From Candidatus Gastranaerophilales bacterium (GTDB lineage Bacteria; Cyanobacteriota; Vampirovibrionia; Gastranaerophilales; Gastranaerophilaceae): 64,000 nucleotides of DNA. The stretch lies in contig CANQMP010000005.1 in the NCBI GenBank assembly GCA_947624975.1, positions 1 through 64,000 of the forward strand. Reading direction: 5' to 3'. The position numbers were made by a program, and so were the translations under genes. Under the pieces are notes generated by a model. That model made no database searches. It was not told the origin of the DNA and was given only the letters and a program-made list of their open reading frames with translations. Position 1 is the first letter of the stretch. The number at the start of each line of letters is the position of its first letter. This document shows, piece by piece, positions 1-64,000 of this stretch.

Positions 1-16
1 GGGGGGGGGGGGGGGG
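1..16 (+). repeat. poly-G run at window edge
   Basis: Sixteen consecutive G open the window, so the true length is unknown. The run is followed by one reading frame (bases 17-73) that stays open until a TAA overlapping the start of the glycosyltransferase; the other two frames stop at 25-27 and 36-38. Two internal genes carry similar G runs after a shared leader, so this may be a third copy. A sequencing or assembly artefact at a contig end is an equally simple explanation. Confidence 0.5.
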
Positions 17-65
17 CACTCTCGTAGCAACGGTTTAAGCCACATTAAAGGCTTGGGAGGTTGCT

Positions 66-1079
66 GTGACTAAAGTATCGGTAATTGTCCCTGTATATAA
101 CGTTGAAAAATATCTTTCAAAATGTTTGGACAGTTTGGTTAATCAGACTTTGCGGGATTTGGAAATCATTTGTATAAATGACGGTTCGACAGACAATTCT
201 TTAAAAATTTTGCGACAATATGCCTCAAATGACAGTCGGATTATTGTAATAGACCAAAAAAACAGTGGTACGGGAAGTGCAAGAAATCGAGGTTTGAAAG
301 TTGCAAAAGGTGAGTACATTGCATTTGCCGACCCTGATGACTGGCTTGAATTGAATGCTTTTGAAGAATTGTATAAAAAAGCAAAGGAATTAAATGCGCA
401 GATTTTAATGTTTGATTATAATATTGCGAGTGACAAAAAAACTAAATATCGCTGTCAAGCAGATGTTTTAAAAGAAAAATTTAACTTTGACTTATGTGAA
501 AAAAAATATCTTGATAAAAATGATATAAAAAAATTCTTTTGTGATATTTCAGTATATGTTTGGTGCAAAATTTATCAAAAGCAATTTTTAGATGAGCATA
601 AGATTTACTTCCCTGAAGTTTATTTTAGTGAAGATCATTTTTTTACTTGGTTGTGCTTATATAATGCAGAAAAAATTTATTATATGAATAAAAGTTTTTA
701 TTACTATTATATGAGGTTAACTTCAGCAGTAAATTCATATTTTGATCCGACTTATTCTGTATTTGATGTGACAATAAGTATGAAAAAATTTATCTATGAA
801 AAAATGCCTGAATTTACGGAACGCATCGAGGACCTTTGTTATTATAATTTTGTTCATTTGTATAATGCTATGCCGTTTTATGCATTTTTTAAACGCAGAA
901 AGTTTTTGAAAAAATATTATGAATATTTCGGAAAAGAAAAATACTCAAACCTTATAAAAAAGCTTGATGAGTCAAAAAAGCCTTTTTACAGGGAAATTTT
1001 TTCCGTCCAAAATAAATTTTACACTTTTAAAGTTAAAGAAATAACAATTCTGGGATTTAAGTTCCGGTATGAGAAATAG
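66..1079 (+). CDS. family 2 glycosyltransferase
   Basis: A 337-residue GT-A fold glycosyltransferase, expected to transfer a sugar from a nucleotide donor onto a surface polysaccharide or LPS acceptor at the cytoplasmic face of the inner membrane. The N-terminus shows the GT2 pattern VSVIVPVYNVEKYL, NDGSTD at residues 38-43 and the metal/donor-binding DPDD at 89-92. The GTG start is chosen because GGGAGG lies five bases upstream. The last 30 residues (FSVQN then ILGFKFR) form a basic amphipathic tail that recurs on the methyltransferase at 59330. No membrane segment is evident. The sugar specificity cannot be read from sequence. An upstream poly-G frame overlaps its start and might couple its translation. 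Confidence 0.9.
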   Translation: MTKVSVIVPVYNVEKYLSKCLDSLVNQTLRDLEIICINDGSTDNSLKILRQYASNDSRIIVIDQKNSGTGSARNRGLKVAKGEYIAFADPDDWLELNAFEELYKKAKELNAQILMFDYNIASDKKTKYRCQADVLKEKFNFDLCEKKYLDKNDIKKFFCDISVYVWCKIYQKQFLDEHKIYFPEVYFSEDHFFTWLCLYNAEKIYYMNKSFYYYYMRLTSAVNSYFDPTYSVFDVTISMKKFIYEKMPEFTERIEDLCYYNFVHLYNAMPFYAFFKRRKFLKKYYEYFGKEKYSNLIKKLDESKKPFYREIFSVQNKFYTFKVKEITILGFKFRYEK

Positions 1080-1081
1080 AG

Positions 1082-1110
1082 TTTTAAAAAGATGTGTTTT
1101 GTGATAGTAT
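1082..1110 (+). promoter_or_regulatory. rsgA promoter, possibly leaderless
   Basis: TTTTAA (1082-1087), 17-base spacer, extended -10 TGATAGTAT (box 1105-1110). The ATG of rsgA begins ten bases after the box and no Shine-Dalgarno sequence lies between, so transcription would start at or next to the start codon. Confidence 0.45.
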
Positions 1111-1119
1111 TAACCTGTA

Positions 1120-2106
1120 ATGACGCAAGGACAGATTTTAAAAATTCATTCCGATTTTTACTACGTTGATGACGGTGTAAATATCGTCGAATGCAAAGTC
1201 AGAGAGGTTTTAAAAAAACAGCGGGAAAAAATTCTCGTCGGCGATTTTGTTGAGTTTGAAAACGGTGCAATAACTGAAATTATTGAACGAAAAAATTACA
1301 TAACCCGTCCGAGTGTCGCAAATATCGACCAAATTATTATTGTTTCGGCACTTAAAGAGCCGGATTTGGACTTACATCAGCTTAACCGCTATATTGCCCT
1401 CGCAAAATATTACAATATCCCCACAATCCTTTGTTTTAACAAAGAAGATTTAAAATGGGACAGGAAATTGGGCGAAAAAATAAAAAATATATACACGAAT
1501 TTTGAAATAGTTTTCACATCGGCAACCGAACACAAAGGTATTCGTGCCTTTGAAAAACTTCTTAAAGGTAAAACAAGCGTATTATGCGGAAATTCTGGCG
1601 TCGGTAAATCGAGCCTCGTAAATTCCATTAATCCCGACTTGAATTTACGCACAAAAAAAGTCAGCGAAAAAACTCTCAGAGGAACTCACACAACCAGACA
1701 TTGCGAGATTATAAAAATTGATGAAACCTCAAAAATCGTCGACACTCCGGGGTTTTCAAACGTAAAATTTGATTTTATTCTTCCCGCCGATGTCGATTTG
1801 CTTTTTGATGATATTTCTAAATTCCGTGACTATTGCAAATACTCAGACTGCCTTCATATCAATGAGGACGGCTGTGACGTTCTTGCAAATATTGACAAAA
1901 TCGACCCCACACGCTACGAAAGTTATCTGGCATTCGTTGATGAGGCAAGAGAATACAAAGAACGCATAAAATACGAGGGTAAAAAACAGGAACTTTCCAA
2001 AAAAACAATTCACAACAAAGAATTTGCAAAAATCAGCGAAAAGAAACGCCAAAGTGCAAGAAATACGTTAAAACAGAGAGTTTATAAGGATATTGAAAAT
2101 GAATGA
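1120..2106 (+). CDS. rsgA: ribosome small subunit GTPase RsgA
   Basis: A 328-residue circularly permuted GTPase that helps late maturation of the 30S subunit. Visible in order: an N-terminal OB-fold region (about 1-65), the permuted G motifs NKED (107-110), the P-loop GNSGVGKS (147-154) and DTPG (198-201), then the zinc-binding set C229, C234, H236 and C242 typical of the RsgA C-terminus. Length fits the family. It overlaps ispA by eight bases, suggesting translational coupling. The start has no Shine-Dalgarno sequence but sits right below a promoter-like -10 box. Confidence 0.95.
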   Translation: MTQGQILKIHSDFYYVDDGVNIVECKVREVLKKQREKILVGDFVEFENGAITEIIERKNYITRPSVANIDQIIIVSALKEPDLDLHQLNRYIALAKYYNIPTILCFNKEDLKWDRKLGEKIKNIYTNFEIVFTSATEHKGIRAFEKLLKGKTSVLCGNSGVGKSSLVNSINPDLNLRTKKVSEKTLRGTHTTRHCEIIKIDETSKIVDTPGFSNVKFDFILPADVDLLFDDISKFRDYCKYSDCLHINEDGCDVLANIDKIDPTRYESYLAFVDEAREYKERIKYEGKKQELSKKTIHNKEFAKISEKKRQSARNTLKQRVYKDIENE

Positions 2107-2983
2107 TTTAATTGAACTTGTGAATAAAAAATTAGACGAATTTATGCCGATTTGTTATCCGCAGAAAATATTTAAAGCGATGAAATATACGGTAACGCTT
2201 CCAGGAAAACGTTTACGTCCGATACTTTGCCTTGAATGCTGCAGAGTTTTCGGCGGAAAAATCGAAGATGCTATCCCGACTGCGTGTGCAATAGAGATGC
2301 TTCATGCACAAACCCTTATCCATGACGATTTGCCCTGTATGGATAACGACGATTACAGACGCGGAAAACTCACGAACCACATGGTTTTCGGCGAAGCAAA
2401 TGCTGTTCTTGCAGGTGACGCACTTTTGAGCTTTGCTCCGCAAATTATTCTGAAAAATTCAAAATCTCTAGGCAGTGAAAAACTCGTAAAAATTATGGAA
2501 GAATACTGTCAAGCGGCAGGTGCTTACGGGGTTATAGCAGGACAGGTAGTTGATATTGAAAGCGAAAAACTGTATTCAAATTTTGATGACGATGAACAAA
2601 CTCCCGAAATTTTAAACTTTATTCACGAGCATAAAACGGCGGATTTGTTCAAACTTGCACTAAGAACAGGTGCGATAATTGCCGATGCGGATGAAAAACA
2701 GCTTCAAGCCGTAACCGATTTCGCTCAAAACCTCGGAATTGCTTTCCAAATCGCCGATGATATTTTGGATGAAGTATCAACCTTTGAACAAATGGGAAAA
2801 ACTTTGGGCAAAGACAAAAATTCAGGAAAATTAACTTATGTAAGCCTTTACGGTTTGGATAAATCAAAAGAGGATTTGAAAAAATACATTGATACTTGCC
2901 GAAATATTTTGGTTGAAAACAATATTAAATCCGAAATATTTGAAGAAATTCTTGATAAAACGGCAAAATCGGTTAACAAATAA
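2099..2983 (+). CDS. ispA: polyprenyl (farnesyl) diphosphate synthase
   Basis: A short-chain trans-prenyltransferase that condenses isopentenyl diphosphate with allylic diphosphates to make farnesyl or geranylgeranyl diphosphate, feeding undecaprenyl carrier and quinone synthesis. The first aspartate-rich motif DDLPCMDNDD is at residues 76-85 and the second, DDILDE, at about 220-225. The ATG at 2099 is preferred over the in-frame TTG at 2093 because AAGGA ends eight bases before it. It follows rsgA with an eight-base overlap. Product chain length is not certain from sequence; farnesyl is the usual product of this size class. Confidence 0.92.
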   Translation: MNDLIELVNKKLDEFMPICYPQKIFKAMKYTVTLPGKRLRPILCLECCRVFGGKIEDAIPTACAIEMLHAQTLIHDDLPCMDNDDYRRGKLTNHMVFGEANAVLAGDALLSFAPQIILKNSKSLGSEKLVKIMEEYCQAAGAYGVIAGQVVDIESEKLYSNFDDDEQTPEILNFIHEHKTADLFKLALRTGAIIADADEKQLQAVTDFAQNLGIAFQIADDILDEVSTFEQMGKTLGKDKNSGKLTYVSLYGLDKSKEDLKKYIDTCRNILVENNIKSEIFEEILDKTAKSVNK

Positions 2984-3108
2984 ATCAGTTCCATGTTTTC
3001 GTAAACATAAACGCCCGCTTATCTTTTTGTTACAAATATTTGAAATTTTGAATATTTATGCTATTATCTCAATAGCATTAGTAATATATTTTAAAAAGGG
3101 GAATAAAT

Positions 3109-3666
3109 ATGATTTCAGTAAACGATTTAAAAACAGGCTTAACATTACAGCTGGACAACGGGTTATGGTCTGTTGTTGAATTTTTACACGTAAAACCTGG
3201 CAAAGGTGCTGCATTTGTAAGGTCAAAACTTAAAAACGTAGAAACAGGTCAGGTTGTTGAAAAAACTTTCCGTGCAGGTGAAAAAGTTGCAAAAGCAATG
3301 CTTGACAGACGCGAAATGCAATACCTTTACAAAGAAGGCAGTGAATACGTTATGATGGATAACGAAACTTACGAACAACTGCAAATTCCTGCCGAAAACA
3401 TCGGTGACGGTATTAAATACTTGAAAGAAAATATGGTTGTTCAAGTTTTGATGCACGATTCAAGAATAATTGGTATTGACCTTCCCGCTCACGTTGTTTT
3501 GGAAGTTGTTGATACACCGCCTTCGGAAAAGGGAAACACGGCACAGGGAGGCACTAAGCCCGCTACTCTTGAAACGGGTGCGGTAGTTAACGTTCCGTTC
3601 TTTATTTCTAACGGCGACAAAATCAGAGTCGATACGAGAACTAACGAATATCTTGACAGGGCTTAA
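3109..3666 (+). CDS. efp: elongation factor P
   Basis: EF-P, 185 residues, binds between the P and E sites to rescue ribosomes stalled on polyproline stretches. The N-terminal KOW-like domain holds the loop PGKGAAF with K32 at the position that is modified or left bare in different lineages; two OB domains follow, with the family signature ending in [17 protein letters not shown]. An AAAAGGGG ribosome site precedes the ATG. It heads an efp-accB-accC cluster, an order well known from Cyanobacteria. No dedicated modification enzyme (EpmA, EarP, YmfI) is seen in the window. Confidence 0.96.
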
Positions 3667-3684
3667 TAACTGAAAGGAAACCAA

Positions 3685-4113
3685 ATGAAATTTGATATTG
3701 ATTACGTTGAAAAACTTGCAAAAGTATTAACAGATAACTCATTAACGGAAATCTCTTTAGAGGATGGCGAACAGGCTATTACACTGCGAAAGGAAGTTCT
3801 TGGCGTTGCACCTGCGGTTTCAATGCCTGCTGCAGCGCAAAGTTCTTTGCCGACGGAGAAAAAAGAAGAAGTTAAAAAAGGCAAACCGCTTACATCTCCG
3901 ATGGTTGGAACTTTTTACAAAGCTTCATCGCCCGATGCAAAGCCTTTTGTTGAAGTCGGTCAGACTATCAAAGAAGGAGATGTCGTTTGTATCGTGGAAG
4001 CAATGAAACTTATGAACGAGATAGAAGCCGAATTTGGCGGTAAAGTTCTTGAAATTTGCGTTTCGGACGGTCAGCCCGTAGAGTTCGGACAAGTGTTAAT
4101 GTATATTGAATAG
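3685..4113 (+). CDS. accB: acetyl-CoA carboxylase biotin carrier protein
   Basis: BCCP, 142 residues, carries the carboxybiotin arm between biotin carboxylase and carboxyltransferase in the first step of fatty acid synthesis. The N-terminal part is a variable multimerisation region; a short linker (about 45-67) rich in A, P, E and K follows; the C-terminal biotinyl domain carries EAMKLM with the biotin-accepting K108. A GAAAGGAAA ribosome site precedes the ATG. It lies 18 bases after efp and 12 bases before accC, so the three genes are probably cotranscribed. The carboxyltransferase genes are not in the window. Confidence 0.96.
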
Positions 4114-4125
4114 TCAAGGTAAGAT

Positions 4126-5481
4126 ATGTTTAGAAAAGTTTTAATTGCAAACCGTGGAGAAATTGCGGTAAGAATTATAAGAGCGTGCAGAGAAATCGGC
4201 ATTCCGACAGTTGCGATTTATTCGCAGGCGGACGCAAATTCCCTGCATGTCAGACTTGCTACGGAGGCTTACTGTATCGGCCCTGCACAAAGTGCAAAAA
4301 GTTATTTAAGCATTCCCGCAATAATTTCAGCTGCGATCGTTTCGGGTGCGGATGCAATTCACCCGGGTTACGGATTTATGTCGGAAAGAGCCGATTTTGC
4401 GGAGATTTGCGACAAACACGGGATAAAATTTATCGGACCAACGGCTGATGCTATGCGTAAGATGGGCGATAAAGCGACAGCTCGCAAAACGATGATAGAA
4501 AATAATGTTCCTGTTACTCCGGGAACGGGAATTTTGAAAACGCCCGGGGAAGTAAAGGAATTTGCAAACAAAGTCGGTTATCCGATTATACTTAAAGCGA
4601 CTGCCGGCGGCGGCGGAAAAGGTATGAGAATTGTGCGTTCGGATGATGAGGTTGAAACCAATATGAACCTTTGTCAAAGCGAGGCACAAAATTTCTTTGG
4701 AAACCCCGATGTTTATGCGGAAAAGTTCCTTGAAAATCCGCGTCACATTGAAGTTCAGATACTTGGCGACAGGTATGGCAATGTAGTTCACTTAGGTGAA
4801 AGGGACTGTTCTATTCAAAGACGTCACCAAAAACTTTTGGAGGAAGCACCTTCACCTGCGATAGATGAGGCAACCCGTAAGGAAATGGGAGCAGCGGCTG
4901 TCAGAGCTGCCAAAGCGATTAATTACGAAGGTGCGGGAACTTGTGAATTTTTGCTTGACCACGACGGCAAGTGGTATTTCATGGAAATGAATACGAGAAT
5001 TCAGGTTGAACACTGTGTTACGGAAATGATATCCAATGTTGATTTAGTCAGGGAGCAAATTCTTGTGGCATCGGGAGAGAAACTTGATTTTACACAGGAT
5101 GACATTGTACTTCGCGGGCATGCTATCGAATGTCGAATTAATGCAGAAAATCCCGAAAAAGATTTTATGCCGAACCCCGGACAGATAACGGGTTACGTCA
5201 CACCGGGCGGATTTGGAGTAAGGGTTGATTCGCATGCTTATCAGGATTATACGATTCCGCCTTACTATGACAGTATGATAGGCAAGTTAATCTGCTGGGG
5301 CAGAACTCGAAACGAGGCAAGACGCAGAATGTATCGAGCTTTAAAAGAGTATGTCATAACGGGTGTTGAAACGACGATACCGTTCCATCAGGAGATTATA
5401 GAAGACCCTGTTTTCATGAGCGGAAAATTTAACACAGGCTTTATCGAAGATTTTTACAAAAGAACGGGAAAAGAGAATTAA
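4126..5481 (+). CDS. accC: biotin carboxylase subunit
   Basis: AccC, 451 residues, ATP-grasp enzyme that carboxylates the biotin on AccB using bicarbonate. The N-terminal pre-ATP-grasp domain begins [15 protein letters not shown]; the glycine-rich ATP lid is GGGGKGMR at about 163-170; catalytic and biotin-contact stretches [13 protein letters not shown] and the [10 protein letters not shown] strand are present. Length matches the 449-residue E. coli protein, so the end at 5481 is genuine although dispersed repeats begin immediately after it. It is the last gene of the efp-accB-accC cluster. Confidence 0.97.
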
Positions 5482-5972
5482 TTGCTTTCGCCCTCCCTTT
5501 ACAAGGGCTAGGGGTGGGTTTAATTCTCAGCATGAAATCTTAAAATCAGACGTCATTGCGAGCGAATGCCTCAGCTAGTCCCCTCTCCCGCACGGGGAGA
5601 GGGGATTATATTTTCTGCACGAAGTGCCGATACGAACTTTTCACCTTTCACTTCTCTCTTTTCACCTTTTAATAACTTGTTGGGGTAAAACCCCAACTTA
5701 CACTTTATTTCTAGCCAATCACCCTAACCCTCTCCCGCAGGGGGCGAGGGGGGATTTTTGTGCAAGGGGCGAGGGAATTTATATTTTTTTGCACGAAGTG
5801 CCGTAAAGAGCTGCTTGGTTGCTCGCGTTTAACGGGTCTGCGGTTGACGTCTGCAATTACTTCGTCATTTCGACGTCAAGCCTCGTCCTCTGCTCGCAAT
5901 CCGCTTTTCGCTTTTCACCTCTCACTTTTCACCCAAAGAATAACGTACTGGCTCAGCCTGCCAGTTCTCACA
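5482..5972. repeat. dispersed intergenic repeat patch 1
   Basis: 491 bases without a gene. It is built from modules seen again in four other gaps: CCCTCTCCCGC hairpins with GGGAGAGGG partners, the stretch around GACGTCATTGCGAGCGAA (near 5560), GCACGAAGTGCCG (near 5616 and 5790), runs of TTTCACC/TCTCACT, and a G run of six (5748-5753) inside a unit whose other copies have eight and ten. Short open frames here are translations of the repeat and are not credible genes. The minus-strand copy at its right end abuts the end of the GH38 gene. Confidence 0.85.
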
Positions 5973-7880
5973 TCAGCAATAGGGCGGGAAAACTTCATCT
6001 ATATACTCTTTGTAACTCTCAGGCTCAAAAAATCCCGCGGAAAACTCAGCACAATTATATCCGAGCTGTTGAGCATCTTTTACCTCAAACGGCGGGCCTG
6101 CAGGCGTTGAACGTGACGGATTTTGAGGGGTTGAAATAACTCCCGAACTCCTCAAAAGCGTTATCAGAATTGATTTTCCCCTAACCTCATATTCCGTTAA
6201 CCCTTGTGTGATAATTCCAAAACCTTGCGTTCCGACGTATCTTTGCATCGGTGCGAAGTTAGTTTTTACCTCTATCCCTCGAGTTTTGGGTAGATGTTTC
6301 CGCATATCGTAATCAGGACTGAATTCTCGCCTTATAAGAGTGTTCATATCCTCGCTGAATGTTTCGTTTACGGGAGATTTCAGGTTAAATTTAACCTGCC
6401 AAAGCTTATTTTTTAACTTGTTATCCCATTCGATTTTAAAATTCACCATTTTGCCGATTTCGACCTGAACATCAAAAAAACTCGTCTTTATTGTCCCGTT
6501 TTTAAACGAGTAAATTTCGGCGGTTTCTCCTTTGTCGGTTTCGACTGCCCCGAAATTGTACGTGTCGCCTTCATCTTCAAATCGCACAAATTCCATTTCG
6601 ACATTATTTATTTTGATTTTGCCGTTTTTAACTTCAAACTTTATGTCCGATTTCTCAAACGACGCTTTTTTAAGCGTGTAAATATCCGTGAAATCCTCTG
6701 TTACGGGTATTTTTTGAGTGTTATAAAGCAGAGAATTCTCCACCCCTAAGTGTTTTGAGGTGATTTTATATTCAGGCAAAAGCTCTTTGCTTTGCATTAC
6801 GGGCGTTTTAAAGTTGTGTTCAAGCCTTAATTCTTCAATAATCGTGTTTGCTATTTGCAGAATTTTTTCATATCGCATGACATTTTCTCTATGCACCAAA
6901 TCCGTTGAACAACCGCAAATCCCGTCGTGTGCAAGGTTTTGCAGTAAAAGTTTGTATGCGTATTCTATTGCGGAGTTGTATTTTGAACCGTATTTTTGCT
7001 GTAATTTATCTGCTTGTTCAAGCAGGTATGAGCATTTTACGTTATATTGTTTAAGCTTTGTTCTTGCGGAATAAGCACCTTGGAGGATAAAGGTTTTTGA
7101 ATTATCCCGCAATTCGTCGTTCCATTCAAAGCCGTCGAAACTTACTTTTTCAAAGTATTCAAACGGGTTTGAGAGTTTAATTTCGTAATCCGTGAGGAGT
7201 GAATTAACTTTTTCTATTTGTTCCGTGATATCGGGTTCGACGCCGAGGTGGTCTGCACCTATTGGCAAAAGCAGGTATTCGCCCGATTTTTGGGAAATTT
7301 TGTCCAAATTGGTTTTAAGTTGTTCTGCTTTTTGTTCAATGGTTAAGTCGGCGGAAAAAATGTCCGTAAAGTAGCCGCGGATAAGGTTTACGGTGTTAAT
7401 TCCGTTGAATTTAAACTCTGCGGGGAAATCTCCGCAGCCTCGCCAAACAATACATTTATCAATGCCGAATTTTTTAAGGATTAACGGGACATTTTTGCTG
7501 TGTCCGAAAGTGTCCGCAAGATATCCGATAAAATCGGTACAGCCGAAGTCTTTGGAGATTTTTAAGCCGATTTCGAGATTTTTTTTAAAAGCTATTTTGT
7601 CGGTTAAGAATTCGTCAATAAGCGTGTAAAAAGGCCCGATAAAAAGTCGTTTTTCGGCAATAAACCCGCGAATTTGCTCCTCTTTTTCGGGTCTTAGTTC
7701 AAGATAATCAAGCAAAGCCGCTGTTTGACCGTCAAAATAAAACGAGGGGATTTTGTTATTTTCAAGCAAATCAAGGACATTATCAAAAACCCTTAAAAGT
7801 CTTAGCCTGAAAACCTCAAATTCCCTGTACCATTCTCTGTCCCAGTGTGTGTGAAGATATGCGATAACTTTTTTCTTCAT
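5973..7880 (-). CDS. GH38 alpha-mannosidase-like protein, C-terminally short
   Basis: Glycoside hydrolase family 38 protein predicted to cleave alpha-mannosides. The zinc/active-site motif HTHWDREW is at residues 10-17 and the presumed nucleophile region ADTFGH at 122-127, followed by the helical mid domain and the start of the beta-rich domain. At 635 residues it is shorter than the roughly 850 usual for bacterial GH38: it stops soon after the LLRSSGV...GPPFEV stretch, where relatives continue with a C-terminal domain. The stop lies exactly at the border of a dispersed repeat, so truncation is likely. No signal peptide, so it is probably cytosolic. It may still be active, or be a decaying gene. 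Confidence 0.8.
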   Translation of the reverse strand: MKKKVIAYLHTHWDREWYREFEVFRLRLLRVFDNVLDLLENNKIPSFYFDGQTAALLDYLELRPEKEEQIRGFIAEKRLFIGPFYTLIDEFLTDKIAFKKNLEIGLKISKDFGCTDFIGYLADTFGHSKNVPLILKKFGIDKCIVWRGCGDFPAEFKFNGINTVNLIRGYFTDIFSADLTIEQKAEQLKTNLDKISQKSGEYLLLPIGADHLGVEPDITEQIEKVNSLLTDYEIKLSNPFEYFEKVSFDGFEWNDELRDNSKTFILQGAYSARTKLKQYNVKCSYLLEQADKLQQKYGSKYNSAIEYAYKLLLQNLAHDGICGCSTDLVHRENVMRYEKILQIANTIIEELRLEHNFKTPVMQSKELLPEYKITSKHLGVENSLLYNTQKIPVTEDFTDIYTLKKASFEKSDIKFEVKNGKIKINNVEMEFVRFEDEGDTYNFGAVETDKGETAEIYSFKNGTIKTSFFDVQVEIGKMVNFKIEWDNKLKNKLWQVKFNLKSPVNETFSEDMNTLIRREFSPDYDMRKHLPKTRGIEVKTNFAPMQRYVGTQGFGIITQGLTEYEVRGKSILITLLRSSGVISTPQNPSRSTPAGPPFEVKDAQQLGYNCAEFSAGFFEPESYKEYIDEVFPPYC

Positions 7881-7886
7881 ACATAA

Positions 7887-7915
7887 TATTTAGCATAATA
7901 TTTGGATATTTGCAA
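7887..7915 (-). promoter_or_regulatory. GH38 gene promoter, possibly leaderless
   Basis: On the minus strand TTGCAA (7915-7910), 17-base spacer and TAAATA (7892-7887), six bases before the ATG at 7880. No Shine-Dalgarno sequence lies between. The -10 box is a weak match. Confidence 0.4.
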
Positions 7916-7927
7916 ATTTTACAAGTT

Positions 7928-9664
7928 TTAGAGGTTTTTCTTAATATTTTCGATAAGTTTTTCTACGGCTTTTTCAGGTGAAAGTTTTTCCTGCTCGCCT
8001 GTTTGCCGAACTTTAAACTCAACAAGTCCTTCGCTGATAGTTTTTCCGACCGTAACTCTGTACGGAAATCCTATTAAGTCGGCATCTTTGAACTTCACTC
8101 CGGCTCTTTCATCTCTGTCATCGAGAACAACTTCAATTCCGGCTTTTTGCAATTCCTGATACATATTTTCGGCAATTTGCATTTGCTCGTTATCGTTAAT
8201 ATTTACGGGTACTATCACGACATGATACGGCGCAATAGCCACAGACCACTTAATTCCGTACTCATCATAGTGAGCTTCGACTGCTGCGGCTGCGGTTCTC
8301 GAAATTCCTATTCCGTAACAACCCATAACATAAGGATGAGTTTTGCCTTCGATGTCTGTATATACCGCATTCATCGGTTTTGAATACTTTGTACCGAGCT
8401 TAAATATGTTGCCGACTTCAATTCCTTTTGTTACAAATAAAGGTTTACCGCACTGCGGACAGAATTCACCTTGTTCAACAAGTCTTATATCGGCATATTT
8501 AAGGTTTTCAATGTCCAAATCGCTGAGATTAGCTCCGACAAGGTGTTTATCGGTTTCATTAATCCCGACGACGAAGTTTTTCATATCTTTCACGGTTTCA
8601 TCGGCGATTATCGGCACATTTTTCATGCCTTTCGGTCCGATAAATCCGGGGATGGCATCAAAACCGTGTTCCGCCATAAGCTCTGCAATCTCGGCAGATG
8701 AGGCTATTCGGATATCAATACCGCCTATAGCGTTCATTAATTTTGTTTCTTCGACCGCTTTGTCCGCTCTGATTAAGGCTATAACAGGCTTTTTATCTAT
8801 TATGTAAACCAAAGATTTTAAAATAAGAGTTGAAGGAATTTTTAAAAATTCGCTTAATTCTTCTATCGAATGAGTATTCGGGGTGTCTAAAACTTTTGTT
8901 TCAGCGAAATAATTTTTACCGTCGATTACGGCATCGGGCAAATTTGACACGGCATGGTTTGAATTTGCCGAGTAATCGCATGAATTGCAATAAAATACAT
9001 CGTTTTCGCCTGCGTCGGTGTCTGTAATAACCATAAATTCGTGCGAAACGCTTCCGCCGATCGCACCCGAATCCGACTGAACCATTTTGGTTTCAAGTCC
9101 GCAGCGTTCAAAAATTCTTTTGTAAGCCTGAGCCATATTTTGATATTCTTTATCAAGTCCTTCTTCGTCCAAATCAAAGCTGTAAGCGTCTTTCATGATA
9201 AATTCCCGACCTCTTAGCAAGCCGTAACGTGGTCTGATTTCATCCCTGAATTTTGACTGGATTTGATAGAGATTTACTGGAAGTTGTTTGTAAGATTTAA
9301 GGCTGTCTCTGGCAACGGACGTGATAATTTCTTCGTGAGTAGGTCCTAAACACATATCTCTGTCATGCCTGTCTTTAAGCCTCATTAGTTCTTTTCCGTA
9401 AACTTCCCATCTTCCTGATTCTTCCCAGAGTTCTTTTGGCTGAACAAACGGCATCAAAAGTTCTTGAGCGCCTGCTCTGTCCATTTCTTCCCTGACTATG
9501 TTTTCGATTTTCTTTAAAACTTTCCACATCAGTGGCATAAAAGTATATATGCCGGGGGCGAGTTTTTTTATAAACCCTGCTCTGCCAAGCATTTTATGCG
9601 AAATAACTTCCGCATCCGACGGAAATTCCCGCAAAGTTTGAACGAATAATTTCGACATTTTCAT
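7928..9664 (-). CDS. proS: prolyl-tRNA synthetase
   Basis: Bacterial-type ProRS, 578 residues, charges tRNA-Pro. The class II catalytic core is split by a YbaK-like editing insertion (about residues 225-385) that hydrolyses Ala-tRNA-Pro; the core includes RPRYGLLRGREFIMKDAYSF and IGGSVSHEFM, and the C-terminal anticodon-binding domain begins near VAIAPYHVVIVPV. Length matches the bacterial form. The ATG at 9664 is preceded by GAGGT at a slightly long distance; a second ATG two codons on is possible. It lies 47 bases upstream of the GH38 gene on the same strand. Confidence 0.96.
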   Translation of the reverse strand: MKMSKLFVQTLREFPSDAEVISHKMLGRAGFIKKLAPGIYTFMPLMWKVLKKIENIVREEMDRAGAQELLMPFVQPKELWEESGRWEVYGKELMRLKDRHDRDMCLGPTHEEIITSVARDSLKSYKQLPVNLYQIQSKFRDEIRPRYGLLRGREFIMKDAYSFDLDEEGLDKEYQNMAQAYKRIFERCGLETKMVQSDSGAIGGSVSHEFMVITDTDAGENDVFYCNSCDYSANSNHAVSNLPDAVIDGKNYFAETKVLDTPNTHSIEELSEFLKIPSTLILKSLVYIIDKKPVIALIRADKAVEETKLMNAIGGIDIRIASSAEIAELMAEHGFDAIPGFIGPKGMKNVPIIADETVKDMKNFVVGINETDKHLVGANLSDLDIENLKYADIRLVEQGEFCPQCGKPLFVTKGIEVGNIFKLGTKYSKPMNAVYTDIEGKTHPYVMGCYGIGISRTAAAAVEAHYDEYGIKWSVAIAPYHVVIVPVNINDNEQMQIAENMYQELQKAGIEVVLDDRDERAGVKFKDADLIGFPYRVTVGKTISEGLVEFKVRQTGEQEKLSPEKAVEKLIENIKKNL

Positions 9665-10423
9665 AAGTTTAAGACCTCATTTCTTTAACTATATTAGCAT
9701 AAAAAAAATAAAGGGCTTGCAATATTTTTAAAATCGGATGTTAGCTTTTTGTTTTTTACTTTTTTAAATTTGTGAAAAGTGAAAGGTGAAAGGTGAGAGG
9801 TTTGTTAAGGTACTTCGTGCGAAAATAGTCCCCTCCCCTAATGGGGAGGGCTAGGGTGGGGTGTAGTCAATTCCCTCTCCCCTTGCGGGAGAGGGAGCAG
9901 TTGTATGAGCGTAAGCGAATTACGAATGCGGGTGAGGGGTTATATTATATCAGATGGTTGATGGGTGAAATGAAAATCGTTTCACCCATCCTACTTTACT
10001 CCCTCCCTTTTTAAGGGAGGGCAGAGGTGGGTTTAATTCTCAGCATGAAATCTTAAAATCTGACGTCATTGCGAGCGAATGCGAAGCAATCCAGCTTATT
10101 AATCTGCACGAAGTGCCTAAACGAACCTTTCACTTTTCACCTCTCACTTCTCACTTTTAAAAAATTTGTTGGGGTAGAAACCCCCAACTTACACTTTATT
10201 TCTAACCCCTCACCCTAACCCTCTCCCGCACGAAGGTCAATTCGACGGGGAGAGGGGATAAACCCACCCCTAGCCACTCCCTTACAAAGGAGGGGGAATT
10301 ACCCACCCCAGCTCTCCATTACAAAGAGAGGGAGTATGAACCAATGCCCTTTAAAGGGAAAAAGTTATTCTGTCGACTCTTTTAAAATATTGATAATTGA
10401 TATAAAATAATTAAGTAGTTATT
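9665..10423. repeat. dispersed intergenic repeat patch 2
   Basis: A 759-base gap. From about 9768 to 10375 it carries the same modules as patch 1: GTGAAAGGTGAGAGG (the reverse of the TCTCACT tract), several CCCTCCC/GGGAGGG hairpins, the ATTGCGAGCGAATGCGAAGC unit near 10068 and the GCACGAAGTGCC unit near 10110. Bases 10027-10083 match 5515-5573 almost perfectly. A perfect-looking hairpin GGGTGAAA/TTTCACCC lies at 9963-9989. Near 10401 a TATAAA box may serve the next gene. No tRNA or coding signal seen. Confidence 0.8.
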
Positions 10424-10915
10424 ATGATAAAAAAATTAATCACATTATTGATACTTTTAGTCGGTTTAACTGTTTCGGCGGAAACCTTAAAAGCGGGAAT
10501 CGCCAAAATTGATGCACTTCCAAACACTTTTTACGGAAGCTGGAGAGTGCTTGCTAAAGTCGATAAACAAACAGGAAGTATAAATTTTCGACCTCAGACT
10601 GTCGACATTTGGAACTTATCACGTGTCGGCGACGTCATAAATTTAAATAATCCGTTTACAGGAGCGAGTGCTTCTGTTAAACTTGATTATGTTGAGGGAA
10701 ATATTATAAGATTTACCAAAACAGGAGAGTACGACCGAAACAAAAAACTGACCGATACGGTTGATTTGAAGCTTAACGGAAATACTTTCACAGGGATTAA
10801 TTACATAACCCTTGAAACTTTTTCGACTTATGACAATTCGCTTATAAAAAAAGATACGGCGATATATATTCTGAGAGGTGAAAAGATTTCAGGTACAAGC
10901 ATTACGGGAAAATGA
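10424..10915 (+). CDS. secreted protein of unknown function
   Basis: A 163-residue protein that I cannot assign to a family. Residues 1-20 form a clear Sec signal peptide (KK, then a hydrophobic run LITLLILLVGLTV, cleavage near SAE). The mature part is beta-rich and hydrophilic, with no cysteine, so a small periplasmic or surface-exposed beta domain is plausible. It ends six bases before trxB and so is probably cotranscribed with it. The start has no Shine-Dalgarno sequence and a TATAAA box lies about 18 bases upstream, implying a very short untranslated leader. Confidence 0.75.
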   Translation: MIKKLITLLILLVGLTVSAETLKAGIAKIDALPNTFYGSWRVLAKVDKQTGSINFRPQTVDIWNLSRVGDVINLNNPFTGASASVKLDYVEGNIIRFTKTGEYDRNKKLTDTVDLKLNGNTFTGINYITLETFSTYDNSLIKKDTAIYILRGEKISGTSITGK

Positions 10916-10921
10916 GGATTA

Positions 10922-11863
10922 ATGGAAAAACTTAATTTTGACACAATTATTCTTGGCGGCGGCCCTGCGGGACTTTCTGCCGCTATCTATGCAAGCAGAG
11001 GTGCGGTTTCAACCGCAATTATTGATTTAAATATGCTCGGCGGTCAGCCATCAAACTATTTGGAACTTGAAAATTATCCGGGATTTCCGCTTGTCGGAGG
11101 TTACGATTTGATGGAAAAGTTTGAGGAGCATGCAGATAAATTCGGGGTTCAGAAATTCCCCATGCAGGAAATTCAAAGCATTGATTTGAAATCAAAAAAA
11201 ATTCTGACGAATGATTATGAATTTCAGGCAAAAACAATTATTATTGCTACCGGTGCTCAGCCGATGAAGTTAGGTGTTCCGGGTGAAAAAGAGTTTGTGG
11301 GACGAGGCGTTAGCTATTGTGCCGTTTGTGACGGGGCTTTTTATAAAGATAAAGTCGTTGCGGTTGTGGGCGGAGGCAACTCTGCGGTCGAAGAAGCAAT
11401 GTATTTAACTAAGTTCGCCTCTAAGGTTTATTTAATCCACAGACGAAACGAGCTTAGAGCTGATAAAATCGTTCAGGAACGGGCATTCAAAAATGAAAAA
11501 ATTGAATTCATCTGGGATTCCGTTGTAAAAGAAATAAAGGGCGATAATCTTGTCAACACGCTGGTTTTGGAAAATGTGAAATCGAAAGAGCTTTCTAATC
11601 TTCAGGTTAACGGGGTTTTCCCGTACATCGGTATTACTCCGAATGTCGATAACATATCGGGTCAGTTAGAGCAGGATGCGGCAGGTTTTATTATTACTGA
11701 TGAAACCATGTCGACTTCGCTTGAAGGCGTTTTTGCTGCGGGTGATGTCCGTAAAACTCCTTTGCGGCAAGTTATTACGGCTGCATCGGACGGGGCCGTT
11801 AGTGCTGTGTATGCGGTTAAATATGTTGAAACGCATAAAGAAGCGGTTAAATCTGCGGTTTAA
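10922..11863 (+). CDS. trxB: thioredoxin-disulfide reductase
   Basis: TrxB, 313 residues, FAD enzyme that passes electrons from NADPH to thioredoxin in the cytosol. The FAD-binding GGGPAG is at residues 12-17, the redox pair CAVC at 133-136, the NADPH-binding GGGNSA near 150-155, and the C-terminal FAD motif GVFAAGDVR is intact. The ATG is preceded by GAGG. The HRRNE stretch after the second nucleotide site matches the low-molecular-weight bacterial class. Ferredoxin-linked variants usually lack such a signature, so NADPH use is likely. Confidence 0.95.
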   Translation: MEKLNFDTIILGGGPAGLSAAIYASRGAVSTAIIDLNMLGGQPSNYLELENYPGFPLVGGYDLMEKFEEHADKFGVQKFPMQEIQSIDLKSKKILTNDYEFQAKTIIIATGAQPMKLGVPGEKEFVGRGVSYCAVCDGAFYKDKVVAVVGGGNSAVEEAMYLTKFASKVYLIHRRNELRADKIVQERAFKNEKIEFIWDSVVKEIKGDNLVNTLVLENVKSKELSNLQVNGVFPYIGITPNVDNISGQLEQDAAGFIITDETMSTSLEGVFAAGDVRKTPLRQVITAASDGAVSAVYAVKYVETHKEAVKSAV

Positions 11864-11939
11864 TTTCCTGTCAAATACTCTTTCTGATAAAAAATTCCTT
11901 TCTATAAAAAATTGTTACAAAAATTTACAATTATTTTTG

Positions 11940-11969
11940 GTGCGAAAACTTAAGTTTTTGCACTTTTTA
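11940..11969 (+). terminator. rho-independent terminator after trxB
   Basis: A long stem formed by GTGC-AAAACTT and AAGTTTT-GCAC (11940-11963) followed by TTTTT. It lies 77 bases past the trxB stop. Confidence 0.6.
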
Positions 11970-12157
11970 TTTATTATTTTTATGTTTTTTATGCTAATTT
12001 CAAGAAAATTGTTTAAAATCTCTCTATTTTTAATAAAAAATGCAAAAAACCGTCTTAATATATCCTTAACATTTTAGTCAAATCAGGCAATTTTTTTCTT
12101 TCACCGCTTTTATTATAAATATGTCATTGTTATAATAAGTGTAGACCAGACAATATT

Positions 12158-13771
12158 ATGATTGAACGAATTAGTGTAGATACAAAAGATACCCCAAAGG
12201 GGACAGTTATGCGCCAAAATCCCGCATTTCAGGGTTTGGGCGATGCTGCCGTGAAGCTTATACAACAATGCGAACGTCAGCCGATGGTTAATGTCAGCGT
12301 GCTTGATTTGTCCACCGCTATTGTTCCGCGTTCTATCGTTGAAACTTGTGCAGGCTCTAAAAAGAAAGACGAAAACGGTAACGACATAAGAGAATTTAAC
12401 GTTTATGCGGGCATGGAAGCTTTCAGACGTGAATCTTCGGGGTTAATCGTTAACTGTCTGATTCCGAGTTTCATTGTCATGGGTGCGGCTTCAATTCTGC
12501 AAAAACCGATTATGAAAGGTTTTGGTAAAGCAAATATTGCTAACCTCTGGGCAAACGAAGAATCTTTGAAAATTGTTCCGAACTACCTGATTAATGCGTC
12601 GGGCAAAGGTTCGCAAAAACTTGAAAATGCAATAAAAGCTTTCTTGAATGATTTGTCAGGTGTTGACGGAGAGGCACATAAAGCGTTCAAAGATTGCAAA
12701 CGCGTACAAATTGGGGCAAAACAGATTGCAAAATCCACAATGTTGAAAAACCCGAAAAAACTTTTCAATAAGGGTTACGAAACAATAATAAAAGCTTCTC
12801 GCATGTCTGAAAACCTCATGTTAAAAGACAGAAAAGGTTATCTGTCCAAAAACTTGAAAGGCTATTTGGAAGATTTTGTAAATATTCACAAAGCATTTGA
12901 AAAAGAAGGAATAAAAACCTCCGAACAGGCATCAAAATACGTATCTAAAGCGATAAAACTTGTTAACGCAAAGAGTATTGCAGGTTTAGGAGTTATTATT
13001 CCGCTTGCGATATCCATGCAGCCTATTAACAGATGGATTACACGTAAAATGTCAGGAAAAACAGGTGCTCCGATTTATAACGATTTCGCGGACAGAAAGG
13101 AAGATAAAGTTCTTTCACCGAAAGAAAAACGTGAACTTCTAGCGCAAAAATTCATCTCAATCGGCTCAATGCTTGGTGTTACCGGCTTGTCAATGTTTAT
13201 GGACAGACCTGTTTTGAAAAATATTTTTCAATTCAAGGGACTTTTCCCGACAATGGATCAGGCAAGAATTATCTCAACGGCTACATTTGCAAGTCGTATG
13301 GCAGCATCCGAGGACAGAAACGAACTCAGAGAGGCTACCGTCAGAGATATAGCTACATTCTCAAGTTTCTACTTCTTAGGTGATTACGTTGCAAAAGGTA
13401 TCGCAACACTGATACAGAAGTTCAAAAAAGATGTACATTTAATCAATACTCTGCAAGAATGCAAAAAGAACGCTAATCCGATAGAAAAATTCTGGCATTG
13501 GGCAAAACATACCGCTCTTAAATCTTCCGATGAACTTTTGAACGTAAGAGATAAACGTTTCAGAACTTTGTGCCAGATAGGCAATATGGCGTTCTCGCTG
13601 TTGGCATTGGGCGTGTTTATCCCGCTTTATACAAGAACTCAAACAAACAAAAAGCATGCGGCAGAACTTGCACGTACAAAATCACAAGAAAATACCCCCC
13701 AAGCCGGAGATGATTTCACAAAATCATTTATTAAAGGCAAAACGGCCTTCAGCTCATTTTTAACCCCCTAG
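12158..13771 (+). CDS. unknown multi-helix membrane protein, paralogue A
   Basis: 537 residues, no family recognised. Hydrophobic stretches suggest membrane segments near 95-113, 272-290, 333-347, 398-415 and about 480-498; there is no N-terminal signal peptide. It is clearly homologous to the next gene: both share RRES (90-93 here), SIAGLG...ISMQPIN followed by a basic TRK, FQFKGLFPT (357-365) and DRNELREATVRD. The N-terminal 60 residues look soluble. A TATAAT box lies 22 bases before the ATG, without a Shine-Dalgarno sequence. It ends eight bases before paralogue B, so the two are an operon and may form a hetero-oligomer (inference). Confidence 0.8.
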   Translation: MIERISVDTKDTPKGTVMRQNPAFQGLGDAAVKLIQQCERQPMVNVSVLDLSTAIVPRSIVETCAGSKKKDENGNDIREFNVYAGMEAFRRESSGLIVNCLIPSFIVMGAASILQKPIMKGFGKANIANLWANEESLKIVPNYLINASGKGSQKLENAIKAFLNDLSGVDGEAHKAFKDCKRVQIGAKQIAKSTMLKNPKKLFNKGYETIIKASRMSENLMLKDRKGYLSKNLKGYLEDFVNIHKAFEKEGIKTSEQASKYVSKAIKLVNAKSIAGLGVIIPLAISMQPINRWITRKMSGKTGAPIYNDFADRKEDKVLSPKEKRELLAQKFISIGSMLGVTGLSMFMDRPVLKNIFQFKGLFPTMDQARIISTATFASRMAASEDRNELREATVRDIATFSSFYFLGDYVAKGIATLIQKFKKDVHLINTLQECKKNANPIEKFWHWAKHTALKSSDELLNVRDKRFRTLCQIGNMAFSLLALGVFIPLYTRTQTNKKHAAELARTKSQENTPQAGDDFTKSFIKGKTAFSSFLTP

Positions 13772-13779
13772 GAGAAATT

Positions 13780-15351
13780 ATGAAAATACAGCCGATTATC
13801 CCACAATTAAACAACAACAACCAAACCCCGCAATTTACGGGCGGATTTGATGCGTTTACATCCGTATTGCGTTTTTTGGATACAAATCAGGCATGGGGTG
13901 CTAATTCGGTTGACTTGTGTTCGATGGTTATACCGAGAACGACTATTGATTTTGTTAACAGAGGCCCTGACGCAGGTTTGGAAACCGGCCGCCGTGAGTC
14001 TATGGGAACTTTCAACCATTCAATGGTCGGAGTTTACGGTTCTGTTGCAGGTTTTGCTCTGGCTCACATGCTTAATAAAAACTTCGGAATAAAGGCTCAT
14101 AAGATTTTTGCGGATAATGAGGCGTTTGAATTCATCGCTAATTCTTATAAAAACAATGCAGACGTAAACTATGAAAAACATTTTAAAAATATTTTCAAAA
14201 ATCTTGAAACCATGGTTGACGGCGAAGTTAAACATATTGCCGAAAAAGACGTTAATACTCTCGCCTCTAAGTTTAATCTCGCAATGGTTAATAATCAGGC
14301 ACCAGAGTTTATTAATAAAGAACTTTTAAAATATACAAAATCTGTTATCACTCAATCTGCCGGTTCAGAAAACAATTTCAAATTTTCGGGTTCAAAAAAT
14401 ACCTTCTCGCTTGAAAACGGAATAAAAAGTATCTACAACGTTACGAAAGCGGCGATTTTGAAAGATGAAAAAGGTATTTCTACCGATGAATTTATAAGAT
14501 ATATGAAACGCTTTAATATCAAGCGTTCGGTTGCGGGACTTGCGATAGCGGCAGGAATCGGTATGTCTACTCAGCCGATTAATATGTATTTAACAAAGAA
14601 GAAAACGGGAAGCGACGGATTTGTCGGCGTTGAAGGACGTAAAAAAGATACATCGAAAGGATTTTTCTTTAAGAAAGTTCTTAGTGCTTCGGCATTTGCC
14701 CTCATGGCACTTTCGACGATTACGACAAAACCGTCTAAACTCTTGAATAAAATCCAATTCCAGGGGCTTTTCCCGACGATTTCGCAGTTAAAGCTTGTTT
14801 ACGGTTTAACGATCGCTTCTCGTCTGCTTTCAGCTCGTGACAAAGACGAACTTCGAGAATCCACGGTTAAAGATACTTTAGGATTTTTGAACCTTCTTGT
14901 CCTCGGAACACTTGTTACTAAAGGTGTTGCAAGATGCTTTAACAAGTCTTTAATTAATGTTGCAAAAGAAGATTCAAAAAACTTCTTTAAATGGCTTACA
15001 AAATCATCTCTGAAAACTCGTGATGAAGTTTTGTATACGGCACTGAAAGAAAAAGGCATTTCAACCGTTAAGGACGGAAAGCTGATGAAGTTTAGCGAAC
15101 TTGTGAAATTAGCCGATAAGGATACCAAAGCAAAACTCAGAGCCTTGAACATTTCTCAAATTGCAGGTTATTTGTATTCGGCACTTGTTCTCGGTATCGG
15201 TGTACCCAAGCTTAACATCTGGATGACAAATAAATCGGAAGCCAAACGCAAAGCACTTCTTGAAGCACAAAAAGGAAAGCCTGACGGAAATAACACTTTT
15301 ACCCAAATGCTTAAACCCGAAAATCTTGAGTTTCTCAGCAGGGCAATGTAA
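13780..15351 (+). CDS. unknown multi-helix membrane protein, paralogue B
   Basis: 523 residues, homologous over its whole length to paralogue A. Shared landmarks are RRESMG near residue 70, a SVAGLAIAAG...STQPIN segment, IQFQGLFPT and DKDELRESTVKD. Similar hydrophobic segments suggest four or five membrane helices. The ATG is preceded by AGGAGAAATT. The N-terminus MKIQPIIPQLNNNN, followed by PQFTGG, is low in complexity. It overlaps the convergent tatD gene by 17 bases. Function unknown; the pair looks like a lineage-specific duplication. Confidence 0.8.
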   Translation: MKIQPIIPQLNNNNQTPQFTGGFDAFTSVLRFLDTNQAWGANSVDLCSMVIPRTTIDFVNRGPDAGLETGRRESMGTFNHSMVGVYGSVAGFALAHMLNKNFGIKAHKIFADNEAFEFIANSYKNNADVNYEKHFKNIFKNLETMVDGEVKHIAEKDVNTLASKFNLAMVNNQAPEFINKELLKYTKSVITQSAGSENNFKFSGSKNTFSLENGIKSIYNVTKAAILKDEKGISTDEFIRYMKRFNIKRSVAGLAIAAGIGMSTQPINMYLTKKKTGSDGFVGVEGRKKDTSKGFFFKKVLSASAFALMALSTITTKPSKLLNKIQFQGLFPTISQLKLVYGLTIASRLLSARDKDELRESTVKDTLGFLNLLVLGTLVTKGVARCFNKSLINVAKEDSKNFFKWLTKSSLKTRDEVLYTALKEKGISTVKDGKLMKFSELVKLADKDTKAKLRALNISQIAGYLYSALVLGIGVPKLNIWMTNKSEAKRKALLEAQKGKPDGNNTFTQMLKPENLEFLSRAM

Positions 15352-16096
15352 ATATCTTTTCGGTGTTAGCTTCCGTAGCTTCAATTATTTCTTCAACGCT
15401 TGTTTCGCGTAAATCAGCTATTTCCTGAGCAATACATTTGAGATAAGCAGGCATGTTTGCGTTTCCTTTGAACGGTTGCGGCGTTTGGAACGGAGTATCC
15501 GTTTCAATTAAAAGTCTGTCAAGCGGAACCATTTTTGCGACTTCTTTCACTTTAACCGTATTTTTAAATGTAACCATTCCGCTAATAGACAAATACCAGC
15601 CTTGCTTCAGACATTCTTTTGCGAATTCGGGACTGCCTGAGAAAGAGTGCAGCACAACTTTTGAATCTTTGTTATATTTTTTAAGAATATCAAAAGTGTC
15701 CTGATGCGCCTCTCTGTCATGTATACACATCGGCAAATTAAGCCGATTTGCAAGTTCTATTTGTTTTATAAATACTTCTTTTTGAACATCAATAAACTTT
15801 TTGTCCCAGTAATAATCTAATCCGATTTCGCCGATTCCGACAACTTTCTTTTCTTTTGAGTATGCGATAATCTTTTTTTCGATATAATCAGACCAGTTAC
15901 GAGCTTCGGTCGGGTGAATTCCCAAAAGAGCGTATACATTGTCATATGTGTCAGTAATTTCCATAACTTCTTCAATGTCTTGCGGACAAGAGCATGGATG
16001 AATAATTTTCCGTACGCCTGCTGCTTTGGCGTCGTTGACGACATCGTCGAGTTTAATACCTCTTATTTCATTTAGGTGAGCATGTGAATCTATCAT
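15335..16096 (-). CDS. TatD family metal-dependent hydrolase
   Basis: TatD/YcfH-type TIM-barrel nuclease, 253 residues from the chosen ATG. Metal ligands are visible: DSHAHL near the N-terminus, the glutamate in GEIGLDYYWDK, the histidine of CIHDREA, the histidine of VLHSFSG and the aspartate of ETDTPFQ. Relatives act as 3'-5' exonucleases or D-Tyr-tRNA-independent deoxyribonucleases. The ATG at 16096 is preferred over an upstream TTG because the MIDSHAH start matches the family and a TATAAT box ends six bases before it. Its end overlaps paralogue B of the preceding pair. Confidence 0.92.
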   Translation of the reverse strand: MIDSHAHLNEIRGIKLDDVVNDAKAAGVRKIIHPCSCPQDIEEVMEITDTYDNVYALLGIHPTEARNWSDYIEKKIIAYSKEKKVVGIGEIGLDYYWDKKFIDVQKEVFIKQIELANRLNLPMCIHDREAHQDTFDILKKYNKDSKVVLHSFSGSPEFAKECLKQGWYLSISGMVTFKNTVKVKEVAKMVPLDRLLIETDTPFQTPQPFKGNANMPAYLKCIAQEIADLRETSVEEIIEATEANTEKIFTLPC

Positions 16097-16099
16097 AAT

Positions 16100-16128
16100 T
16101 TGATTATACCACAAGATAGTGATATAAT
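16100..16128 (+). promoter_or_regulatory. gatD promoter, leaderless type
   Basis: TTGATT (16100-16105), 17-base spacer, perfect TATAAT (16123-16128), nine bases before the ATG at 16138. It overlaps the tatD promoter almost completely, so both may compete for polymerase. Confidence 0.6.
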
Positions 16129-16131
16129 CAT
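16103..16131 (-). promoter_or_regulatory. tatD promoter, leaderless type
   Basis: Minus strand ATGATT (16131-16126), 17-base spacer, perfect TATAAT (16108-16103), six bases before the ATG. No ribosome site is possible in the gap. Confidence 0.6.
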
Positions 16132-16137
16132 GATATC

Positions 16138-16860
16138 ATGTTAAAAATTTCTGTCGGACATCTTTATCCAAAACTATTAAATTTATACGGTGATATGGGA
16201 AACGTGATAACCCTTGAAAGACGGTGCGTTTGGCGTGGTATCGAATTTGAATATAACGAGATAAATTCTGGCGACAAAATCGGACGGCATGACTTTTATT
16301 TTATAGGAGGCGGTCAAGATAAGCAGCAGCAGGATGTTTCAGTCGAACTTTACAAAAGTAAACAATTTTTATGTGACGAACGTGATCGAGGCGCGGTTTT
16401 TTTGGGGATTTGCGGAGGATATCAGTTGTTCGGACATTATTATCAACCGTTTGACGGGGATAAACTCTTGGGAATAAGCTTGATGGACGCTTATACCGTT
16501 GCGGGAAAGAAAAGATTTATCGGTAACGTGACCGTTGAAACTGATTTTCTTACCCCTAAAACGCTTGTGGGATTTGAAAATCACAGCGGATTAACCTATT
16601 TGCAGGGAGAAACAAAACCTTTAGGAAGAAATATTGTCGGAAACGGCAATAACGGTCGGGATTTTGAGGAAGGCGGAAGGTTTAAGAATGTATTCGGAAC
16701 ATATTTACATGGCTCGCTTTTACCTAAAAACCCTCATTTTGCGGATTATTTGATTAAACTTGCATTGAAAACCCGTTATGGTGAAGGTATTGAGTTGAAT
16801 AAACTTGATGATGAAATTGAATTAAAGGCGCATAATTCATTGGTCGGAAAGGCTTATTGA
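16138..16860 (+). CDS. GatD-like type 1 glutamine amidotransferase
   Basis: A 240-residue CobB/CobQ-type amidotransferase resembling GatD, which supplies ammonia to MurT for amidation of the D-Glu of lipid II. The nucleophile cysteine is C92 in GICGGYQ, and the catalytic histidine is H191 in TYLHGSLLPKNP. The family opening GHLYPKLLNLYGDMGN is typical of GatD. No MurT-like Mur ligase lies beside it, which is unusual because murT and gatD are normally adjacent; the partner may be elsewhere, so the gene symbol is withheld. The next gene overlaps its stop by four bases. Confidence 0.8.
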   Translation: MLKISVGHLYPKLLNLYGDMGNVITLERRCVWRGIEFEYNEINSGDKIGRHDFYFIGGGQDKQQQDVSVELYKSKQFLCDERDRGAVFLGICGGYQLFGHYYQPFDGDKLLGISLMDAYTVAGKKRFIGNVTVETDFLTPKTLVGFENHSGLTYLQGETKPLGRNIVGNGNNGRDFEEGGRFKNVFGTYLHGSLLPKNPHFADYLIKLALKTRYGEGIELNKLDDEIELKAHNSLVGKAY

Positions 16861-17267
16861 TGAATTTGTGGTTTAAAATTCCTGATAAAATAAGGTTTTT
16901 AATAGTCGGCGGTTATAACGCGCTTTTTTCATATCTTATTTTTGCTTTAGCCTTGCATATTGCGGGAAATGAGCATTATCAACTTTGTGTCGCATTGCAG
17001 TGGATTATTTCATCGGTGTTTTCGTTTACTCTGCAAAAGTTGCTTGTGTTTTGTACAAAAGGAAATTGGGTTCGTGAATATTTAAAATGTTGTACGACCT
17101 GGGCGGTAAGTTATTTGTTTAACGTTATTATACTTGAATTTATGGTGCGATATGTAAGTAAGAATGTTTATATCGGGCAATTTGTGTCTTTGGTAATTGT
17201 TTCGATACTGACTTATGTGTTGTTTAAGTATTTTGCATTCAGACAGGGACGTAATTCGGTTGATTAG
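16857..17267 (+). CDS. GtrA-like membrane protein
   Basis: 136 residues with four predicted transmembrane helices (about 12-35, 40-60, 76-95 and 105-125), the layout of GtrA-like proteins that assist translocation of polyprenyl-linked sugars in cell-surface polysaccharide synthesis. The opening FLIVGGYNALFSYLIF and the C-terminal TYVLFKYFAFR are family landmarks. The ATG overlaps the gatD stop as ATGA, so translation is coupled. Pairing with an envelope amidotransferase agrees with a role in envelope assembly. The sugar and partner glycosyltransferase are not shown. Confidence 0.85.
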   Translation: MMNLWFKIPDKIRFLIVGGYNALFSYLIFALALHIAGNEHYQLCVALQWIISSVFSFTLQKLLVFCTKGNWVREYLKCCTTWAVSYLFNVIILEFMVRYVSKNVYIGQFVSLVIVSILTYVLFKYFAFRQGRNSVD

Positions 17268-17276
17268 AAGGGGATA

Positions 17277-17520
17277 ATGGCGGGTTGAATATGGGTGAGA
17301 AATGGCAGACTGAGTCAGTACGGAATCTTTAAGTGAAAAGTGAGAAGACCGTATCGGCACTACGTGCAAAATTATAGGCTGGTGCATTCGCTCGCAATGA
17401 CAGTCTTACTCCCTCCCCTAATGGGGAGGGTAGGGGTGGGGTGCAATTATTTTGGTGCTTTAGCACCCGAAAAGGTCTTCTCACTTCTCACCTTTCACTT
17501 TTTAAATTTTTGTTAACATT
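17277..17520. repeat. dispersed intergenic repeat patch 3
   Basis: Most of the 342-base gap between the GtrA-like gene and the next start codon. It holds the unit around GTGAGAAATGGCAG (17294-17345), which matches the minus-strand sequence at the end of the GH38 gene, a CCCTCCCC/GGGGAGGG hairpin near 17411-17432 and the CTTCTCACTTCTCACC tract near 17467. A C run of nine (17540-17548) follows just before the promoter of the poly-G prepilin gene. Confidence 0.8.
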
Positions 17521-17548
17521 TTTTAAAAAATTTCCATTTCCCCCCCCC

Positions 17549-17577
17549 TTGCATTTTTTTTGAAAATCGTTTATAAT
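17549..17577 (+). promoter_or_regulatory. promoter of poly-G prepilin 1
   Basis: TTGCAT (17549-17554), 17-base spacer containing a T run, and perfect TATAAT (17572-17577). About 26 bases of leader follow, with AAAGGA before the ATG at 17610. A near copy with a 16-base spacer precedes prepilin 2 at 34547. Confidence 0.75.
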
Positions 17578-17609
17578 GAGAATGTATAGAAAAACGAAAG
17601 GAAAAAACT

Positions 17610-18585
17610 ATGAAGAAGATGACTATTAGTGCATTAAACCCATCGGGGGGGGGGGGCATTCCTTTGTGGTAAGGCTTTTGGGCAAATCAAGACATTAGTT
17701 TTTAAAAAGAAAAAATTTTCAAAACTTTTTTGGGTTGAGGAAAATGCCCTCATTCAAGAACCCGTCGCAACTAACCTTTTCAAAAAGATAGGAAACAAAT
17801 ATATTCCTTTTCTTGAAAAGGGGATATTTGAACATGGCAAACCTAAAAAAGTTGCCTTCACTTTAGCAGAAGTTTTAATTACTCTTGGCATAATCGGAGT
17901 TGTGGCGGCTTTGACAATTCCGACATTGATTAGCAAATATCAAAAAATGGTTTTTGTTACTAAAGCCAAACAAATATATAGTATTTTGTCCAATGCTTTA
18001 GTAACTTCTGTTGCTGAAAACGGACCTATGAGTGATTGGGTTTACGGTAGTGATAAAGAAAAATATAGTACAGATACGGAAAACGATTTAACATATATTG
18101 TTAATACCTATTTCAAACCTTATTTTAAAGTAGCGGAAGACATCGGGTATGATAAAGATATTGGTAATCGCTATTCTCTTTTACTGAATAATGGTATGAC
18201 TTTGACTTTTTCGTTAGACGGAAGTACAAACCCTATTACGAAAAAGTATCAATATCATGCTATATGGATTTTGGTTAGCAATAATAGAAATGCCACTTAT
18301 TTCACAGACAAAAGTCATGACTATTCAAGACATGACATGATGTTTGCTGTAGTCAAACCCACTATCAGTAAAAATTATAATAATGCTGTTTATCCTTTTG
18401 CATACTTCGATTCAGATAATTCTGCTTCGGCGTCGTATAGTTATACTAAAATCAAAAGCCGTGATGAACTGATAAATGGTAAGAAATATGGATGTAATAA
18501 AAATATAGATAAAAACAAAAGAGTAAATTGTACTGCATTAATGATGTGGGATGGCTGGCAGATAAAAGACGATTATCCATGGTAA
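17610..18585 (+). CDS. phase-variable prepilin 1 (OFF as recorded)
   Basis: A type II secretion/type IV-like prepilin whose only good start codon is cut off by a G run. From the ATG at 17610 (AAAGGA site) the frame reads MKKMTISALNPS, then glycines from 12 G, and stops at TAA 17672-17674. Removing one G (11, or 14) joins this start without any stop to an 82-residue leader and the pilin segment FTLAEVLITLGIIGVVAAL, ending at 18585. No in-frame ATG precedes the pilin helix. The mature part has the C-terminal WDGWQIKDDYPW seen in sister pilins. Class III-type cleavage before Phe would follow Ala rather than Gly. The product would be an inner-membrane or pilus-like surface subunit. A sequencing error in the G run is the alternative. 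Confidence 0.75.
17645..17656 (+). repeat. poly-G tract, 12 G, in prepilin 1
   Basis: Twelve G after AACCCATC. Eleven or fourteen would open the pilin frame; twelve gives an 21-codon peptide. Confidence 0.9.
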
Positions 18586-18614
18586 ATTTTCATGATCTTT
18601 TTCATAACAATAAT

Positions 18615-18645
18615 AAAAAAGTCGGGTTGAAACCCGACTTTTTGT
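18615..18645 (+). terminator. terminator after prepilin 1
   Basis: Perfect stem AGTCGGGTT / AACCCGACT with a two-base loop (18620-18639), flanked by an A run and followed by TTTTT. Its symmetry allows use from either strand. Confidence 0.85.
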
Positions 18646-18655
18646 TGTATAACTC

Positions 18656-19145
18656 ACTCCTATCCCCTACCTTGAGAAAAGGGAGGAAGTAAAACTGTCA
18701 TTGCGACGAATGCCTCAGCTTATTTGTTGCTCTAATTGCCGATTTATTAGACCCCTCACCCGAATTTCTAAGTTCACTGCGTTCACTAAGAAATTCTTCC
18801 CTCTCCCGCAGGGGGCGAGGGGGGGGTGTGCAAGAGGTGAGGGAATTTATATTTTTTTCCGCACGAAGTACTGTAAAGGTCTGCTTGGTTGCTCGCGTTT
18901 AACGGGTCTACGGTTGACGTCTGCAATGACTTCGTCATTTCGATGTCAAGCCTCGCCCTCAGCTCGCAATCCGCTTTTCACTTTTCACTTCTCACCCATT
19001 TAAACCCACCCCTCCCCCCTCCCTTGCACAGGGAGGGGAAAAACAGCACCCCACCCCATCCCTCACCGTCTGGGGAGGGAGCTATTTTCCGCACGAAGTG
19101 CCGTAATGAACCTCTCACTTTTCACCTCTCACTTCTCACTTTTTA
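18656..19145. repeat. dispersed intergenic repeat patch 4
   Basis: Most of the 618-base gap before aspS. It contains a unit (about 18751-18856) that is nearly identical to the reverse complement of 34328-34442, including a G run of eight (18819-18826), then the unit near 18880-18990 shared with 5805-5915 in patch 1, further CCCTCCC hairpins, GCACGAAGTGCCG near 19093 and a TTCACCTCTCACTTCTCACT tract ending at 19143. Open frames in it are repeat translations. An aspS promoter may lie at 19150-19180. Confidence 0.85.
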
Positions 19146-19203
19146 AAGTTTGCGTATTATTTTTTTTTTTGTTAGAATTGTCAGGGAAAAGGAATAAAGA
19201 AAT

Positions 19204-20979
19204 ATGATTAAAACAAAACTTAAAGATCACAACTGCGGAGAGCTTAATTTAAACAATTTAAACGAAGAAATTACACTTTCCGGCTGGGCGTCCACTATTC
19301 GTGATTTGGGCGGAATTTTGTTCGTCGAATTGCGTGACAGAACAGGATTTTTCCAGCTCGTTGCTAACCCGCAGATTAACCCCCAAGTACATAAGGTTTT
19401 TGAAAAAATTCGATCAGAATACGTTATTACGGTTAAGGGCAAGGTTTCTAAACGACCCGAAGAAACTTATAACGAAAAGTACCCGACAGGTCAAGTCGAA
19501 ATGTATCCCGAACAAGTCGAAATTCTTTCGGAGGCTAAAACTTTGCCGTTCGTGCTTGACGATGAAAATGTTTCGGAAGATGTACGTTTAAAATACAGAT
19601 ATCTTGATATAAGACGTGAAAGTATGCTCCATAACCTGACTTTACGTCATAAAATTTGTCAGGCGGCAAGAAGTTATCTCAACAGTCAGGACTTTTTGGA
19701 AGTTGAAACGCCTATCCTGATTAAAACTACTCCCGAAGGCGCAAGGGATTACCTTGTCCCCTCACGTGTTCAGGAAGGTAAGTTTTACGCTCTGCCGCAG
19801 TCACCGCAGATTTTTAAACAATTACTTATGGTCGGCGGTATTGAAAGATATTATCAAATAGCAAAATGTTTCCGTGATGAGGATTTGCGTGCCGACAGAC
19901 AGCCGGAATTCACTCAAATCGACCTTGAAATGTCTTTCGTTGAACAACAGGACGTTATAAAATGCGTTGAAGGCTTGATAGTGGAAACGTTTAAGGCTGC
20001 GGGTGTCGAGGTTAAACCGCCGTTTATTCAAATGCCATGGCAAGAGGCTATGGACAGATTCGGTTCTGACAAGCCCGATACACGTTTCGGACTTGAATTG
20101 TTCGACATCGGCGATATAATTTTGCAGTCGAATTTTGATATTGTTAAAAATACTCTGTTAAACGGCGGTATTGTCCGCGGTATCAGGATTGAAGGCGGTG
20201 CGAAGTATTCAAGAAAAGATATTGACGATATTACAAAACTTGCCGTATCTTTCGGAGCGAAAGCACTTGCCAATATTATTTATCTTGAGGACGGCACGGC
20301 AAAATCTCCGGTTTTAAAATTCGTCACGGAAGAACAGGCTAAACAAATTCAGGAACGCGCAGGGGCGAAAGCAGGTGATATAATCTTCTTTGTCGCTGAT
20401 AAACCTAAACTTGTTTATGACATTATGGGAAGATTAAGACTTCATTTCGGAAAAACGCTTAACCTTATTGACGAAAGCAAACACAATTTATTGTGGGTTG
20501 TTGATTTTCCGATGTTTGAATGGTCTGACGAAGAAGGCAGATTTATGGCAATGCACCACCCGTTCACATCACCTTGTATTGAGGATTTGGATAAGCTTAA
20601 ATCGGGTGATTTGGGTAATGTTAAGTCGATAGCTTACGATATCGTTTATAACGGTACGGAACTCGGCGGAGGGTCTGTGAGAATTCACTCATCCGAGGTT
20701 CAGTCCGCAATATTTAAGGCTTTGGGTTTGACCGAAGATGAGGCGAAAGAAAAATTTGGATTTATGGTTAACGCTTTACAGTACGGTACACCGCCTCATG
20801 CAGGGCTTGCTATCGGTTTAGACAGACTTGTTGCTTTGCTTTGCAGAACGGAAAGCATTAGAGATGTAATCGCTTTCCCGAAAAATTCGGGTGCTAAAGA
20901 TTTGATGAGCGAAGCTCCAGGGGAAGCTTCAATTCAGCAGTTGAGAGAACTTCACCTGAAAAGCACGGCTCATAAATAA
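19204..20979 (+). CDS. aspS: aspartyl-tRNA synthetase
   Basis: Bacterial-type AspRS, 591 residues. An N-terminal OB anticodon-binding domain (GWASTIRDLGGILFVELRD) is followed by the class II core with YRYLDIRRE, QSPQIFKQLLM and CFRDEDLRADRQPEFTQID, a bacterial GAD insertion around 290-420, and the motif 3 region AGLAIGLDRLVALL. It charges tRNA-Asp; whether it also charges tRNA-Asn depends on GatCAB, which is not in the window. AAGGAATAAAGAAAT precedes the ATG. rsmE and cca follow closely on the same strand. Confidence 0.97.
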   Translation: MIKTKLKDHNCGELNLNNLNEEITLSGWASTIRDLGGILFVELRDRTGFFQLVANPQINPQVHKVFEKIRSEYVITVKGKVSKRPEETYNEKYPTGQVEMYPEQVEILSEAKTLPFVLDDENVSEDVRLKYRYLDIRRESMLHNLTLRHKICQAARSYLNSQDFLEVETPILIKTTPEGARDYLVPSRVQEGKFYALPQSPQIFKQLLMVGGIERYYQIAKCFRDEDLRADRQPEFTQIDLEMSFVEQQDVIKCVEGLIVETFKAAGVEVKPPFIQMPWQEAMDRFGSDKPDTRFGLELFDIGDIILQSNFDIVKNTLLNGGIVRGIRIEGGAKYSRKDIDDITKLAVSFGAKALANIIYLEDGTAKSPVLKFVTEEQAKQIQERAGAKAGDIIFFVADKPKLVYDIMGRLRLHFGKTLNLIDESKHNLLWVVDFPMFEWSDEEGRFMAMHHPFTSPCIEDLDKLKSGDLGNVKSIAYDIVYNGTELGGGSVRIHSSEVQSAIFKALGLTEDEAKEKFGFMVNALQYGTPPHAGLAIGLDRLVALLCRTESIRDVIAFPKNSGAKDLMSEAPGEASIQQLRELHLKSTAHK

Positions 20980-21014
20980 TAACAGAAAGCTCTGCCTTTT
21001 TTAAAAGGAGTGTC

Positions 21015-21755
21015 ATGCCTCATTTTTTCATAAATTCAAAAGATGTCAAAGACGGTGTGGTTGTTGTTTCGGACAAAGAAAATTACAATCATATTGCTAA
21101 GTCTTTGCGGATAAAAAAAGGTGAAAAACTTCTTTTAATTGACGAAAATCAAATTCAATACGAAACTGTTGTTGACAATGTTACGAATAAGGAAATAACG
21201 GTTAATGTTGAAAATAGTTTTAAGTCTGACAGAAGCCTTGATTTTGGATTATATCTTGCACAGAGTCCGCTCCGCAGTGACGCACAGAATTTCGTCGTTG
21301 AAAAATCTACGGAACTCGGAATTGAAAGGTTATATCCCGTTCTTACTGATAATTGTGCTGTTAGCGGAAGTGTTATTGAGAAAAAAATTCCCAAATGGCA
21401 AAGGATTATGTACGAAGCTTCCAAACAGTGTGAAAGAGCTTATATCCCGACTTGTTGTGAGCTGACGGATTTGAAAACAGTTCTCGAAATGAAATCGGAG
21501 TGTAAAGTTATCGCATTTTGCGAGCGGTTGTCACGGATGAATTTAAAGGAATATTTTTTGCAAAATCCGATATCAAAGGGCGATAAATTGGTCGTAATTA
21601 TCGGTCCTGAAGGCGGTTTTTCGCAAAGAGAGTTTGAATTGTTTGAAAAGTACGAAATCCCGATGCTTACGCTCGGAAATCTTATCTTGAAGGCTGAAAC
21701 GGCAGTAATTGCTGCGTTAGGAAACATTATTCATGAATATTATTCAAAATATTAA
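21015..21755 (+). CDS. rsmE: 16S rRNA m3U1498 methyltransferase RsmE
   Basis: SPOUT-class methyltransferase, 246 residues, that methylates U1498 of 16S rRNA in the 30S subunit using SAM. An N-terminal PUA-like domain is followed by the knotted SAM-binding domain with IIGPEGGFS and TLGNLILKAETAVIAAL near the C-terminus. AAAAGGAG precedes the ATG. It overlaps the next gene by 23 bases, so the two are probably translated from one message. Confidence 0.93.
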   Translation: MPHFFINSKDVKDGVVVVSDKENYNHIAKSLRIKKGEKLLLIDENQIQYETVVDNVTNKEITVNVENSFKSDRSLDFGLYLAQSPLRSDAQNFVVEKSTELGIERLYPVLTDNCAVSGSVIEKKIPKWQRIMYEASKQCERAYIPTCCELTDLKTVLEMKSECKVIAFCERLSRMNLKEYFLQNPISKGDKLVVIIGPEGGFSQREFELFEKYEIPMLTLGNLILKAETAVIAALGNIIHEYYSKY

Positions 21756-23133
21756 ATCCGATGAAATATTATCCAAAATCGCCGAAAGCTTTGATAATAA
21801 GGTTTATGTGGTAGGCGGAACGGTGAGGGATTATTTTTTTGATAAAAAAAGTCATGACCGTGATATTGTTGTTATTGATGAGGATGCACGGGAATTTGCC
21901 CTTAAACTTCAAAAATTGTTTAAAGCCTCTTTTGTTCCGCTGGATGAGGAAAATAAGATATACAGACTTGTTTTGCCCGACAAAATAAATTACATTGATG
22001 TTACAAATCCCGTGGGAGGCTCTATTGAAAAGGATTTGCAGCGAAGAGATTTGACGATTAACGCAGTTGCCGCCGATATTAAAACAGGTGATGTTATTGA
22101 TATTTTCGGCGGTGTAACGGATATTAAAAACAAATGTATTAACTATATTTTGGAGCAAAATTTTGAGGACGACCCGCTTAGATTATTGAGGGTGTACAGA
22201 TTTCAGGCATTATACGGGTTTGAGCTTTCTTCAGATACGGTTCATACCGTCTGCAAGTATGCAAAACTCGTGAATAAGCCTGCAAATGAGAGAATTATAT
22301 ACGAATTACAAAAACTCTTTGGCGGGAAATACACCCCTAAAGCACTTGAAAATATGGATAAAACAGGAGTTTTGGAGAAAATTTTCCCGTTTGTGAAGGA
22401 GTTAAAAAAAGTTCCGCCGAACTCTCATCATCATTTGGATTTGTTTCACCATTCGCTTGAAACTGTTCGACAAATTCAGTTTTTGTACGAGCAGGCATGT
22501 GATGAAGTTAAGGAACATCTTGACACGGTTGATTTTGGCGGATTTCCACGTCTTGTATATTTAAAACTCGCAGGTTTTATGCATGATATCGGAAAGTTTT
22601 CCGTTTGGACGATAGAAAATGGTCGTCACAGATTTATCAAGCATGATGATGTCGGGGCAAAGCTGGCTGCAAAACTGCTTAAAAAAATGAATTTTTCAAA
22701 CAAGGTTACGGAATATGTTTCGACAATGGTTAAGTATCATATTTATCCGTCGCATGTGGTTTCAGCGCCTGATGTTTCGGAAAAAACGATGATGCGGTTT
22801 GTGCGAAAATCCGATAAAAACGCTATTGATAATATTGTTCTTGCGATGGCTGACAGATTGTCCGCAAGAGGCCCTGAAATTACCGATGAAATCGTCAAAA
22901 ATAACATCGACTCGTTAAAAAAACTTCTGGATTTTTATCTTGAAAAACGTGAAACGCTTGAACCTTTGCCTAAATTGCTTGACGGAAACGATGTTATGAA
23001 ACTTTTAAACATCAAGCCGTCGCCGAAATTGGGCAAAATTCTTGATGCACTTTATGAAGCACAGCTTTCGGGAAATGTTACAACATTTGAGCAGGCACAA
23101 GAGTTTGTCAAAAACATGGGTAATCATCTTTAA
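21733..23133 (+). CDS. CCA tRNA nucleotidyltransferase / poly(A) polymerase family
   Basis: Class II nucleotidyltransferase, 466 residues. The head domain has GGTVRDYFF and DRDIVV, giving the catalytic carboxylates, then RRDLTINA and the nucleotide-recognition stretch DPLRLLRVYRF. A C-terminal HD phosphohydrolase domain with FMHDIGK is present, as in E. coli-type enzymes that also trim 2'-phosphates. It adds or repairs the CCA tail of tRNAs; a poly(A) polymerase activity cannot be excluded. Its start lies inside rsmE. Its stop overlaps the convergent prepilin gene by 26 bases. Confidence 0.9.
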   Translation: MNIIQNIKSDEILSKIAESFDNKVYVVGGTVRDYFFDKKSHDRDIVVIDEDAREFALKLQKLFKASFVPLDEENKIYRLVLPDKINYIDVTNPVGGSIEKDLQRRDLTINAVAADIKTGDVIDIFGGVTDIKNKCINYILEQNFEDDPLRLLRVYRFQALYGFELSSDTVHTVCKYAKLVNKPANERIIYELQKLFGGKYTPKALENMDKTGVLEKIFPFVKELKKVPPNSHHHLDLFHHSLETVRQIQFLYEQACDEVKEHLDTVDFGGFPRLVYLKLAGFMHDIGKFSVWTIENGRHRFIKHDDVGAKLAAKLLKKMNFSNKVTEYVSTMVKYHIYPSHVVSAPDVSEKTMMRFVRKSDKNAIDNIVLAMADRLSARGPEITDEIVKNNIDSLKKLLDFYLEKRETLEPLPKLLDGNDVMKLLNIKPSPKLGKILDALYEAQLSGNVTTFEQAQEFVKNMGNHL

Positions 23134-23785
23134 ATTCCCAGCCGTCCAGCATTAATAATACTCCGCATGCATTACATTTGGTTTTATTACAAGCGGCAAA
23201 CATCTTTTTCGTATTAGCTTCCAAATACTCGTAACCGTTAAAAATTTCCTCGCGGGTTAAGTTATCTTTCCAAGCTACGGGATAAAGACCTTTATTATTA
23301 ATAACGAAATAAAACTTATTTTTTCCCCATTTCTTCTTACCTCCTCCTATTCCAAAAACAACAGGATATAAGAAATCAACTTTTTGGTCTAATGCACCGC
23401 CTAATCCGAGGCTTATGCCATTATTCAATCTATAACCGACATCAAACTTACTTATGCCGACATAGCACTTAGAGTCCTTGTCGGGACATTCCGTATAATT
23501 TTTTAAGTAAGGGAGAATGTATTTTTCTGCGAATTCTCTATTTGATTCTTCAGATGAAGGATAACTATATGACCAGCAACTTATTGGTCCGTTATCAATT
23601 TGTGAAAGCCTTAAAGCCTGAGATAAAATTGAATATGCTTGTTTAAGACGTATAGCGACAGCTTTTTTCTCATAATTGCGAATTAATGTCGGAACTGTCA
23701 ACGCTGCCACAATGCCGATAACGCCTAGTGTTATTAAGACTTCGGCGAGTGTAAAACCTGTTTTTCCAGTGTTTTTATTAATCAT
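23108..23785 (-). CDS. prepilin-like protein 3
   Basis: 225 residues. A short basic leader ends in KTG and is followed by FTLAEVLITLGVIGIVAAL, the class III/type II pseudopilin hydrophobic helix; cleavage before Phe and N-methylation by a prepilin peptidase are expected. The C-terminal half contains paired cysteines (CNKTKCNAC) and ends LDGWEFKDDYPCF, a tail shared with the poly-G prepilins. The ATG at 23785 is chosen over 23800 because AAAGGAG lies just upstream. A divergent AbrB-like gene and palindromes lie in front of it, so it is probably regulated locally. No pilus assembly ATPase is in the window. Confidence 0.9.
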   Translation of the reverse strand: MINKNTGKTGFTLAEVLITLGVIGIVAALTVPTLIRNYEKKAVAIRLKQAYSILSQALRLSQIDNGPISCWSYSYPSSEESNREFAEKYILPYLKNYTECPDKDSKCYVGISKFDVGYRLNNGISLGLGGALDQKVDFLYPVVFGIGGGKKKWGKNKFYFVINNKGLYPVAWKDNLTREEIFNGYEYLEANTKKMFAACNKTKCNACGVLLMLDGWEFKDDYPCF

Positions 23786-23808
23786 TCTAGCTCCTTTCAT
23801 AACCTGTT

Positions 23809-23863
23809 TATAACATGTTATAGTATAATACTTTTCTCATTTTTTGTAAAGTACATGTTATAG
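23809..23863. promoter_or_regulatory. candidate AbrB-like operator pair
   Basis: A perfect 14-base palindrome TATAACATGTTATA (23809-23822) and a direct repeat of ACATGTTATAG at 23813-23823 and 23853-23863, 40 bases apart, between the divergent prepilin and AbrB-like genes. Confidence 0.55.
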
Positions 23864-23882
23864 ACATTGTTTAAGAGGTAAC

Positions 23883-24053
23883 ATGGAAAGAAAATTATTC
23901 AGAACAGGAAACGGGTGGTCATTATTTGTTCCGAAAGTTATTATCGAACTGTTGAAAATTGACCCCGAAAATGATTTAATTGAAATGCAAGTTGAAAATG
24001 ACATTTTGAAAATTAAAAGAGTAAATAATGAAAGCACTGATTCAAAGAGTTAA
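23883..24053 (+). CDS. AbrB/SpoVT-like DNA-binding protein
   Basis: A 56-residue swapped-hairpin type protein. The sequence [20 protein letters not shown] followed by [16 protein letters not shown] fits the beta-strand pattern of AbrB/MazE-type domains, which bind DNA as dimers. GAGG lies four bases before the ATG. It is divergent from prepilin 3, with palindromes between them, so it is a candidate repressor of that gene and of itself. It overlaps dtd by 26 bases. No toxin gene is adjacent, so an antitoxin role is less likely. Confidence 0.75.
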
Positions 24054-24465
24054 AGATGCCTCGGTGACGATTAACGGGGAACTTTTTTCCTCAATTCGGC
24101 AAGGATTGCTGGTTTTTCTCGGCGTTGAGAAAAATGATGAGAAAATTAACGCCGAAAAACTCGCTGATAAAATCTTAAAGTTACGAATTTTTGAAGATGA
24201 AAACGGAAAAATGAATCGCTCAATAAATGAGCTTAACGGAGAAATTCTTGTGGTTTCCCAATTTACCTTGTGCGGTGACTGCAAAAAAGGCACAAGACCT
24301 TCTTTTGACAACTCCGCAACTCCCGAAAAAGCCGTAAAACTTTATGAATACTTTGTCGAATGCGTTAAACAAAGCAAATTAAATGTTCAAACAGGCAAAT
24401 TCCGCGCCATGATGGATGTTAAGCTTACGAATGACGGCCCTGTAACCTTTTTTATAGAAAAATAA
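24028..24465 (+). CDS. dtd: D-aminoacyl-tRNA deacylase
   Basis: DTD, 145 residues, hydrolyses D-aminoacyl-tRNAs and also Gly-tRNA-Ala in the cytosol. The family motifs SQFTLCGD and the C-terminal Gly-cisPro loop NDGPVTFFI are intact, and the N-terminus [13 protein letters not shown] is canonical. The start lies within the AbrB-like gene, 26 bases before its stop, so coupling is likely. Confidence 0.96.
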
Positions 24466-24584
24466 TAATATTACTTGCAAAAATTTTTGAACTGTGGTAT
24501 TATATAATATATTATTATAATAATTTTCCATTTTGATTGAGGAGAAATTTAACCTGGAATTACTTAATTAAGAGGCTTATCAAT

Positions 24585-25466
24585 ATGTATGTAAACAAGT
24601 GTATCAAATGTGGTCGTGAGTTTGAAACCAAAAACCCCAAAAGAGTCATATGTCCTGACTGTCTTTATCCCGATAAGAGCATGATGCTTACTTCGGGTTC
24701 ACAAACTCCCCCCGAAGAACCCCTAAAAGGCTACAGTGCCGGAGGCAGTGAAGAAGCGCCCCGCTATTACAGTGCAGGCGGTGACGAGGAACAACAACAT
24801 TTTCAGAAAAGACCGTATAACAACCCGAATAACAGAAATCGCCAACAGCAAAACAGAGGCGGATTCAACAGAAATCAGGGCGGTTACAACAGAAACCGTC
24901 AGGGCGGAGGATTTAACAGACCGCAAGGTAACAGAAACGGCGGATTTAACAGAAATCAGGGCGGATTTAATAAAAAACGCCCGCAGCAGCGTAAAGCTCC
25001 GAAACAGTTACTCGTAAGTAAAGAACAACTTGAACAAATCGAAACACTTTATAGAGCCATGCTTCCGCTTCCAAATCCGGACTGCCACGAAGTTATCGGT
25101 GAAAAAATCGGACTTGAACCAAGAAAAGTGTTCTTCGGTATTAATCTCGTAAGACAAAAAATGATGCTTCCGAAATTGCCGTTCCCGAAACGTAAACTCG
25201 CAATTTCGCCCGATCAGCTTTTTGCGATTAGAAATTTGTATGAACCTTTACTTCCGCTTCCTCCTATCGGATGCCATAAAATTATTGCGGCTCAGTTGAA
25301 AATGGATGAGTGGAGAGTTCACGTCGGAATAGCTCTTGTACGTTCTCAAATGGGACTTGAAAGATGGAATGAGGACAGAACGGATATTCCCGAAGAACTG
25401 AAAAAACGTATGAAAAAATCCGAAGATGAAACCAAAAAAGCCGACAAAACAAAAGAAGATGTCTAA
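24585..25466 (+). CDS. zinc-ribbon, RGG-rich putative RNA-binding protein
   Basis: 293 residues from the ATG at 24585, which fits better than an upstream TTG because the zinc ribbon starts at once. Residues 5-24 hold two CxxC pairs (CIKC, CPDC). A low-complexity segment of about 90 residues is rich in G, N, R and Q with repeated GGFNRN, typical of RNA-binding tails. The C-terminal part is two homologous repeats of about 60 residues, each with LPLP, then a CH pair and a VRxxM stretch. It sits directly before rimM and trmD, one base short of overlap, which suggests a ribosome or RNA role. No named family recognised. Confidence 0.75.
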   Translation: MYVNKCIKCGREFETKNPKRVICPDCLYPDKSMMLTSGSQTPPEEPLKGYSAGGSEEAPRYYSAGGDEEQQHFQKRPYNNPNNRNRQQQNRGGFNRNQGGYNRNRQGGGFNRPQGNRNGGFNRNQGGFNKKRPQQRKAPKQLLVSKEQLEQIETLYRAMLPLPNPDCHEVIGEKIGLEPRKVFFGINLVRQKMMLPKLPFPKRKLAISPDQLFAIRNLYEPLLPLPPIGCHKIIAAQLKMDEWRVHVGIALVRSQMGLERWNEDRTDIPEELKKRMKKSEDETKKADKTKEDV

Positions 25467-25973
25467 ATGGAAAATTATGTTTCTGTTGGAAAAATTCTGA
25501 ATTTTCACGGGATTAAGGGGCATGCCAGAGTCGGTTATTCAAGAAAAGATTTTTTGGCATCGCTTATTGATGTTTTTATAAAGTCAGGAAGTGATTACCT
25601 GCCTTTTGAAATTGAAGATATTAGGTTTCAGAAGAATTTCGCAATAATAAAATTCCGTGAGATAAATTCAATTAATGATTTATTGCCCTATAAAGGCTCT
25701 TTTATCTGTGTAAAAGAGGAGGTCGTTCGGGAAAATCTTGAAGATGATGAGTTTCTTATTGATGAGCTTGTGAGTCTTGAGGTATTTGACGAAGAAGGCA
25801 AAAAACTCGGATTTGTTGTCGGAGTTTCCAACAACGGGGCAAACGATTTGTTATCCGTGAGAACAAATTCCAAAAAAGTCGCACTAATCCCGTTTGTTAA
25901 AGCTATTGTTACCGATGTCAGCATAAAAGAAAAAAGAATTACGATTAACAACATCGAGGGGCTTTTGCAATGA
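25467..25973 (+). CDS. rimM: ribosome maturation factor RimM
   Basis: RimM, 168 residues, assists assembly of the 30S head by binding S19. The N-terminal beta-barrel starts VSVGKILNFHGIKGHARV, and a PRC-barrel follows with LLSVRTNSKKVALIPFV. Its ATG follows the RGG-protein stop at once, and its end overlaps trmD by four bases (ATGA), the usual rimM-trmD arrangement. Confidence 0.94.
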   Translation: MENYVSVGKILNFHGIKGHARVGYSRKDFLASLIDVFIKSGSDYLPFEIEDIRFQKNFAIIKFREINSINDLLPYKGSFICVKEEVVRENLEDDEFLIDELVSLEVFDEEGKKLGFVVGVSNNGANDLLSVRTNSKKVALIPFVKAIVTDVSIKEKRITINNIEGLLQ

Positions 25974-26668
25974 GATTTGAAGTCATGACATTATTTCCCG
26001 AAATGATTCAAAGTGCATGCTCATTCAGTATTATGAAACGTGCTGTTGAAAACGGAGTTTTTGACGTAAACACGGTTAATCCGAGAGATTTTACTCTTGA
26101 TAAACATAAAAAAGCCGACGATACGCCTTACGGCGGAGGTGCGGGCATGGTGTTGAAGGTTCAGCCGTTTGTTGATGCTTTCGAAAGTATTCAAAAAACC
26201 GATAATTCAATAACAGTAATGCTTTCCCCTCAAGGTAAACCGCTTGATGATGCAAAAGTTAACGAACTTGCAAATTATAATCAAATAATCTTGATTTGCG
26301 GACATTACGAGGGTTTTGATGAAAGAATAAGAGAAATAATTAAACCCGTTGAAGTTTCTGTTGGGGATTTTGTGATGACGGGTGGGGAGCTGCCTGCACT
26401 CTGCCTTATTGATGCGGTCAGCAGAAAGCTTGAAGGGACTCTGGGAAAAATCGAATCCGCTTGTGAAGATACGTTTTCCAACGGACTTGTTGAATATCCG
26501 CATTACACAAAGCCCAGAGAATTCAGAGGTCTAAAAGTTCCCGAGGTTCTCTTAAACGGTAATCACAAGGAAATAAATGAATTCCGACTTCAAAAAAGTC
26601 TTGAACGCACAAAAGAGAAACGCCCCGACCTTTACGAAAAATATTTGAAAAATCACCTTGATAAATAA
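25970..26668 (+). CDS. trmD: tRNA (guanine-37-N1)-methyltransferase
   Basis: TrmD, 232 residues, makes m1G37 in tRNAs reading CNN codons, preventing frameshifts. The trefoil-knot SAM site is seen in ICGHYEGFDERI and VSVGDFVMTGGELPA, and the opening MRFEVMTLFPEMI is canonical. It is coupled to rimM. rpsP and rplS, often in the same operon, are not present here. Confidence 0.97.
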   Translation: MRFEVMTLFPEMIQSACSFSIMKRAVENGVFDVNTVNPRDFTLDKHKKADDTPYGGGAGMVLKVQPFVDAFESIQKTDNSITVMLSPQGKPLDDAKVNELANYNQIILICGHYEGFDERIREIIKPVEVSVGDFVMTGGELPALCLIDAVSRKLEGTLGKIESACEDTFSNGLVEYPHYTKPREFRGLKVPEVLLNGNHKEINEFRLQKSLERTKEKRPDLYEKYLKNHLDK

Positions 26669-26715
26669 TCCTTTAGGTCAATTTTTTTTGCGTTTTGCGG
26701 TGGTTAAATTTTTGT

Positions 26716-27273
26716 ATGAAGAAATTAATTTTAATGATTTTGGCATTGTTTTGTTCGCAAATTACGACATACAGCGAGCAAATCCATTTTGATAACGAAG
26801 TTTATGAATTGAAATTCAGTGCAATAGCACCAAACACCGGCGGTTACGGTAACGAATATTACAAAAATTCCGAAAACGTTGCCGATTGGACAAAAATGGT
26901 CGGGGTTTATTATTATCCGAACGAAAATAACCCCGTTAAATACGCTCAAAATTTTGATACAACCGTTGAAAACACTGATAACAGCGTACTTTTAAAACTT
27001 ATTGAAAATAAAAAAAGCGATAAAGCCGTTATAAGTTTTCTTGTTAACGGGTGCGAAAACTCAAAAAAGTTCTTTGAATACGATGTTTATAAATTTGAAA
27101 AACATCCGACAAAAGGCATGGTTGTTTCAAAATACGCTTCAAAACACTATTTTACCGATGAATCGGAAATCACTGCGATAGCTCAAGATATAAAAGAAAA
27201 TAATGATAAATACCTTGAAATGTTGATTATGTCGCCTGTACCGTCCGTTATTGAAAAAGATATAAATTATTAA
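26716..27273 (+). CDS. secreted protein of unknown function
   Basis: 185 residues from the ATG at 26716, which gives a signal peptide (KK, then LILMILALF and a cut near YSE); the longer frame from 26695 would put extra residues before it. The mature part reads EQIHFDNEVYELKFS and is beta-rich, with one cysteine. No known family. It lies 47 bases after trmD. Possibly a periplasmic protein. Confidence 0.7.
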   Translation: MKKLILMILALFCSQITTYSEQIHFDNEVYELKFSAIAPNTGGYGNEYYKNSENVADWTKMVGVYYYPNENNPVKYAQNFDTTVENTDNSVLLKLIENKKSDKAVISFLVNGCENSKKFFEYDVYKFEKHPTKGMVVSKYASKHYFTDESEITAIAQDIKENNDKYLEMLIMSPVPSVIEKDINY

Positions 27274-27278
27274 GTTAT

Positions 27279-27307
27279 TTGACAGTATAAGTTATATCTT
27301 ATATTAT
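27279..27307 (+). promoter_or_regulatory. consensus promoter of radical SAM gene, leaderless type
   Basis: Perfect -35 TTGACA (27279-27284), 17-base spacer, TATTAT (27302-27307), six bases before the ATG at 27314. Transcription would begin at the start codon. Confidence 0.65.
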
Positions 27308-27313
27308 ATTATA

Positions 27314-28111
27314 ATGGTAGTTGAAAGAATAACTGAAATAAAAAATTATTTAACAAAATCAAAACTCAAGGAAGCAAATTACGTTGTTAATCCGTATTCG
27401 GGATGTCCGTGTAAATGTTTGTATTGTTATGCTTCTTATATGGTGAATTTTACGAGGCACCATGAAACATGGGGAAATTTTATCGACGTAAAATATACCC
27501 CCAAAAAGATTAACATATCTAAAATAAGAGATAAAGCAGTTTTTTTCGGAAATGTAACGGAACCGTATAACGAGTTTGAAGAAAAATATCGTGCAAGCCG
27601 TAAATTGCTTGAACAGCTTTCACTTTCCGGTGCTTATATTTCATTATTTACTAAATCCGATATGGTTGTTCAAGATTTGGAATTGCTCAAAACATTTGAG
27701 CATTTGAAAGTGGTAATGTCAATTTGTACACTTGATGAAAATTTAAAAAGTAAATTAGAGTTAAATACCTCCTCTATAGCATCAAGAATTGAGGCTTTGC
27801 GGGAGTTGAAGAAAAACGGGATTAAAACTGTTGTTTTCATTTCGCCGATATTTCCTTTTATAACGGATTATCAGGGAATAATCGAAGAAACAAGAGATTT
27901 TGTTGATGAATATTGGTTCGATCAGCTTGTTTTAAGATACAATTTTAAAAAACCTGTTTTGAATTTTATCTGCGAGAATTTCCCTATTTATAGCGAAGTT
28001 TACGAAAAAATTTACACGGAAAAGTCTTTTGATTATTTTGCGGAATTGTCGCAGGAAATTGACAGTTATTGCATTGATAACGGTTTAAACTTCAAAAACT
28101 TTATTAAATAG
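27314..28111 (+). CDS. SPL-like radical SAM protein
   Basis: 265-residue radical SAM protein of the spore-photoproduct-lyase-like group. The iron-sulfur motif CPCKCLYC (CxxxCxxC spacing) lies near residues 34-41 in NPYSGCPCKCLYCYA; the strand FFGNVTEPYNEFEEK and the downstream FTKSDMV fit the barrel. It presumably makes a 5'-deoxyadenosyl radical; the substrate is unknown and the family is found in many non-spore formers, so DNA repair is only one possibility. Start codon lies directly below a strong promoter. It overlaps the convergent asparaginase gene by eight bases. Confidence 0.85.
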   Translation: MVVERITEIKNYLTKSKLKEANYVVNPYSGCPCKCLYCYASYMVNFTRHHETWGNFIDVKYTPKKINISKIRDKAVFFGNVTEPYNEFEEKYRASRKLLEQLSLSGAYISLFTKSDMVVQDLELLKTFEHLKVVMSICTLDENLKSKLELNTSSIASRIEALRELKKNGIKTVVFISPIFPFITDYQGIIEETRDFVDEYWFDQLVLRYNFKKPVLNFICENFPIYSEVYEKIYTEKSFDYFAELSQEIDSYCIDNGLNFKNFIK

Positions 28112-29039
28112 TTACTTCAATTTCTCCGACAACGTCGCCGTGAAGGGTTTTTATGGAAGTATCCGCTTCTATATCCGCCCAGTGAAGATTTTTGAGCACT
28201 TTTAATGTTACGAGTTCTCTGGCTTTCATATCAGCGTCGGCAATTTTAACTACAAAAGCTTCTTCCGTTAACGTATTAACAACTATACATAAACCGCCTG
28301 CACCTACTTTGGCGATAATACCGTCGGAATTTTCCATAATTTTTGTATCGGTACGGTTTTCACCGCCTATAATGTACGGCTCATGCAAAAATGCGTTTTT
28401 GATTTTTTCATACTGCCTGAACAGGTTCAAATAACCTTGCAGCATATTGGATAAAGGCATTGACATAATCGGTACGCCGCATCCGTCTTTGGTTTCGGGG
28501 TATTTTTTCGTAACATTACACAGAGAATTTATTTTTTCTCTTATTGCGATTTGGAGCGGATGTTCGAGGTTATCGTAAGTTTCCGTATCCCAGCCGTTTA
28601 TTTTGCATAATCCGAGCATCATGATATGTTTGCCCGAACAGTTGTTGTGCAGAACATTTACCTTTCTGTTTGAAAGGTCTAATTTTTTCTGTTCCGTTTG
28701 AGAAAGCGGTCTGTGTAAACCGCATTTCAGATAACTCTCGTCAATTCCTATTTTGTTCATAAGGTCATGTGCAATTTCTCTGTGAATATCTTCACCGGCA
28801 TGCGAGGCACAGCAAAGCGCGATTTCTTTGTCGGTCATGTCATAGATTTTGTCCATTTCGTAATCTATGATAAGGCTTGCTTGTAAGGGTTTTGCACACG
28901 AACGAAGATAGAATGGATTCTTTTTCGTGTTTCCGCAAAAATCAAAAGAACGATTTTTATTCGCACGGACTATGTATCCGAAATGTTCCTGTTCGATAAC
29001 TCCGTTTCTGACATATTTAACAAGTAATTCAGCATTCAT
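28104..29039 (-). CDS. asparaginase II-like protein
   Basis: 311 residues, member of the bacterial asparaginase II family (the rhizobial-type, unrelated to E. coli AnsB). Landmarks are YLRSCAKPLQASL with the SxxK-like pair, CASHAGEDIHRE, NNCSGKHIMML and DGCGVPIMSMPL. Members hydrolyse L-asparagine to aspartate and ammonia; no signal peptide, so cytosolic. Its ATG overlaps the stop of the upstream gene (29036) by four bases, so both are coupled. Confidence 0.9.
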   Translation of the reverse strand: MNAELLVKYVRNGVIEQEHFGYIVRANKNRSFDFCGNTKKNPFYLRSCAKPLQASLIIDYEMDKIYDMTDKEIALCCASHAGEDIHREIAHDLMNKIGIDESYLKCGLHRPLSQTEQKKLDLSNRKVNVLHNNCSGKHIMMLGLCKINGWDTETYDNLEHPLQIAIREKINSLCNVTKKYPETKDGCGVPIMSMPLSNMLQGYLNLFRQYEKIKNAFLHEPYIIGGENRTDTKIMENSDGIIAKVGAGGLCIVVNTLTEEAFVVKIADADMKARELVTLKVLKNLHWADIEADTSIKTLHGDVVGEIEVTI

Positions 29040-29758
29040 TTTTTCACCATAGTTAATAATTGTTCCAACTGTTTTCTTAATTTTTTATTTTCATTTGCAA
29101 GGTTTTCAATCTTGTTTTCATATTCGCTTTTTTTATCGGGAAAAATTTCTTCTGTTTCAGGAATTTTGTTATAGTCAATGATAAAACGTTTTTTAGCCTC
29201 CTCTTTCACGACAAAAAGTGCTTTCAACGCCTTTTCGGGAACGAATTCATGTGCAATAAGAATTTGTCCGATTTTCTTATCGGGATTTTTTTCATTTTCA
29301 TAAATTGCCGTTTTGAGCTGTTCTTCGGAGATTTTACCGCACTGAAGCAGATATTCTCCGACTCTGTATTTTCCCGCAAGATATGCGGCTTCAGCCTCAA
29401 TTTGTTTATCAGGCTTTTCTATAAGGTTTTGTTCAAGACAAAATTCAAAATACTTTGCTGTTTCTTCAAGCGAATAGAAAGAATTCACGGTTATGTCGAT
29501 GATAGAATACCCGTCTTTGCAGTTTTGTAAAAACTTGTAAATATTGGTATCAAATCCGTTTTTTCTGTCTTGAAGCTCGTTTTGTCCCGAAAAAGTCAAA
29601 ATCGGCATGTATCCCGCAAATATTTTGTCGGGAGATGTTCTAACAAAATCTTCGCAAAGATTTTCTCTCATCTCGACGGATAAGCGGATATAAAGAATTT
29701 GCTTTACCCACAAAGGTATATTGATAATCTTTTTCAGGAATAAGTCAAATATATTCAA
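29036..29758 (-). CDS. unknown protein with GspE-N-like domain
   Basis: 240 residues. Residues about 145-215 (AGKYRVGEYLLQCGKISEEQ, then KIGQILIAHEFVPEKAL) match the pattern of the MshEN/GspE N-terminal domain, which in other proteins binds cyclic di-GMP or docks secretion ATPases. The last 30 residues form a coiled coil (NKIENLANENKKLRKQLEQL-like heptads). The start is a TTG five bases after AGAGG. It is translationally coupled to the asparaginase gene. No ATPase domain is present, so it is not a secretion motor. Confidence 0.65.
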   Translation of the reverse strand: MNIFDLFLKKIINIPLWVKQILYIRLSVEMRENLCEDFVRTSPDKIFAGYMPILTFSGQNELQDRKNGFDTNIYKFLQNCKDGYSIIDITVNSFYSLEETAKYFEFCLEQNLIEKPDKQIEAEAAYLAGKYRVGEYLLQCGKISEEQLKTAIYENEKNPDKKIGQILIAHEFVPEKALKALFVVKEEAKKRFIIDYNKIPETEEIFPDKKSEYENKIENLANENKKLRKQLEQLLTMVKK

Positions 29759-29896
29759 ATCAACCTCTTTAACTTTGATTATACAATAAACTTTTATTAA
29801 TTCAAGAAATTACCCGAAAAGAGAATTTTTTCTCCTGCTTTTTACTATTGATTTATAATAAATTAAATAGTATTATAAGTTTGGAGAAGTAAAGAG

Positions 29897-31075
29897 ATGA
29901 AGAAAAAGATTTTTATTACGGTTTTATCCGTTATCGGAATTATTACTACAGTTAAACTCGCAATGATTTATTACAATGCGAATTTTAATCCTTATGCGTT
30001 ATCAAGTTTTTGTTCCGTGAACGATTTTATAGACTGTGACGGTATTGCAAAAACTTCGGAAGCCCAGTTTTTCGGTATTCCTCTTGCATATTGGGGAATG
30101 TTTTTGTATTTCTTTATATTGTTAATGCTCTGTGTTGACAAATTAAAAAATATAAAATTCCTTAAATTTTTTGAAGTGTTTAAAAATCCGATGGATTATA
30201 TTGCATCTTTAGGATTAATTTCGTTTATAATTTCGATGAGCTTGCTTTGCATAAGCTTGTTTGAAATAAAGAAACTCTGTATTTTGTGTGCGTTTACGTA
30301 TCTGCTTAATCTGTTAATCGGTTGTATTGCGGTTGATTTTAAAAACGGCGGGTTTGTAAAATCCTTCAAACAGAGTTTTACGGATTTTGTCGATGCCGTA
30401 AAAATTAAAAAATATTTAATCGCATTTATTGCCGTAGCGGTTGCTGCTTGTGCATTTTTGACTTATACATCGGTTTCTTATAAATTTGCACCTCAGGTTA
30501 AAAAGCAAAAGGAAATCGATCAGTTCAGAGGTGAGAATAAATACAAGGTTCAAGGAAATGTTTTGGGTGATGAGGATGCTCAGGTAATTGTTTATGCTTA
30601 CTCCGATTACCAATGCCCGATTTGCCCCGTTCATAACAACATGATGCACAAACTTGCGAAAGATTTGAAAAATATTAAAATTGTTCACAAAAATCTTCCG
30701 CTTGACATGTCTTGCAACCCGTACTTGCAATCGCCGTTTCATTACGGTTCGTGTATAGATGCAAAATATGCCGTTGCGGCTGAAAAACAGGGCAAGTTCT
30801 GGGAAATGAACAACATGCTCTTTGAAAAGAAACCGCAAACAGAAGTTCAAATCCTTGATTTGATTCAAGATATGGGCCTTGATATTGAAAAGCTTAAAAA
30901 AGACGCAAACAGTGCGGAAACGGCTTTGAAAGTTAAAAACGATATTGATGACGCTTATAAAGCCAAAATTATCGGAACGCCATCAACTGTAATCGACGGA
31001 AAAATTTACGTCGGCTTGAAGTCATACGGAGAATATGTTGAATGTCTGAAGAAAGCCGGTGCGAAAAAAAGATAA
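29897..31075 (+). CDS. VKOR-thioredoxin fusion (disulfide-forming enzyme)
   Basis: 392-residue integral membrane protein making disulfides in the periplasm. The N-terminal VKOR domain has about five membrane helices, a loop cysteine pair (C39, C47) and the quinone-side CILC at 128-131. After a further helix (about 174-193) a DsbA-like thioredoxin domain follows with active site CPIC at 240-243 and GTPSTVIDG with its cis-proline. Electrons would pass from folding proteins to the thioredoxin domain, to VKOR and on to a quinone. Cyanobacteria carry similar fusions, though the domain order here is VKOR first. GGAGAAG precedes the ATG. queH overlaps its end by 34 bases. Confidence 0.92.
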   Translation: MKKKIFITVLSVIGIITTVKLAMIYYNANFNPYALSSFCSVNDFIDCDGIAKTSEAQFFGIPLAYWGMFLYFFILLMLCVDKLKNIKFLKFFEVFKNPMDYIASLGLISFIISMSLLCISLFEIKKLCILCAFTYLLNLLIGCIAVDFKNGGFVKSFKQSFTDFVDAVKIKKYLIAFIAVAVAACAFLTYTSVSYKFAPQVKKQKEIDQFRGENKYKVQGNVLGDEDAQVIVYAYSDYQCPICPVHNNMMHKLAKDLKNIKIVHKNLPLDMSCNPYLQSPFHYGSCIDAKYAVAAEKQGKFWEMNNMLFEKKPQTEVQILDLIQDMGLDIEKLKKDANSAETALKVKNDIDDAYKAKIIGTPSTVIDGKIYVGLKSYGEYVECLKKAGAKKR

Positions 31076-31605
31076 TTCTGCACAGTTGTTGCGCAATATG
31101 TTCGGGATACCCCATATCTTATTTGAAAGATTTGGGGTATCAGGTTTTGGTGTGTTTTTATAATCCCAATATTTATCCCGAAAGTGAATATCAAAAAAGA
31201 CTTGAGGCACAGCGGACTTTGTGTACGCATTTTGAGTGCGAAATTTTTGAATGTGATTATGAACCCGAAAAGTTTTACTCTGCGGCAAGCGGTCTTGAAA
31301 ACGAACCCGAAAAAGGCAAGCGATGCGAAAAATGCTTTGAACTTCGTCTTGAAAAAACTGCTCAGGTTGCTTTAGAGCGTGGAATTAAGGATTTCACGAC
31401 ATCAATAGTTATAAGTCCGCATAAAAACTTTGATTTGGTATCAAAAACAGGTCAAAATATCGCACGGAAATACGGTTTGAATTATCATGCCATAAATTTT
31501 CGCAAACAAGACGGCTTTTTAAAGACAAACAAAATCGCAAACGAACTTGGACTGTACAGACAAAACTATTGCGGATGTAAGTTTTCAATGAAATCATATA
31601 ATTGA
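31042..31605 (+). CDS. queH: epoxyqueuosine reductase QueH
   Basis: QueH (DUF208), 187 residues, the non-cobalamin enzyme that reduces epoxyqueuosine to queuosine in tRNA. The metal-cluster cysteines appear as LHSCCAIC near residues 13-20, RCEKC near 95, and NYCGC near the end; the DFTTSIVISPHKN stretch is typical. The start lies in the VKOR gene. The choice of QueH over QueG means the step is independent of B12. No other queuosine gene is in the window. Confidence 0.92.
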   Translation: MSEESRCEKKIILHSCCAICSGYPISYLKDLGYQVLVCFYNPNIYPESEYQKRLEAQRTLCTHFECEIFECDYEPEKFYSAASGLENEPEKGKRCEKCFELRLEKTAQVALERGIKDFTTSIVISPHKNFDLVSKTGQNIARKYGLNYHAINFRKQDGFLKTNKIANELGLYRQNYCGCKFSMKSYN

Positions 31606-31690
31606 ACTATGAATAATTTCCAAAATGTTGTATAATTTATCTGTAAGTTGATTTTTCATAAAATATAATTATAATAAAGAAGGGTAGAGT

Positions 31691-32611
31691 ATGAACAAGA
31701 AATTTATTATATCATTAGCTTTAATATTAATTACATCGTGTTGTGTTTATTCTGCGGAAACCGTTGACACTTCCGCACTTGATAAGGACACGATTTATTA
31801 CCCTAACGCAAATATAAAAAGCGCGGTAGCAAAATATAAAAAAGGAAATTATTCAGGATGTTTGCAGGAGTTATTCTCTTTGACGAAAAAACACCCTGAA
31901 AATGCCGAAGCTTATTATTATATGGCAATAATTTATACTCATTTGGATATGAAAACCGAAGCGATAGAGGCTTATGAAAAAGTTATTTCGCTTAAACCGA
32001 ATACAAGTCTTGCACAATACGCTACAAAAGGCAAAGATTGTTTAACGGGCGGCCCGACATGCGTTGCGGAAAAGGTTACTCCTGATAATGCGGACTCCTC
32101 TGCAAATAAAGTTCTGTCAGAAGAAGAAAAACTCGACAGATTTATTAACGCTCCATACGGAAACGGGCTTTCACCCGAGCTTGACAAAGAATTAAAACAA
32201 AAACAGCTTAACAATTTCCAAAAAACAATTAATCAAAAGAAAAATCTTGAAACGGATGATATTGAAAGACTGAAAAATTTTGATGAAAAATCGGATGCGG
32301 ATAATGAAACCGTAAAAATAGCACAGGTTTCGGATGAAGATGTTTTGCAGGCAGTTAAGACCTTGAAAGAGGCAGGTTTAAACGTTACCGTTCAGTCGCA
32401 AAATCCTTATGCTTACCAGTCTCCCGAAATGATGGAAATGAGCATGCTGCTTGGAAATACAAACAACAATAATAACGGCATGAACATTTTGCCGATGCTT
32501 ATGACAAAAGCTGAAAACGGTGAAAACATCGACCCGAGATTGATGCAGGCGGTCATGATGAATTCCATGCTCCCTGATTTTACTTTTAACAACGATAACA
32601 ACAGATATTAA
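31691..32611 (+). CDS. secreted TPR protein
   Basis: 306 residues. A signal peptide (residues 1-23, cut near YSAE; the CC before it could mark a lipoprotein but the box is not convincing) is followed by tetratricopeptide repeats around 35-110 (YKKGNYSGCLQEL, NAEAYYYMAIIYTHL, TEAIEAYEKVISLKP). The remainder is charged, then rich in N and M (GNTNNNNNGMNI). AGAAGGGTAGAG precedes the ATG. It probably scaffolds protein contacts in the periplasm. The next gene also encodes TPRs and starts six bases later. Confidence 0.8.
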   Translation: MNKKFIISLALILITSCCVYSAETVDTSALDKDTIYYPNANIKSAVAKYKKGNYSGCLQELFSLTKKHPENAEAYYYMAIIYTHLDMKTEAIEAYEKVISLKPNTSLAQYATKGKDCLTGGPTCVAEKVTPDNADSSANKVLSEEEKLDRFINAPYGNGLSPELDKELKQKQLNNFQKTINQKKNLETDDIERLKNFDEKSDADNETVKIAQVSDEDVLQAVKTLKEAGLNVTVQSQNPYAYQSPEMMEMSMLLGNTNNNNNGMNILPMLMTKAENGENIDPRLMQAVMMNSMLPDFTFNNDNNRY

Positions 32612-32616
32612 TTTTT

Positions 32617-33210
32617 ATGGTTTCAGATTACGAAAGTGCTAAAAAAAGTTTGCTGACGCTCCAAGATTTAAGCGTACGGCAATTTTTCGATCGGCATGGT
32701 TGTGTTCTTGAGTTGGCTTACTGCAAACTTCTTGATGATGATTTGGAAGGAGCAAAGGAACTTTTTGAGCTCAAAAAGGATGAAGATATCAGAGCTCATT
32801 GGGGAGCTATTTTGATTTCGCTTATAAAAAATGATATACGAGAATATCCTTCTTACTTTGAGTTGAGAAATTTTTTGGAAATAGATTTAGACATTCTCAT
32901 AAGTTATTACAAAGGCGATTATGTGGAAAATATTTTAAGATACGCAGATTTTTTGTTTAATATTAACCCCGAAGTTTATAAATTTATCGGCAGAGTTTTG
33001 TATAACAACGGTTTAGGAGAGCAGGCGCTGTTTTTTTTGAGGCGTGCAAAAGATTATTTTTACAACGACCCCGAACTGCATTACCTGCTTGCTTACGTTT
33101 ATTATGAAAAGGGAGATATTCAAAACGCTGTTCATTTTCTAAAAACCTGTTTAAAAGTTCTTCCGCAATATTTTCCCGCAAAAAATCTGCTCAAAAAAAT
33201 TCCAAATTGA
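32617..33210 (+). CDS. cytosolic TPR-like protein
   Basis: 197 residues with no signal peptide. The C-terminal half carries two TPR motifs (NGLGEQALFFLRRAKDYF and KGDIQNAVHFLKTCL). The N-terminal half is helical with leucine and acidic residues and could be degenerate repeats. It is placed six bases after the secreted TPR gene and may be cotranscribed with it. Function unknown; a protein-interaction role is the safe statement. Confidence 0.75.
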   Translation: MVSDYESAKKSLLTLQDLSVRQFFDRHGCVLELAYCKLLDDDLEGAKELFELKKDEDIRAHWGAILISLIKNDIREYPSYFELRNFLEIDLDILISYYKGDYVENILRYADFLFNINPEVYKFIGRVLYNNGLGEQALFFLRRAKDYFYNDPELHYLLAYVYYEKGDIQNAVHFLKTCLKVLPQYFPAKNLLKKIPN

Positions 33211-33256
33211 TAACAGTGTCGGTTTGTGCTACCATACTCTTATTAAGGAGAAAATT

Positions 33257-34306
33257 ATGATTATAATAATGGAGCCTAAGGCGACCGATATTCAAATAAA
33301 AAAAGTCATGGATTTTTTATCTGCGAACGGTTTTGAAACGAGATTTAATCGTGGCGAGGTTTACGCGGTCATTGACGCTATCGGAGATAAGACAACGGTT
33401 ACGCCGAACAGAATTTCGGCTTTTGATGGTGTCAGAGAGGTAAAAATTATAAGAGAGCCTTTCAGACTCGCTTCACGTGACAGAAAGCCCGACGATACGG
33501 TAATTGAGTTTTCAAACGGTGTTAAAATCGGCGGCGGGAATAAACCTGTTGTCATGGCAGGGCCTTGCTCTGTTGAGGATAATTACGACGGTCTTTTATC
33601 TGTTGCGGTTGCGGCAAAAGAGTGCGGATGCGAATTTTTAAGAGGCGGAGCGTTTAAACCGAGAACATCACCTTATGATTTTCAAGGATACGGTGAAAAA
33701 GCTTTAAAATCCTTGAGAAAAGCTGCGGATGAAACTGGTTTGTTAACTGTTTCGGAGATAATGGATGCGTCGGATATTGATATGATGTGTGATTATGTTG
33801 ACGTACTTCAAATCGGGGCAAGGAATGTTCAGAACTTCAAGTTATTGCATGCCGTCGGAAAATGTAACAAGCCTGTTATATTAAAACGCGGACTGGCAAG
33901 TACAATTCGGGAATTTTTGCTTGCGGCGGAGCATATTTTATATAACGGTAATTCAAAAGTAATACTGTGCGAACGCGGGATAAGAAGTTTTGACAGTGCT
34001 TTTACCAGAAATGTTATGGATATTGCATCAATACCGGTTATCAAGAAGTATTCACACTTGCCGATAATATTAGACCCGAGTCACGGAACGGGTGAGCGGT
34101 ATTTAATAGAGCCGATGGCGAAAGCGGGTTTGGTAGTCGGGGCGGACGGTGTAATGATAGAGGTTCACCATGATCCTGAAAACGCATTATCTGATGGCAA
34201 ACAGAGCTTACCGATACCGATGTTCAAAGATGTAATGAAAAGGGTAAACCGCTTATCGGGAAGACTTCATTACGAACGTAACTGCCTTTCTGCAAATGTG
34301 GATTAA
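33257..34306 (+). CDS. DAHP synthase, AroF/AroA(f)-type
   Basis: 3-deoxy-7-phosphoheptulonate synthase, 349 residues, first enzyme of the shikimate pathway. An N-terminal ferredoxin-like regulatory domain (about 1-75) precedes the TIM barrel with VMAGPCSVE, RGGAFKPRTSPYDFQG and DPSHGTG, the metal and PEP-binding segments of the class I-beta group. The ATG at 33257 is chosen because AGGAG lies six bases upstream. Feedback control by aromatic products through the N-domain is known in relatives. Dispersed repeats begin right after the stop. Confidence 0.93.
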   Translation: MIIIMEPKATDIQIKKVMDFLSANGFETRFNRGEVYAVIDAIGDKTTVTPNRISAFDGVREVKIIREPFRLASRDRKPDDTVIEFSNGVKIGGGNKPVVMAGPCSVEDNYDGLLSVAVAAKECGCEFLRGGAFKPRTSPYDFQGYGEKALKSLRKAADETGLLTVSEIMDASDIDMMCDYVDVLQIGARNVQNFKLLHAVGKCNKPVILKRGLASTIREFLLAAEHILYNGNSKVILCERGIRSFDSAFTRNVMDIASIPVIKKYSHLPIILDPSHGTGERYLIEPMAKAGLVVGADGVMIEVHHDPENALSDGKQSLPIPMFKDVMKRVNRLSGRLHYERNCLSANVD

Positions 34307-34308
34307 AT

Positions 34309-34505
34309 GTATCGGCACTTTGTGCAAAAAAAAATATAAATTCCCTCACCACTTGCACAAAAATCCCCCCCCCCTCGCCCCCTGCGGGAGAGGGAAGAAT
34401 TTCTTAGTGAACGCAGTGAACTTAGAAATTCGGGTGAGGGGTCAGGTTTCGCACGTAGTGCCTAAAAGAACCTTTCACTTTTCACCTCTCACTTTTCACT
34501 TTTTA
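34309..34505. repeat. dispersed intergenic repeat patch 5
   Basis: Fills most of the 301-base gap before prepilin 2. Bases 34328-34442 are close to the reverse complement of 18751-18856 but with a run of ten C (34365-34374) where that copy has eight G. GCACGTAGTGCC near 34450 and a TTTCACTTTTCACC tract near 34473-34502 follow. Confidence 0.85.
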
Positions 34506-34546
34506 TATTTTTGTTAAAATTTTTTAAGAAATTCCCATTCCCCCTC

Positions 34547-34574
34547 TTGCATTTTTTGAAAAATCGTTTATAAT
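34547..34574 (+). promoter_or_regulatory. promoter of poly-G prepilin 2
   Basis: TTGCAT (34547-34552), 16-base spacer and TATAAT (34569-34574), followed by the same GAGAATGTATAGAAAAA leader and AAAGGA site as in prepilin 1. One T fewer in the spacer than the other copy. Confidence 0.75.
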
Positions 34575-34607
34575 GAGAATGTATAGAAAAATAGAAAGGA
34601 AAAAACT

Positions 34608-35494
34608 ATGAAGAAGATGATTATTAGCACGTTTAACCCATCGGGGGGGGGGGGGATTCCGCTCCTATCAAGGTTTTTAACGGTAGTCTAGCTCCCAAAG
34701 ACAAACAATTCTCAAAAATTTTTCGGGTTGAGGGAAATACCCTCATGGAAAAAACCACCCTAGCCCTCCCTTGGAAAGGGAGGGGACAAGAAATTGTTTC
34801 TCACTTTTCACAACACTGTGCGTTTACCATTGCTGAAGTTTTAATTACTCTTGCTGTCATCGGTGTTGTTGCGGCATTGACTATCCCAACGCTTGTACAA
34901 GGTTATAAAAAGCAAGTCGTCGAAACAAGACTTCAAAAATTTTACTCCACTATGAAACAAGCTGTCGAACTGTCAAAAATTGATAACGGAGAAACCCGCA
35001 CTTGGGAACTTGCTACTGAGGATACTGCTGATGAAAAAGAAAAATTTTGGAACACTTATTTTGCACCGTATGTCTCCGTATTAAAAACAGAAAAAATCGG
35101 TAATGATAAATTCTTTATTTATTTCAAGGATGGCTCTGCAGTAAGACTTAATTTAAGAGAAACAGATTGGCAGTATTGTATTAATCCTAGAGATTTAGAC
35201 AAAGGCAAAATCGACACACTTGGTACAAAGTGTTTTTATTTTGGATTTTATCCTCGCTCGCGAGATACATCATTAATAATTACTAATTACTATAACAAGG
35301 GTGTTGAGCCTTACGTCTCAGTTTTTATTAGGGATATAAAAAACGGTACGTATATTCAGGATGAAGGTGGGAATGATTTATTTTTGACTCAGGAACTTAT
35401 AAAAAGTTATTTAGAAATTGAGCCGGCTTTAGCAACTAAAGTAATTCAACTCAACAGTTGGAAAATTCCTAAAGATTATCCTTTTAGGTTCTGA
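34608..35494 (+). CDS. phase-variable prepilin 2 (OFF as recorded)
   Basis: Second prepilin with a G run behind its start. The ATG at 34608 (AAAGGA site) reads MKKMIISTFNPS, then glycines from 13 G, and ends at a TAG at 34689-34691. With 11 or 14 G the frame runs into a 71-residue leader and the pilin helix FTIAEVLITLAVIGVVAAL, ending at 35494. After the G run the leader resembles that of prepilin 1 (KDKQFSKIFRVEGNTL). Unlike prepilin 1 it has an in-frame ATG at 34745 that could give a 249-residue product whatever the G count, with a GAGGG stretch upstream. Part of the leader looks like an absorbed dispersed repeat. The C-terminus ends WKIPKDYPFRF. Confidence 0.75.
34643..34655 (+). repeat. 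poly-G tract, 13 G, in prepilin 2
   Basis: Thirteen G after AACCCATC. Eleven or fourteen would open the pilin frame, the same rule as in prepilin 1. Confidence 0.9.
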
Positions 35495-35508
35495 TAAAAA
35501 TTTTAATA

Positions 35509-35543
35509 CAAAAAAGGCGAGAATTAAATTCCCGCCTTTTTTA
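35509..35543. terminator. bidirectional terminator, prepilin 2 / HU
   Basis: A run of A, then GGCGAGAATT paired with AATTCCCGCC (one mismatch), then a run of T, between convergent genes. It can stop transcription from both sides. Confidence 0.8.
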
Positions 35544-35556
35544 TTTGTTCAAAAAA

Positions 35557-35829
35557 CTATTTTACCAATTCTTTGAATTTTTTACCGGCAGAGAAACCGG
35601 GAACTGTTTTAGCTGCGATTTTCAAAGGAGCACCTGTTTGAGGATTTCTGCCTGTTCTAGCTGCTCTTTTGCGCGGTTCAAAAGTACCGAAACCAACTAA
35701 AGTTACTTTTTTGCCTTTAGAAACTGTTTTTTGGATAGTTTCCAAAGTTGCTGCAATGATGTCAGCAGTAGCTTTTTGTGAAACTTTTGCTTTCTTTGAT
35801 ACTTCTTTTACTAATTCTTCTTTGTTCAT
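35557..35829 (-). CDS. hup: HU family DNA-binding protein
   Basis: HU, 90 residues, a nucleoid protein that bends DNA as a dimer. It begins MNKEELVKEVSKKAKVSQK, has GFGTFEPRKRAARTGRNPQT with the DNA-intercalating arm (RNPQTG) and ends PGFSAGKKFKELVK. AAGGAGG precedes the ATG. The leader is about 70 bases, downstream of the promoter at 35910. Confidence 0.96.
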   Translation of the reverse strand: MNKEELVKEVSKKAKVSQKATADIIAATLETIQKTVSKGKKVTLVGFGTFEPRKRAARTGRNPQTGAPLKIAAKTVPGFSAGKKFKELVK

Positions 35830-35909
35830 TTAGAACCTCCTTTTTTAACTTGCGCATACAGTAAAATGAAACCATCTCTCTTACGCATGCTTTTTGTATC
35901 GACAGAATT

Positions 35910-35937
35910 ATTATAGCATATTTTTTAAATTTGGCAA
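35910..35937 (-). promoter_or_regulatory. hup promoter
   Basis: Minus strand TTGCCA (35937-35932), 16-base spacer, and TATAAT (35915-35910) with the extended element TGC just before it. The predicted leader of about 70 bases carries an AGGAGG site, in contrast to the leaderless promoters in the same window. Confidence 0.6.
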
Positions 35938-36030
35938 GTGTTTTGAAAAAATTTTTTTTTATATATACTGGAGATATGCTAATTACAGCAAAAATAAACT
36001 TGAAAAAGCCGATTATAAAAGCGTTTTGGC

Positions 36031-36894
36031 TTAGTTATAGGACTGCGGATTTACCTTCGCAAATTTTACATCTTTGTAAAAATATTGTAAAATTTGGTAC
36101 GCATTGTAACCTTTTTTTGCTAAATTATTTGCACCATGCTGTGACATGCCAACACCATGCCCGTTTTTTTTGATAGTTTCATCAAAAGAGGGGACTGAAC
36201 GAAGATAGGGCAAATTATTTCCCCAGCTGTTTGTATTGGTTTGACCGCCTGCGGATGCCGAGTAGTAAGCACTTATAACTTTTGTATTGTAGGTTAAAAC
36301 TATGCCTTCCGTGTCTTTAACGGCTGCATTTGTTTGTGCCGTTTCTCCCGATGCACCGTTATATGCCTGATCTTCGGTATTGTCCTTTAAATCGTAGCCG
36401 TATCTTGCCTGTTTGCCTAAATTCGCCAGTGCATAACTTCTTGCGGCAACCGCCTGTGCTTTAAGTGCTTCCATATCCCAGCTTGAAGGCATTTCCGCAG
36501 GCACAACTCCTTTTATGTAATCTTCCAGAGGAACATCGTTGATTACGGTCAGTTTGCCGTTTTTGTTTCTAATGATTATTATACCTCTGTACCATTTTGA
36601 TTTAGTGCTTACAAAGCCCGAATCCAGCGTTTTTATCACTATATTGTTTGAATTTACTTTGTAGTAAGTGCCTTTGTAATTTATTGCCATGACATTGTGA
36701 TAGGGCTTAATTTCGTAGCCTTTCATGGCTTCAAGGTTGCAGATCGTGTGATTTGTGTTTGCGTCGATAATCGTTCCGCTCACGGATGTTCCGATCGATG
36801 CCGTTTGAACATCGGTTTCAAGCCCTATTTTTATTGCATAAGCAGGGCTTGTCACTGCTGTTATGATTAATAAAGCAAAAATTATCTTTTTCAC
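36031..36894 (-). CDS. SpoIID/LytB-domain secreted protein 1
   Basis: 287 residues. A signal peptide (KKIIFALLIITAVTS, cut near AYA) precedes a SpoIID domain with VPAEMPSSWDMEALKAQAVA, then ARSYAL, DQAYNG, a conserved SAGGQTN and the C-terminal NGHGVGMSQHGA. SpoIID-type enzymes are lytic transglycosylases acting on denuded glycan strands; the first glutamate of PAEMP is the catalytic residue in SpoIID. The start is GTG at 36894, six bases below a TATAAT box. This is a non-spore-forming context, so a cell wall remodelling role is likely. Confidence 0.88.
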   Translation of the reverse strand: MKKIIFALLIITAVTSPAYAIKIGLETDVQTASIGTSVSGTIIDANTNHTICNLEAMKGYEIKPYHNVMAINYKGTYYKVNSNNIVIKTLDSGFVSTKSKWYRGIIIIRNKNGKLTVINDVPLEDYIKGVVPAEMPSSWDMEALKAQAVAARSYALANLGKQARYGYDLKDNTEDQAYNGASGETAQTNAAVKDTEGIVLTYNTKVISAYYSASAGGQTNTNSWGNNLPYLRSVPSFDETIKKNGHGVGMSQHGANNLAKKGYNAYQILQYFYKDVKFAKVNPQSYN

Positions 36895-36900
36895 AATCGG

Positions 36901-36906
36901 ATTATA
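36901..36906 (-). promoter_or_regulatory. extended -10 of spoIID-like gene 1, leaderless type
   Basis: Perfect TATAAT preceded by TGC (extended -10), six bases before the GTG at 36894. No good -35 and no ribosome site; the extended element may compensate. Confidence 0.55.
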
Positions 36907-36927
36907 GCATGTTTATTACAAACTTTT

Positions 36928-37548
36928 TTAAACCTTTTGATTGATTTTGGGTTCATCGTTGTCTTTTACCCACTGTGCAATGTTTTTACCGATTTTTTCT
37001 CCCGCCGAATAAGAACTTATTGAAGCCGAAACAAATGTCAGTCCTTTGATAATCATTCCGAGTTTACCCGAAAGTTTGTTCTTTTCAATAAATTTGAATA
37101 AGGATTTGAGTAAACCTTTTTCTGATGCTTTTGTAAGGAAATTTTGGAAAGATTTTGAATTAACTGCTTTATCATAATATTTCTTAACAAAACTTTCTCC
37201 GGCAAACATTGTTGTTAAAGCTAAGGTTTCCGTAATTCCTGTAGAAAGCTTATCATCCGCTTTTGCGGTTTTGATTATGCCCGAAACACAAATCAGCGGG
37301 TTAATGTTGTCTACTGCAAATTTTGTGACTTTTCCCGCAACATTGAAAGCTTTATTCTCTTTTGCAAGTTCGGAAAATACGCTGAGTGCACTTCTTGCGG
37401 TTTTTGACGCAAATGTATCATACTTGGCGACTTCCTGTATGACGCCTGCTGTTTGACCTAATGCTACGGCACTTCTTCCGACTTCACCGTTTTTGGTTTT
37501 GTCAAAATTGCGAGCCGCAAATATTGTCGATGCTACCGCACTAAACAC
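36928..37548 (-). CDS. unknown protein with hydrophobic segments
   Basis: 206 residues, start GTG at 37548 with AAAGGA eleven bases upstream. The composition is alanine- and lysine-rich with long helices; possible membrane-contacting segments are near 80-105 and 165-185 (IKGLTFVSASISSYSAGEKI). It has the feel of the unknown membrane proteins at 12158 and 13780 but no clear alignment. It lies 33 bases upstream of spoIID-like gene 1 on the same strand. No function assigned. Confidence 0.65.
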   Translation of the reverse strand: MFSAVASTIFAARNFDKTKNGEVGRSAVALGQTAGVIQEVAKYDTFASKTARSALSVFSELAKENKAFNVAGKVTKFAVDNINPLICVSGIIKTAKADDKLSTGITETLALTTMFAGESFVKKYYDKAVNSKSFQNFLTKASEKGLLKSLFKFIEKNKLSGKLGMIIKGLTFVSASISSYSAGEKIGKNIAQWVKDNDEPKINQKV

Positions 37549-37667
37549 TTACACTTTTCCTTTCTATTTATATTAAGTATTTTTCTTTGACTAAATTGCG
37601 TATGTTACAAAAAATTTTAACATTTGTTACAAAATTAATGAACATTCAACAAATTATTTCGTTATAT

Positions 37668-37695
37668 TTGATATGAACGAAAAAAATGTTATAAT
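37668..37695 (+). promoter_or_regulatory. promoter of 37703 gene, leaderless type
   Basis: TTGATA (37668-37673), 16-base spacer, TATAAT (37690-37695), seven bases before the ATG at 37703; no ribosome site in between. Confidence 0.6.
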
Positions 37696-37702
37696 TAAGA
37701 TT

Positions 37703-38287
37703 ATGAGAAAATTGTTATTGATATTATGTTTAATATTTTTGCCTGTTGCGGCTTTTGCGGAAGAATTGCCCGATGTGCAGCTTGAAATGCGTGATTATGA
37801 CGTTATTGAAGTTCCGCAGGGAACTTTTATCCCCGTCATGAACGCTCAGGAAATTTCCACTCAATACTGTAGTGAAGGTTATAAAGTAAAATTTATCGTG
37901 ACAAATGATTTATTTATGCATGATACAAATATTATTCCTAAAGATACCGAAATTTACGGCTATATCGAAAAAATTAACGATCCCGTCGTGGGTACTAATG
38001 CAGCCATGAAAATAAGGGTTTCCAAACTTGTTTTCACGGACGGCGTTGAAATCCCTATCAGAGGTTATTTGTATACTTCAAACGATAATGTTTTCGGGGG
38101 CGGAATTTCTGACCCCGTAAAATACATTAAATTGGCTCAAAGACAACTTAGAGTGCGAAAAACGACACTTCAGATAAAACCGTCTTACGAAAGAAAAATG
38201 GGAACTCATGTTACAATTCCGGCAGGTTCCGACGAAATTGTCGTGTTGACCGCACCCGCTCAGATTACACATACCTTAACAAATTGA
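37703..38287 (+). CDS. secreted beta-domain protein A
   Basis: 194 residues from the ATG at 37703, which yields a clean signal peptide (RKLLLILCLIFLPVAAFAE); an upstream in-frame ATG at 37673 would bury it. The mature domain shares a pattern with the next gene: a segment ending in IPKDTEIYGYIEKI, then AAMKIRVSKLVFTDGVEIPI and a final IPAGSDEIVVLTAP. I do not know the family. It looks like a periplasmic beta-structure. It may act with the TonB system that follows. Confidence 0.75.
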   Translation: MRKLLLILCLIFLPVAAFAEELPDVQLEMRDYDVIEVPQGTFIPVMNAQEISTQYCSEGYKVKFIVTNDLFMHDTNIIPKDTEIYGYIEKINDPVVGTNAAMKIRVSKLVFTDGVEIPIRGYLYTSNDNVFGGGISDPVKYIKLAQRQLRVRKTTLQIKPSYERKMGTHVTIPAGSDEIVVLTAPAQITHTLTN

Positions 38288-38328
38288 CTTAAAATATAAT
38301 ATAAAATAAAATATAATGGAGGTTAGAT

Positions 38329-39060
38329 ATGAGTATTAAGAAAATTTTATCAATGGTATTACTGGTTGCAGGCGCTGCGGTAGTTGCCGCACCGAATTAT
38401 GAGTACGGGCAGAATACTCCCGCTCAAAACACATTCAATTATAATTTGCCCTCGCAAACCGTAAGTGCAAACCAAACTCTTAAAGGTAAAGTCGTTACGG
38501 TACCCGCAGGACAAACAATTTCTGCCGTTGTCATGACTCCTTTGAGTTCGGCTAATTTGGTTACGGGGCAGAGTGTTTCTCTGGCATTGAAATCCGACTT
38601 TTACAGCGGTTCAAGCCTTGTTGCTCCGGCAGGAAGTTCAATTAACGGAACGGTTATAGAAGTTTCAAGTGCAAAACACGGAAGCATGAACGGAAAATTG
38701 CTTATAAGATTTACTCAAATAGTTACACCGTACGGCATACAAATTCCTATTTCTGCGGTTATAAGAACTAACGATAACACGGGAGTTTTAATCGGCGGTT
38801 CAAAAGCCGATGTTGCACTCGATTACGGTAAAGATATTGCCGTCGGCTCCGCTGCAGGAGCTTTGGCAGGCGTTATAATTTCACCGCTTGCGGGCGGAAG
38901 CGTCGGTAAAGGTACTGCTCTGGCTACGGCTGTCGGTGCAGGCGGAGGTATTGTTAAATCGCTCTGGGATAAAGGGAATGATGTGGAAATTCCGGCAAAT
39001 TCCGCTGTGGAACTTGTTTTAACCCAGCCGATTACAGTTAACCCCGCTGTATATAATTAA
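38329..39060 (+). CDS. secreted beta-domain protein B with glycine zipper
   Basis: 243 residues; GGAGG precedes the ATG. A signal peptide (about 1-20, cut near VVAA) is followed by a domain homologous to protein A (VAPAGSSINGTVIEVSS, then LLIRFTQIVTPYGIQIPIS). A glycine-zipper membrane-like stretch (AVGSAAGALAGVIISPLAGG) and IPANSAVELVLTQPI close it. Glycine zippers occur in outer-membrane or peptidoglycan-linked proteins. The gene precedes tonB by 75 bases, so an envelope role is inferred. Confidence 0.75.
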   Translation: MSIKKILSMVLLVAGAAVVAAPNYEYGQNTPAQNTFNYNLPSQTVSANQTLKGKVVTVPAGQTISAVVMTPLSSANLVTGQSVSLALKSDFYSGSSLVAPAGSSINGTVIEVSSAKHGSMNGKLLIRFTQIVTPYGIQIPISAVIRTNDNTGVLIGGSKADVALDYGKDIAVGSAAGALAGVIISPLAGGSVGKGTALATAVGAGGGIVKSLWDKGNDVEIPANSAVELVLTQPITVNPAVYN

Positions 39061-39135
39061 TAATTATTAGTAAATCGGGTAATAATTTTATTTTTGTTTT
39101 AAAATAGAATTATTAATAAGATATCGGATAAAAAA

Positions 39136-40314
39136 ATGTCATTGTTGGGAAAATATACGGACAATTTTATAGAGGAGGAAAAATCTTCATACGTTACCCC
39201 TGCGGTATTACGTGATGATGAAGATATCAGTCTGAAAAAATCAATTATAATTTCGGCAATTCTTCATCCGACCGTTGCGGGTGCGATATGGCTCAGTGTG
39301 TTTATTCTCGCTCTGATGGGTATAACATTTACTTTGTTTGAAAAACCTCAACCTAAGTTAAATGATATAGAATTTGTACTTGTCGATAAAGAGGAAACAC
39401 CGATAAATAAAAATACTCCTTATCGTGCGGATATAAATTCCCGTGCGGGCGGTCATCACGACCCGACAAGAAAGGTTTCTATGCCTTCTCCCGCTCTGGG
39501 AACTCCGAAACAGGCTTCACAACCTTCAAAACAGCCTGCAAAGCCTAAAGTATCCAATCCGATACAAAAAATAGTACAGCAGGCAGCACAGCCAAAACCG
39601 GCAAAACAACCTTCGGCGAAACCTGCACAAAAACCCGTTCAGCAGGAAGGTCCTAAAAAACCGCAGCAGGCAAAACCTGCTCCTCCGACGGCTCGTCCGT
39701 CTTTAAAACCGCCGACAACTCCGAAACCTGTGGCTAAACCTTCATCAGCGTTTCATGTTCCCGTTCCGTCGGGCGGAAGCGGTTCAGGCAGATACTCTAC
39801 AGGTCCGATAAGCGGTTCGGGTACATCGGCTAAAGGTGGTGCGGGCGGTTCATCGGGTGCTTCAGGTGCGGGAAAATATTCCCCCGGACCTTCACTTGCA
39901 CCGACCGGCGGAAGCGGAACAAAACTTGCCAAAGGCGGCGGAGGCGGAACAGGCGGGTTGGGTAATCCCGGCCCCGGAAATCCCAACGGCAGACCCGGTA
40001 TTGATGCAATTAGAGAACCGGATTTCGGACCTTATATGAGAGAATTGCAAAGACGTATTAAAATGAATTGGGATCCGCCAAAAGGTAACGAAAGTAAGCG
40101 TGTAGTCCTATTATTCAAAATCGCAAAGGACGGAAGATTACTTTCTTGCAGTGTGTTTAAATCATCGGGCTTGCCCGGTGCGGATAAAGCGGCTATAAAC
40201 GCCGTGCAGGCAACAGCACCTTTCAGACCGCTGCCTGCGGAATTTAAAGGTCAAAGCATTGATATTCAGTTTACCTTTGATTACAATGTTTTTGGAGCGT
40301 CAGGATACAACTAA
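39136..40314 (+). CDS. TonB/TolA-like energy transducer
   Basis: 392 residues. One N-terminal membrane helix (about 45-72, AILHPTVAGAIWLSVFILAL) anchors it in the inner membrane. A long linker rich in P, K, Q and then G, S (about 110-295) spans the periplasm. The C-terminal TonB-type domain has YMRELQRRIKMNWDPPKGNE and VVLLFKIAKDGRLLSCSVFK. It couples the ExbB/ExbD motor to an outer-membrane partner. The two-residue helix and TolA-like linker leave open whether it is TonB or a Tol-Pal TolA. It overlaps the ORF of the next gene only upstream of that gene's ATG. Confidence 0.85.
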   Translation: MSLLGKYTDNFIEEEKSSYVTPAVLRDDEDISLKKSIIISAILHPTVAGAIWLSVFILALMGITFTLFEKPQPKLNDIEFVLVDKEETPINKNTPYRADINSRAGGHHDPTRKVSMPSPALGTPKQASQPSKQPAKPKVSNPIQKIVQQAAQPKPAKQPSAKPAQKPVQQEGPKKPQQAKPAPPTARPSLKPPTTPKPVAKPSSAFHVPVPSGGSGSGRYSTGPISGSGTSAKGGAGGSSGASGAGKYSPGPSLAPTGGSGTKLAKGGGGGTGGLGNPGPGNPNGRPGIDAIREPDFGPYMRELQRRIKMNWDPPKGNESKRVVLLFKIAKDGRLLSCSVFKSSGLPGADKAAINAVQATAPFRPLPAEFKGQSIDIQFTFDYNVFGASGYN

Positions 40315-40333
40315 AAAAAAGAGGATAAAAACT

Positions 40334-40981
40334 ATGGAACTATTATTACATTCTATTGCTATGGACTGGCCGGTACTTTTACCGATTTTGGTATGCTCAA
40401 TTCTTGTCGTGGGCGTCGTTATTAACAGATTTTCTTTCTACAAGAAAAACAAAAGAGATGTCGTTTTGTTTATTCCGAGATTACAGAAAGAGCTTGTGAA
40501 AAATAATCTTGACGGTGCTCAAAACCTTGCGGTACAATGCGGAGGTGTAATCGGCGAAGTCACCGAAGAAGCCGTCAGAATTTTCTCCGAGCAAAAAAAC
40601 GGTTTTTCCCGTTCTTTTGATATTGCAGCTTCGCTTGCTACAAGAAAACTCGAAAGCCACCTTACAATTTTAGGTACAATCGGCGGTGTCGCTCCGTTTT
40701 TAGGTTTGTTCGGCACGGTTGTCAGAATTCTTTATACATTTCAGGATTTGGCAACACAGGGTAATCAGTCCGCTGCGGTTGCAATGGGTATCGGTTCTGC
40801 ATTGATAGCTACGGCTTTCGGTTTGGGAGTCGCAATCGTTGCGGTTATTTTCTATAACTCGTTCCAGTCTATCGTAAAACGCTACGAGGATGATTTCCAG
40901 TTAATCAAATTACTGTTCTTGAGTTTCGTTGATTCAAACGACGAATCCACTACTCCAAGCAACGCAAACATATCATTATGA
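40334..40981 (+). CDS. ExbB/TolQ proton channel protein
   Basis: MotA/TolQ/ExbB family, 215 residues from the ATG at 40334, chosen because GAGGA lies nine bases upstream. Three transmembrane helices are visible (about 10-30, 110-135 with GTIGGVAPFLGLFGTVVRI, and 150-178 with IGSALIATAFGLGVAIVAVI). The conserved GLFGTV loop and the third-helix TAFGL are the proton-path signatures. It forms the motor with ExbD to energise the TonB-like protein. Confidence 0.92.
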   Translation: MELLLHSIAMDWPVLLPILVCSILVVGVVINRFSFYKKNKRDVVLFIPRLQKELVKNNLDGAQNLAVQCGGVIGEVTEEAVRIFSEQKNGFSRSFDIAASLATRKLESHLTILGTIGGVAPFLGLFGTVVRILYTFQDLATQGNQSAAVAMGIGSALIATAFGLGVAIVAVIFYNSFQSIVKRYEDDFQLIKLLFLSFVDSNDESTTPSNANISL

Positions 40982-40993
40982 GAACTATAAACT

Positions 40994-41446
40994 ATGGCAA
41001 TGAAAACAAATAAGGGCAAAGATGCTCTGTTTACGGAAATAAATATAACACCTTTAACGGATATCTTTTTGGTACTGTTAATCATTATGATGGTTGTAGC
41101 ACCTACGTTTCAGTCTACGGACAGTTCAATTACAATTCCCGAGATAAACAGCGGTGTTGCTATCGAGCAGCGTAATGCAACGGTTTCCGTAACAAAAGAG
41201 GGAAATATTTATCTCAACGGTAATCCCGTGAGTGAAGATAATCTTGCAAGCGAATTGGTTACGCTTAAAGAAACTCTTGAAAAGCCCGAAGTTGTTGTAA
41301 AGGCTGATGAAAGGGTTAGAAGTGCCAAGATTATGGAGATTATGAATGCCGCTCAAGAAGCCGAATACAAAAAACTTATCGTCGCAGGCGAGCCGTTGAG
41401 TAAAAAAGAACAAAAAGATTTGGAAAAGAACAGGGCAAGAGGTTAA
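40994..41446 (+). CDS. ExbD/TolR protein 1
   Basis: 150 residues. A short cytosolic N-terminus, INITPLTDIFLVLLIIMMV membrane helix with the conserved aspartate of PLTD, and a periplasmic ExbD domain. It partners ExbB. A near copy follows three bases after its stop, so the motor may hold two ExbD kinds. Confidence 0.92.
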   Translation: MAMKTNKGKDALFTEINITPLTDIFLVLLIIMMVVAPTFQSTDSSITIPEINSGVAIEQRNATVSVTKEGNIYLNGNPVSEDNLASELVTLKETLEKPEVVVKADERVRSAKIMEIMNAAQEAEYKKLIVAGEPLSKKEQKDLEKNRARG

Positions 41447-41449
41447 AAT

Positions 41450-41842
41450 ATGTCTAAAAACAGAGATACTTTCAACGAAATAAACATAACGCCGTTAACG
41501 GATATTTTTCTTGTTCTGTTAATCATAATGATGGTTATCGCTCCGATGCTTGACCAGCAGGGGTTGAATTTGACCGTTCCTGAAAATGTCGCCGAAGAAC
41601 AGGTTAAAAATACCGAAACAAAAATTATGACAATAATGGTTTCCTCGGATGACAGATTTTATCTTGACGGTGAGGAAATTACCGTTGATAATTTGGAAAA
41701 TTCAATAAAAGCACAAGCCAAAAACTATCCTGACGGACTTTTGATAAAAACAGACTCTGATTCTTCACACGGTGCAATGGTTAAGGTTATGGACAGTGCG
41801 AGAAATTCCGGTATTACAAGTATCTCGATAGATGAAATTTAA
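41450..41842 (+). CDS. ExbD/TolR protein 2
   Basis: 130 residues, same fold and helix (INITPLTDIFLVLLIIMMV, identical to protein 1 over these residues) with a different periplasmic end (VPENVAEEQVKNTETKIM). Last gene of the tonB-exbB-exbD-exbD operon. Two tandem ExbD genes are known in Tol-type or Xanthomonas-type systems; functions could be split. Its stop overlaps the convergent small gene by four bases. Confidence 0.92.
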   Translation: MSKNRDTFNEINITPLTDIFLVLLIIMMVIAPMLDQQGLNLTVPENVAEEQVKNTETKIMTIMVSSDDRFYLDGEEITVDNLENSIKAQAKNYPDGLLIKTDSDSSHGAMVKVMDSARNSGITSISIDEI

Positions 41843-42012
41843 ACCTTCCAGCCGTTTCCGTCCGCTACGTCGAAAAATTTTCGCATTTTATCGGCAACGC
41901 TTTCGTCTTTTTCTTTCGGAAAAATCAAATCAGGCTTTGACATGTCAACTTGTGCCATGTTATCAAGCTTGTCTACATATTTTTTGAAACTTTTAAAATC
42001 TACTATCTTCAT
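41839..42012 (-). CDS. small acidic/basic protein, unknown
   Basis: 57 residues from the ATG at 42012, chosen over the longer frame because GAGAGAGAT precedes it. The sequence mixes K- and D-rich helices (FKSFKKYVDKLDN, DKMRKFFDVADG) and has no membrane or signal segment. Convergent to exbD. No family recognised; a real but minor gene is likely, a chance frame is possible. Confidence 0.5.
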   Translation of the reverse strand: MKIVDFKSFKKYVDKLDNMAQVDMSKPDLIFPKEKDESVADKMRKFFDVADGNGWKV

Positions 42013-42254
42013 TTTATCTCTCTCATATAAATAAAATATTTTTGAAAAAGTGATTTTCAAAAAATTTGTATTTGTTTACAAAAGTATACACAAATTTAAC
42101 GATATCCGTTTAAAATGCTACATCAAATGTATGATTTTATGCGGTTATGGCTGTATGTTCGGAGATTAATACCGTATAATAATTTGTAGTAATGTTGACT
42201 TTTAAAAAATCATCATTATAGACAAGACAGATAGTAATAAGAGGAGATAACTCT

Positions 42255-43613
42255 ATGGGTATGGCAGCATCACAAGCCAGATACTTAGGCTTGACGGCAA
42301 GAAAAACTAACGTAGAATATGAAGGACAACAGGTTAACCAGGCACGTACGGCACTTGCAAACCAGAGTGCGAACACATTTAATGATTTGCTTGCCTTAGA
42401 AGTTCCGACTGCTCCAAGTACGCAAGATTACACTACTTTACAGTATTCTTATCAAGATGGATTAACGACTGAAACAATATCAAATATGTCGGAACTAATT
42501 AATGATCCCGACGGCTATAATTATTTAATTACACATTACCATTATTCTGATATTTATACAGGTATAAGAATAAAAAGAGATAATCCGCAAGTTATTTTGG
42601 AAGACAATCCTGTTGAAAAAAGCATTAGTGTAAATGGTGAAAATGATGAAAAAATCACTGTAACAAAAAAGAATGGTAGTGACGACGACGATGATAACCA
42701 AGGATATTCAATTAATGGTCATGATTTAACTAAATATGATCCAAGTGAGAATACAGATGAAAAAGTGACTGGAGCTTTTAATAAACTCAAGGAACAATAT
42801 TCGAATTTGGATGAAGATAAAACTTATTACATGATACAAGATGGCGATCAGGTTTATTTCTTTGATGAGGATACTTTAAAGGCATTGTCTGAAACTTCGG
42901 AAACCGGTGACACCGATGCAGATTCAGATACTGATGCTGATAGTGATGCTGAGGCAGTAAATGAATTAAAATATTACACTGTAGAACCCGGTGTACCAAA
43001 GTATGTAGGCAACTCTCAGGTTCGTAAATACGATCCTACCAATACATCGGAGAAAGCAGCTTATGAACAGATATGTAAAGATTTACCTGATGAATCATTT
43101 GCAAAAGCTGAGGAATCCGATATTTATGTTTGGGATTATCAAGGCAGGACTTATTTCGGAACTTATGATGATTTAGTTGCTACAGCTAAAAGTGCACCCG
43201 ACCCTTCTAAACCCACAGAAAATCAAAGTAAGTTGACGGAATATTATGCAGAAAACGTATCTACTAAGATTGAACGTCAGGAAAAGGCATTTGTTGATCT
43301 TGATGATAAAGGACGTCCCCAATCAATCAGGTTTGAGGATAGTACTGCTACTTACGCTTTGAGTACTGAAACCAAAACGGACGAAGCTGCCTATCAAGAT
43401 GCGATGAACCAATATAACTACGATATGCAGGTTTATGAAAAGAAAATTGCAGATATCAACGCTAAAACGAAAAAAATTCAGGAACAGGACAGAACTCTTG
43501 AACTTCGTTTAAGACAGCTTGACACGGAGCAAGAGGCACTTCAAACCGAAATGGAAGCGGTTAAAAAAGTTATTGATAAAAACATTGAATCAACATTTAA
43601 AACATTTGAATAG
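42255..43613 (+). CDS. unknown protein, long form (GMAASQAR family)
   Basis: 452 residues with GAGGAG before the ATG. The N-terminus MGMAASQARYLGLTARKTNV and the C-terminal coiled coil (LRQLDTEQEALQTEMEAVKK, then DKNIESTF) are matched by the 110-residue protein at 44889, which lacks the centre. The central 300 residues are acidic, with a run TGDTDADSDTDADSDA near residue 218 and YYTVEPGVPKYVG-like stretches. No signal peptide. I recognise the N-terminus as widespread in gut Melainabacteria-like genomes, but no function is known to me; a filament- or needle-like assembly is only a guess. Confidence 0.75.
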   Translation: MGMAASQARYLGLTARKTNVEYEGQQVNQARTALANQSANTFNDLLALEVPTAPSTQDYTTLQYSYQDGLTTETISNMSELINDPDGYNYLITHYHYSDIYTGIRIKRDNPQVILEDNPVEKSISVNGENDEKITVTKKNGSDDDDDNQGYSINGHDLTKYDPSENTDEKVTGAFNKLKEQYSNLDEDKTYYMIQDGDQVYFFDEDTLKALSETSETGDTDADSDTDADSDAEAVNELKYYTVEPGVPKYVGNSQVRKYDPTNTSEKAAYEQICKDLPDESFAKAEESDIYVWDYQGRTYFGTYDDLVATAKSAPDPSKPTENQSKLTEYYAENVSTKIERQEKAFVDLDDKGRPQSIRFEDSTATYALSTETKTDEAAYQDAMNQYNYDMQVYEKKIADINAKTKKIQEQDRTLELRLRQLDTEQEALQTEMEAVKKVIDKNIESTFKTFE

Positions 43614-43621
43614 AGGTTTAT

Positions 43622-44434
43622 ATGGCATATAAAAATGATAGTTATCTTGTAATAGCAAACAAATTTGGATCGGCAAGTTCCGATGCAAAGGCTCAGTTAT
43701 GGGAAACGTACGATAAATTAAGAGATTTAACGGTTTCAGGCAGCGGCATGGGAACAGGTTTTGAGGCAACGGGCGGATTTTTGTATAATTTGGCAAGTTT
43801 GTTTTGTCCGTCTGCTTTTTCAACGGTCTTTGGCGCATCGGAAACCATGAATATCCCCGGAACTTCTTACGCTTCAAAATTCAACGGCGGGTCATCCTTC
43901 GGAATTGACTCTTTATACGGTTATTCGGGTTTTCCGGGCGGTGCCGCACCGATTTCTTGGAGCGGTTTTGCAACAGGCGGTGCTTCATCAATTTTTAACG
44001 GATGGGGAACCGACAGAGGTGTTGCAACGGGTTATGCATCAGGTATAGGCGGAATAGCCGATGTTGCAAGTGCTGCCGCATACGGACTCGGTGCCGCTAA
44101 CGGTTACGGGTTTTCCATGAAGAATTTGGTACTGCCTTTAGCAGGTATAATTTCAGGTTGGGGCGGTATTTTGCAGGCTGCAGCACCTTATCTCGGTGAA
44201 TTCGGGCTGCCTTCTATCGTTATGGGTAACTTGATGCAAGGTACAACATCCGCTGCGTTGGCTGCTTACCAGAATGTGACAGGAAACGTCACGGCAAATG
44301 CGGATTCAATACTTTCAAATAAAGTCCGAAATATTGAAACCGTTTGCAAAATGCTCGATACTCAAGGCGATGTCGTTAAAAAGATGCTTAAAGAATCAAT
44401 CGAAGGCGACAGCAAAGCTATTCAAAACTTGTAA
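43622..44434 (+). CDS. glycine/alanine-rich protein of unknown function
   Basis: 270 residues, no recognised family. Its ATG lies eight bases after the long-form gene, so they are an operon. The centre is rich in G, A, S, F, Y with low-complexity blocks (GFPGGAAPISWSGFATGGAS, ASGIGGIADVASAAAYGLGA), like membrane-inserting or amyloid-forming proteins; the C-terminus is helical and charged (KVRNIETVCKMLDTQ). Two hydrophobic segments near 165-200 could cross a membrane. No signal peptide. Confidence 0.65.
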   Translation: MAYKNDSYLVIANKFGSASSDAKAQLWETYDKLRDLTVSGSGMGTGFEATGGFLYNLASLFCPSAFSTVFGASETMNIPGTSYASKFNGGSSFGIDSLYGYSGFPGGAAPISWSGFATGGASSIFNGWGTDRGVATGYASGIGGIADVASAAAYGLGAANGYGFSMKNLVLPLAGIISGWGGILQAAAPYLGEFGLPSIVMGNLMQGTTSAALAAYQNVTGNVTANADSILSNKVRNIETVCKMLDTQGDVVKKMLKESIEGDSKAIQNL

Positions 44435-44455
44435 ACTTTGTTTACAAGTTTTTTT
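44425..44455 (+). terminator. terminator after glycine-rich gene
   Basis: Perfect stem AAACTTGTAAAC / GTTTACAAGTTT with loop TTT, followed by T-rich sequence. The stop codon of the gene lies in the left arm. Confidence 0.75.
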
Positions 44456-44603
44456 CTAATAATTAAAGTTTTTTTAAACTTTGACCGTTATAAAAAATAC
44501 TTAGACCAAATATTAAGACATGTAAACTAAATTTACAAATAAAAGCAATTATTTACGTTCAGTTGTTTTAATATACATGTAGGTCTAAAGTGTAAGGAGA
44601 AAA

Positions 44604-44876
44604 ATGCTTCGAGAAACTTTAGAAATGAATATAAAAAGATTAATGGACTTCTTGATATATTCAAAAAACTTTCTGATAAGAAAGAATCCTATAAAATCAA
44701 TGTCAAATTCTTTTATGGAAGGTCTTAGAGAATTTTTGACAATGAACAAGAAACGAAAGATGGCACAGTACAGATTAAATTATCACCGCCATCAGTTTCA
44801 AAAAATGGAACAGTTGATTGCACAAAATAATCAACACACATTTCTAAAGGGTAAAAACCTTAACGAAACAAGATAA
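44604..44876 (+). CDS. small basic protein, unknown
   Basis: 90 residues with AAGGAG five bases before the ATG. It is rich in K, R, N and M (NKKRKMAQYRLNYHRHQFQK) and has no signal peptide. Another frame across the first half (NEYKKINGLLDIFKKL) also looks protein-like and ends at a stop near 44730, so a frameshifted ancestral gene is possible. Its place between the two GMAASQAR-type genes suggests the same cluster. Confidence 0.45.
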   Translation: MLRETLEMNIKRLMDFLIYSKNFLIRKNPIKSMSNSFMEGLREFLTMNKKRKMAQYRLNYHRHQFQKMEQLIAQNNQHTFLKGKNLNETR

Positions 44877-44888
44877 AGGAAACAGAAA

Positions 44889-45221
44889 ATGGGTTTATGT
44901 GTAGCGCAAATCAGAGTAATGTATCTTTTAAGGGCAAGACTTGATTTGGAATACAAAATTATGCTTGTCACTCAGGCAAAATCAAACTTGTCAGCTTCCG
45001 TAACCGATTTAATGCAAATCGGTAATGATATGTCTGATCCCGATAACCCGACTGCAAAACTTTTACAGCAGCGTCAGGCAAAACTTAAAGTTTTGGAAGA
45101 AAAACTTGATGCACAACTGGCTGCTTATAATACAAGATTAAAAATGATAGAAACAGAATATGAATCCGCCGTAGCTGTTCGTGATAAAAATATTGAGCGC
45201 TCATTCTCTTACGGCAGATAA
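44889..45221 (+). CDS. unknown protein, short form (GMAASQAR family)
   Basis: 110 residues, AAAGGAAAC before the ATG. The N-terminus MGLCVAQIRVMYLLRARLDL aligns with the start of the 42255 protein and the C-terminus DKNIERSFSYGR with its end; between them lies a coiled coil (LLQQRQAKLKVLEEKLDAQL). It therefore looks like a minimal version with the long centre missing. No function known. It lies 12 bases after the small basic gene. Confidence 0.7.
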   Translation: MGLCVAQIRVMYLLRARLDLEYKIMLVTQAKSNLSASVTDLMQIGNDMSDPDNPTAKLLQQRQAKLKVLEEKLDAQLAAYNTRLKMIETEYESAVAVRDKNIERSFSYGR

Positions 45222-45222
45222 G

Positions 45223-46449
45223 TTATTCATACCTTAACGCATCAATAGGATTCAATAATGAAGCTTTATATGCGGGGTAGTAGCCGAAAAGCACTCCGAT
45301 AAAGCCCGAAAATCCGAGTGAAAGCAATATTGAAAATAGCGAGATAGACACATTCATCGTACTTGCCATCTGCATAATTTGCGCTCCGGTTATGCCCGTT
45401 ACAACCCCTATAAGTCCGCCGACTATCGAAAGCAGAAAGGATTCTATTAAAAATTGAATTCTTATATCCGACGGTTTTGCACCGATAGCCATTCTTATAC
45501 CGATTTCTTTAGTCCTTTCGGTTACGGATACGAGCATGATGTTCATAATTCCGATACCGCCGACTAACAATGAAACCGATGCTATTGATGCAAGAAGAAT
45601 TGCAAATGTTTGAACGGTAGATTCTAATTTTTCCTGAAATTCCGCTGAATTTCTTATTTCAAAATCGTTATCCTGATTTTTACCTATTCTATGGCGTTGG
45701 ATTAAAAGGTCTGTGATATCTTTTTCCGCAAGACCGACATCTTCGGGAGTATCGCCTTTTACGACTATCATGGAAACCGTTCCGGGAAAACTTGTTCCGA
45801 AAACTTTTTTCTGAGCGGTGGTTATCGGGATAAATATTAAATCGTCCTGATCCATAGGCCCCATGCTGCCTTTTGATTTTAGTGTTCCGACTACTTTAAA
45901 AGGTATTCCGCCGACTCTTATTATTCTGCCTATAGGGTCTAAATCTCCGAAAAGTTCCGTCGCAACAGTTGAACCTATTACGGTAACTTTTGCGGAATTT
46001 TTAACATCTTCGGCTATCAAACCTCTGCCCAAATCGACTTCATAATTTTTTATATAGAAATAATCAGGTTCCGTGCCGTAAACAGTTGATGACCAGTTCT
46101 GGTTAGAATAAGTTAACTGTTTTCCTTCCGTGCTTACTGATGCTGCTGCGGAAACTCCTCTTGCAGTCTTTTTTATTGCAATTTCGTCTTTCAAAGTTAA
46201 TGTCGGACGTGTTCCAGCTCCCATTCTTACACCGCCTGATTTTGCAGATGCGGAACGAATTGTGAGCATGTTGCTTCCCATGGATTCCATATCTTTTTGA
46301 ACTTTTTCGCTTGCTCCCGTTCCGACTGCAAGCATTATAATAACGGCACTTACACCGATAATTATACCTAAGCTCGTAAGCATCGAACGCATTTTGTTTA
46401 TTTTTAGCGAAACTATCGCCATTTTTACGGTTGATTTGAAGTCTATCAT
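45223..46449 (-). CDS. MacB-like ABC transporter permease
   Basis: 408 residues. An N-terminal membrane helix (about 12-42, MRSMLTSLGIIIGVSAVII), a large periplasmic domain (45-275) and three C-terminal helices with the FtsX-type stretch SLLVGGIGIMNIMLVSVTERTKEIGIRMAIGA. It is the permease half of a MacB-type mechanotransmission exporter; here the ATPase is a separate gene. It ends an operon whose order is tolC-type, macA-type, ATPase, permease. Substrates of this class include peptides, haem or toxins; none is indicated here. Confidence 0.9.
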   Translation of the reverse strand: MIDFKSTVKMAIVSLKINKMRSMLTSLGIIIGVSAVIIMLAVGTGASEKVQKDMESMGSNMLTIRSASAKSGGVRMGAGTRPTLTLKDEIAIKKTARGVSAAASVSTEGKQLTYSNQNWSSTVYGTEPDYFYIKNYEVDLGRGLIAEDVKNSAKVTVIGSTVATELFGDLDPIGRIIRVGGIPFKVVGTLKSKGSMGPMDQDDLIFIPITTAQKKVFGTSFPGTVSMIVVKGDTPEDVGLAEKDITDLLIQRHRIGKNQDNDFEIRNSAEFQEKLESTVQTFAILLASIASVSLLVGGIGIMNIMLVSVTERTKEIGIRMAIGAKPSDIRIQFLIESFLLSIVGGLIGVVTGITGAQIMQMASTMNVSISLFSILLSLGFSGFIGVLFGYYPAYKASLLNPIDALRYE

Positions 46450-46456
46450 TTTTCCT

Positions 46457-47161
46457 CTAGTATGGAATTGTTGTACTGGTATTTATTTCATCTGATATAA
46501 TATTTCCGTCTTTAAATTTTACCACTCGTTTGCAATATTGTGCAATATCGGGTTCGTGGGTTACAAGTACGATAGTTTTGCCCATATTTTTGTTTAAGTT
46601 TACAAAAAACTCCATAACCTCAATACTTGTTTTGGTGTCTAAGTTACCGGTCGGTTCGTCGGCGAGAATTAGCGGAGGGTCATTCACTATCGCACGTGCT
46701 ATGGCGACTCTTTGTTGTTGACCGCCTGACATCTGGTTTGGCATGTGATCTTCCCGTTTGGAAAGTCCCACAATTTCCAATGCTTTTTTTGCACGAACAA
46801 CACGTTCTTCCTCGGGTATTCCTTTATAAATCATCGGAAGTTCAACGTTTTCCAACGCGGTTGTTCTTGATATAAGGTTAAAACCCTGAAATACAAACCC
46901 CATTTTCTCGTTTCTTACCCGTGAGAGGTTGTTGCAGTCTAAGGATAACATATCAATTCCGTCGAGAAAATATGTGCCTGAATTAGGTTTGTCGAGAGTT
47001 CCGAGCATGTTCATAAATGTCGATTTACCCGAACCTGATGCACCCATTATTGCGACGAATTCGCCCTGTTCTACCGATAGCGAAACGCAATTTAGTGCAT
47101 TAAAGCTTTCTTCACCTGTTTGATATGTTTTTACGGCATCTTTTACTTCTATAAGTGACAT
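46457..47161 (-). CDS. MacB/LolD-type ABC ATPase
   Basis: 234 residues. Walker A GASGSGKST near residues 40-48, the MacB/LolD Q-loop region FVFQGFNLI, signature MSGGQQQRVAIARA, Walker B LILADEPTGNLD and the switch histidine of LVTHEPD. It powers the neighbouring permease. It is seven bases upstream of the permease gene. Confidence 0.95.
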   Translation of the reverse strand: MSLIEVKDAVKTYQTGEESFNALNCVSLSVEQGEFVAIMGASGSGKSTFMNMLGTLDKPNSGTYFLDGIDMLSLDCNNLSRVRNEKMGFVFQGFNLISRTTALENVELPMIYKGIPEEERVVRAKKALEIVGLSKREDHMPNQMSGGQQQRVAIARAIVNDPPLILADEPTGNLDTKTSIEVMEFFVNLNKNMGKTIVLVTHEPDIAQYCKRVVKFKDGNIISDEINTSTTIPY

Positions 47162-48331
47162 TTATAACCTCGGCATCGGCGTTCTGCCGCTTTTTGAATT
47201 TTTTGAATTTTTACTGTCCGCACTCAAGATAACGAGTTCACCTTCTTTAATATCTCCCGAAAGAATTTCGGTGGAAACATCGTTACTTGCACCTGTTTCT
47301 ATTTCTATGCGTTTTGGTTTTCTGTTTTCCAAAATCCAAACACCCTGCTTTTTAAATCTTTCTTTGTTGTCTTGGGGTGTAAATTTAAGTGCCAAATTCG
47401 GTACGCAAATCACATCCTCGCTCTGGCTTGTTATGATGGAAACATTGGCGGTCATTCCGGGTTTAAGCTTTAAATCCTCGTTATCAACGTCAACGATTAC
47501 CGTGTAGGTTACGACGTTTGAAACAGTTGTCGGTGAAAGTCTAACCTGAGTGACTTTTCCATCAAATTGGCTGTCGGGGTAGCCGTCGAGCGTATAAGTA
47601 ACGTTTTGACCTTCTTTAACTTTTCCGATATCGGCTTCCGAAACGCTTACTTCAATTTGCATTTTTGTTAAATCCTGAGCGATTGTGAACAATTCGGGAG
47701 CCTGAAAACTTGCGGCAACCGGCTGTCCGAGGTCAATTTCTCTTGAAATAACCGTTCCGTCAACGGGTGCGATAATTTTTGTGTATCCGAGGTTTGTCTG
47801 AGCCGTTCTCAATGATGCCTGATACTGGTTGATTTGAGCTCTTGCGGCACTGATTTGTGCCAAATCGGATTTATAAGTGCTGTATTTTTCGTCAAGTTCG
47901 CTTTTCGCAACGAAATTTTTTGCATAAAGATTTTTGTATCGTTCGTATTGTTTTTGGTCATAATCCGCTATTGCCTGTAATCTCGCAAGATTAGCCGTTG
48001 CGTTGCCGATTTGAGCCTGATTTTGCTGAACCTGAGCTTCAAAATTTGCAGGGTCAATTTGAGCTAAAAGCTGACCTTTTTTGACTTCCGAGTTGAAATC
48101 GACATATATTTCTTTTATAAGTCCCGATACTGTTGAACCGACCGAAACCGTGTTTACGGGGTTAATCGTTCCTGATGCTTCAACGTACTGCGTAATTGTA
48201 CAGCGTTTTATTTTTCTCGTGGTGTATTTTATTTGTTTGCTTTTTATTATTCCGATAAGTGAAAATGCCAATACCCCCAAAAGTATTGCCAGTGCTATAT
48301 ATCTTTTTTTACCCTTTAATTTTTCTAACAT
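47162..48331 (-). CDS. MacA-like periplasmic adaptor (membrane fusion protein)
   Basis: 389 residues. One N-terminal membrane helix (about 11-28), then a lipoyl half-motif (ASGTINPVNTVSVGSTVSG), a coiled-coil hairpin (QAQIGNATANLARLQAIADY), the second lipoyl half (TKIIAPVDGTVISREID) and beta-barrel domains. It connects the inner-membrane transporter to the TolC-type channel. It abuts the ATPase gene and starts three bases after the channel gene's end. Confidence 0.92.
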   Translation of the reverse strand: MLEKLKGKKRYIALAILLGVLAFSLIGIIKSKQIKYTTRKIKRCTITQYVEASGTINPVNTVSVGSTVSGLIKEIYVDFNSEVKKGQLLAQIDPANFEAQVQQNQAQIGNATANLARLQAIADYDQKQYERYKNLYAKNFVAKSELDEKYSTYKSDLAQISAARAQINQYQASLRTAQTNLGYTKIIAPVDGTVISREIDLGQPVAASFQAPELFTIAQDLTKMQIEVSVSEADIGKVKEGQNVTYTLDGYPDSQFDGKVTQVRLSPTTVSNVVTYTVIVDVDNEDLKLKPGMTANVSIITSQSEDVICVPNLALKFTPQDNKERFKKQGVWILENRKPKRIEIETGASNDVSTEILSGDIKEGELVILSADSKNSKNSKSGRTPMPRL

Positions 48332-48334
48332 TTT

Positions 48335-49768
48335 CTAATCCTCTATTGAAGTTGTTACACTCTGCGGTAATGCGATGGCTTTTTCCAAATTAGCCCTTGC
48401 CACATTATAATTATACACGGTTTGAACGTAATTTACCTGTGCATTGTTATAATTTACTTTAGCATCCTGAAGTTCAATGTAATCCCCGAGTCCGACGGCG
48501 TATCTGCCGTCAGCGAGTTCAAAATTCTCGAGAGTTTGTTTAACCTTTACCGCAAGAAGCGGAATTTGTTTTTCAAGTTGAACCATGTTTATGTACAAGT
48601 TTTGAACTTCAAAATAAATATCCTGTTTCGCCAAATCAATATCGTTTTCCGCCATTTTAACCTGAATTTTTGCGTTGTCGATACGGTGTTTTTGACCTTT
48701 TATGTTAACCGATGATGACAAATTTACTCCGACATTAAAGGAGTTTGAATTGTACATATCTCTGTATCCGTAACCTGCGGATGCACTGATTTCAGGCAAA
48801 TATTCACGTTTTGCATACTTTAAAGATTCTTTCATTGCCTTTAAAAGTGCATCATAGGCCATTAAGTCGGGTCTGTTTTTGTATGCGAGTTTCACGGATT
48901 CTTCAAATGTGTACGGGAAAGGTTCAAATTTGTAATTTTCAAGTACGTCAATTTTTTCAACCTGAGAGGTTAAGAATGCGTCTGAAACTTCCTTTGGCAG
49001 TGTGCTTAAATCCGATTTATCATCTATTTTTTCAAGACTTACGGGGGCAAGATTGTTTGTAAAATTGAATGTTTCCGTGTTTTCTATTTCATATTCCGGT
49101 GCAAACGCAACATACATCGAGTTATTAAGCTTTACTATCGCATTTTGGTATGACTTTTCGGAATCAACAAGCGTGACTTTTGAATCGCTCAGATAAACTT
49201 CAGCGTTAACCAAATCAATTTTAGACCTTATTCCCTCATCAAAATAGGCTTTTGTCCTCTGGTAATTTCTTTCGTTAATTTGTACATTTGCTCTGTTGAT
49301 GTCGAGGGTGGCTTTTGCGGCAAGTACACCGTAATAGTTTGTTTTGACGTTAAATATCGTATCCAGAACGATGTCGTTAAAATCGTATAATGATGCAATT
49401 CTGTTGAAATTATACATTCTTATGTTTGCGTTTGTTTTGCCGAAGTTCCAAATTAATTGTCTTATATTGGCTTCAGCCGAATAAACATTTGAGCTGGTGT
49501 TCATTCTGTCTGTTCTGTTGTCGGTTAAGTTGTAGCCTGTTCCTATTCCGAGTGTCGGAAAATATTCGGATTTTGCTATTCCTACATTTCCTTTTGCAAG
49601 TCCGTAATTGTATCTTGCTTTTTTGATGTTGGGGCTGTTTTGCAGTGCTAAACTAATACAGTCTTTTATACTTAAAACAGCGTGTTTTTCCACGCTCATT
49701 TGCTCCACGGCATAACTTGGCAGTGAAATTAAACAAAATATTACTATTATTTTTTTTATAAAATTCAA
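48335..49768 (-). CDS. TolC-like outer membrane efflux protein
   Basis: 477 residues. A signal peptide (IKKIIVIFCLISLPSYA) is followed by two OEP repeats with long helices: the first with ALQNSPNIKKARYNYGLAKG, the second with AYKNRPDLMAYDALLKAMKE. It would form a trimeric barrel and tunnel. Start TTG at 49768, with AAGGA seven bases upstream. First gene of the tripartite exporter operon and evidence that the organism has an outer membrane. Confidence 0.92.
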   Translation of the reverse strand: MNFIKKIIVIFCLISLPSYAVEQMSVEKHAVLSIKDCISLALQNSPNIKKARYNYGLAKGNVGIAKSEYFPTLGIGTGYNLTDNRTDRMNTSSNVYSAEANIRQLIWNFGKTNANIRMYNFNRIASLYDFNDIVLDTIFNVKTNYYGVLAAKATLDINRANVQINERNYQRTKAYFDEGIRSKIDLVNAEVYLSDSKVTLVDSEKSYQNAIVKLNNSMYVAFAPEYEIENTETFNFTNNLAPVSLEKIDDKSDLSTLPKEVSDAFLTSQVEKIDVLENYKFEPFPYTFEESVKLAYKNRPDLMAYDALLKAMKESLKYAKREYLPEISASAGYGYRDMYNSNSFNVGVNLSSSVNIKGQKHRIDNAKIQVKMAENDIDLAKQDIYFEVQNLYINMVQLEKQIPLLAVKVKQTLENFELADGRYAVGLGDYIELQDAKVNYNNAQVNYVQTVYNYNVARANLEKAIALPQSVTTSIED

Positions 49769-49813
49769 GTTAAATTCCTTATATATTAGTAACGATTTTC
49801 ATGCAAATTTTGT

Positions 49814-50437
49814 TCAATTTGCATCTTTGAGTACAACGATAGTATCTTCAATTTCCGTTTTCAAGTAATCCAGTTGCTGATTTATGACATTTTCGTTGTA
49901 AAGATATCCAGCACCCGTGTATGCAAGATATGGTCTGTATTTTTCGGCTTCCGCCCTGAGCGTTGCAACCGATTTTGTATAAGTGTTCAGTTCAAGAAGC
50001 TTTTTGAACGAGAAATAACTGCTTTCGGGCTTGCCGTTGTATTTATCGGATAAATAATCAACGGTTTTGTTTAAGAAATAAACTTTTGCATTAAACATTT
50101 GTACCGATTCATCGTTTTCAATGCAGGTCAAAATGTTTTCCAAAAGCGGTAAAAGGTCGTTAATATCGTTCAAATACGGAGAATTTTTATCCGTTTTGAG
50201 AATTATATTGACAAATGCCGGATTTTCACGCGGTGCAGGCTTAATTTCGCTTGAAGAATTAAAATCTTTTGTTTTTTCGTATATCGGCTTTGTGTTTTTA
50301 GGTTCGGATGTTGCAAAACCCTTTGTTAAATCGGGCAGCGTGCCGACATAACCCTTGCCCTCATTGGCATCAGGAGCTTTTGCCAACACGGGGCATGCCA
50401 AAAAAGTTATAATAATTGCTATTATAAAATTCTTCAT
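49814..50437 (-). CDS. secreted protein of unknown function
   Basis: 207 residues. A signal peptide (KNFIIAIIITFLACPVLA) is followed by a hydrophilic, proline-containing segment and a helical rest (LNDINDLLPLLENILTC, VATLRAEAEKYRPYLAY). No family recognised. The ATG at 50437 lies seven bases below a perfect TATAAT box (50450-50445) without a ribosome site. It sits just upstream of the exporter operon, 45 bases from the tolC-type start, and could be its accessory or cargo. Confidence 0.75.
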   Translation of the reverse strand: MKNFIIAIIITFLACPVLAKAPDANEGKGYVGTLPDLTKGFATSEPKNTKPIYEKTKDFNSSSEIKPAPRENPAFVNIILKTDKNSPYLNDINDLLPLLENILTCIENDESVQMFNAKVYFLNKTVDYLSDKYNGKPESSYFSFKKLLELNTYTKSVATLRAEAEKYRPYLAYTGAGYLYNENVINQQLDYLKTEIEDTIVVLKDAN

Positions 50438-50444
50438 ACACACT

Positions 50445-50450
50445 ATTATA
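50445..50450 (-). promoter_or_regulatory. -10 box of 50437 gene, leaderless type
   Basis: Perfect TATAAT seven bases before the ATG at 50437; the -35 region is weak and no ribosome site is present. Confidence 0.45.
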
Positions 50451-50484
50451 ATAATTTTTTTGAAAAAGACATCATTTGTATTAA

Positions 50485-51042
50485 TTATTTTTTATGTTTT
50501 ATTCCGAAAATGTGCCATTTTTTGTGAACGGGACAGAGTGAAGTTTGCTCTGTTTCGTAAACGCCGAAAGGCCTTAAATTCTTATCCTGTTTATATAATC
50601 TTTTGTTTTTACGGCAATTTTTAAGGTCTTTTCGCTGAATTTTTCTTATTGTATTAAGTTTTGATTTTTGATCGGAATTGAGAACGGTTTTAAATTCTTT
50701 ATCGAATTTTTTCCCTGTCTGATTCATACATTTTTCAATATTTTTAATGACTTTTTGCTGTTTTTTTACGGCATTTTTGCTTGCGTTGCCCGATGTAAGT
50801 TTTGAAAGCACGTATTTTTCCTGTTCAAGCTGAATTGACTGCTCTTTTAAAGCTTCATATCTTTTTTTGTCAATGACGTCTTTACACTTAACCTGATCGG
50901 GTGTAAGGTTTAAAACATTGTATAAAGCGGCTCTGTTGTAATACATTGAAGACATGATATCCGAACATTTATCGCATTGTACATCGGCAAACGCTGATAT
51001 CCCTGTAAATAAAATGAGTATTAAAACCGCAAATTTTTTCAT
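50485..51042 (-). CDS. Spy/CpxP-like secreted LTxxQ protein
   Basis: 185 residues. Signal peptide (KKFAVLILILFTGISAFA), then VQCDKC and two LTxxQ-like sites (LNLTPDQVKCKDV and VLNSDQKSKLNTIRK), the hallmark of Spy/CpxP-type periplasmic chaperones, with a lysine-rich helical body. The C-terminus has CPVHKKWHIF with possible metal binding. AGAGAGA precedes the ATG. Envelope stress chaperone is the inferred role. Confidence 0.75.
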   Translation of the reverse strand: MKKFAVLILILFTGISAFADVQCDKCSDIMSSMYYNRAALYNVLNLTPDQVKCKDVIDKKRYEALKEQSIQLEQEKYVLSKLTSGNASKNAVKKQQKVIKNIEKCMNQTGKKFDKEFKTVLNSDQKSKLNTIRKIQRKDLKNCRKNKRLYKQDKNLRPFGVYETEQTSLCPVHKKWHIFGIKHKK

Positions 51043-51095
51043 AATATTCTCTCTCTAAAGCAGATTTTCTCACAGACAATAAATAAATTCAAGAT

Positions 51096-52565
51096 TTAGT
51101 TTTCCTTTACCGTCCAAAAACTCGGTTGAAGCATAACCAAAAACGGTATTAATTCAAGCCTTCCGACGAGCATATTTATTATGAAAATTACTTTGGTAAC
51201 GATATGAACATTGTCAAAATTCGTCATCGGGCCTGTTGCCGATGTCATGGCGGGTCCGATGTTTCCGAGCGAAGAAATCGCACCCGTCAAACCGACCGCA
51301 CTGTTATGTTCGACTAAAGACATTAACACAGCCGTTACGGCGAAAATAAAAAAGTAGAAAAATACAAAAACAACAATTTGTTTTGTAACTTCTGACGGAA
51401 CAGTTTTGTTTTCAAGTTTTATATTAAATATAGCGTTAGGGTGAAGTATTTTTGAAATCTCGCTTTTCATTGATTTAATGACTACGAGCCAGCGTGCCAT
51501 TTTTATGCCGCCTCCTGCCGAACTTGCACATGAACCCATAAACATTACCAAAAACAAAAGAAGTTCCGATGTATAATTCCACTTTGAAAAGTCCAAACTT
51601 GCAAATCCCGTTGAAGTTGTGACACTTACCACCTGAAATAAAGCATCCGTTATATTTTTATACAGTTGATGTTGGTTGTTAACGCAGAGTGACACGGTAA
51701 TCAACCCGGCCATCAGCAAAACCGCAAATAAATACACCCTGAATTCCTCATTTTTAAACAGTAAAAGAGGATTTTTACGTAAAAATACCCGATATTGCAG
51801 GTTAAAACTTACTCCCGCAAGAAACATAAAGGTTATTATAATCCATGTTATGCAGTTTGAGTTATAACCGCTTATGCTGTTAGGATGCGGAGAAAATCCG
51901 CCTGCGGAAATTGTTGAAAGCGAGTTGCAAAGTGCATCAAATCCAGGCATGCCTGCCCAAATTAAAAGCACTATTTCAAGTAACGTTAAGCCTGCATATA
52001 TGAGCCAAAGTGAAGATGCCGTGTTTTTAATCCTCGGGGTGAATTTTTCCTCCGTAGGCCCGGGGGCTTCCGCGAAAAACATCTGTCTGCCCGCTACCGC
52101 AAACTGAGGCAATATAGCGATAAACAGGACGATTATTCCCAAACCGCCCAGCCACTGTGTAAACGAACGCCAGAAGAAAAGTGCGTTCGGATAATCAAAA
52201 TGCGTGAATATGGTTGCTCCCGTCGTGGTTATCCCTGACACAGCCTCAAAAAGAGCGTTTATCGGTGAAAAACCGTAGAATAAATACGGTATTGCGGAAA
52301 TTACACCGAAAATTACCCATGAAAAGGCGACAATAAACAACGCTTCGGCTTTTTTGATATCGTTAAGGTTTTCCAAAGACGTTGCATCGGGAACCGCTTT
52401 TCTGAAAAAATATCCCAAACCCGCAGAAATTAACGATGCCGTAATAAAGGGCGGAATTGAAGCGTAATCCCCGTAAAACAGGGCAACAAGTATCGGTGTT
52501 AATATTACCGGCCCTATATAAATCATCGTTAAACCTATTGCATTTGCAAGATAATTTAAACGCAT
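51096..52565 (-). CDS. TrkH-type potassium uptake channel
   Basis: 489 residues, integral membrane. Four pore loops with filter glycines are visible: TTTGATIF, TISAGGFS, TSTGFASL and GNIGPAMT, each between two helices. Works with TrkA in K+ uptake at the inner membrane. Its first codon directly follows the stop of the trkA gene, so the pair is an operon. Confidence 0.93.
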   Translation of the reverse strand: MRLNYLANAIGLTMIYIGPVILTPILVALFYGDYASIPPFITASLISAGLGYFFRKAVPDATSLENLNDIKKAEALFIVAFSWVIFGVISAIPYLFYGFSPINALFEAVSGITTTGATIFTHFDYPNALFFWRSFTQWLGGLGIIVLFIAILPQFAVAGRQMFFAEAPGPTEEKFTPRIKNTASSLWLIYAGLTLLEIVLLIWAGMPGFDALCNSLSTISAGGFSPHPNSISGYNSNCITWIIITFMFLAGVSFNLQYRVFLRKNPLLLFKNEEFRVYLFAVLLMAGLITVSLCVNNQHQLYKNITDALFQVVSVTTSTGFASLDFSKWNYTSELLLFLVMFMGSCASSAGGGIKMARWLVVIKSMKSEISKILHPNAIFNIKLENKTVPSEVTKQIVVFVFFYFFIFAVTAVLMSLVEHNSAVGLTGAISSLGNIGPAMTSATGPMTNFDNVHIVTKVIFIINMLVGRLELIPFLVMLQPSFWTVKEN

Positions 52566-53906
52566 CTACTTCACCTTAAAAAATTCTTTTATTTCATCTG
52601 CGAATTCGGATGTCGTGAATGTAATAAGCACATCTCCGGTTTTAATTACGCTGCTGCCTTTCGGGATTATAACATTATTTTTTCGCTGAATTACTCCGAT
52701 GATTGCTCTTGCGGGAAACTGTAATTCCATAATCATTTTCCCGTCAAACTCCGGTAAAACGCTGATTTCCAAAACTTCACCCTGTCCTTGTTCAACAGTG
52801 GCAAGGATATCAACGTCATTTTCCTGCAAATCATTTCTTACTTCGTTTATTGCGGAAGTTTTTGATGATATTGCAATATCTATTCCGACCTTTTCGAAAA
52901 GCGGAATGTTTAAAACCTTTGCGGCACGTGCTATTACACGCTTAACGCCGAGTTGTTTCGCAAGAAGTGAGCATAAAAGGTTTCTCTCATCGTTTTTGGT
53001 AACGCTCACAACAACATCGCAGTTTCCGATATCTTCTTCATCAAGAAGCTTCAAGTCCGTGCCGTCGCCATTGATTACGAGTGTGTTTGAAAGTTCTTCC
53101 GCCAAATATTCACATCTTGAATAATCTTTTTCGATAATTTTCGTTTTAATTTTCACCGTTTCAAACGTTTTGGCAAGCATAGCACCGACATTTCCACCGC
53201 CTATTATTGCGGCTGATTTTACGGTTTCTTTTTCGTGGAAAAATGTTCCCGCTAAGATGTCCAGCGAATGAGATGTTCCCATAAAAATTAATTTATCATC
53301 TTCAAGAATTTCGGTTTCACCGTTCGGGATAAAAAGCTTGCACTCCCTTGTCAAACCGACCATAAGCGTATCTTTTGTAAATCCGCATTCTTTTACTTTT
53401 TTGCCGACAATGGAAAAATGAGGCTTAACCTTGAATTCCACAAGCCTTGCTCTGCCGTCTGCGAAATTTTCAACATCAAGTGCGTGGGCAACGGTTACTA
53501 TACGGAAAATTTCCTGAGTTAAAAGTTCTTCCGGCCAAATTATATAATCAATGAAAAATTCGCAGAAACTCTCGCTTTCACGTTCAAAATTCAATGTGTT
53601 TTTGTATTCTTCTTTACTTACGAAACAAATTGTCTTAACCCCGCTGAGTTTTTTAGCGGAAAGACAGGCTACAATGTTAGCTTCATCAACATTTGTGCAG
53701 GCTATAAATATGTCCGCATTTTTTATATCTGCGTTTTTTAAAACGTTAACATCGGATGCGTTGCCTTGAACAAAGCTTATATCAAGCTTGTTAAACTCAT
53801 CTGTTCTGTTTTCTTCTTTATCTATTATAGTTATATCGTGGTCTTCAAAAAACTCGGTTGCCAAAAGGCATCCTATTTCCGTTGCTCCGTAAATTACTAT
53901 ATTCAT
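52566..53906 (-). CDS. trkA: TrkA, NAD-binding potassium uptake regulator
   Basis: 446 residues with two RCK halves. The first Rossmann site begins VIYGATEIGCLLATEF, the second AIIGGGNVGAMLAKTF, each followed by a C-terminal RCK lobe. It gates TrkH in response to NADH/ATP binding. Its ATG lies seven bases below a perfect -10 box, so it may be made from a leaderless mRNA. It is upstream of trkH and abuts it. Confidence 0.94.
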   Translation of the reverse strand: MNIVIYGATEIGCLLATEFFEDHDITIIDKEENRTDEFNKLDISFVQGNASDVNVLKNADIKNADIFIACTNVDEANIVACLSAKKLSGVKTICFVSKEEYKNTLNFERESESFCEFFIDYIIWPEELLTQEIFRIVTVAHALDVENFADGRARLVEFKVKPHFSIVGKKVKECGFTKDTLMVGLTRECKLFIPNGETEILEDDKLIFMGTSHSLDILAGTFFHEKETVKSAAIIGGGNVGAMLAKTFETVKIKTKIIEKDYSRCEYLAEELSNTLVINGDGTDLKLLDEEDIGNCDVVVSVTKNDERNLLCSLLAKQLGVKRVIARAAKVLNIPLFEKVGIDIAISSKTSAINEVRNDLQENDVDILATVEQGQGEVLEISVLPEFDGKMIMELQFPARAIIGVIQRKNNVIIPKGSSVIKTGDVLITFTTSEFADEIKEFFKVK

Positions 53907-53913
53907 AGTTGTG

Positions 53914-53942
53914 ATTATATATTAAGTAAATTTTTTTTACAA
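53914..53942 (-). promoter_or_regulatory. trkA promoter, leaderless type
   Basis: Minus strand TTGTAA (53942-53937), 17-base spacer, TATAAT (53919-53914), seven bases before the ATG at 53906. Confidence 0.6.
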
Positions 53943-53961
53943 GTTTTGTTATCTTTAAGAA

Positions 53962-54231
53962 TTATTTAAAGAGAAGCAATATGTAAATAATCAGATAATT
54001 AATAATCTGAAGTGCAATTATCGCAATAATGGGTGAAAAATCCAGCCCGCCGATGGGCGGAACTATCGAACGGAAAAGGTTAAGATACATATCAGTAACC
54101 TCTTTAACGAACGCAAACGGCTGTTTATACCAATCAACCGACGGCACAAAGCTCAAAAGACATCTGACAAGTATCAGCCAAAAGTACAGTTGAAAAAAGC
54201 TGTTTACAACAAATATCAGGTTGTTAATCAT
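53962..54231 (-). CDS. YggT family membrane protein
   Basis: 89 residues with two transmembrane helices (about 5-27 and 65-85) and the PIGGLDFSPIIAIIALQ pattern between, as in YggT/Ycf19 proteins. AGGAG precedes the ATG; it lies nine bases after mtnP. Relatives are linked to cell division site placement, osmotic response or photosystem assembly; the role here is unknown. Confidence 0.88.
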   Translation of the reverse strand: MINNLIFVVNSFFQLYFWLILVRCLLSFVPSVDWYKQPFAFVKEVTDMYLNLFRSIVPPIGGLDFSPIIAIIALQIINYLIIYILLLFK

Positions 54232-54240
54232 ATTTTTCTC

Positions 54241-55044
54241 CTACATTTGCGAACTTTTCTTGGTATTCGCACAGTTACAATTTTCCCTTGCGGACGGAAT
54301 ATTTTCAATCATCCTGAATAACAGATTTTTAAGATTAGCCAAATTTGAATTAAACACTTCAATAACTTCATGGTGTGAAACGGGCGGCACATCACCGACA
54401 AGTCCGGCGTCATAATCAGTTATCAAAGAGATATTCAAAGGACACATATCCATTTCCTTAACAAGGTAAGCTTCGGGGAAAGCCGTCATGTTAATAACTT
54501 CCCAGCCCTGATTTGTAAAGAATTTTGATTCCGCTTTTGTTGAAAAACGCGGGCCGTTTATGACAACGACTGTACCTTGTTCATGAACGGTTATACCCAA
54601 ATCTTTTGCCGTTTTAATTGCAAGAGAACGAAGTTCGGGACAGTAAGTTTCCGCTGCCGACGGGTGAGTAACTATCGGACCTTCAAAGAAAGTCGATTTT
54701 CTTCCGTCTGTCCAATCCACAAACTGGTCGCAGATAACAAAATCACCGGGTTTGATGTGTTTTTGCAAGCTTCCTGCCGCACAGGGAGAAATTACCCTTT
54801 CGCAGCCAACAGATTTCATTGCCCAAACATTTGCTCTGTAGTTAAGCAAATGCGGTAATATTGTGTGATTTCTGCCATGTCTTGGCATAAAAGCAACTTT
54901 ATGAGAGCCTATTTGACCGATAAAAAGATTATCACTCGGCATTCCGTAAGGCGTTTCAACCCTTACTTCTTCAATATTATCCAAAAATTTGTAAAATCCC
55001 GAACCGCCAAATACACCGATATCTGCTAATTTTTTGTTGTCCAT
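54241..55044 (-). CDS. mtnP: S-methyl-5'-thioadenosine phosphorylase
   Basis: 267 residues, type 2 phosphorylase (MTAP/PNP family). Visible: GVFGGSGFYKFL, RHGRNHTILPH, the C-terminal TKAESKF and NMTAFPEAYLVKEMDMCPLN. It cleaves MTA, a polyamine and methyl-transfer by-product, to adenine and methylthioribose 1-phosphate. AAGGATGG precedes the ATG. The rest of the methionine salvage pathway is not in the window; a guanosine/adenosine phosphorylase role cannot be excluded. Confidence 0.92.
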   Translation of the reverse strand: MDNKKLADIGVFGGSGFYKFLDNIEEVRVETPYGMPSDNLFIGQIGSHKVAFMPRHGRNHTILPHLLNYRANVWAMKSVGCERVISPCAAGSLQKHIKPGDFVICDQFVDWTDGRKSTFFEGPIVTHPSAAETYCPELRSLAIKTAKDLGITVHEQGTVVVINGPRFSTKAESKFFTNQGWEVINMTAFPEAYLVKEMDMCPLNISLITDYDAGLVGDVPPVSHHEVIEVFNSNLANLKNLLFRMIENIPSARENCNCANTKKSSQM

Positions 55045-55107
55045 GTTGCCATCCTTTCGTTTATAAAAAATATACCATAGTATCTTTTAAAAATAAAGAT
55101 AAATTCT

Positions 55108-55683
55108 TTAAATTTTTACGGCACCTTGCCTGAATATTCGGAGTTCATCTCCAAAAACGCCTGCTACCGTCGATTCCAAACCTTTACATTCAAATCCGTA
55201 ATCAGGCACAACCAAATCAACGAATTCCGCCATATTTTCACATGCCTGCTCATAAGTTTTTGCACTGGGTTGATGCGAAAGGTTTGCACTTGTGGTTGCA
55301 AGCACATTCCCCGGTGTGGCCTCACAAATACTTTTGAAAACTTCGTTGTCGGGAACTCTTATTCCGACGGTCTTTAATCCTGAAGTTACGTAATCGGGAG
55401 TTTTGTCGCTTTTTTCTGTCACAATGGTTAAAGCTCCGGGAAAATATTCCTTAATAAGTCTGCATCCGACTTTCGGAACAGGTTTTACATAATCCAGCAG
55501 ATGATAAGTTTCACTTGACATTAAAATCAACGGCTTGTACTGCTCACGTTTTTTTATCTCGTAAATTTTTTTAACGGCTTTCTCTGAATTTGGCAGACAC
55601 CCGAGCCCCCAGACAGTGTCCGTTACAAATGCGATTACGCCGTCGTTTTCAAGAATTTCTTTTATATTTTCATTTATAATCAT
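55108..55683 (-). CDS. tsaC: threonylcarbamoyl-AMP synthase
   Basis: 191 residues, Sua5/YrdC/YciO fold. The residues VAFVTDTVWGLGC, KPLILM and ARVPDNEVF-like VPDN followed by ATTSANLSHQPSA are characteristic. It makes threonylcarbamoyl-AMP for t6A37 of tRNA. It overlaps murJ by four bases, so the two are coupled. Confidence 0.9.
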   Translation of the reverse strand: MIINENIKEILENDGVIAFVTDTVWGLGCLPNSEKAVKKIYEIKKREQYKPLILMSSETYHLLDYVKPVPKVGCRLIKEYFPGALTIVTEKSDKTPDYVTSGLKTVGIRVPDNEVFKSICEATPGNVLATTSANLSHQPSAKTYEQACENMAEFVDLVVPDYGFECKGLESTVAGVFGDELRIFRQGAVKI

Positions 55684-57242
55684 TTACCTATCCTTTTCAA
55701 AGCTCTGTTATAAAGTTCGGCCGCATAATCCATTTTGAATAACAGATTTAAACTTGTGTAGCTCAACAAACAAACCAAAGCAACCGCACATATTCTGAGT
55801 AAGCCAACCGGCATGAATTTTGCACATCCGAAACACAAGCCTAATGATATTACACCTGCAATAAGCATTTTTAAAAGGTTTTTGAATAATTCGGCATAAT
55901 CCATTCTGATTTTTTTTGAAATAAATATTCCGAGAATTATTGCGTTAAACAGTGTTACAAGCGAGGTCGAAAGCATTATGCCGCCGACTCCCATGCCCAT
56001 TTTTACAATAAATATAAAGTTGAATAAATATTTTAGAATAATTGACAAAAACGCAACCGTGAAAGGTGTTTTGGAATCGTTAAACGAATAATAAACTCTT
56101 GTTATTGAATCTCTGAAAACGTAAGGCAATATGGATAAAGACAAGAACCATAAAGCTTCCGTCACCATAACCGTTGCGGTTTGGTCAAACGCACCTCGTT
56201 CAAATATGATTTTTACCGCATCATATCCGACAGTTAAAATTCCTATTATAATTGGAATTGACGCAAAAAAGAGAACTCCGACGCCTTTATTAAAGTATTT
56301 TTTTATCCCGTCCAAATCGTTTTCGGCTACAAGTCTTGAAAATATAGGGAACAACGGTACTAAAAATGCCGTAACAAGAATTCCCACGGGAAATTGGAAT
56401 ACTCTGTTTGCGTAACCGACGGCTGTCCAAGCACCTTCGGAAATTGACGACGTAAAAAACATATCGACGTAAATGTGAATTTGTCCGACTGTTGAACTTA
56501 GTATTGCGGGAAACAAAAGCTCATTTATTGCTTTAAAATTTGGGTTGTTCACGAAATCAAAATTCGGTTTCCACCTGAAACCCAGTTTTCTGACGTTGGG
56601 GTATTGAATTATGAGCTGTAAAACAGCACCGAGTGTTGTCGCCCAGCAAAGTGCATAGCCCTTAGAGTCATCGGGAACGGCTATTACAACACCGATTATT
56701 GCCGCACTCATTATTATCGGCGAAAGGTTTGGAAGCATAAACTGCTTATAAATTATCAGTATTCCGTAATAAATTCCGACAATTCCGCCCGTTACAAGCA
56801 AAGGCGTCATGATTTTCAAATGTTCTGCGGCAAGAGAAATCATCTCTGCCGAACCGCCCGAAATTATCCAGCCCATAACCTGACGGGAATATACAAACAT
56901 TAAAATCGACAACGCTACAAAAAATATCGTGGTAGCGGTCATAAAAGTTGAATACAGTTTATTGACATTTTGGGGCGGATTTTCTTTTAAAGATGGTATC
57001 AGTTTTGAGAAAACTGCAACGGTTGCACTGTGAAAAGGCCCGCCAACACCGCCTAAAAGTATCAATGAAAGCGACGGGATTTGATATGCGTAATAATATG
57101 CGTCAGATACCATTGATGCTCCGTAGTAATTTGCTATGACAATATCTCTTATAAAGCCGATTAACTTGCTTATAACGGTTACTGCCGCAATTATCCATGC
57201 CGCTTTCAATACTGATGTTGTTTTATCTTCAAATGTTTCCAA
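55680..57242 (-). CDS. murJ: lipid II flippase MurJ
   Basis: 520 residues, MviN/MurJ family with about 14 membrane helices (SLIGFIRDIVIANYYGAS, ATVAVFSKLIPSLKENP, YVFRDSITRVYYSFND). It flips lipid II for peptidoglycan synthesis. Start TTG at 57242 with AGGAAAAAG seven to eight bases upstream. It precedes tsaC and follows spoIID-like gene 2 with 17 bases in between. Confidence 0.94.
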   Translation of the reverse strand: METFEDKTTSVLKAAWIIAAVTVISKLIGFIRDIVIANYYGASMVSDAYYYAYQIPSLSLILLGGVGGPFHSATVAVFSKLIPSLKENPPQNVNKLYSTFMTATTIFFVALSILMFVYSRQVMGWIISGGSAEMISLAAEHLKIMTPLLVTGGIVGIYYGILIIYKQFMLPNLSPIIMSAAIIGVVIAVPDDSKGYALCWATTLGAVLQLIIQYPNVRKLGFRWKPNFDFVNNPNFKAINELLFPAILSSTVGQIHIYVDMFFTSSISEGAWTAVGYANRVFQFPVGILVTAFLVPLFPIFSRLVAENDLDGIKKYFNKGVGVLFFASIPIIIGILTVGYDAVKIIFERGAFDQTATVMVTEALWFLSLSILPYVFRDSITRVYYSFNDSKTPFTVAFLSIILKYLFNFIFIVKMGMGVGGIMLSTSLVTLFNAIILGIFISKKIRMDYAELFKNLLKMLIAGVISLGLCFGCAKFMPVGLLRICAVALVCLLSYTSLNLLFKMDYAAELYNRALKRIGK

Positions 57243-57259
57243 TCTTTTTCCTGCAATTC

Positions 57260-58978
57260 TTATTCAAACCAGTTTCTGTCCTCACGTTTTTTAACCAGTT
57301 CGACGTACAATCTTAAACCTTTATTAGAGCTGTTTTCAAAGTCGGGCGAACTGAAAATAATTGAATTTCGACCTTTTTGAATAAAGTTTGAAATATCAAT
57401 TTCAACATATCTTTTATGTCCGAGCAAATCTTTCGGCAAATCAAAAATCTTTTCACGCCCGTTTATGTCCGCTTTAATTTGATTAACTCCGAATTTATTG
57501 TCAATAATGATTTTAGCGTACTTATCGGGTGCAAAGAAGTTTTGTTCGGCGGTCATTTGTGCATTGTTTGAGGAGATTATAACGGGTTTTGTGCCGAGCG
57601 TAATTCCTGTATAATAGTGCTGTAAAATGTTATCGTATGGTTTATGCAGTTCCGAACCCATAAATCCCGCACCGTACTGGCTCATGCCTGCACCATGCCC
57701 GAAACCGCCTCCGTAAACTTTGAAAATTTGATTATTGCTTTCATCTTGTGTAATTTCAAAAACAGCGTTTGCACTCGGTAAAGCTTTGCCTTTATTTATG
57801 AAAAGCCTTCTTATAACGAGTTCTTTGGATACTTTGTAGGTTTGTGAAGGTGTTACGATTTCAAGTTCAATGATTTTGCCCGACTCACCGCGTTTTAAAA
57901 CGTTGATTTCGGTTATATCGTCGAGTGTGTCGCCTTTGCGGAAAGCGGGTTTTACAAAACCCGTTGCGGACTGTGCGGGCATGGTTGTCAAAAGTGCCTG
58001 TTTAAGCTCGTCAGCTGTCCATTCACGCTCCCATCTGTAGTAAGGCGAGCGGATGTCATAGGAATCGGGCTTGGATTTGTAGTATTCTTTGGCATCTTCT
58101 TCTTTATTCAGCGGAGTTTGACTAATCAAATCAGGTTGTGCGATTAAATATGGCTTTCCTTTTGACGGAAATTCTTTTGTATTCGGGTCAGAAAACACAT
58201 TTGAAAAGCTTTCGGTGTAGCCGCCCGCGGTTGAAGAATATTGTGCAAGGATTAATTCCCAGTTATACAGAACGACAACGCCTTCAGTTTCTTTTACGGC
58301 TATGTCGGAGAGTGTTTTTTCCGTGTTTGCCCCGAAATAAACCTGACTTGCGACACTGTCGACGACATCGTAATTCGGAGAAGATTTTGTTCTGGGGGAA
58401 AGAACGTAATTTCTTGCCGCAACACTTTGTGCTTTCAGTGCTTCAAGCCCGAATGCAACGGGCATTTCGTTCGGGACAACACCTTTCAGGTAGTCTTCAA
58501 CCTCTATCATATTTACAAGATTAAATCCGTCATTGCACTTTTTGAGTTCAAATGCACCGTGATAGAGGGCTTGTTTGCCAGCACGTTTCAGACCCGCAAC
58601 GCCTAAAAGCCCGTAGTTGCTGGTTATTTGTACGGGGCCTGCGACTTTTTCGGGGCTTGAACTTTCATCGGAGTATATATTAAACATGCCGTCAAAAGTT
58701 ATTCTGATGTTTTTGTCGGGTGCAAAGTTTGCGATAAGCATTCCGTTGTCGTAAATTTGCGTGTCGCCCGTCCCGAAAACCGTTATTTCTTTGTATTTAT
58801 AGTTTGAAAAATTTGTATTACCTATTCCGACTCGCACGACTTCTGAGGAAGGTTTTGTGTTTATCGTATTTTCTGCCTCTTTAACGGCATCAACAACCGA
58901 CTGCGGAAAACGAACGAAACATTCTCCGACTGATGTTAAGAATATTGCTGTTATAACTAAGCATAAGAAAAATCTCAT
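57260..58978 (-). CDS. SpoIID/LytB-domain secreted protein 2
   Basis: 572 residues. A signal peptide (1-20) is followed by an N-terminal part with SH3b-like beta strands and the SpoIID domain (VVPNEMPVAFGLEALKAQSV, DSVASQVYFG, GGFGHGAGMSQYGAGFMG). The C-terminal 130 residues are beta-rich. A lytic transglycosylase acting on peptidoglycan is inferred, fitting its operon with murJ. The catalytic glutamate position (PNEMP) is intact. Start ATG lies six bases below a perfect -10 box. Confidence 0.88.
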   Translation of the reverse strand: MRFFLCLVITAIFLTSVGECFVRFPQSVVDAVKEAENTINTKPSSEVVRVGIGNTNFSNYKYKEITVFGTGDTQIYDNGMLIANFAPDKNIRITFDGMFNIYSDESSSPEKVAGPVQITSNYGLLGVAGLKRAGKQALYHGAFELKKCNDGFNLVNMIEVEDYLKGVVPNEMPVAFGLEALKAQSVAARNYVLSPRTKSSPNYDVVDSVASQVYFGANTEKTLSDIAVKETEGVVVLYNWELILAQYSSTAGGYTESFSNVFSDPNTKEFPSKGKPYLIAQPDLISQTPLNKEEDAKEYYKSKPDSYDIRSPYYRWEREWTADELKQALLTTMPAQSATGFVKPAFRKGDTLDDITEINVLKRGESGKIIELEIVTPSQTYKVSKELVIRRLFINKGKALPSANAVFEITQDESNNQIFKVYGGGFGHGAGMSQYGAGFMGSELHKPYDNILQHYYTGITLGTKPVIISSNNAQMTAEQNFFAPDKYAKIIIDNKFGVNQIKADINGREKIFDLPKDLLGHKRYVEIDISNFIQKGRNSIIFSSPDFENSSNKGLRLYVELVKKREDRNWFE

Positions 58979-58984
58979 AACTTA

Positions 58985-59012
58985 ATTATATGACAAACTT
59001 TGTTCAAATCAA
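58985..59012 (-). promoter_or_regulatory. promoter of spoIID-like gene 2, leaderless type
   Basis: Minus strand TTGATT (59012-59007), 16-base spacer, TATAAT (58990-58985), six bases before the ATG at 58978. The -35 lies within the 3' end of the upstream XRE-like gene. Confidence 0.6.
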
Positions 59013-59236
59013 TGCCAATTTGAGCGCGGTTTAAATATGATGTCATATCCGAGTTCATCTGCAATTTCAATTACTTCATTAAAGGAAATTGTTCCGCGTG
59101 AAAGTTTATGCGAAAGACTGCTTGTCGAAATTTTTTTACCATTTTTTTTTAACATTCGTTTTGCATAGTCCTCGTATGTTATGCCCCGCCACGTAAACAG
59201 TGTTTTTATGCGTTCTTTAATTTTCTTATTTTCCAT
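59009..59236 (-). CDS. small XRE-like DNA-binding protein
   Basis: 75 residues from the ATG at 59236 (the longer frame starting 59293 lies on the divergent promoter). The sequence KERIKTLFTWRGITYEDYAK, then KISTSSLSHKLSRGTISFNE is a helix-turn-helix with helix 3 SSLSHKLSRG. Divergent from the methyltransferase gene, with a perfect inverted repeat GTCATGATTATGAC (59289-59302) in between that could be its operator. It may repress both. Confidence 0.75.
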   Translation of the reverse strand: MENKKIKERIKTLFTWRGITYEDYAKRMLKKNGKKISTSSLSHKLSRGTISFNEVIEIADELGYDIIFKPRSNWH

Positions 59237-59288
59237 ATATCTAATAATAATTACAATTTGCCAAATATTGACATTCATTGACGAATAT

Positions 59289-59302
59289 GTCATGATTATG
59301 AC
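59289..59302. promoter_or_regulatory. inverted repeat, possible operator
   Basis: GTCAT and ATGAC arms separated by GATT, between the XRE-like gene and the methyltransferase gene. Additional TTGAC half-sites lie nearby at 59266-59280. Confidence 0.45.
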
Positions 59303-59329
59303 GTATTTGTAATATTAAGGAGATTATTT

Positions 59330-60304
59330 ATGTCAACTGTTTGTATGGAAAAAACGGGGTTTGAAATAATTGATTCTACAAAAGAAGAAATTAGTATATT
59401 AAATTCCATTGATGATTATTATGTAAAATATTCCGAAATGTCACAGCATGACAGAGATTTTTTCAATTCTGTTTTGTTAAGGAAAAAACCGAAAAAAATT
59501 CTTGAAATCGGTGTAGCGAAGGGAGCATCATCAGTCATTATTTTGAATGCAATAAAAGATATTGAAGGCGCTCATTTGTATTCTTGTGACTATAGTGAAG
59601 ATTGTTACAATTTATCGGGAAAGAAAACAGGTTTTGTAGTTGATAATTATCCTGATTTGGCTGAAAAACAGACTTTATATACAGGCGGTCTGACATCCGA
59701 TTTTATTGATGAAATTGACGGTGATATTGATTTATGTTTTATAGACACAATGCATGTATGTCCGGGTGAAATATTGGATTTCCTGCTTATTTATCCATAT
59801 TTGAAACCCGATGCAACAATAATACTTCATGATATAAATTTACAAATGGTGAAGTCTAATTACCCGAATTTTCATGCAACTAATATATTATTTAGTGTAT
59901 TATCGGGTAAAAAGCTTTTACCTCCGCTTGTTTCGCATGAATCTTCGCTTGTAACCGATAAGCTTCCGAATATAGGCGCAATAGAATTGAATTCCGACAT
60001 AAATATACTTGATTTGTTTACAGTTCTTGGCATTCGTTGGAGTTACCGTCTGAAATCCGAAGAAATAAAAAATATCAAAAAACATTTCGCAAGGTTTTAT
60101 GATGAGTATTTATTGAAATATTTTGATGAAATTCTCCTGTATCAGGATTTTGCATTAAGTCACGATTCACGGGAAAAGAACTTTTTTAAAGATTTATTAA
60201 AAACAATATTTTCGGTAAGAAACGGCGTGAAATCGGATGAAAATTATAAACAAAAGATAATTACGTTTTTGGGTATAAAAGTTAGTGTCAAATTAAAAAG
60301 GTAA
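59330..60304 (+). CDS. class I SAM methyltransferase-like protein
   Basis: 324 residues; AAGGAG precedes the ATG. The SAM-binding glycine loop is ILEIGVAKGASSVIILNAI near residues 59-77, the second strand DIDLCFIDTMHVC, and motif ILHDIN follows. It belongs to the Methyltransf_24-type surface-polysaccharide methyltransferases. The last 30 residues (IFSVRNGVK then ITFLGIKVSVKLKR) form the same basic tail as the glycosyltransferase at 66. Likely O-methylates a sugar of the cell-surface polysaccharide; substrate unknown. Confidence 0.8.
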   Translation: MSTVCMEKTGFEIIDSTKEEISILNSIDDYYVKYSEMSQHDRDFFNSVLLRKKPKKILEIGVAKGASSVIILNAIKDIEGAHLYSCDYSEDCYNLSGKKTGFVVDNYPDLAEKQTLYTGGLTSDFIDEIDGDIDLCFIDTMHVCPGEILDFLLIYPYLKPDATIILHDINLQMVKSNYPNFHATNILFSVLSGKKLLPPLVSHESSLVTDKLPNIGAIELNSDINILDLFTVLGIRWSYRLKSEEIKNIKKHFARFYDEYLLKYFDEILLYQDFALSHDSREKNFFKDLLKTIFSVRNGVKSDENYKQKIITFLGIKVSVKLKR

Positions 60305-60314
60305 AATTTTTGTC

Positions 60315-60343
60315 TTGAAAAAGTTCTTTATTTCTAATATAAT
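60315..60343 (+). promoter_or_regulatory. kdsA promoter, leaderless type
   Basis: TTGAAA (60315-60320), 17-base spacer, TATAAT (60338-60343), six bases before the ATG at 60350. Start of transcription is predicted at the A of the ATG. Confidence 0.65.
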
Positions 60344-60349
60344 TTGCCT

Positions 60350-61168
60350 ATGAACAAGATTAAATTAAAAGATTTTGAAATCGGCGGAGATAGGCTTACG
60401 ATAATTGCGGGTCCTTGTGCTGCCGAAAGCGATGAAATACTTGATGTTACGGCAAAGAGATTAAAAGAGATTACGGCAAAACTCGGTGTGAATTTTGCGT
60501 TCAAATCATCTTTTGATAAAGCTAATCGTTCATCTATTAATTCATATCGCGGACCGGGGCTTGAAAAAGGGCTTGAAATGCTGAAAACGGTTAAAGAAAA
60601 ATATAATCTTCCTATCGTAACTGATATTCACAGTCCCGAACAGGCTGAAAAATCAGCCGAAGTTGCTGATATAATTCAAATTCCCGCATTTTTATGCCGT
60701 CAAACCGACTTACTGGTTGCGGCAGCCAAAACGTGTAAAATCGTTAACATAAAAAAAGGTCAGTTTTTAGCACCCGAACAAATGCTTTCACTTATCAAAA
60801 AAGTTGAAGAAAGCGGAAATAAGAACATTTTAGTTACGGACAGAGGCACGAGTTTCGGGTATAATAATCTTGTCGTGGATTTCAGGGGTATTCCGATTAT
60901 GCAAAGTTTCGGATATCCCGTAATATTTGATGCTACGCACAGTGTTCAGCTTCCCGGAGCTAACGGAACATGCTCGGGCGGTGACAGACGCTTTGTTTCA
61001 ACACTTGCAAAGGCAGCGGTTGCGGCGGGTGCTAATGCTCTTTTCTTTGAAGTTCACCCCGAACCCGATAAGGCTAAATGTGACGGGCCGAATATGATTG
61101 AGCTTGATAAGGCGGAAATTCTGTTTAAAAACTGTTTAGACATATTTGATATCGTGAGAAAACAATGA
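60350..61168 (+). CDS. kdsA: 3-deoxy-8-phosphooctulonate synthase
   Basis: KDO-8-P synthase, 272 residues from the ATG at 60350 (an upstream TTG lies in the -10 region). It condenses PEP with arabinose 5-phosphate to give KDO-8-P for LPS inner core. Motifs: IIAGPCAAESDE, AFKSSFDKANRSS, RGTSFGYNN and DATHSVQLPGA. It shows that the cell makes KDO and so an LPS-like outer leaflet. It is in an operon with an MBL hydrolase and pheS. Confidence 0.96.
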   Translation: MNKIKLKDFEIGGDRLTIIAGPCAAESDEILDVTAKRLKEITAKLGVNFAFKSSFDKANRSSINSYRGPGLEKGLEMLKTVKEKYNLPIVTDIHSPEQAEKSAEVADIIQIPAFLCRQTDLLVAAAKTCKIVNIKKGQFLAPEQMLSLIKKVEESGNKNILVTDRGTSFGYNNLVVDFRGIPIMQSFGYPVIFDATHSVQLPGANGTCSGGDRRFVSTLAKAAVAAGANALFFEVHPEPDKAKCDGPNMIELDKAEILFKNCLDIFDIVRKQ

Positions 61169-61779
61169 TTATAAAACAATTTACGGGCGGCATACTTGAA
61201 AATAACATGTACTTACTTCTTGATGAAACGTCAAAAAAGGCGGTTTTAATTGATGCTCCCGAATTTTTGACGGAAGTTGTCAGTGAGGCTCAGGGTTTTG
61301 ATGTTGAATACATTCTTTTGACTCACGGACATTTTGACCATATCTTAGGACTGGATGAGCTTAGAGCGGCACTCAATGCCAAAGCTTTGATTAATGAAAA
61401 CGATTTAATTATATCCGATAATGTTAATGAGTTTACCGCGATGTTTGCCCTTCCGCCGATAAAAGCTCCTATTTACGACGGTTTGATAGAGGATGGCGAT
61501 GAAATTGACGTCGGCAATATGAAGATTAATGTTATAGCGACTCCCGGACACACGCAGGGTGGTGTTTGCTATCTTATTGACGGGAATTTGTTTTCGGGAG
61601 ATACTTTATTTAGAGAAAGCGTCGGAAGAACGGATTTATTCGGCGGCGATTTTAAAAAACTTAAAAACAGCATAAAGAATAAACTTTTTAAACTTGACGA
61701 TAAAGTAAAAGTTTTCCCCGGACACGGTGGTTCGACAACGATAGGTTATGAGAAAAAATTTAATGAACTTGCGAGGTAA
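61165..61779 (+). CDS. metallo-beta-lactamase-fold hydrolase (GloB-like)
   Basis: 204 residues. The zinc-binding THGHFDHILG and TPGHTQGGVCYLI motifs, with GDTLFRESVGRTD and FPGHGG, are those of glyoxalase II-like hydrolases. It probably cleaves a small thioester or similar bond in the cytosol; the real substrate is unknown. It overlaps kdsA by four bases (ATGA). Confidence 0.9.
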   Translation: MIIKQFTGGILENNMYLLLDETSKKAVLIDAPEFLTEVVSEAQGFDVEYILLTHGHFDHILGLDELRAALNAKALINENDLIISDNVNEFTAMFALPPIKAPIYDGLIEDGDEIDVGNMKINVIATPGHTQGGVCYLIDGNLFSGDTLFRESVGRTDLFGGDFKKLKNSIKNKLFKLDDKVKVFPGHGGSTTIGYEKKFNELAR

Positions 61780-61782
61780 ATA

Positions 61783-62817
61783 ATGAAAGCACAACTCGAA
61801 CAAATTTACAAAAGTGCCGAACAGGATTTGGCAAAAGCGGTTTCCACATCGGATATTGATGAAATCAGAAATAAATATTTAAGCAGAAAAGGCGAATTCA
61901 ACGAGATTAAGAAAAATCTTAAAAATTTATCTGATGAAGATAAACGAATTGTCGGTTCTCTGGCAAACGAGATTACCCAAAAGCTTGAAAGTTCTTTAAA
62001 ATCAAAGTTTGATGAATTTTATACGAAAGAATTAAATGAAAAGCTTGCCTCGGAAAGAATTGACGTGACTTTGCCGGGGAAATTCATTCCTCAGGGCAAA
62101 ACACATCTTTTAACCTCAACGACTAATGAAATTGTTTCAATATTTCAGAGTTTGGGTTTTTCTGTTGTTCCTGCCGAACACTCGCCCGAGGTGGAAACGG
62201 AATATTATAACTTTGATATGTTAAATGTTCCCAAAGACCACCCTGCCCGTGATGTTCAGGATACTTTTTATACGGAAATTGCACAAAATGTTGTATTAAG
62301 AAGTCAGACGTCAGGAGCACAAATCCATGCCATGGAGGGTAAAAACCCGCCGATAATGGTAGTTTCTCCGGGCAGAGTTTACAGAAACGAAAATATAAAT
62401 GCACGTAAAAACAACTTTTTCCACCAAATAGAAGGTCTTTATGTTGACAAAGGCATTACGTTCGGCGATTTGAAAGGTGTTTTGAACGAATTTATCCGAA
62501 TATATTTTGGAGCAAGCCGTCCGACAAGATTCAGGAGCAGTTTTTTCCCGTTCACCGAGCCGTCGGCTGAGGTTGATGTTCAATGCATAATGTGTGAAGG
62601 CAAAGGATGCAGAACATGTTCCGGAACGGGTTGGCTGGAGGTTTTGGGTTGCGGTATGGTTGATCCGAATGTATTAAAGGGTGTCGGTATTGACCCTGAT
62701 GTGTACTCGGGATTTGCGTTCGGCATGGGTGTTGAGCGTCTTGCAATGCTAAAATACGCGGTAGACGACATCAGACTGTTTTTCAACAACGACGAAAGAT
62801 TTTTAAAACAGTTTTAA
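61783..62817 (+). CDS. pheS: phenylalanyl-tRNA synthetase alpha subunit
   Basis: PheS, 344 residues, class II catalytic subunit of the alpha2beta2 enzyme. An N-terminal coiled coil (1-85) binds tRNA-Phe; the core has FHQIEGLYVDKG, RFRSSFFPFTEPSAEVDV, the zinc-like CIMCEGKGCRTCSGTGW and GCGMVDPNVL. The beta gene pheT normally follows, but here a terminator and then a convergent prepilin gene lie downstream, so pheT is elsewhere. GCGAGG lies before its ATG. Confidence 0.96.
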   Translation: MKAQLEQIYKSAEQDLAKAVSTSDIDEIRNKYLSRKGEFNEIKKNLKNLSDEDKRIVGSLANEITQKLESSLKSKFDEFYTKELNEKLASERIDVTLPGKFIPQGKTHLLTSTTNEIVSIFQSLGFSVVPAEHSPEVETEYYNFDMLNVPKDHPARDVQDTFYTEIAQNVVLRSQTSGAQIHAMEGKNPPIMVVSPGRVYRNENINARKNNFFHQIEGLYVDKGITFGDLKGVLNEFIRIYFGASRPTRFRSSFFPFTEPSAEVDVQCIMCEGKGCRTCSGTGWLEVLGCGMVDPNVLKGVGIDPDVYSGFAFGMGVERLAMLKYAVDDIRLFFNNDERFLKQF

Positions 62818-62843
62818 AAAAGCTTCCAATTAGGAGCTTTTTT
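62815..62843. terminator. bidirectional terminator, pheS / prepilin 4
   Basis: AAAAAGCTTCC paired with GGAGCTTTTT around ATTA, flanked by A and T runs, between convergent genes. Confidence 0.8.
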
Positions 62844-63564
62844 AGTGTGAATACACATACTTTATCATTTGTGACGTGGAGCGTCCGCCCTTTTCTAATG
62901 GCATACAGCCTCCCGAATTTTCAAGGTAAAATTTATTACCGTCAAAAAATAAATAAAAATAAAATACATCATGTCCCCATTTGTTAGGTCCTTTCATCCC
63001 GTTAATGTCAACGATTGTATTTACGGCAATTCGTTGATTTCCATCGCCTACAGAAGGCATTATTATTGTTCCGTCTTGTAAAATATAAGCAGGATAGTTT
63101 TTTAAAGATTCAGAACTTAAGTTTGTGCAGCCTTTCATACTGTTATTTACTTCATCATCATCCATATCAGGATTATTTTCTTTTTTTACTTTTTCCCACC
63201 CTTTGTATTCAGGTATGCATCTATTTTGCATTGCATTATTTCCACAATTTTCAGCTATTTTTAATTGCTCTAAAAATATTTTTGAATAAGTAGGACAATC
63301 GCTATAATTATCTGCATATCCACCGTAGCCATAATAACATAGCGGATTTGTTCCCCATTGGTATCTGGCTGCAACGTGAGCATTACTTAAAGTTGAGTAT
63401 ACTTTTTTAAATTGGTTATTAAAAACATTTTGTTTATAATCGTTTATTAAGCCGGGCATAGTCAGTGCTGCCACAATACCGATAACTGCCAGTGTAATCA
63501 ATGTTTCCGCAAGTGTGAAACCTATGTGTGTTGAAATTCGTTTGCAAAAATTCTTTTTATTCAT
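62842..63564 (-). CDS. prepilin-like protein 4
   Basis: 240 residues. Leader MNKKNFCKRISTHIG, then the pilin helix FTLAETLITLAVIGIVAAL; Gly before Phe fits prepilin peptidase cleavage. The mature part has several cysteine pairs (NSGGCMPL near the end) and ends with MIKYVYSH; it lacks the WxxxxDYP tail of prepilins 1-3. AAAGGAT precedes the ATG. A divergent XRE regulator and two palindromes lie upstream. Probably a pilus or pseudopilus subunit in the inner membrane and envelope. Confidence 0.9.
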   Translation of the reverse strand: MNKKNFCKRISTHIGFTLAETLITLAVIGIVAALTMPGLINDYKQNVFNNQFKKVYSTLSNAHVAARYQWGTNPLCYYGYGGYADNYSDCPTYSKIFLEQLKIAENCGNNAMQNRCIPEYKGWEKVKKENNPDMDDDEVNNSMKGCTNLSSESLKNYPAYILQDGTIIMPSVGDGNQRIAVNTIVDINGMKGPNKWGHDVFYFYLFFDGNKFYLENSGGCMPLEKGGRSTSQMIKYVYSH

Positions 63565-63589
63565 ATTTTATCCTTTCAAGCATTAATTT

Positions 63590-63625
63590 AATCATTTTAA
63601 TGATTATATTTATCATTATAATGAT
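63590..63625. promoter_or_regulatory. two-palindrome operator region
   Basis: AATCATTTTAATGATT (63590-63605) and ATCATTATAATGAT (63612-63625) have centres 21 bases apart, two DNA turns, and cover the -10 boxes of both divergent genes (TATAAT at 63617 on plus, 63608-63603 on minus). Confidence 0.6.
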
Positions 63626-63659
63626 TAAAAACTCGCATGTCAAGTGTTATTATTTAGGA

Positions 63660-63884
63660 ATGAAATATCCTAAACTTATAGAATTCGGAAGAAATTTAAG
63701 AATTACCCGACAGATAAAAGGTTATTCTTTGGAAAAACTTGCCATGCTGGCGAACTTAAATCCCACTCATATCGGGAAAATAGAGCGTGCGGAAATGGCA
63801 CCGACACTTTTGACGATTTTATCGCTGTTAGATGCACTTGATGCAGATTTTAATTCTCTTGTTACTTATGGAAAATATTCTTAA
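63660..63884 (+). CDS. XRE family transcriptional regulator
   Basis: 74 residues from the ATG at 63660. A Cro/CI-type helix-turn-helix: GRNLRITRQIKGYSLEKLAM, LANLNPTHIGKIERAEMAPT, with a following helix. The earlier ATG at 63621 lies in the -10 box, so the mRNA begins after it, supporting the chosen start. Divergent from prepilin 4; the palindromes between overlap both promoters, so it probably represses the prepilin and itself. Confidence 0.8.
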   Translation: MKYPKLIEFGRNLRITRQIKGYSLEKLAMLANLNPTHIGKIERAEMAPTLLTILSLLDALDADFNSLVTYGKYS

Positions 63885-63935
63885 TAGTTAGGCGATTATT
63901 TAGGCTGATTTTTTCTGCATGAAATGCAAAAATTT

Positions 63936-63952
63936 CCCTCACTAAGTGAGGG
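63936..63952. repeat. short G/C hairpin of the dispersed-repeat type
   Basis: CCCTCACTAAGTGAGGG forms a hairpin similar in style to the CCCTC units in the repeat patches. Bases 63885-64000 otherwise show no gene. Confidence 0.5.
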
Positions 63953-64000
63953 AGTAAGATATTTTATAACATTAAATCGGGTCTTACAGTTTATATGGAT

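Follow-up and report, generated by a model that had tools for sequence, protein, structure and literature searches.

The described systems closest to the protein considered here are the eukaryotic double homeodomains, HTH proteins of the LuxR/NarL type, the CarD protein of Myxococcus, and eukaryotic RGG proteins of the FUS/hnRNP type. Myxococcus CarD joins an RNA polymerase-binding N-terminal domain to an HMGA-like AT-hook C-terminus that is intrinsically unfolded (PMC4374960), the AT-hook itself consisting of a GRP core with basic residues at its flanks (PMC11354804). The locus described here lies in a stretch of 64,000 nucleotides (hereafter, the window; positions 1 to 64,000 of contig CANQMP010000005.1, forward strand) from the genome of a Candidatus Gastranaerophilales bacterium, a non-photosynthetic member of the Cyanobacteriota. 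The Gastranaerophilales, relatives of cyanobacteria that are common in the gut, are a group in which, to our knowledge, almost no gene regulation has been studied experimentally, and our literature search found no paper tying the lineage to a protein of this kind. We regard the 293-aa protein encoded in the window as a lineage-specific nucleic acid-binding protein of the Gastranaerophilales and their nearest relatives, most likely one that binds DNA via tandem HTHs, a reading to which we give an even chance.

The protein consists of a zinc ribbon, a Gly/Arg-rich disordered tether, and a three-helix domain that is present twice (Table 1), and this layout is real: the ribbon, repeats, and duplicated domain that led the initial annotation to call the architecture unusual were all recovered, by ORF analysis and alignment, where it had placed them. 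Its two CxxC pairs are C6/C9 and C23/C26, and its two 60-residue copies contain LPLPNPDCH and LPLPPIGCH, respectively; where it counted about 90 residues of GGFNRN-like sequence, the disordered part spans some 104 residues, with the densest repeats at residues ~90 to 133. The mechanical start of the ORF is a TTG at 24537, and Met1 at 24585 is invariant in a 23-row alignment. Across several families, the folded parts show 78 to 81% mean column identity, and searches of Pfam, NCBIfam, and the PDB with the full-length window protein returned nothing above cut-offs.

Table 1. Features of the 293-aa protein gene and its surroundings in the window (leader, protein segments, and neighboring genes)
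Feature	Coordinates	Strand	Basis
dtd (D-aminoacyl-tRNA deacylase)	24028..24465	+	Upstream ORF; named from sequence
Sigma-70-like promoter, TG before -10 (TTGCAA-17-TATTAT)	24475..24503	+	Pattern scan; hexamer alignment
Leader element TTAATTAAGAGGCTT covering ribosome-binding site	24564..24578	+	Conserved across family loci
293-aa protein gene	24585..25466	+	ATG-started ORF
N-terminal zinc ribbon, residues 1-32	24585..24680	+	Alignment; AlphaFold pLDDT 77-89
Disordered tether, residues 34-137	24684..24995	+	AlphaFold pLDDT <50; composition
Homeodomain-like tri-helical HTH, copy 1	25002..25178	+	Alignments, AlphaFold, profile comparison
Basic linker around invariant PKR	25179..25190	+	Alignment; corresponds in place to the N-terminal arm of a homeodomain, ahead of copy 2
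Homeodomain-like tri-helical HTH, copy 2, with invariant WN..R.D extension	25191..25367	+	Alignments, AlphaFold, profile comparison
Charged C-terminal tail	25392..25463	+	Composition; AT-hook-like in most relatives, absent from window protein
rimM	25467..25973	+	PF01782; immediately downstream of 293-aa gene
trmD	25970..26668	+	ORF; named from sequence

The zinc ribbon follows the pattern MYxNxCxKCGxEFETKNPKRVICPxCLYP, in which FETKNP and R20 are invariant. No closely similar ribbon occurs elsewhere in 27 genomes; in those that lack the family, the best match reached only E = 0.017, and the idea of a ribbon common to other proteins was rejected on these grounds. The tether is rich in G, N, Q, R, and Y and carries a net positive charge; across relatives, it ranges from 81 to 230 aa and varies in sequence while keeping its cationic, G/Q/R/Y-rich make-up, with a bias that depends on lineage (N-rich in the close family, f1, and P/G-rich in families f9 and f15). 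The initial annotation had considered the protein possibly phase-separating; what the sequences show in this respect is a disordered region whose G/R/Y/Q/N-rich composition is conserved.

Copies 1 and 2 of the C-terminal domain are 40% identical over 53 residues (BLASTP E = 1e-9), and their profiles match at 98.8% (P = 1.5e-16), values that argue for duplication rather than chance. In 26 diverse rows, the tandem domain shows 78% mean column identity and 40 invariant columns, including LPLPNPD, PKR, EWR, and WN..R.D. Elsewhere in the class, no single-domain relatives were found; it is always the same protein with two copies. The "CH" in each repeat was rejected as a metal-binding motif: its His is conserved, and its Cys is replaced by A, V, I, or F in relatives.

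The initial annotation had proposed that the duplicated domain be modeled. AlphaFold (24 sequences) yields two three-helix units (pLDDT 80.6), in each of which a short turn separates helix 2 from helix 3; the helices of the tandem model span residues 6-17, 27-35, and 39-52 and then 69-82, 90-98, and 102-115, so that the H1-loop-H2-turn-H3 spacing is that of a homeodomain. The Pfam Homeodomain profile (PF00046) is the sole HTH family matched, by 22 of 26 members (best E = 1.1e-6). Whole-protein scores, with both copies summed, exceed the cut-off of 22.9 bits in two of ten members scanned individually (28.7 and 23.1 bits), whereas the best single-domain score (21.2 bits) falls below it; a genome-level search gave three matches at E ≤ 0.01, all of them to this protein and none above cut-off. 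Homeobox proteins are also the top sequence-profile matches in the PDB, at values that are not significant. In Foldseek searches of the PDB, the first five hits of the tandem model are DUX4 double homeodomains, followed by tandem engrailed, and DUX4 entries again lead for the full-length model, although the E-values are only 0.05 to 0.15. Single homeodomains fit at an rmsd of 2.5 to 3 (goosecoid and CRX at 2.5 to 2.8); against double homeodomains, the whole pair fits at ~13, the orientation of the two domains being different. HHalign, with P values that serve as a ranking only, places the homeodomain first (5e-5), the LuxR-type HTH second (3e-4, over 27 columns), and sigma region 4 third (0.012). 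A Foldseek search of phage proteins returned only generic HTH proteins.

The helix-3 signature of homeodomains, WFxNxR (W48, F49, N51, R53), is absent: positions 48, 49, and 51 are occupied by G, I, and L (copy 1 having Gly at 48 and Leu at 51), which makes the base-reading face unlike that of any homeodomain. The sole signature residue kept is the phosphate-contacting Arg 53, invariant in both copies. Since single-domain scores lie below the cut-off and WFxNxR is lacking, we call the domain homeodomain-like, not a homeodomain. At E ≤ 10, the tandem domains match neither GerE (PF00196; each copy has three helices, not four) nor RRM, KH, CSD, S1-type, or other RNA-binding families; neither Pfam nor NCBIfam detects a CarD_CdnL domain, and TF_Zn_Ribbon of TFIIB is not matched. 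The repeats are three-helix units, unlike the cyclin folds of TFIIB-like factors. These computed comparisons suggest a tri-helical HTH that resembles the homeodomain first and the LuxR-type HTH second. The initial annotation had named a gene order that is not conserved, together with a match of the duplicated domain to a non-RNA family, as the outcome that would count against its reading. Outside the close family the gene order does break down (see below), and the domain comparisons lean toward a non-RNA family, with DNA-binding folds at the top of the Foldseek list and no RNA-binding family matched.

Beyond copy 2, most proteins of the close family (112 of 124) end in a basic tail of RGRKP or RGRP type (as in KRGRKPKK). 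The RGRKP variant prevails in f1; canonical KRGRPKK occurs in nine f1 members and, as PKKRGRPKK, in both full-length members of f14. An AT-hook-like tail is missing from the window protein, from f9 and f15, and from most of the order outside f1, which marks it as an accessory feature.

The protein itself is widespread within its lineage. Among the matches listed, the nearest entries that bear a name are MAGs of Candidatus Gastranaerophilales. Of 58 sampled relative genomes, 51 carry the protein, as do all 41 order members of at least 90% completeness, in single copy; the order members without it are all less than 90% complete. At the level of the class, it is present in 115 of 194 sampled genomes, namely, in all listed f1 members, the sampled order member, and three further families (f9, f14, and f15), whereas the listed f8 and f10 to f13 members lack it. 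None of the photosynthetic cyanobacteria in the phylum sample has it. When 84,980 species genomes were scanned with a degenerate pattern, 427 relatives were recovered, the best 80 of which were examined. Phages, plasmids, and viral contigs yielded no relatives, and a mobile or phage origin was rejected on this basis.

The initial annotation had read the position next to rimM and trmD as a sign of an RNA- or ribosome-linked protein and had suggested gene order as a check. Within the close family, the arrangement holds: among the best 80 of the 427 matches, rimM lies directly downstream in 79 of 79 f1 loci, trmD lies within 1.5 kb in 78, and dtd is adjacent upstream in 63. It does not extend further. 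At least two deeper f1 genera (L031 and L077) are without rimM adjacency, other families of the order retain dtd at most, and rimM is on another contig or far off in all four tested genomes of other families. Loci of f9, f14, and f15 have unrelated neighbor genes, and beyond close relatives the neighbors include sdaA, queA, gatB, secE-nusG, rpsF, infC/rplT, yebC, and others. The link to rimM-trmD is thus a family-level arrangement, and its loss in the deeper genera and in the other families makes it a weak argument for a role at the ribosome.

No rpsP precedes rimM-trmD (25467-26668) in the window; it resides on a different contig of the same genome, which implies that this lineage has split up what is usually an rpsP-rimM-trmD operon. 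In other bacteria, this operon slot is often filled by KhpA, a KH-domain RNA-binding protein. KhpA was rejected as a candidate, there being no family match over cut-off in nine genomes and rpsP and rimM being on separate contigs. Pilin-like proteins with N-termini of the form GFTLAEVLITLxVIGIVAALT are encoded at 23108-23800 (-), 17902-18582 (+), and 62845-63564 (-), and such proteins also flank the dtd-rimM locus in many relatives. Proteins starting with MGMAASQARYLGLTARK occur twice in the window (42255-43610 and 44889-45218), and a member of this family also sits beside the zinc-ribbon gene in the distant relative L061 (4189-4515).

Between dtd and the 293-aa gene, f1 loci share a conserved promoter and leader. 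The promoter pattern scan has a high chance rate; nevertheless, the hexamers align across many family loci. The element TTAATTAAGAGGCTT has exactly one exact match in the genome, and 108 of 125 family loci preserve AATTAAGAGGCTT, which immediately precedes the start codon, while the bases around it drift; other genes of the window genome mostly have AAAGGAG-type ribosome-binding sites. From these sequence patterns, TTAATTAAGAGGCTT/AATTAAGAGGCTT may be an autoregulatory site. Order relatives have AAGGGGC near the same place instead of TTAATTAAGAGGCTT, and complementary GCAAGG and CCTTGC segments ~50 nt apart precede the start codon in several of these relatives (L036, L038, L039, L042, and L046), for whose leaders no consensus structure is predicted. 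A conserved RNA structure in the leader was rejected: none is predicted, single-sequence folds are unremarkable, and Rfam has no match within the window. Codon bias (CAI 0.67, rank 16 of 64; window genes have 0.64 and ribosomal proteins 0.73) does not support expression at the level of ribosomal proteins and, being only mildly above average, gives no pointer to an abundant nucleoid protein.

Because the domain is most like a double homeodomain, a DNA-binding protein of transcription or the chromosome is more likely than a ribosome factor; DNA is favored over RNA by the fold resemblance, by the basic arm that precedes copy 2, and by the AT-hook-like tails. It counts against this reading that tethers of the RGG type are familiar mainly from RNA-binding proteins, and HTH folds can bind RNA. 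The main rival, an RNA-binding protein or hnRNP-like RNA chaperone that perhaps acts alongside RimM and TrmD as ribosomes or tRNAs mature, would use the tether and ribbon to bind RNA and the tandem domains to bind RNA or a ribosomal protein. This we find doubtful, even though rimM-trmD is co-directional and adjoining in all 79 close-family loci among the best 80 of 427 matches, the tether is cationic and RGG/GGY-rich, the gene is elsewhere often near translation genes (infC/rplT, rpsF-ssb, gatB, and yebC), and the conserved element that covers its own ribosome-binding site could act in the mRNA as an autogenous site. The operon link is confined to one family, with rimM far off in others; no RNA-binding family was matched; profile comparison and fold search of the domain both lead to DNA-binding HTHs; and the leader has no conserved RNA structure.

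Two other explanations have less in their favor. The HTH-like units could have lost nucleic acid binding and the protein could organize a complex or condensate, as would suit homeodomain base-contact positions that are hydrophobic or replaced and a conservation peak at the LPLPNPD loop, which joins helix 1 to helix 2, and not at the recognition helix alone; however, the conserved basic linker, the Arg 53 invariant in both copies, and the basic tether and tails make such a protein-protein scaffold quite unlikely. We judge about as unlikely a basal transcription-like factor of TFIIB/sigma layout, whose ribbon would dock RNA polymerase, whose linker would thread nearby, and whose HTH repeats would hold promoter DNA. 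The order of zinc ribbon, linker, and two imperfect HTH-bearing repeats fits such a factor, as do its universality and single copy and the weak resemblance of the ribbon to models of archaeal RNA polymerase subunit P (E = 0.004), but this last match is far under its cut-off, the repeats are tri-helical units of 60 aa rather than 90-aa cyclin folds, no TFIIB or sigma family is matched (sigma region 4 being a poor profile match), and the gene's own promoter looks like an ordinary sigma-70 type.

Under the DNA-binding reading that we prefer, the two tandem homeodomain-like HTH units, joined by the basic PKR linker, would grip DNA, and in many species the AT-hook-like C-terminal tail would add a minor-groove contact. 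The cationic G/R/Y/Q/N-rich tether, conserved in composition, would connect the HTHs to the N-terminal zinc ribbon, which could dock an invariant partner, RNA polymerase being the simplest candidate. That the protein is universal, single-copy, and near-invariant in its folded parts suggests that its role is global, as a general factor of transcription or of the nucleoid, and not limited to the control of one operon. We infer DNA rather than RNA as the ligand, as we do the docking of a partner and the global role. The fullest version, a global factor of transcription or the chromosome that would share its build with eukaryotic double-homeodomain proteins, with an RNA polymerase-docking ribbon, a possibly condensate-forming tether, and HTHs plus AT-hook on DNA, we consider unlikely.

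All well-sampled members carry the protein as a single copy, its folded parts are ~80% identical between families, and no curated family covers it, which together make it a strong core-factor candidate. Should it bind DNA, bacteria would have in it a counterpart to regulators that combine tandem homeodomains with a disordered tether; should it bind RNA, it would be a bacterial RGG protein whose fold context is new. A global factor in the double-homeodomain style would amount to a basal regulator confined to the non-photosynthetic lineage of the Gastranaerophilales.

Like the DUX4 double homeodomain (PDB 5zfy, 6u81, and 6e8c; PF00046), the protein has two tandem three-helix HTHs with a basic arm before the second; unlike DUX4, it is bacterial, lacks WFxNxR, has invariant LPLPNPD and LPxPPIG loops, joins its HTHs to a zinc ribbon and RGG tether, and has single-domain scores below the Pfam cut-off. 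The LuxR/NarL-type HTH is the second-best HTH profile match, and NarL (PDB 1je8) fits one copy at an rmsd of ~3, but the LuxR HTH has four helices, its helix 1 and loop have no match here, and GerE is not matched. The likeness to eukaryotic FUS/hnRNP-type RGG proteins lies in a long, disordered, G/R/Y/Q-rich segment beside folded modules and a zinc motif, whereas here there is neither an RRM nor a RanBP2-type zinc finger and the tether residues shift with lineage. Myxococcus CarD, in which a folded N-terminal docking module is followed by an unfolded AT-hook DNA-binding part, is similar to the logic that we propose for our protein, and differs in that the protein described here has a zinc ribbon and tandem HTHs in place of a CarD_CdnL domain, and its AT-hook-like tail is not universal in the family.
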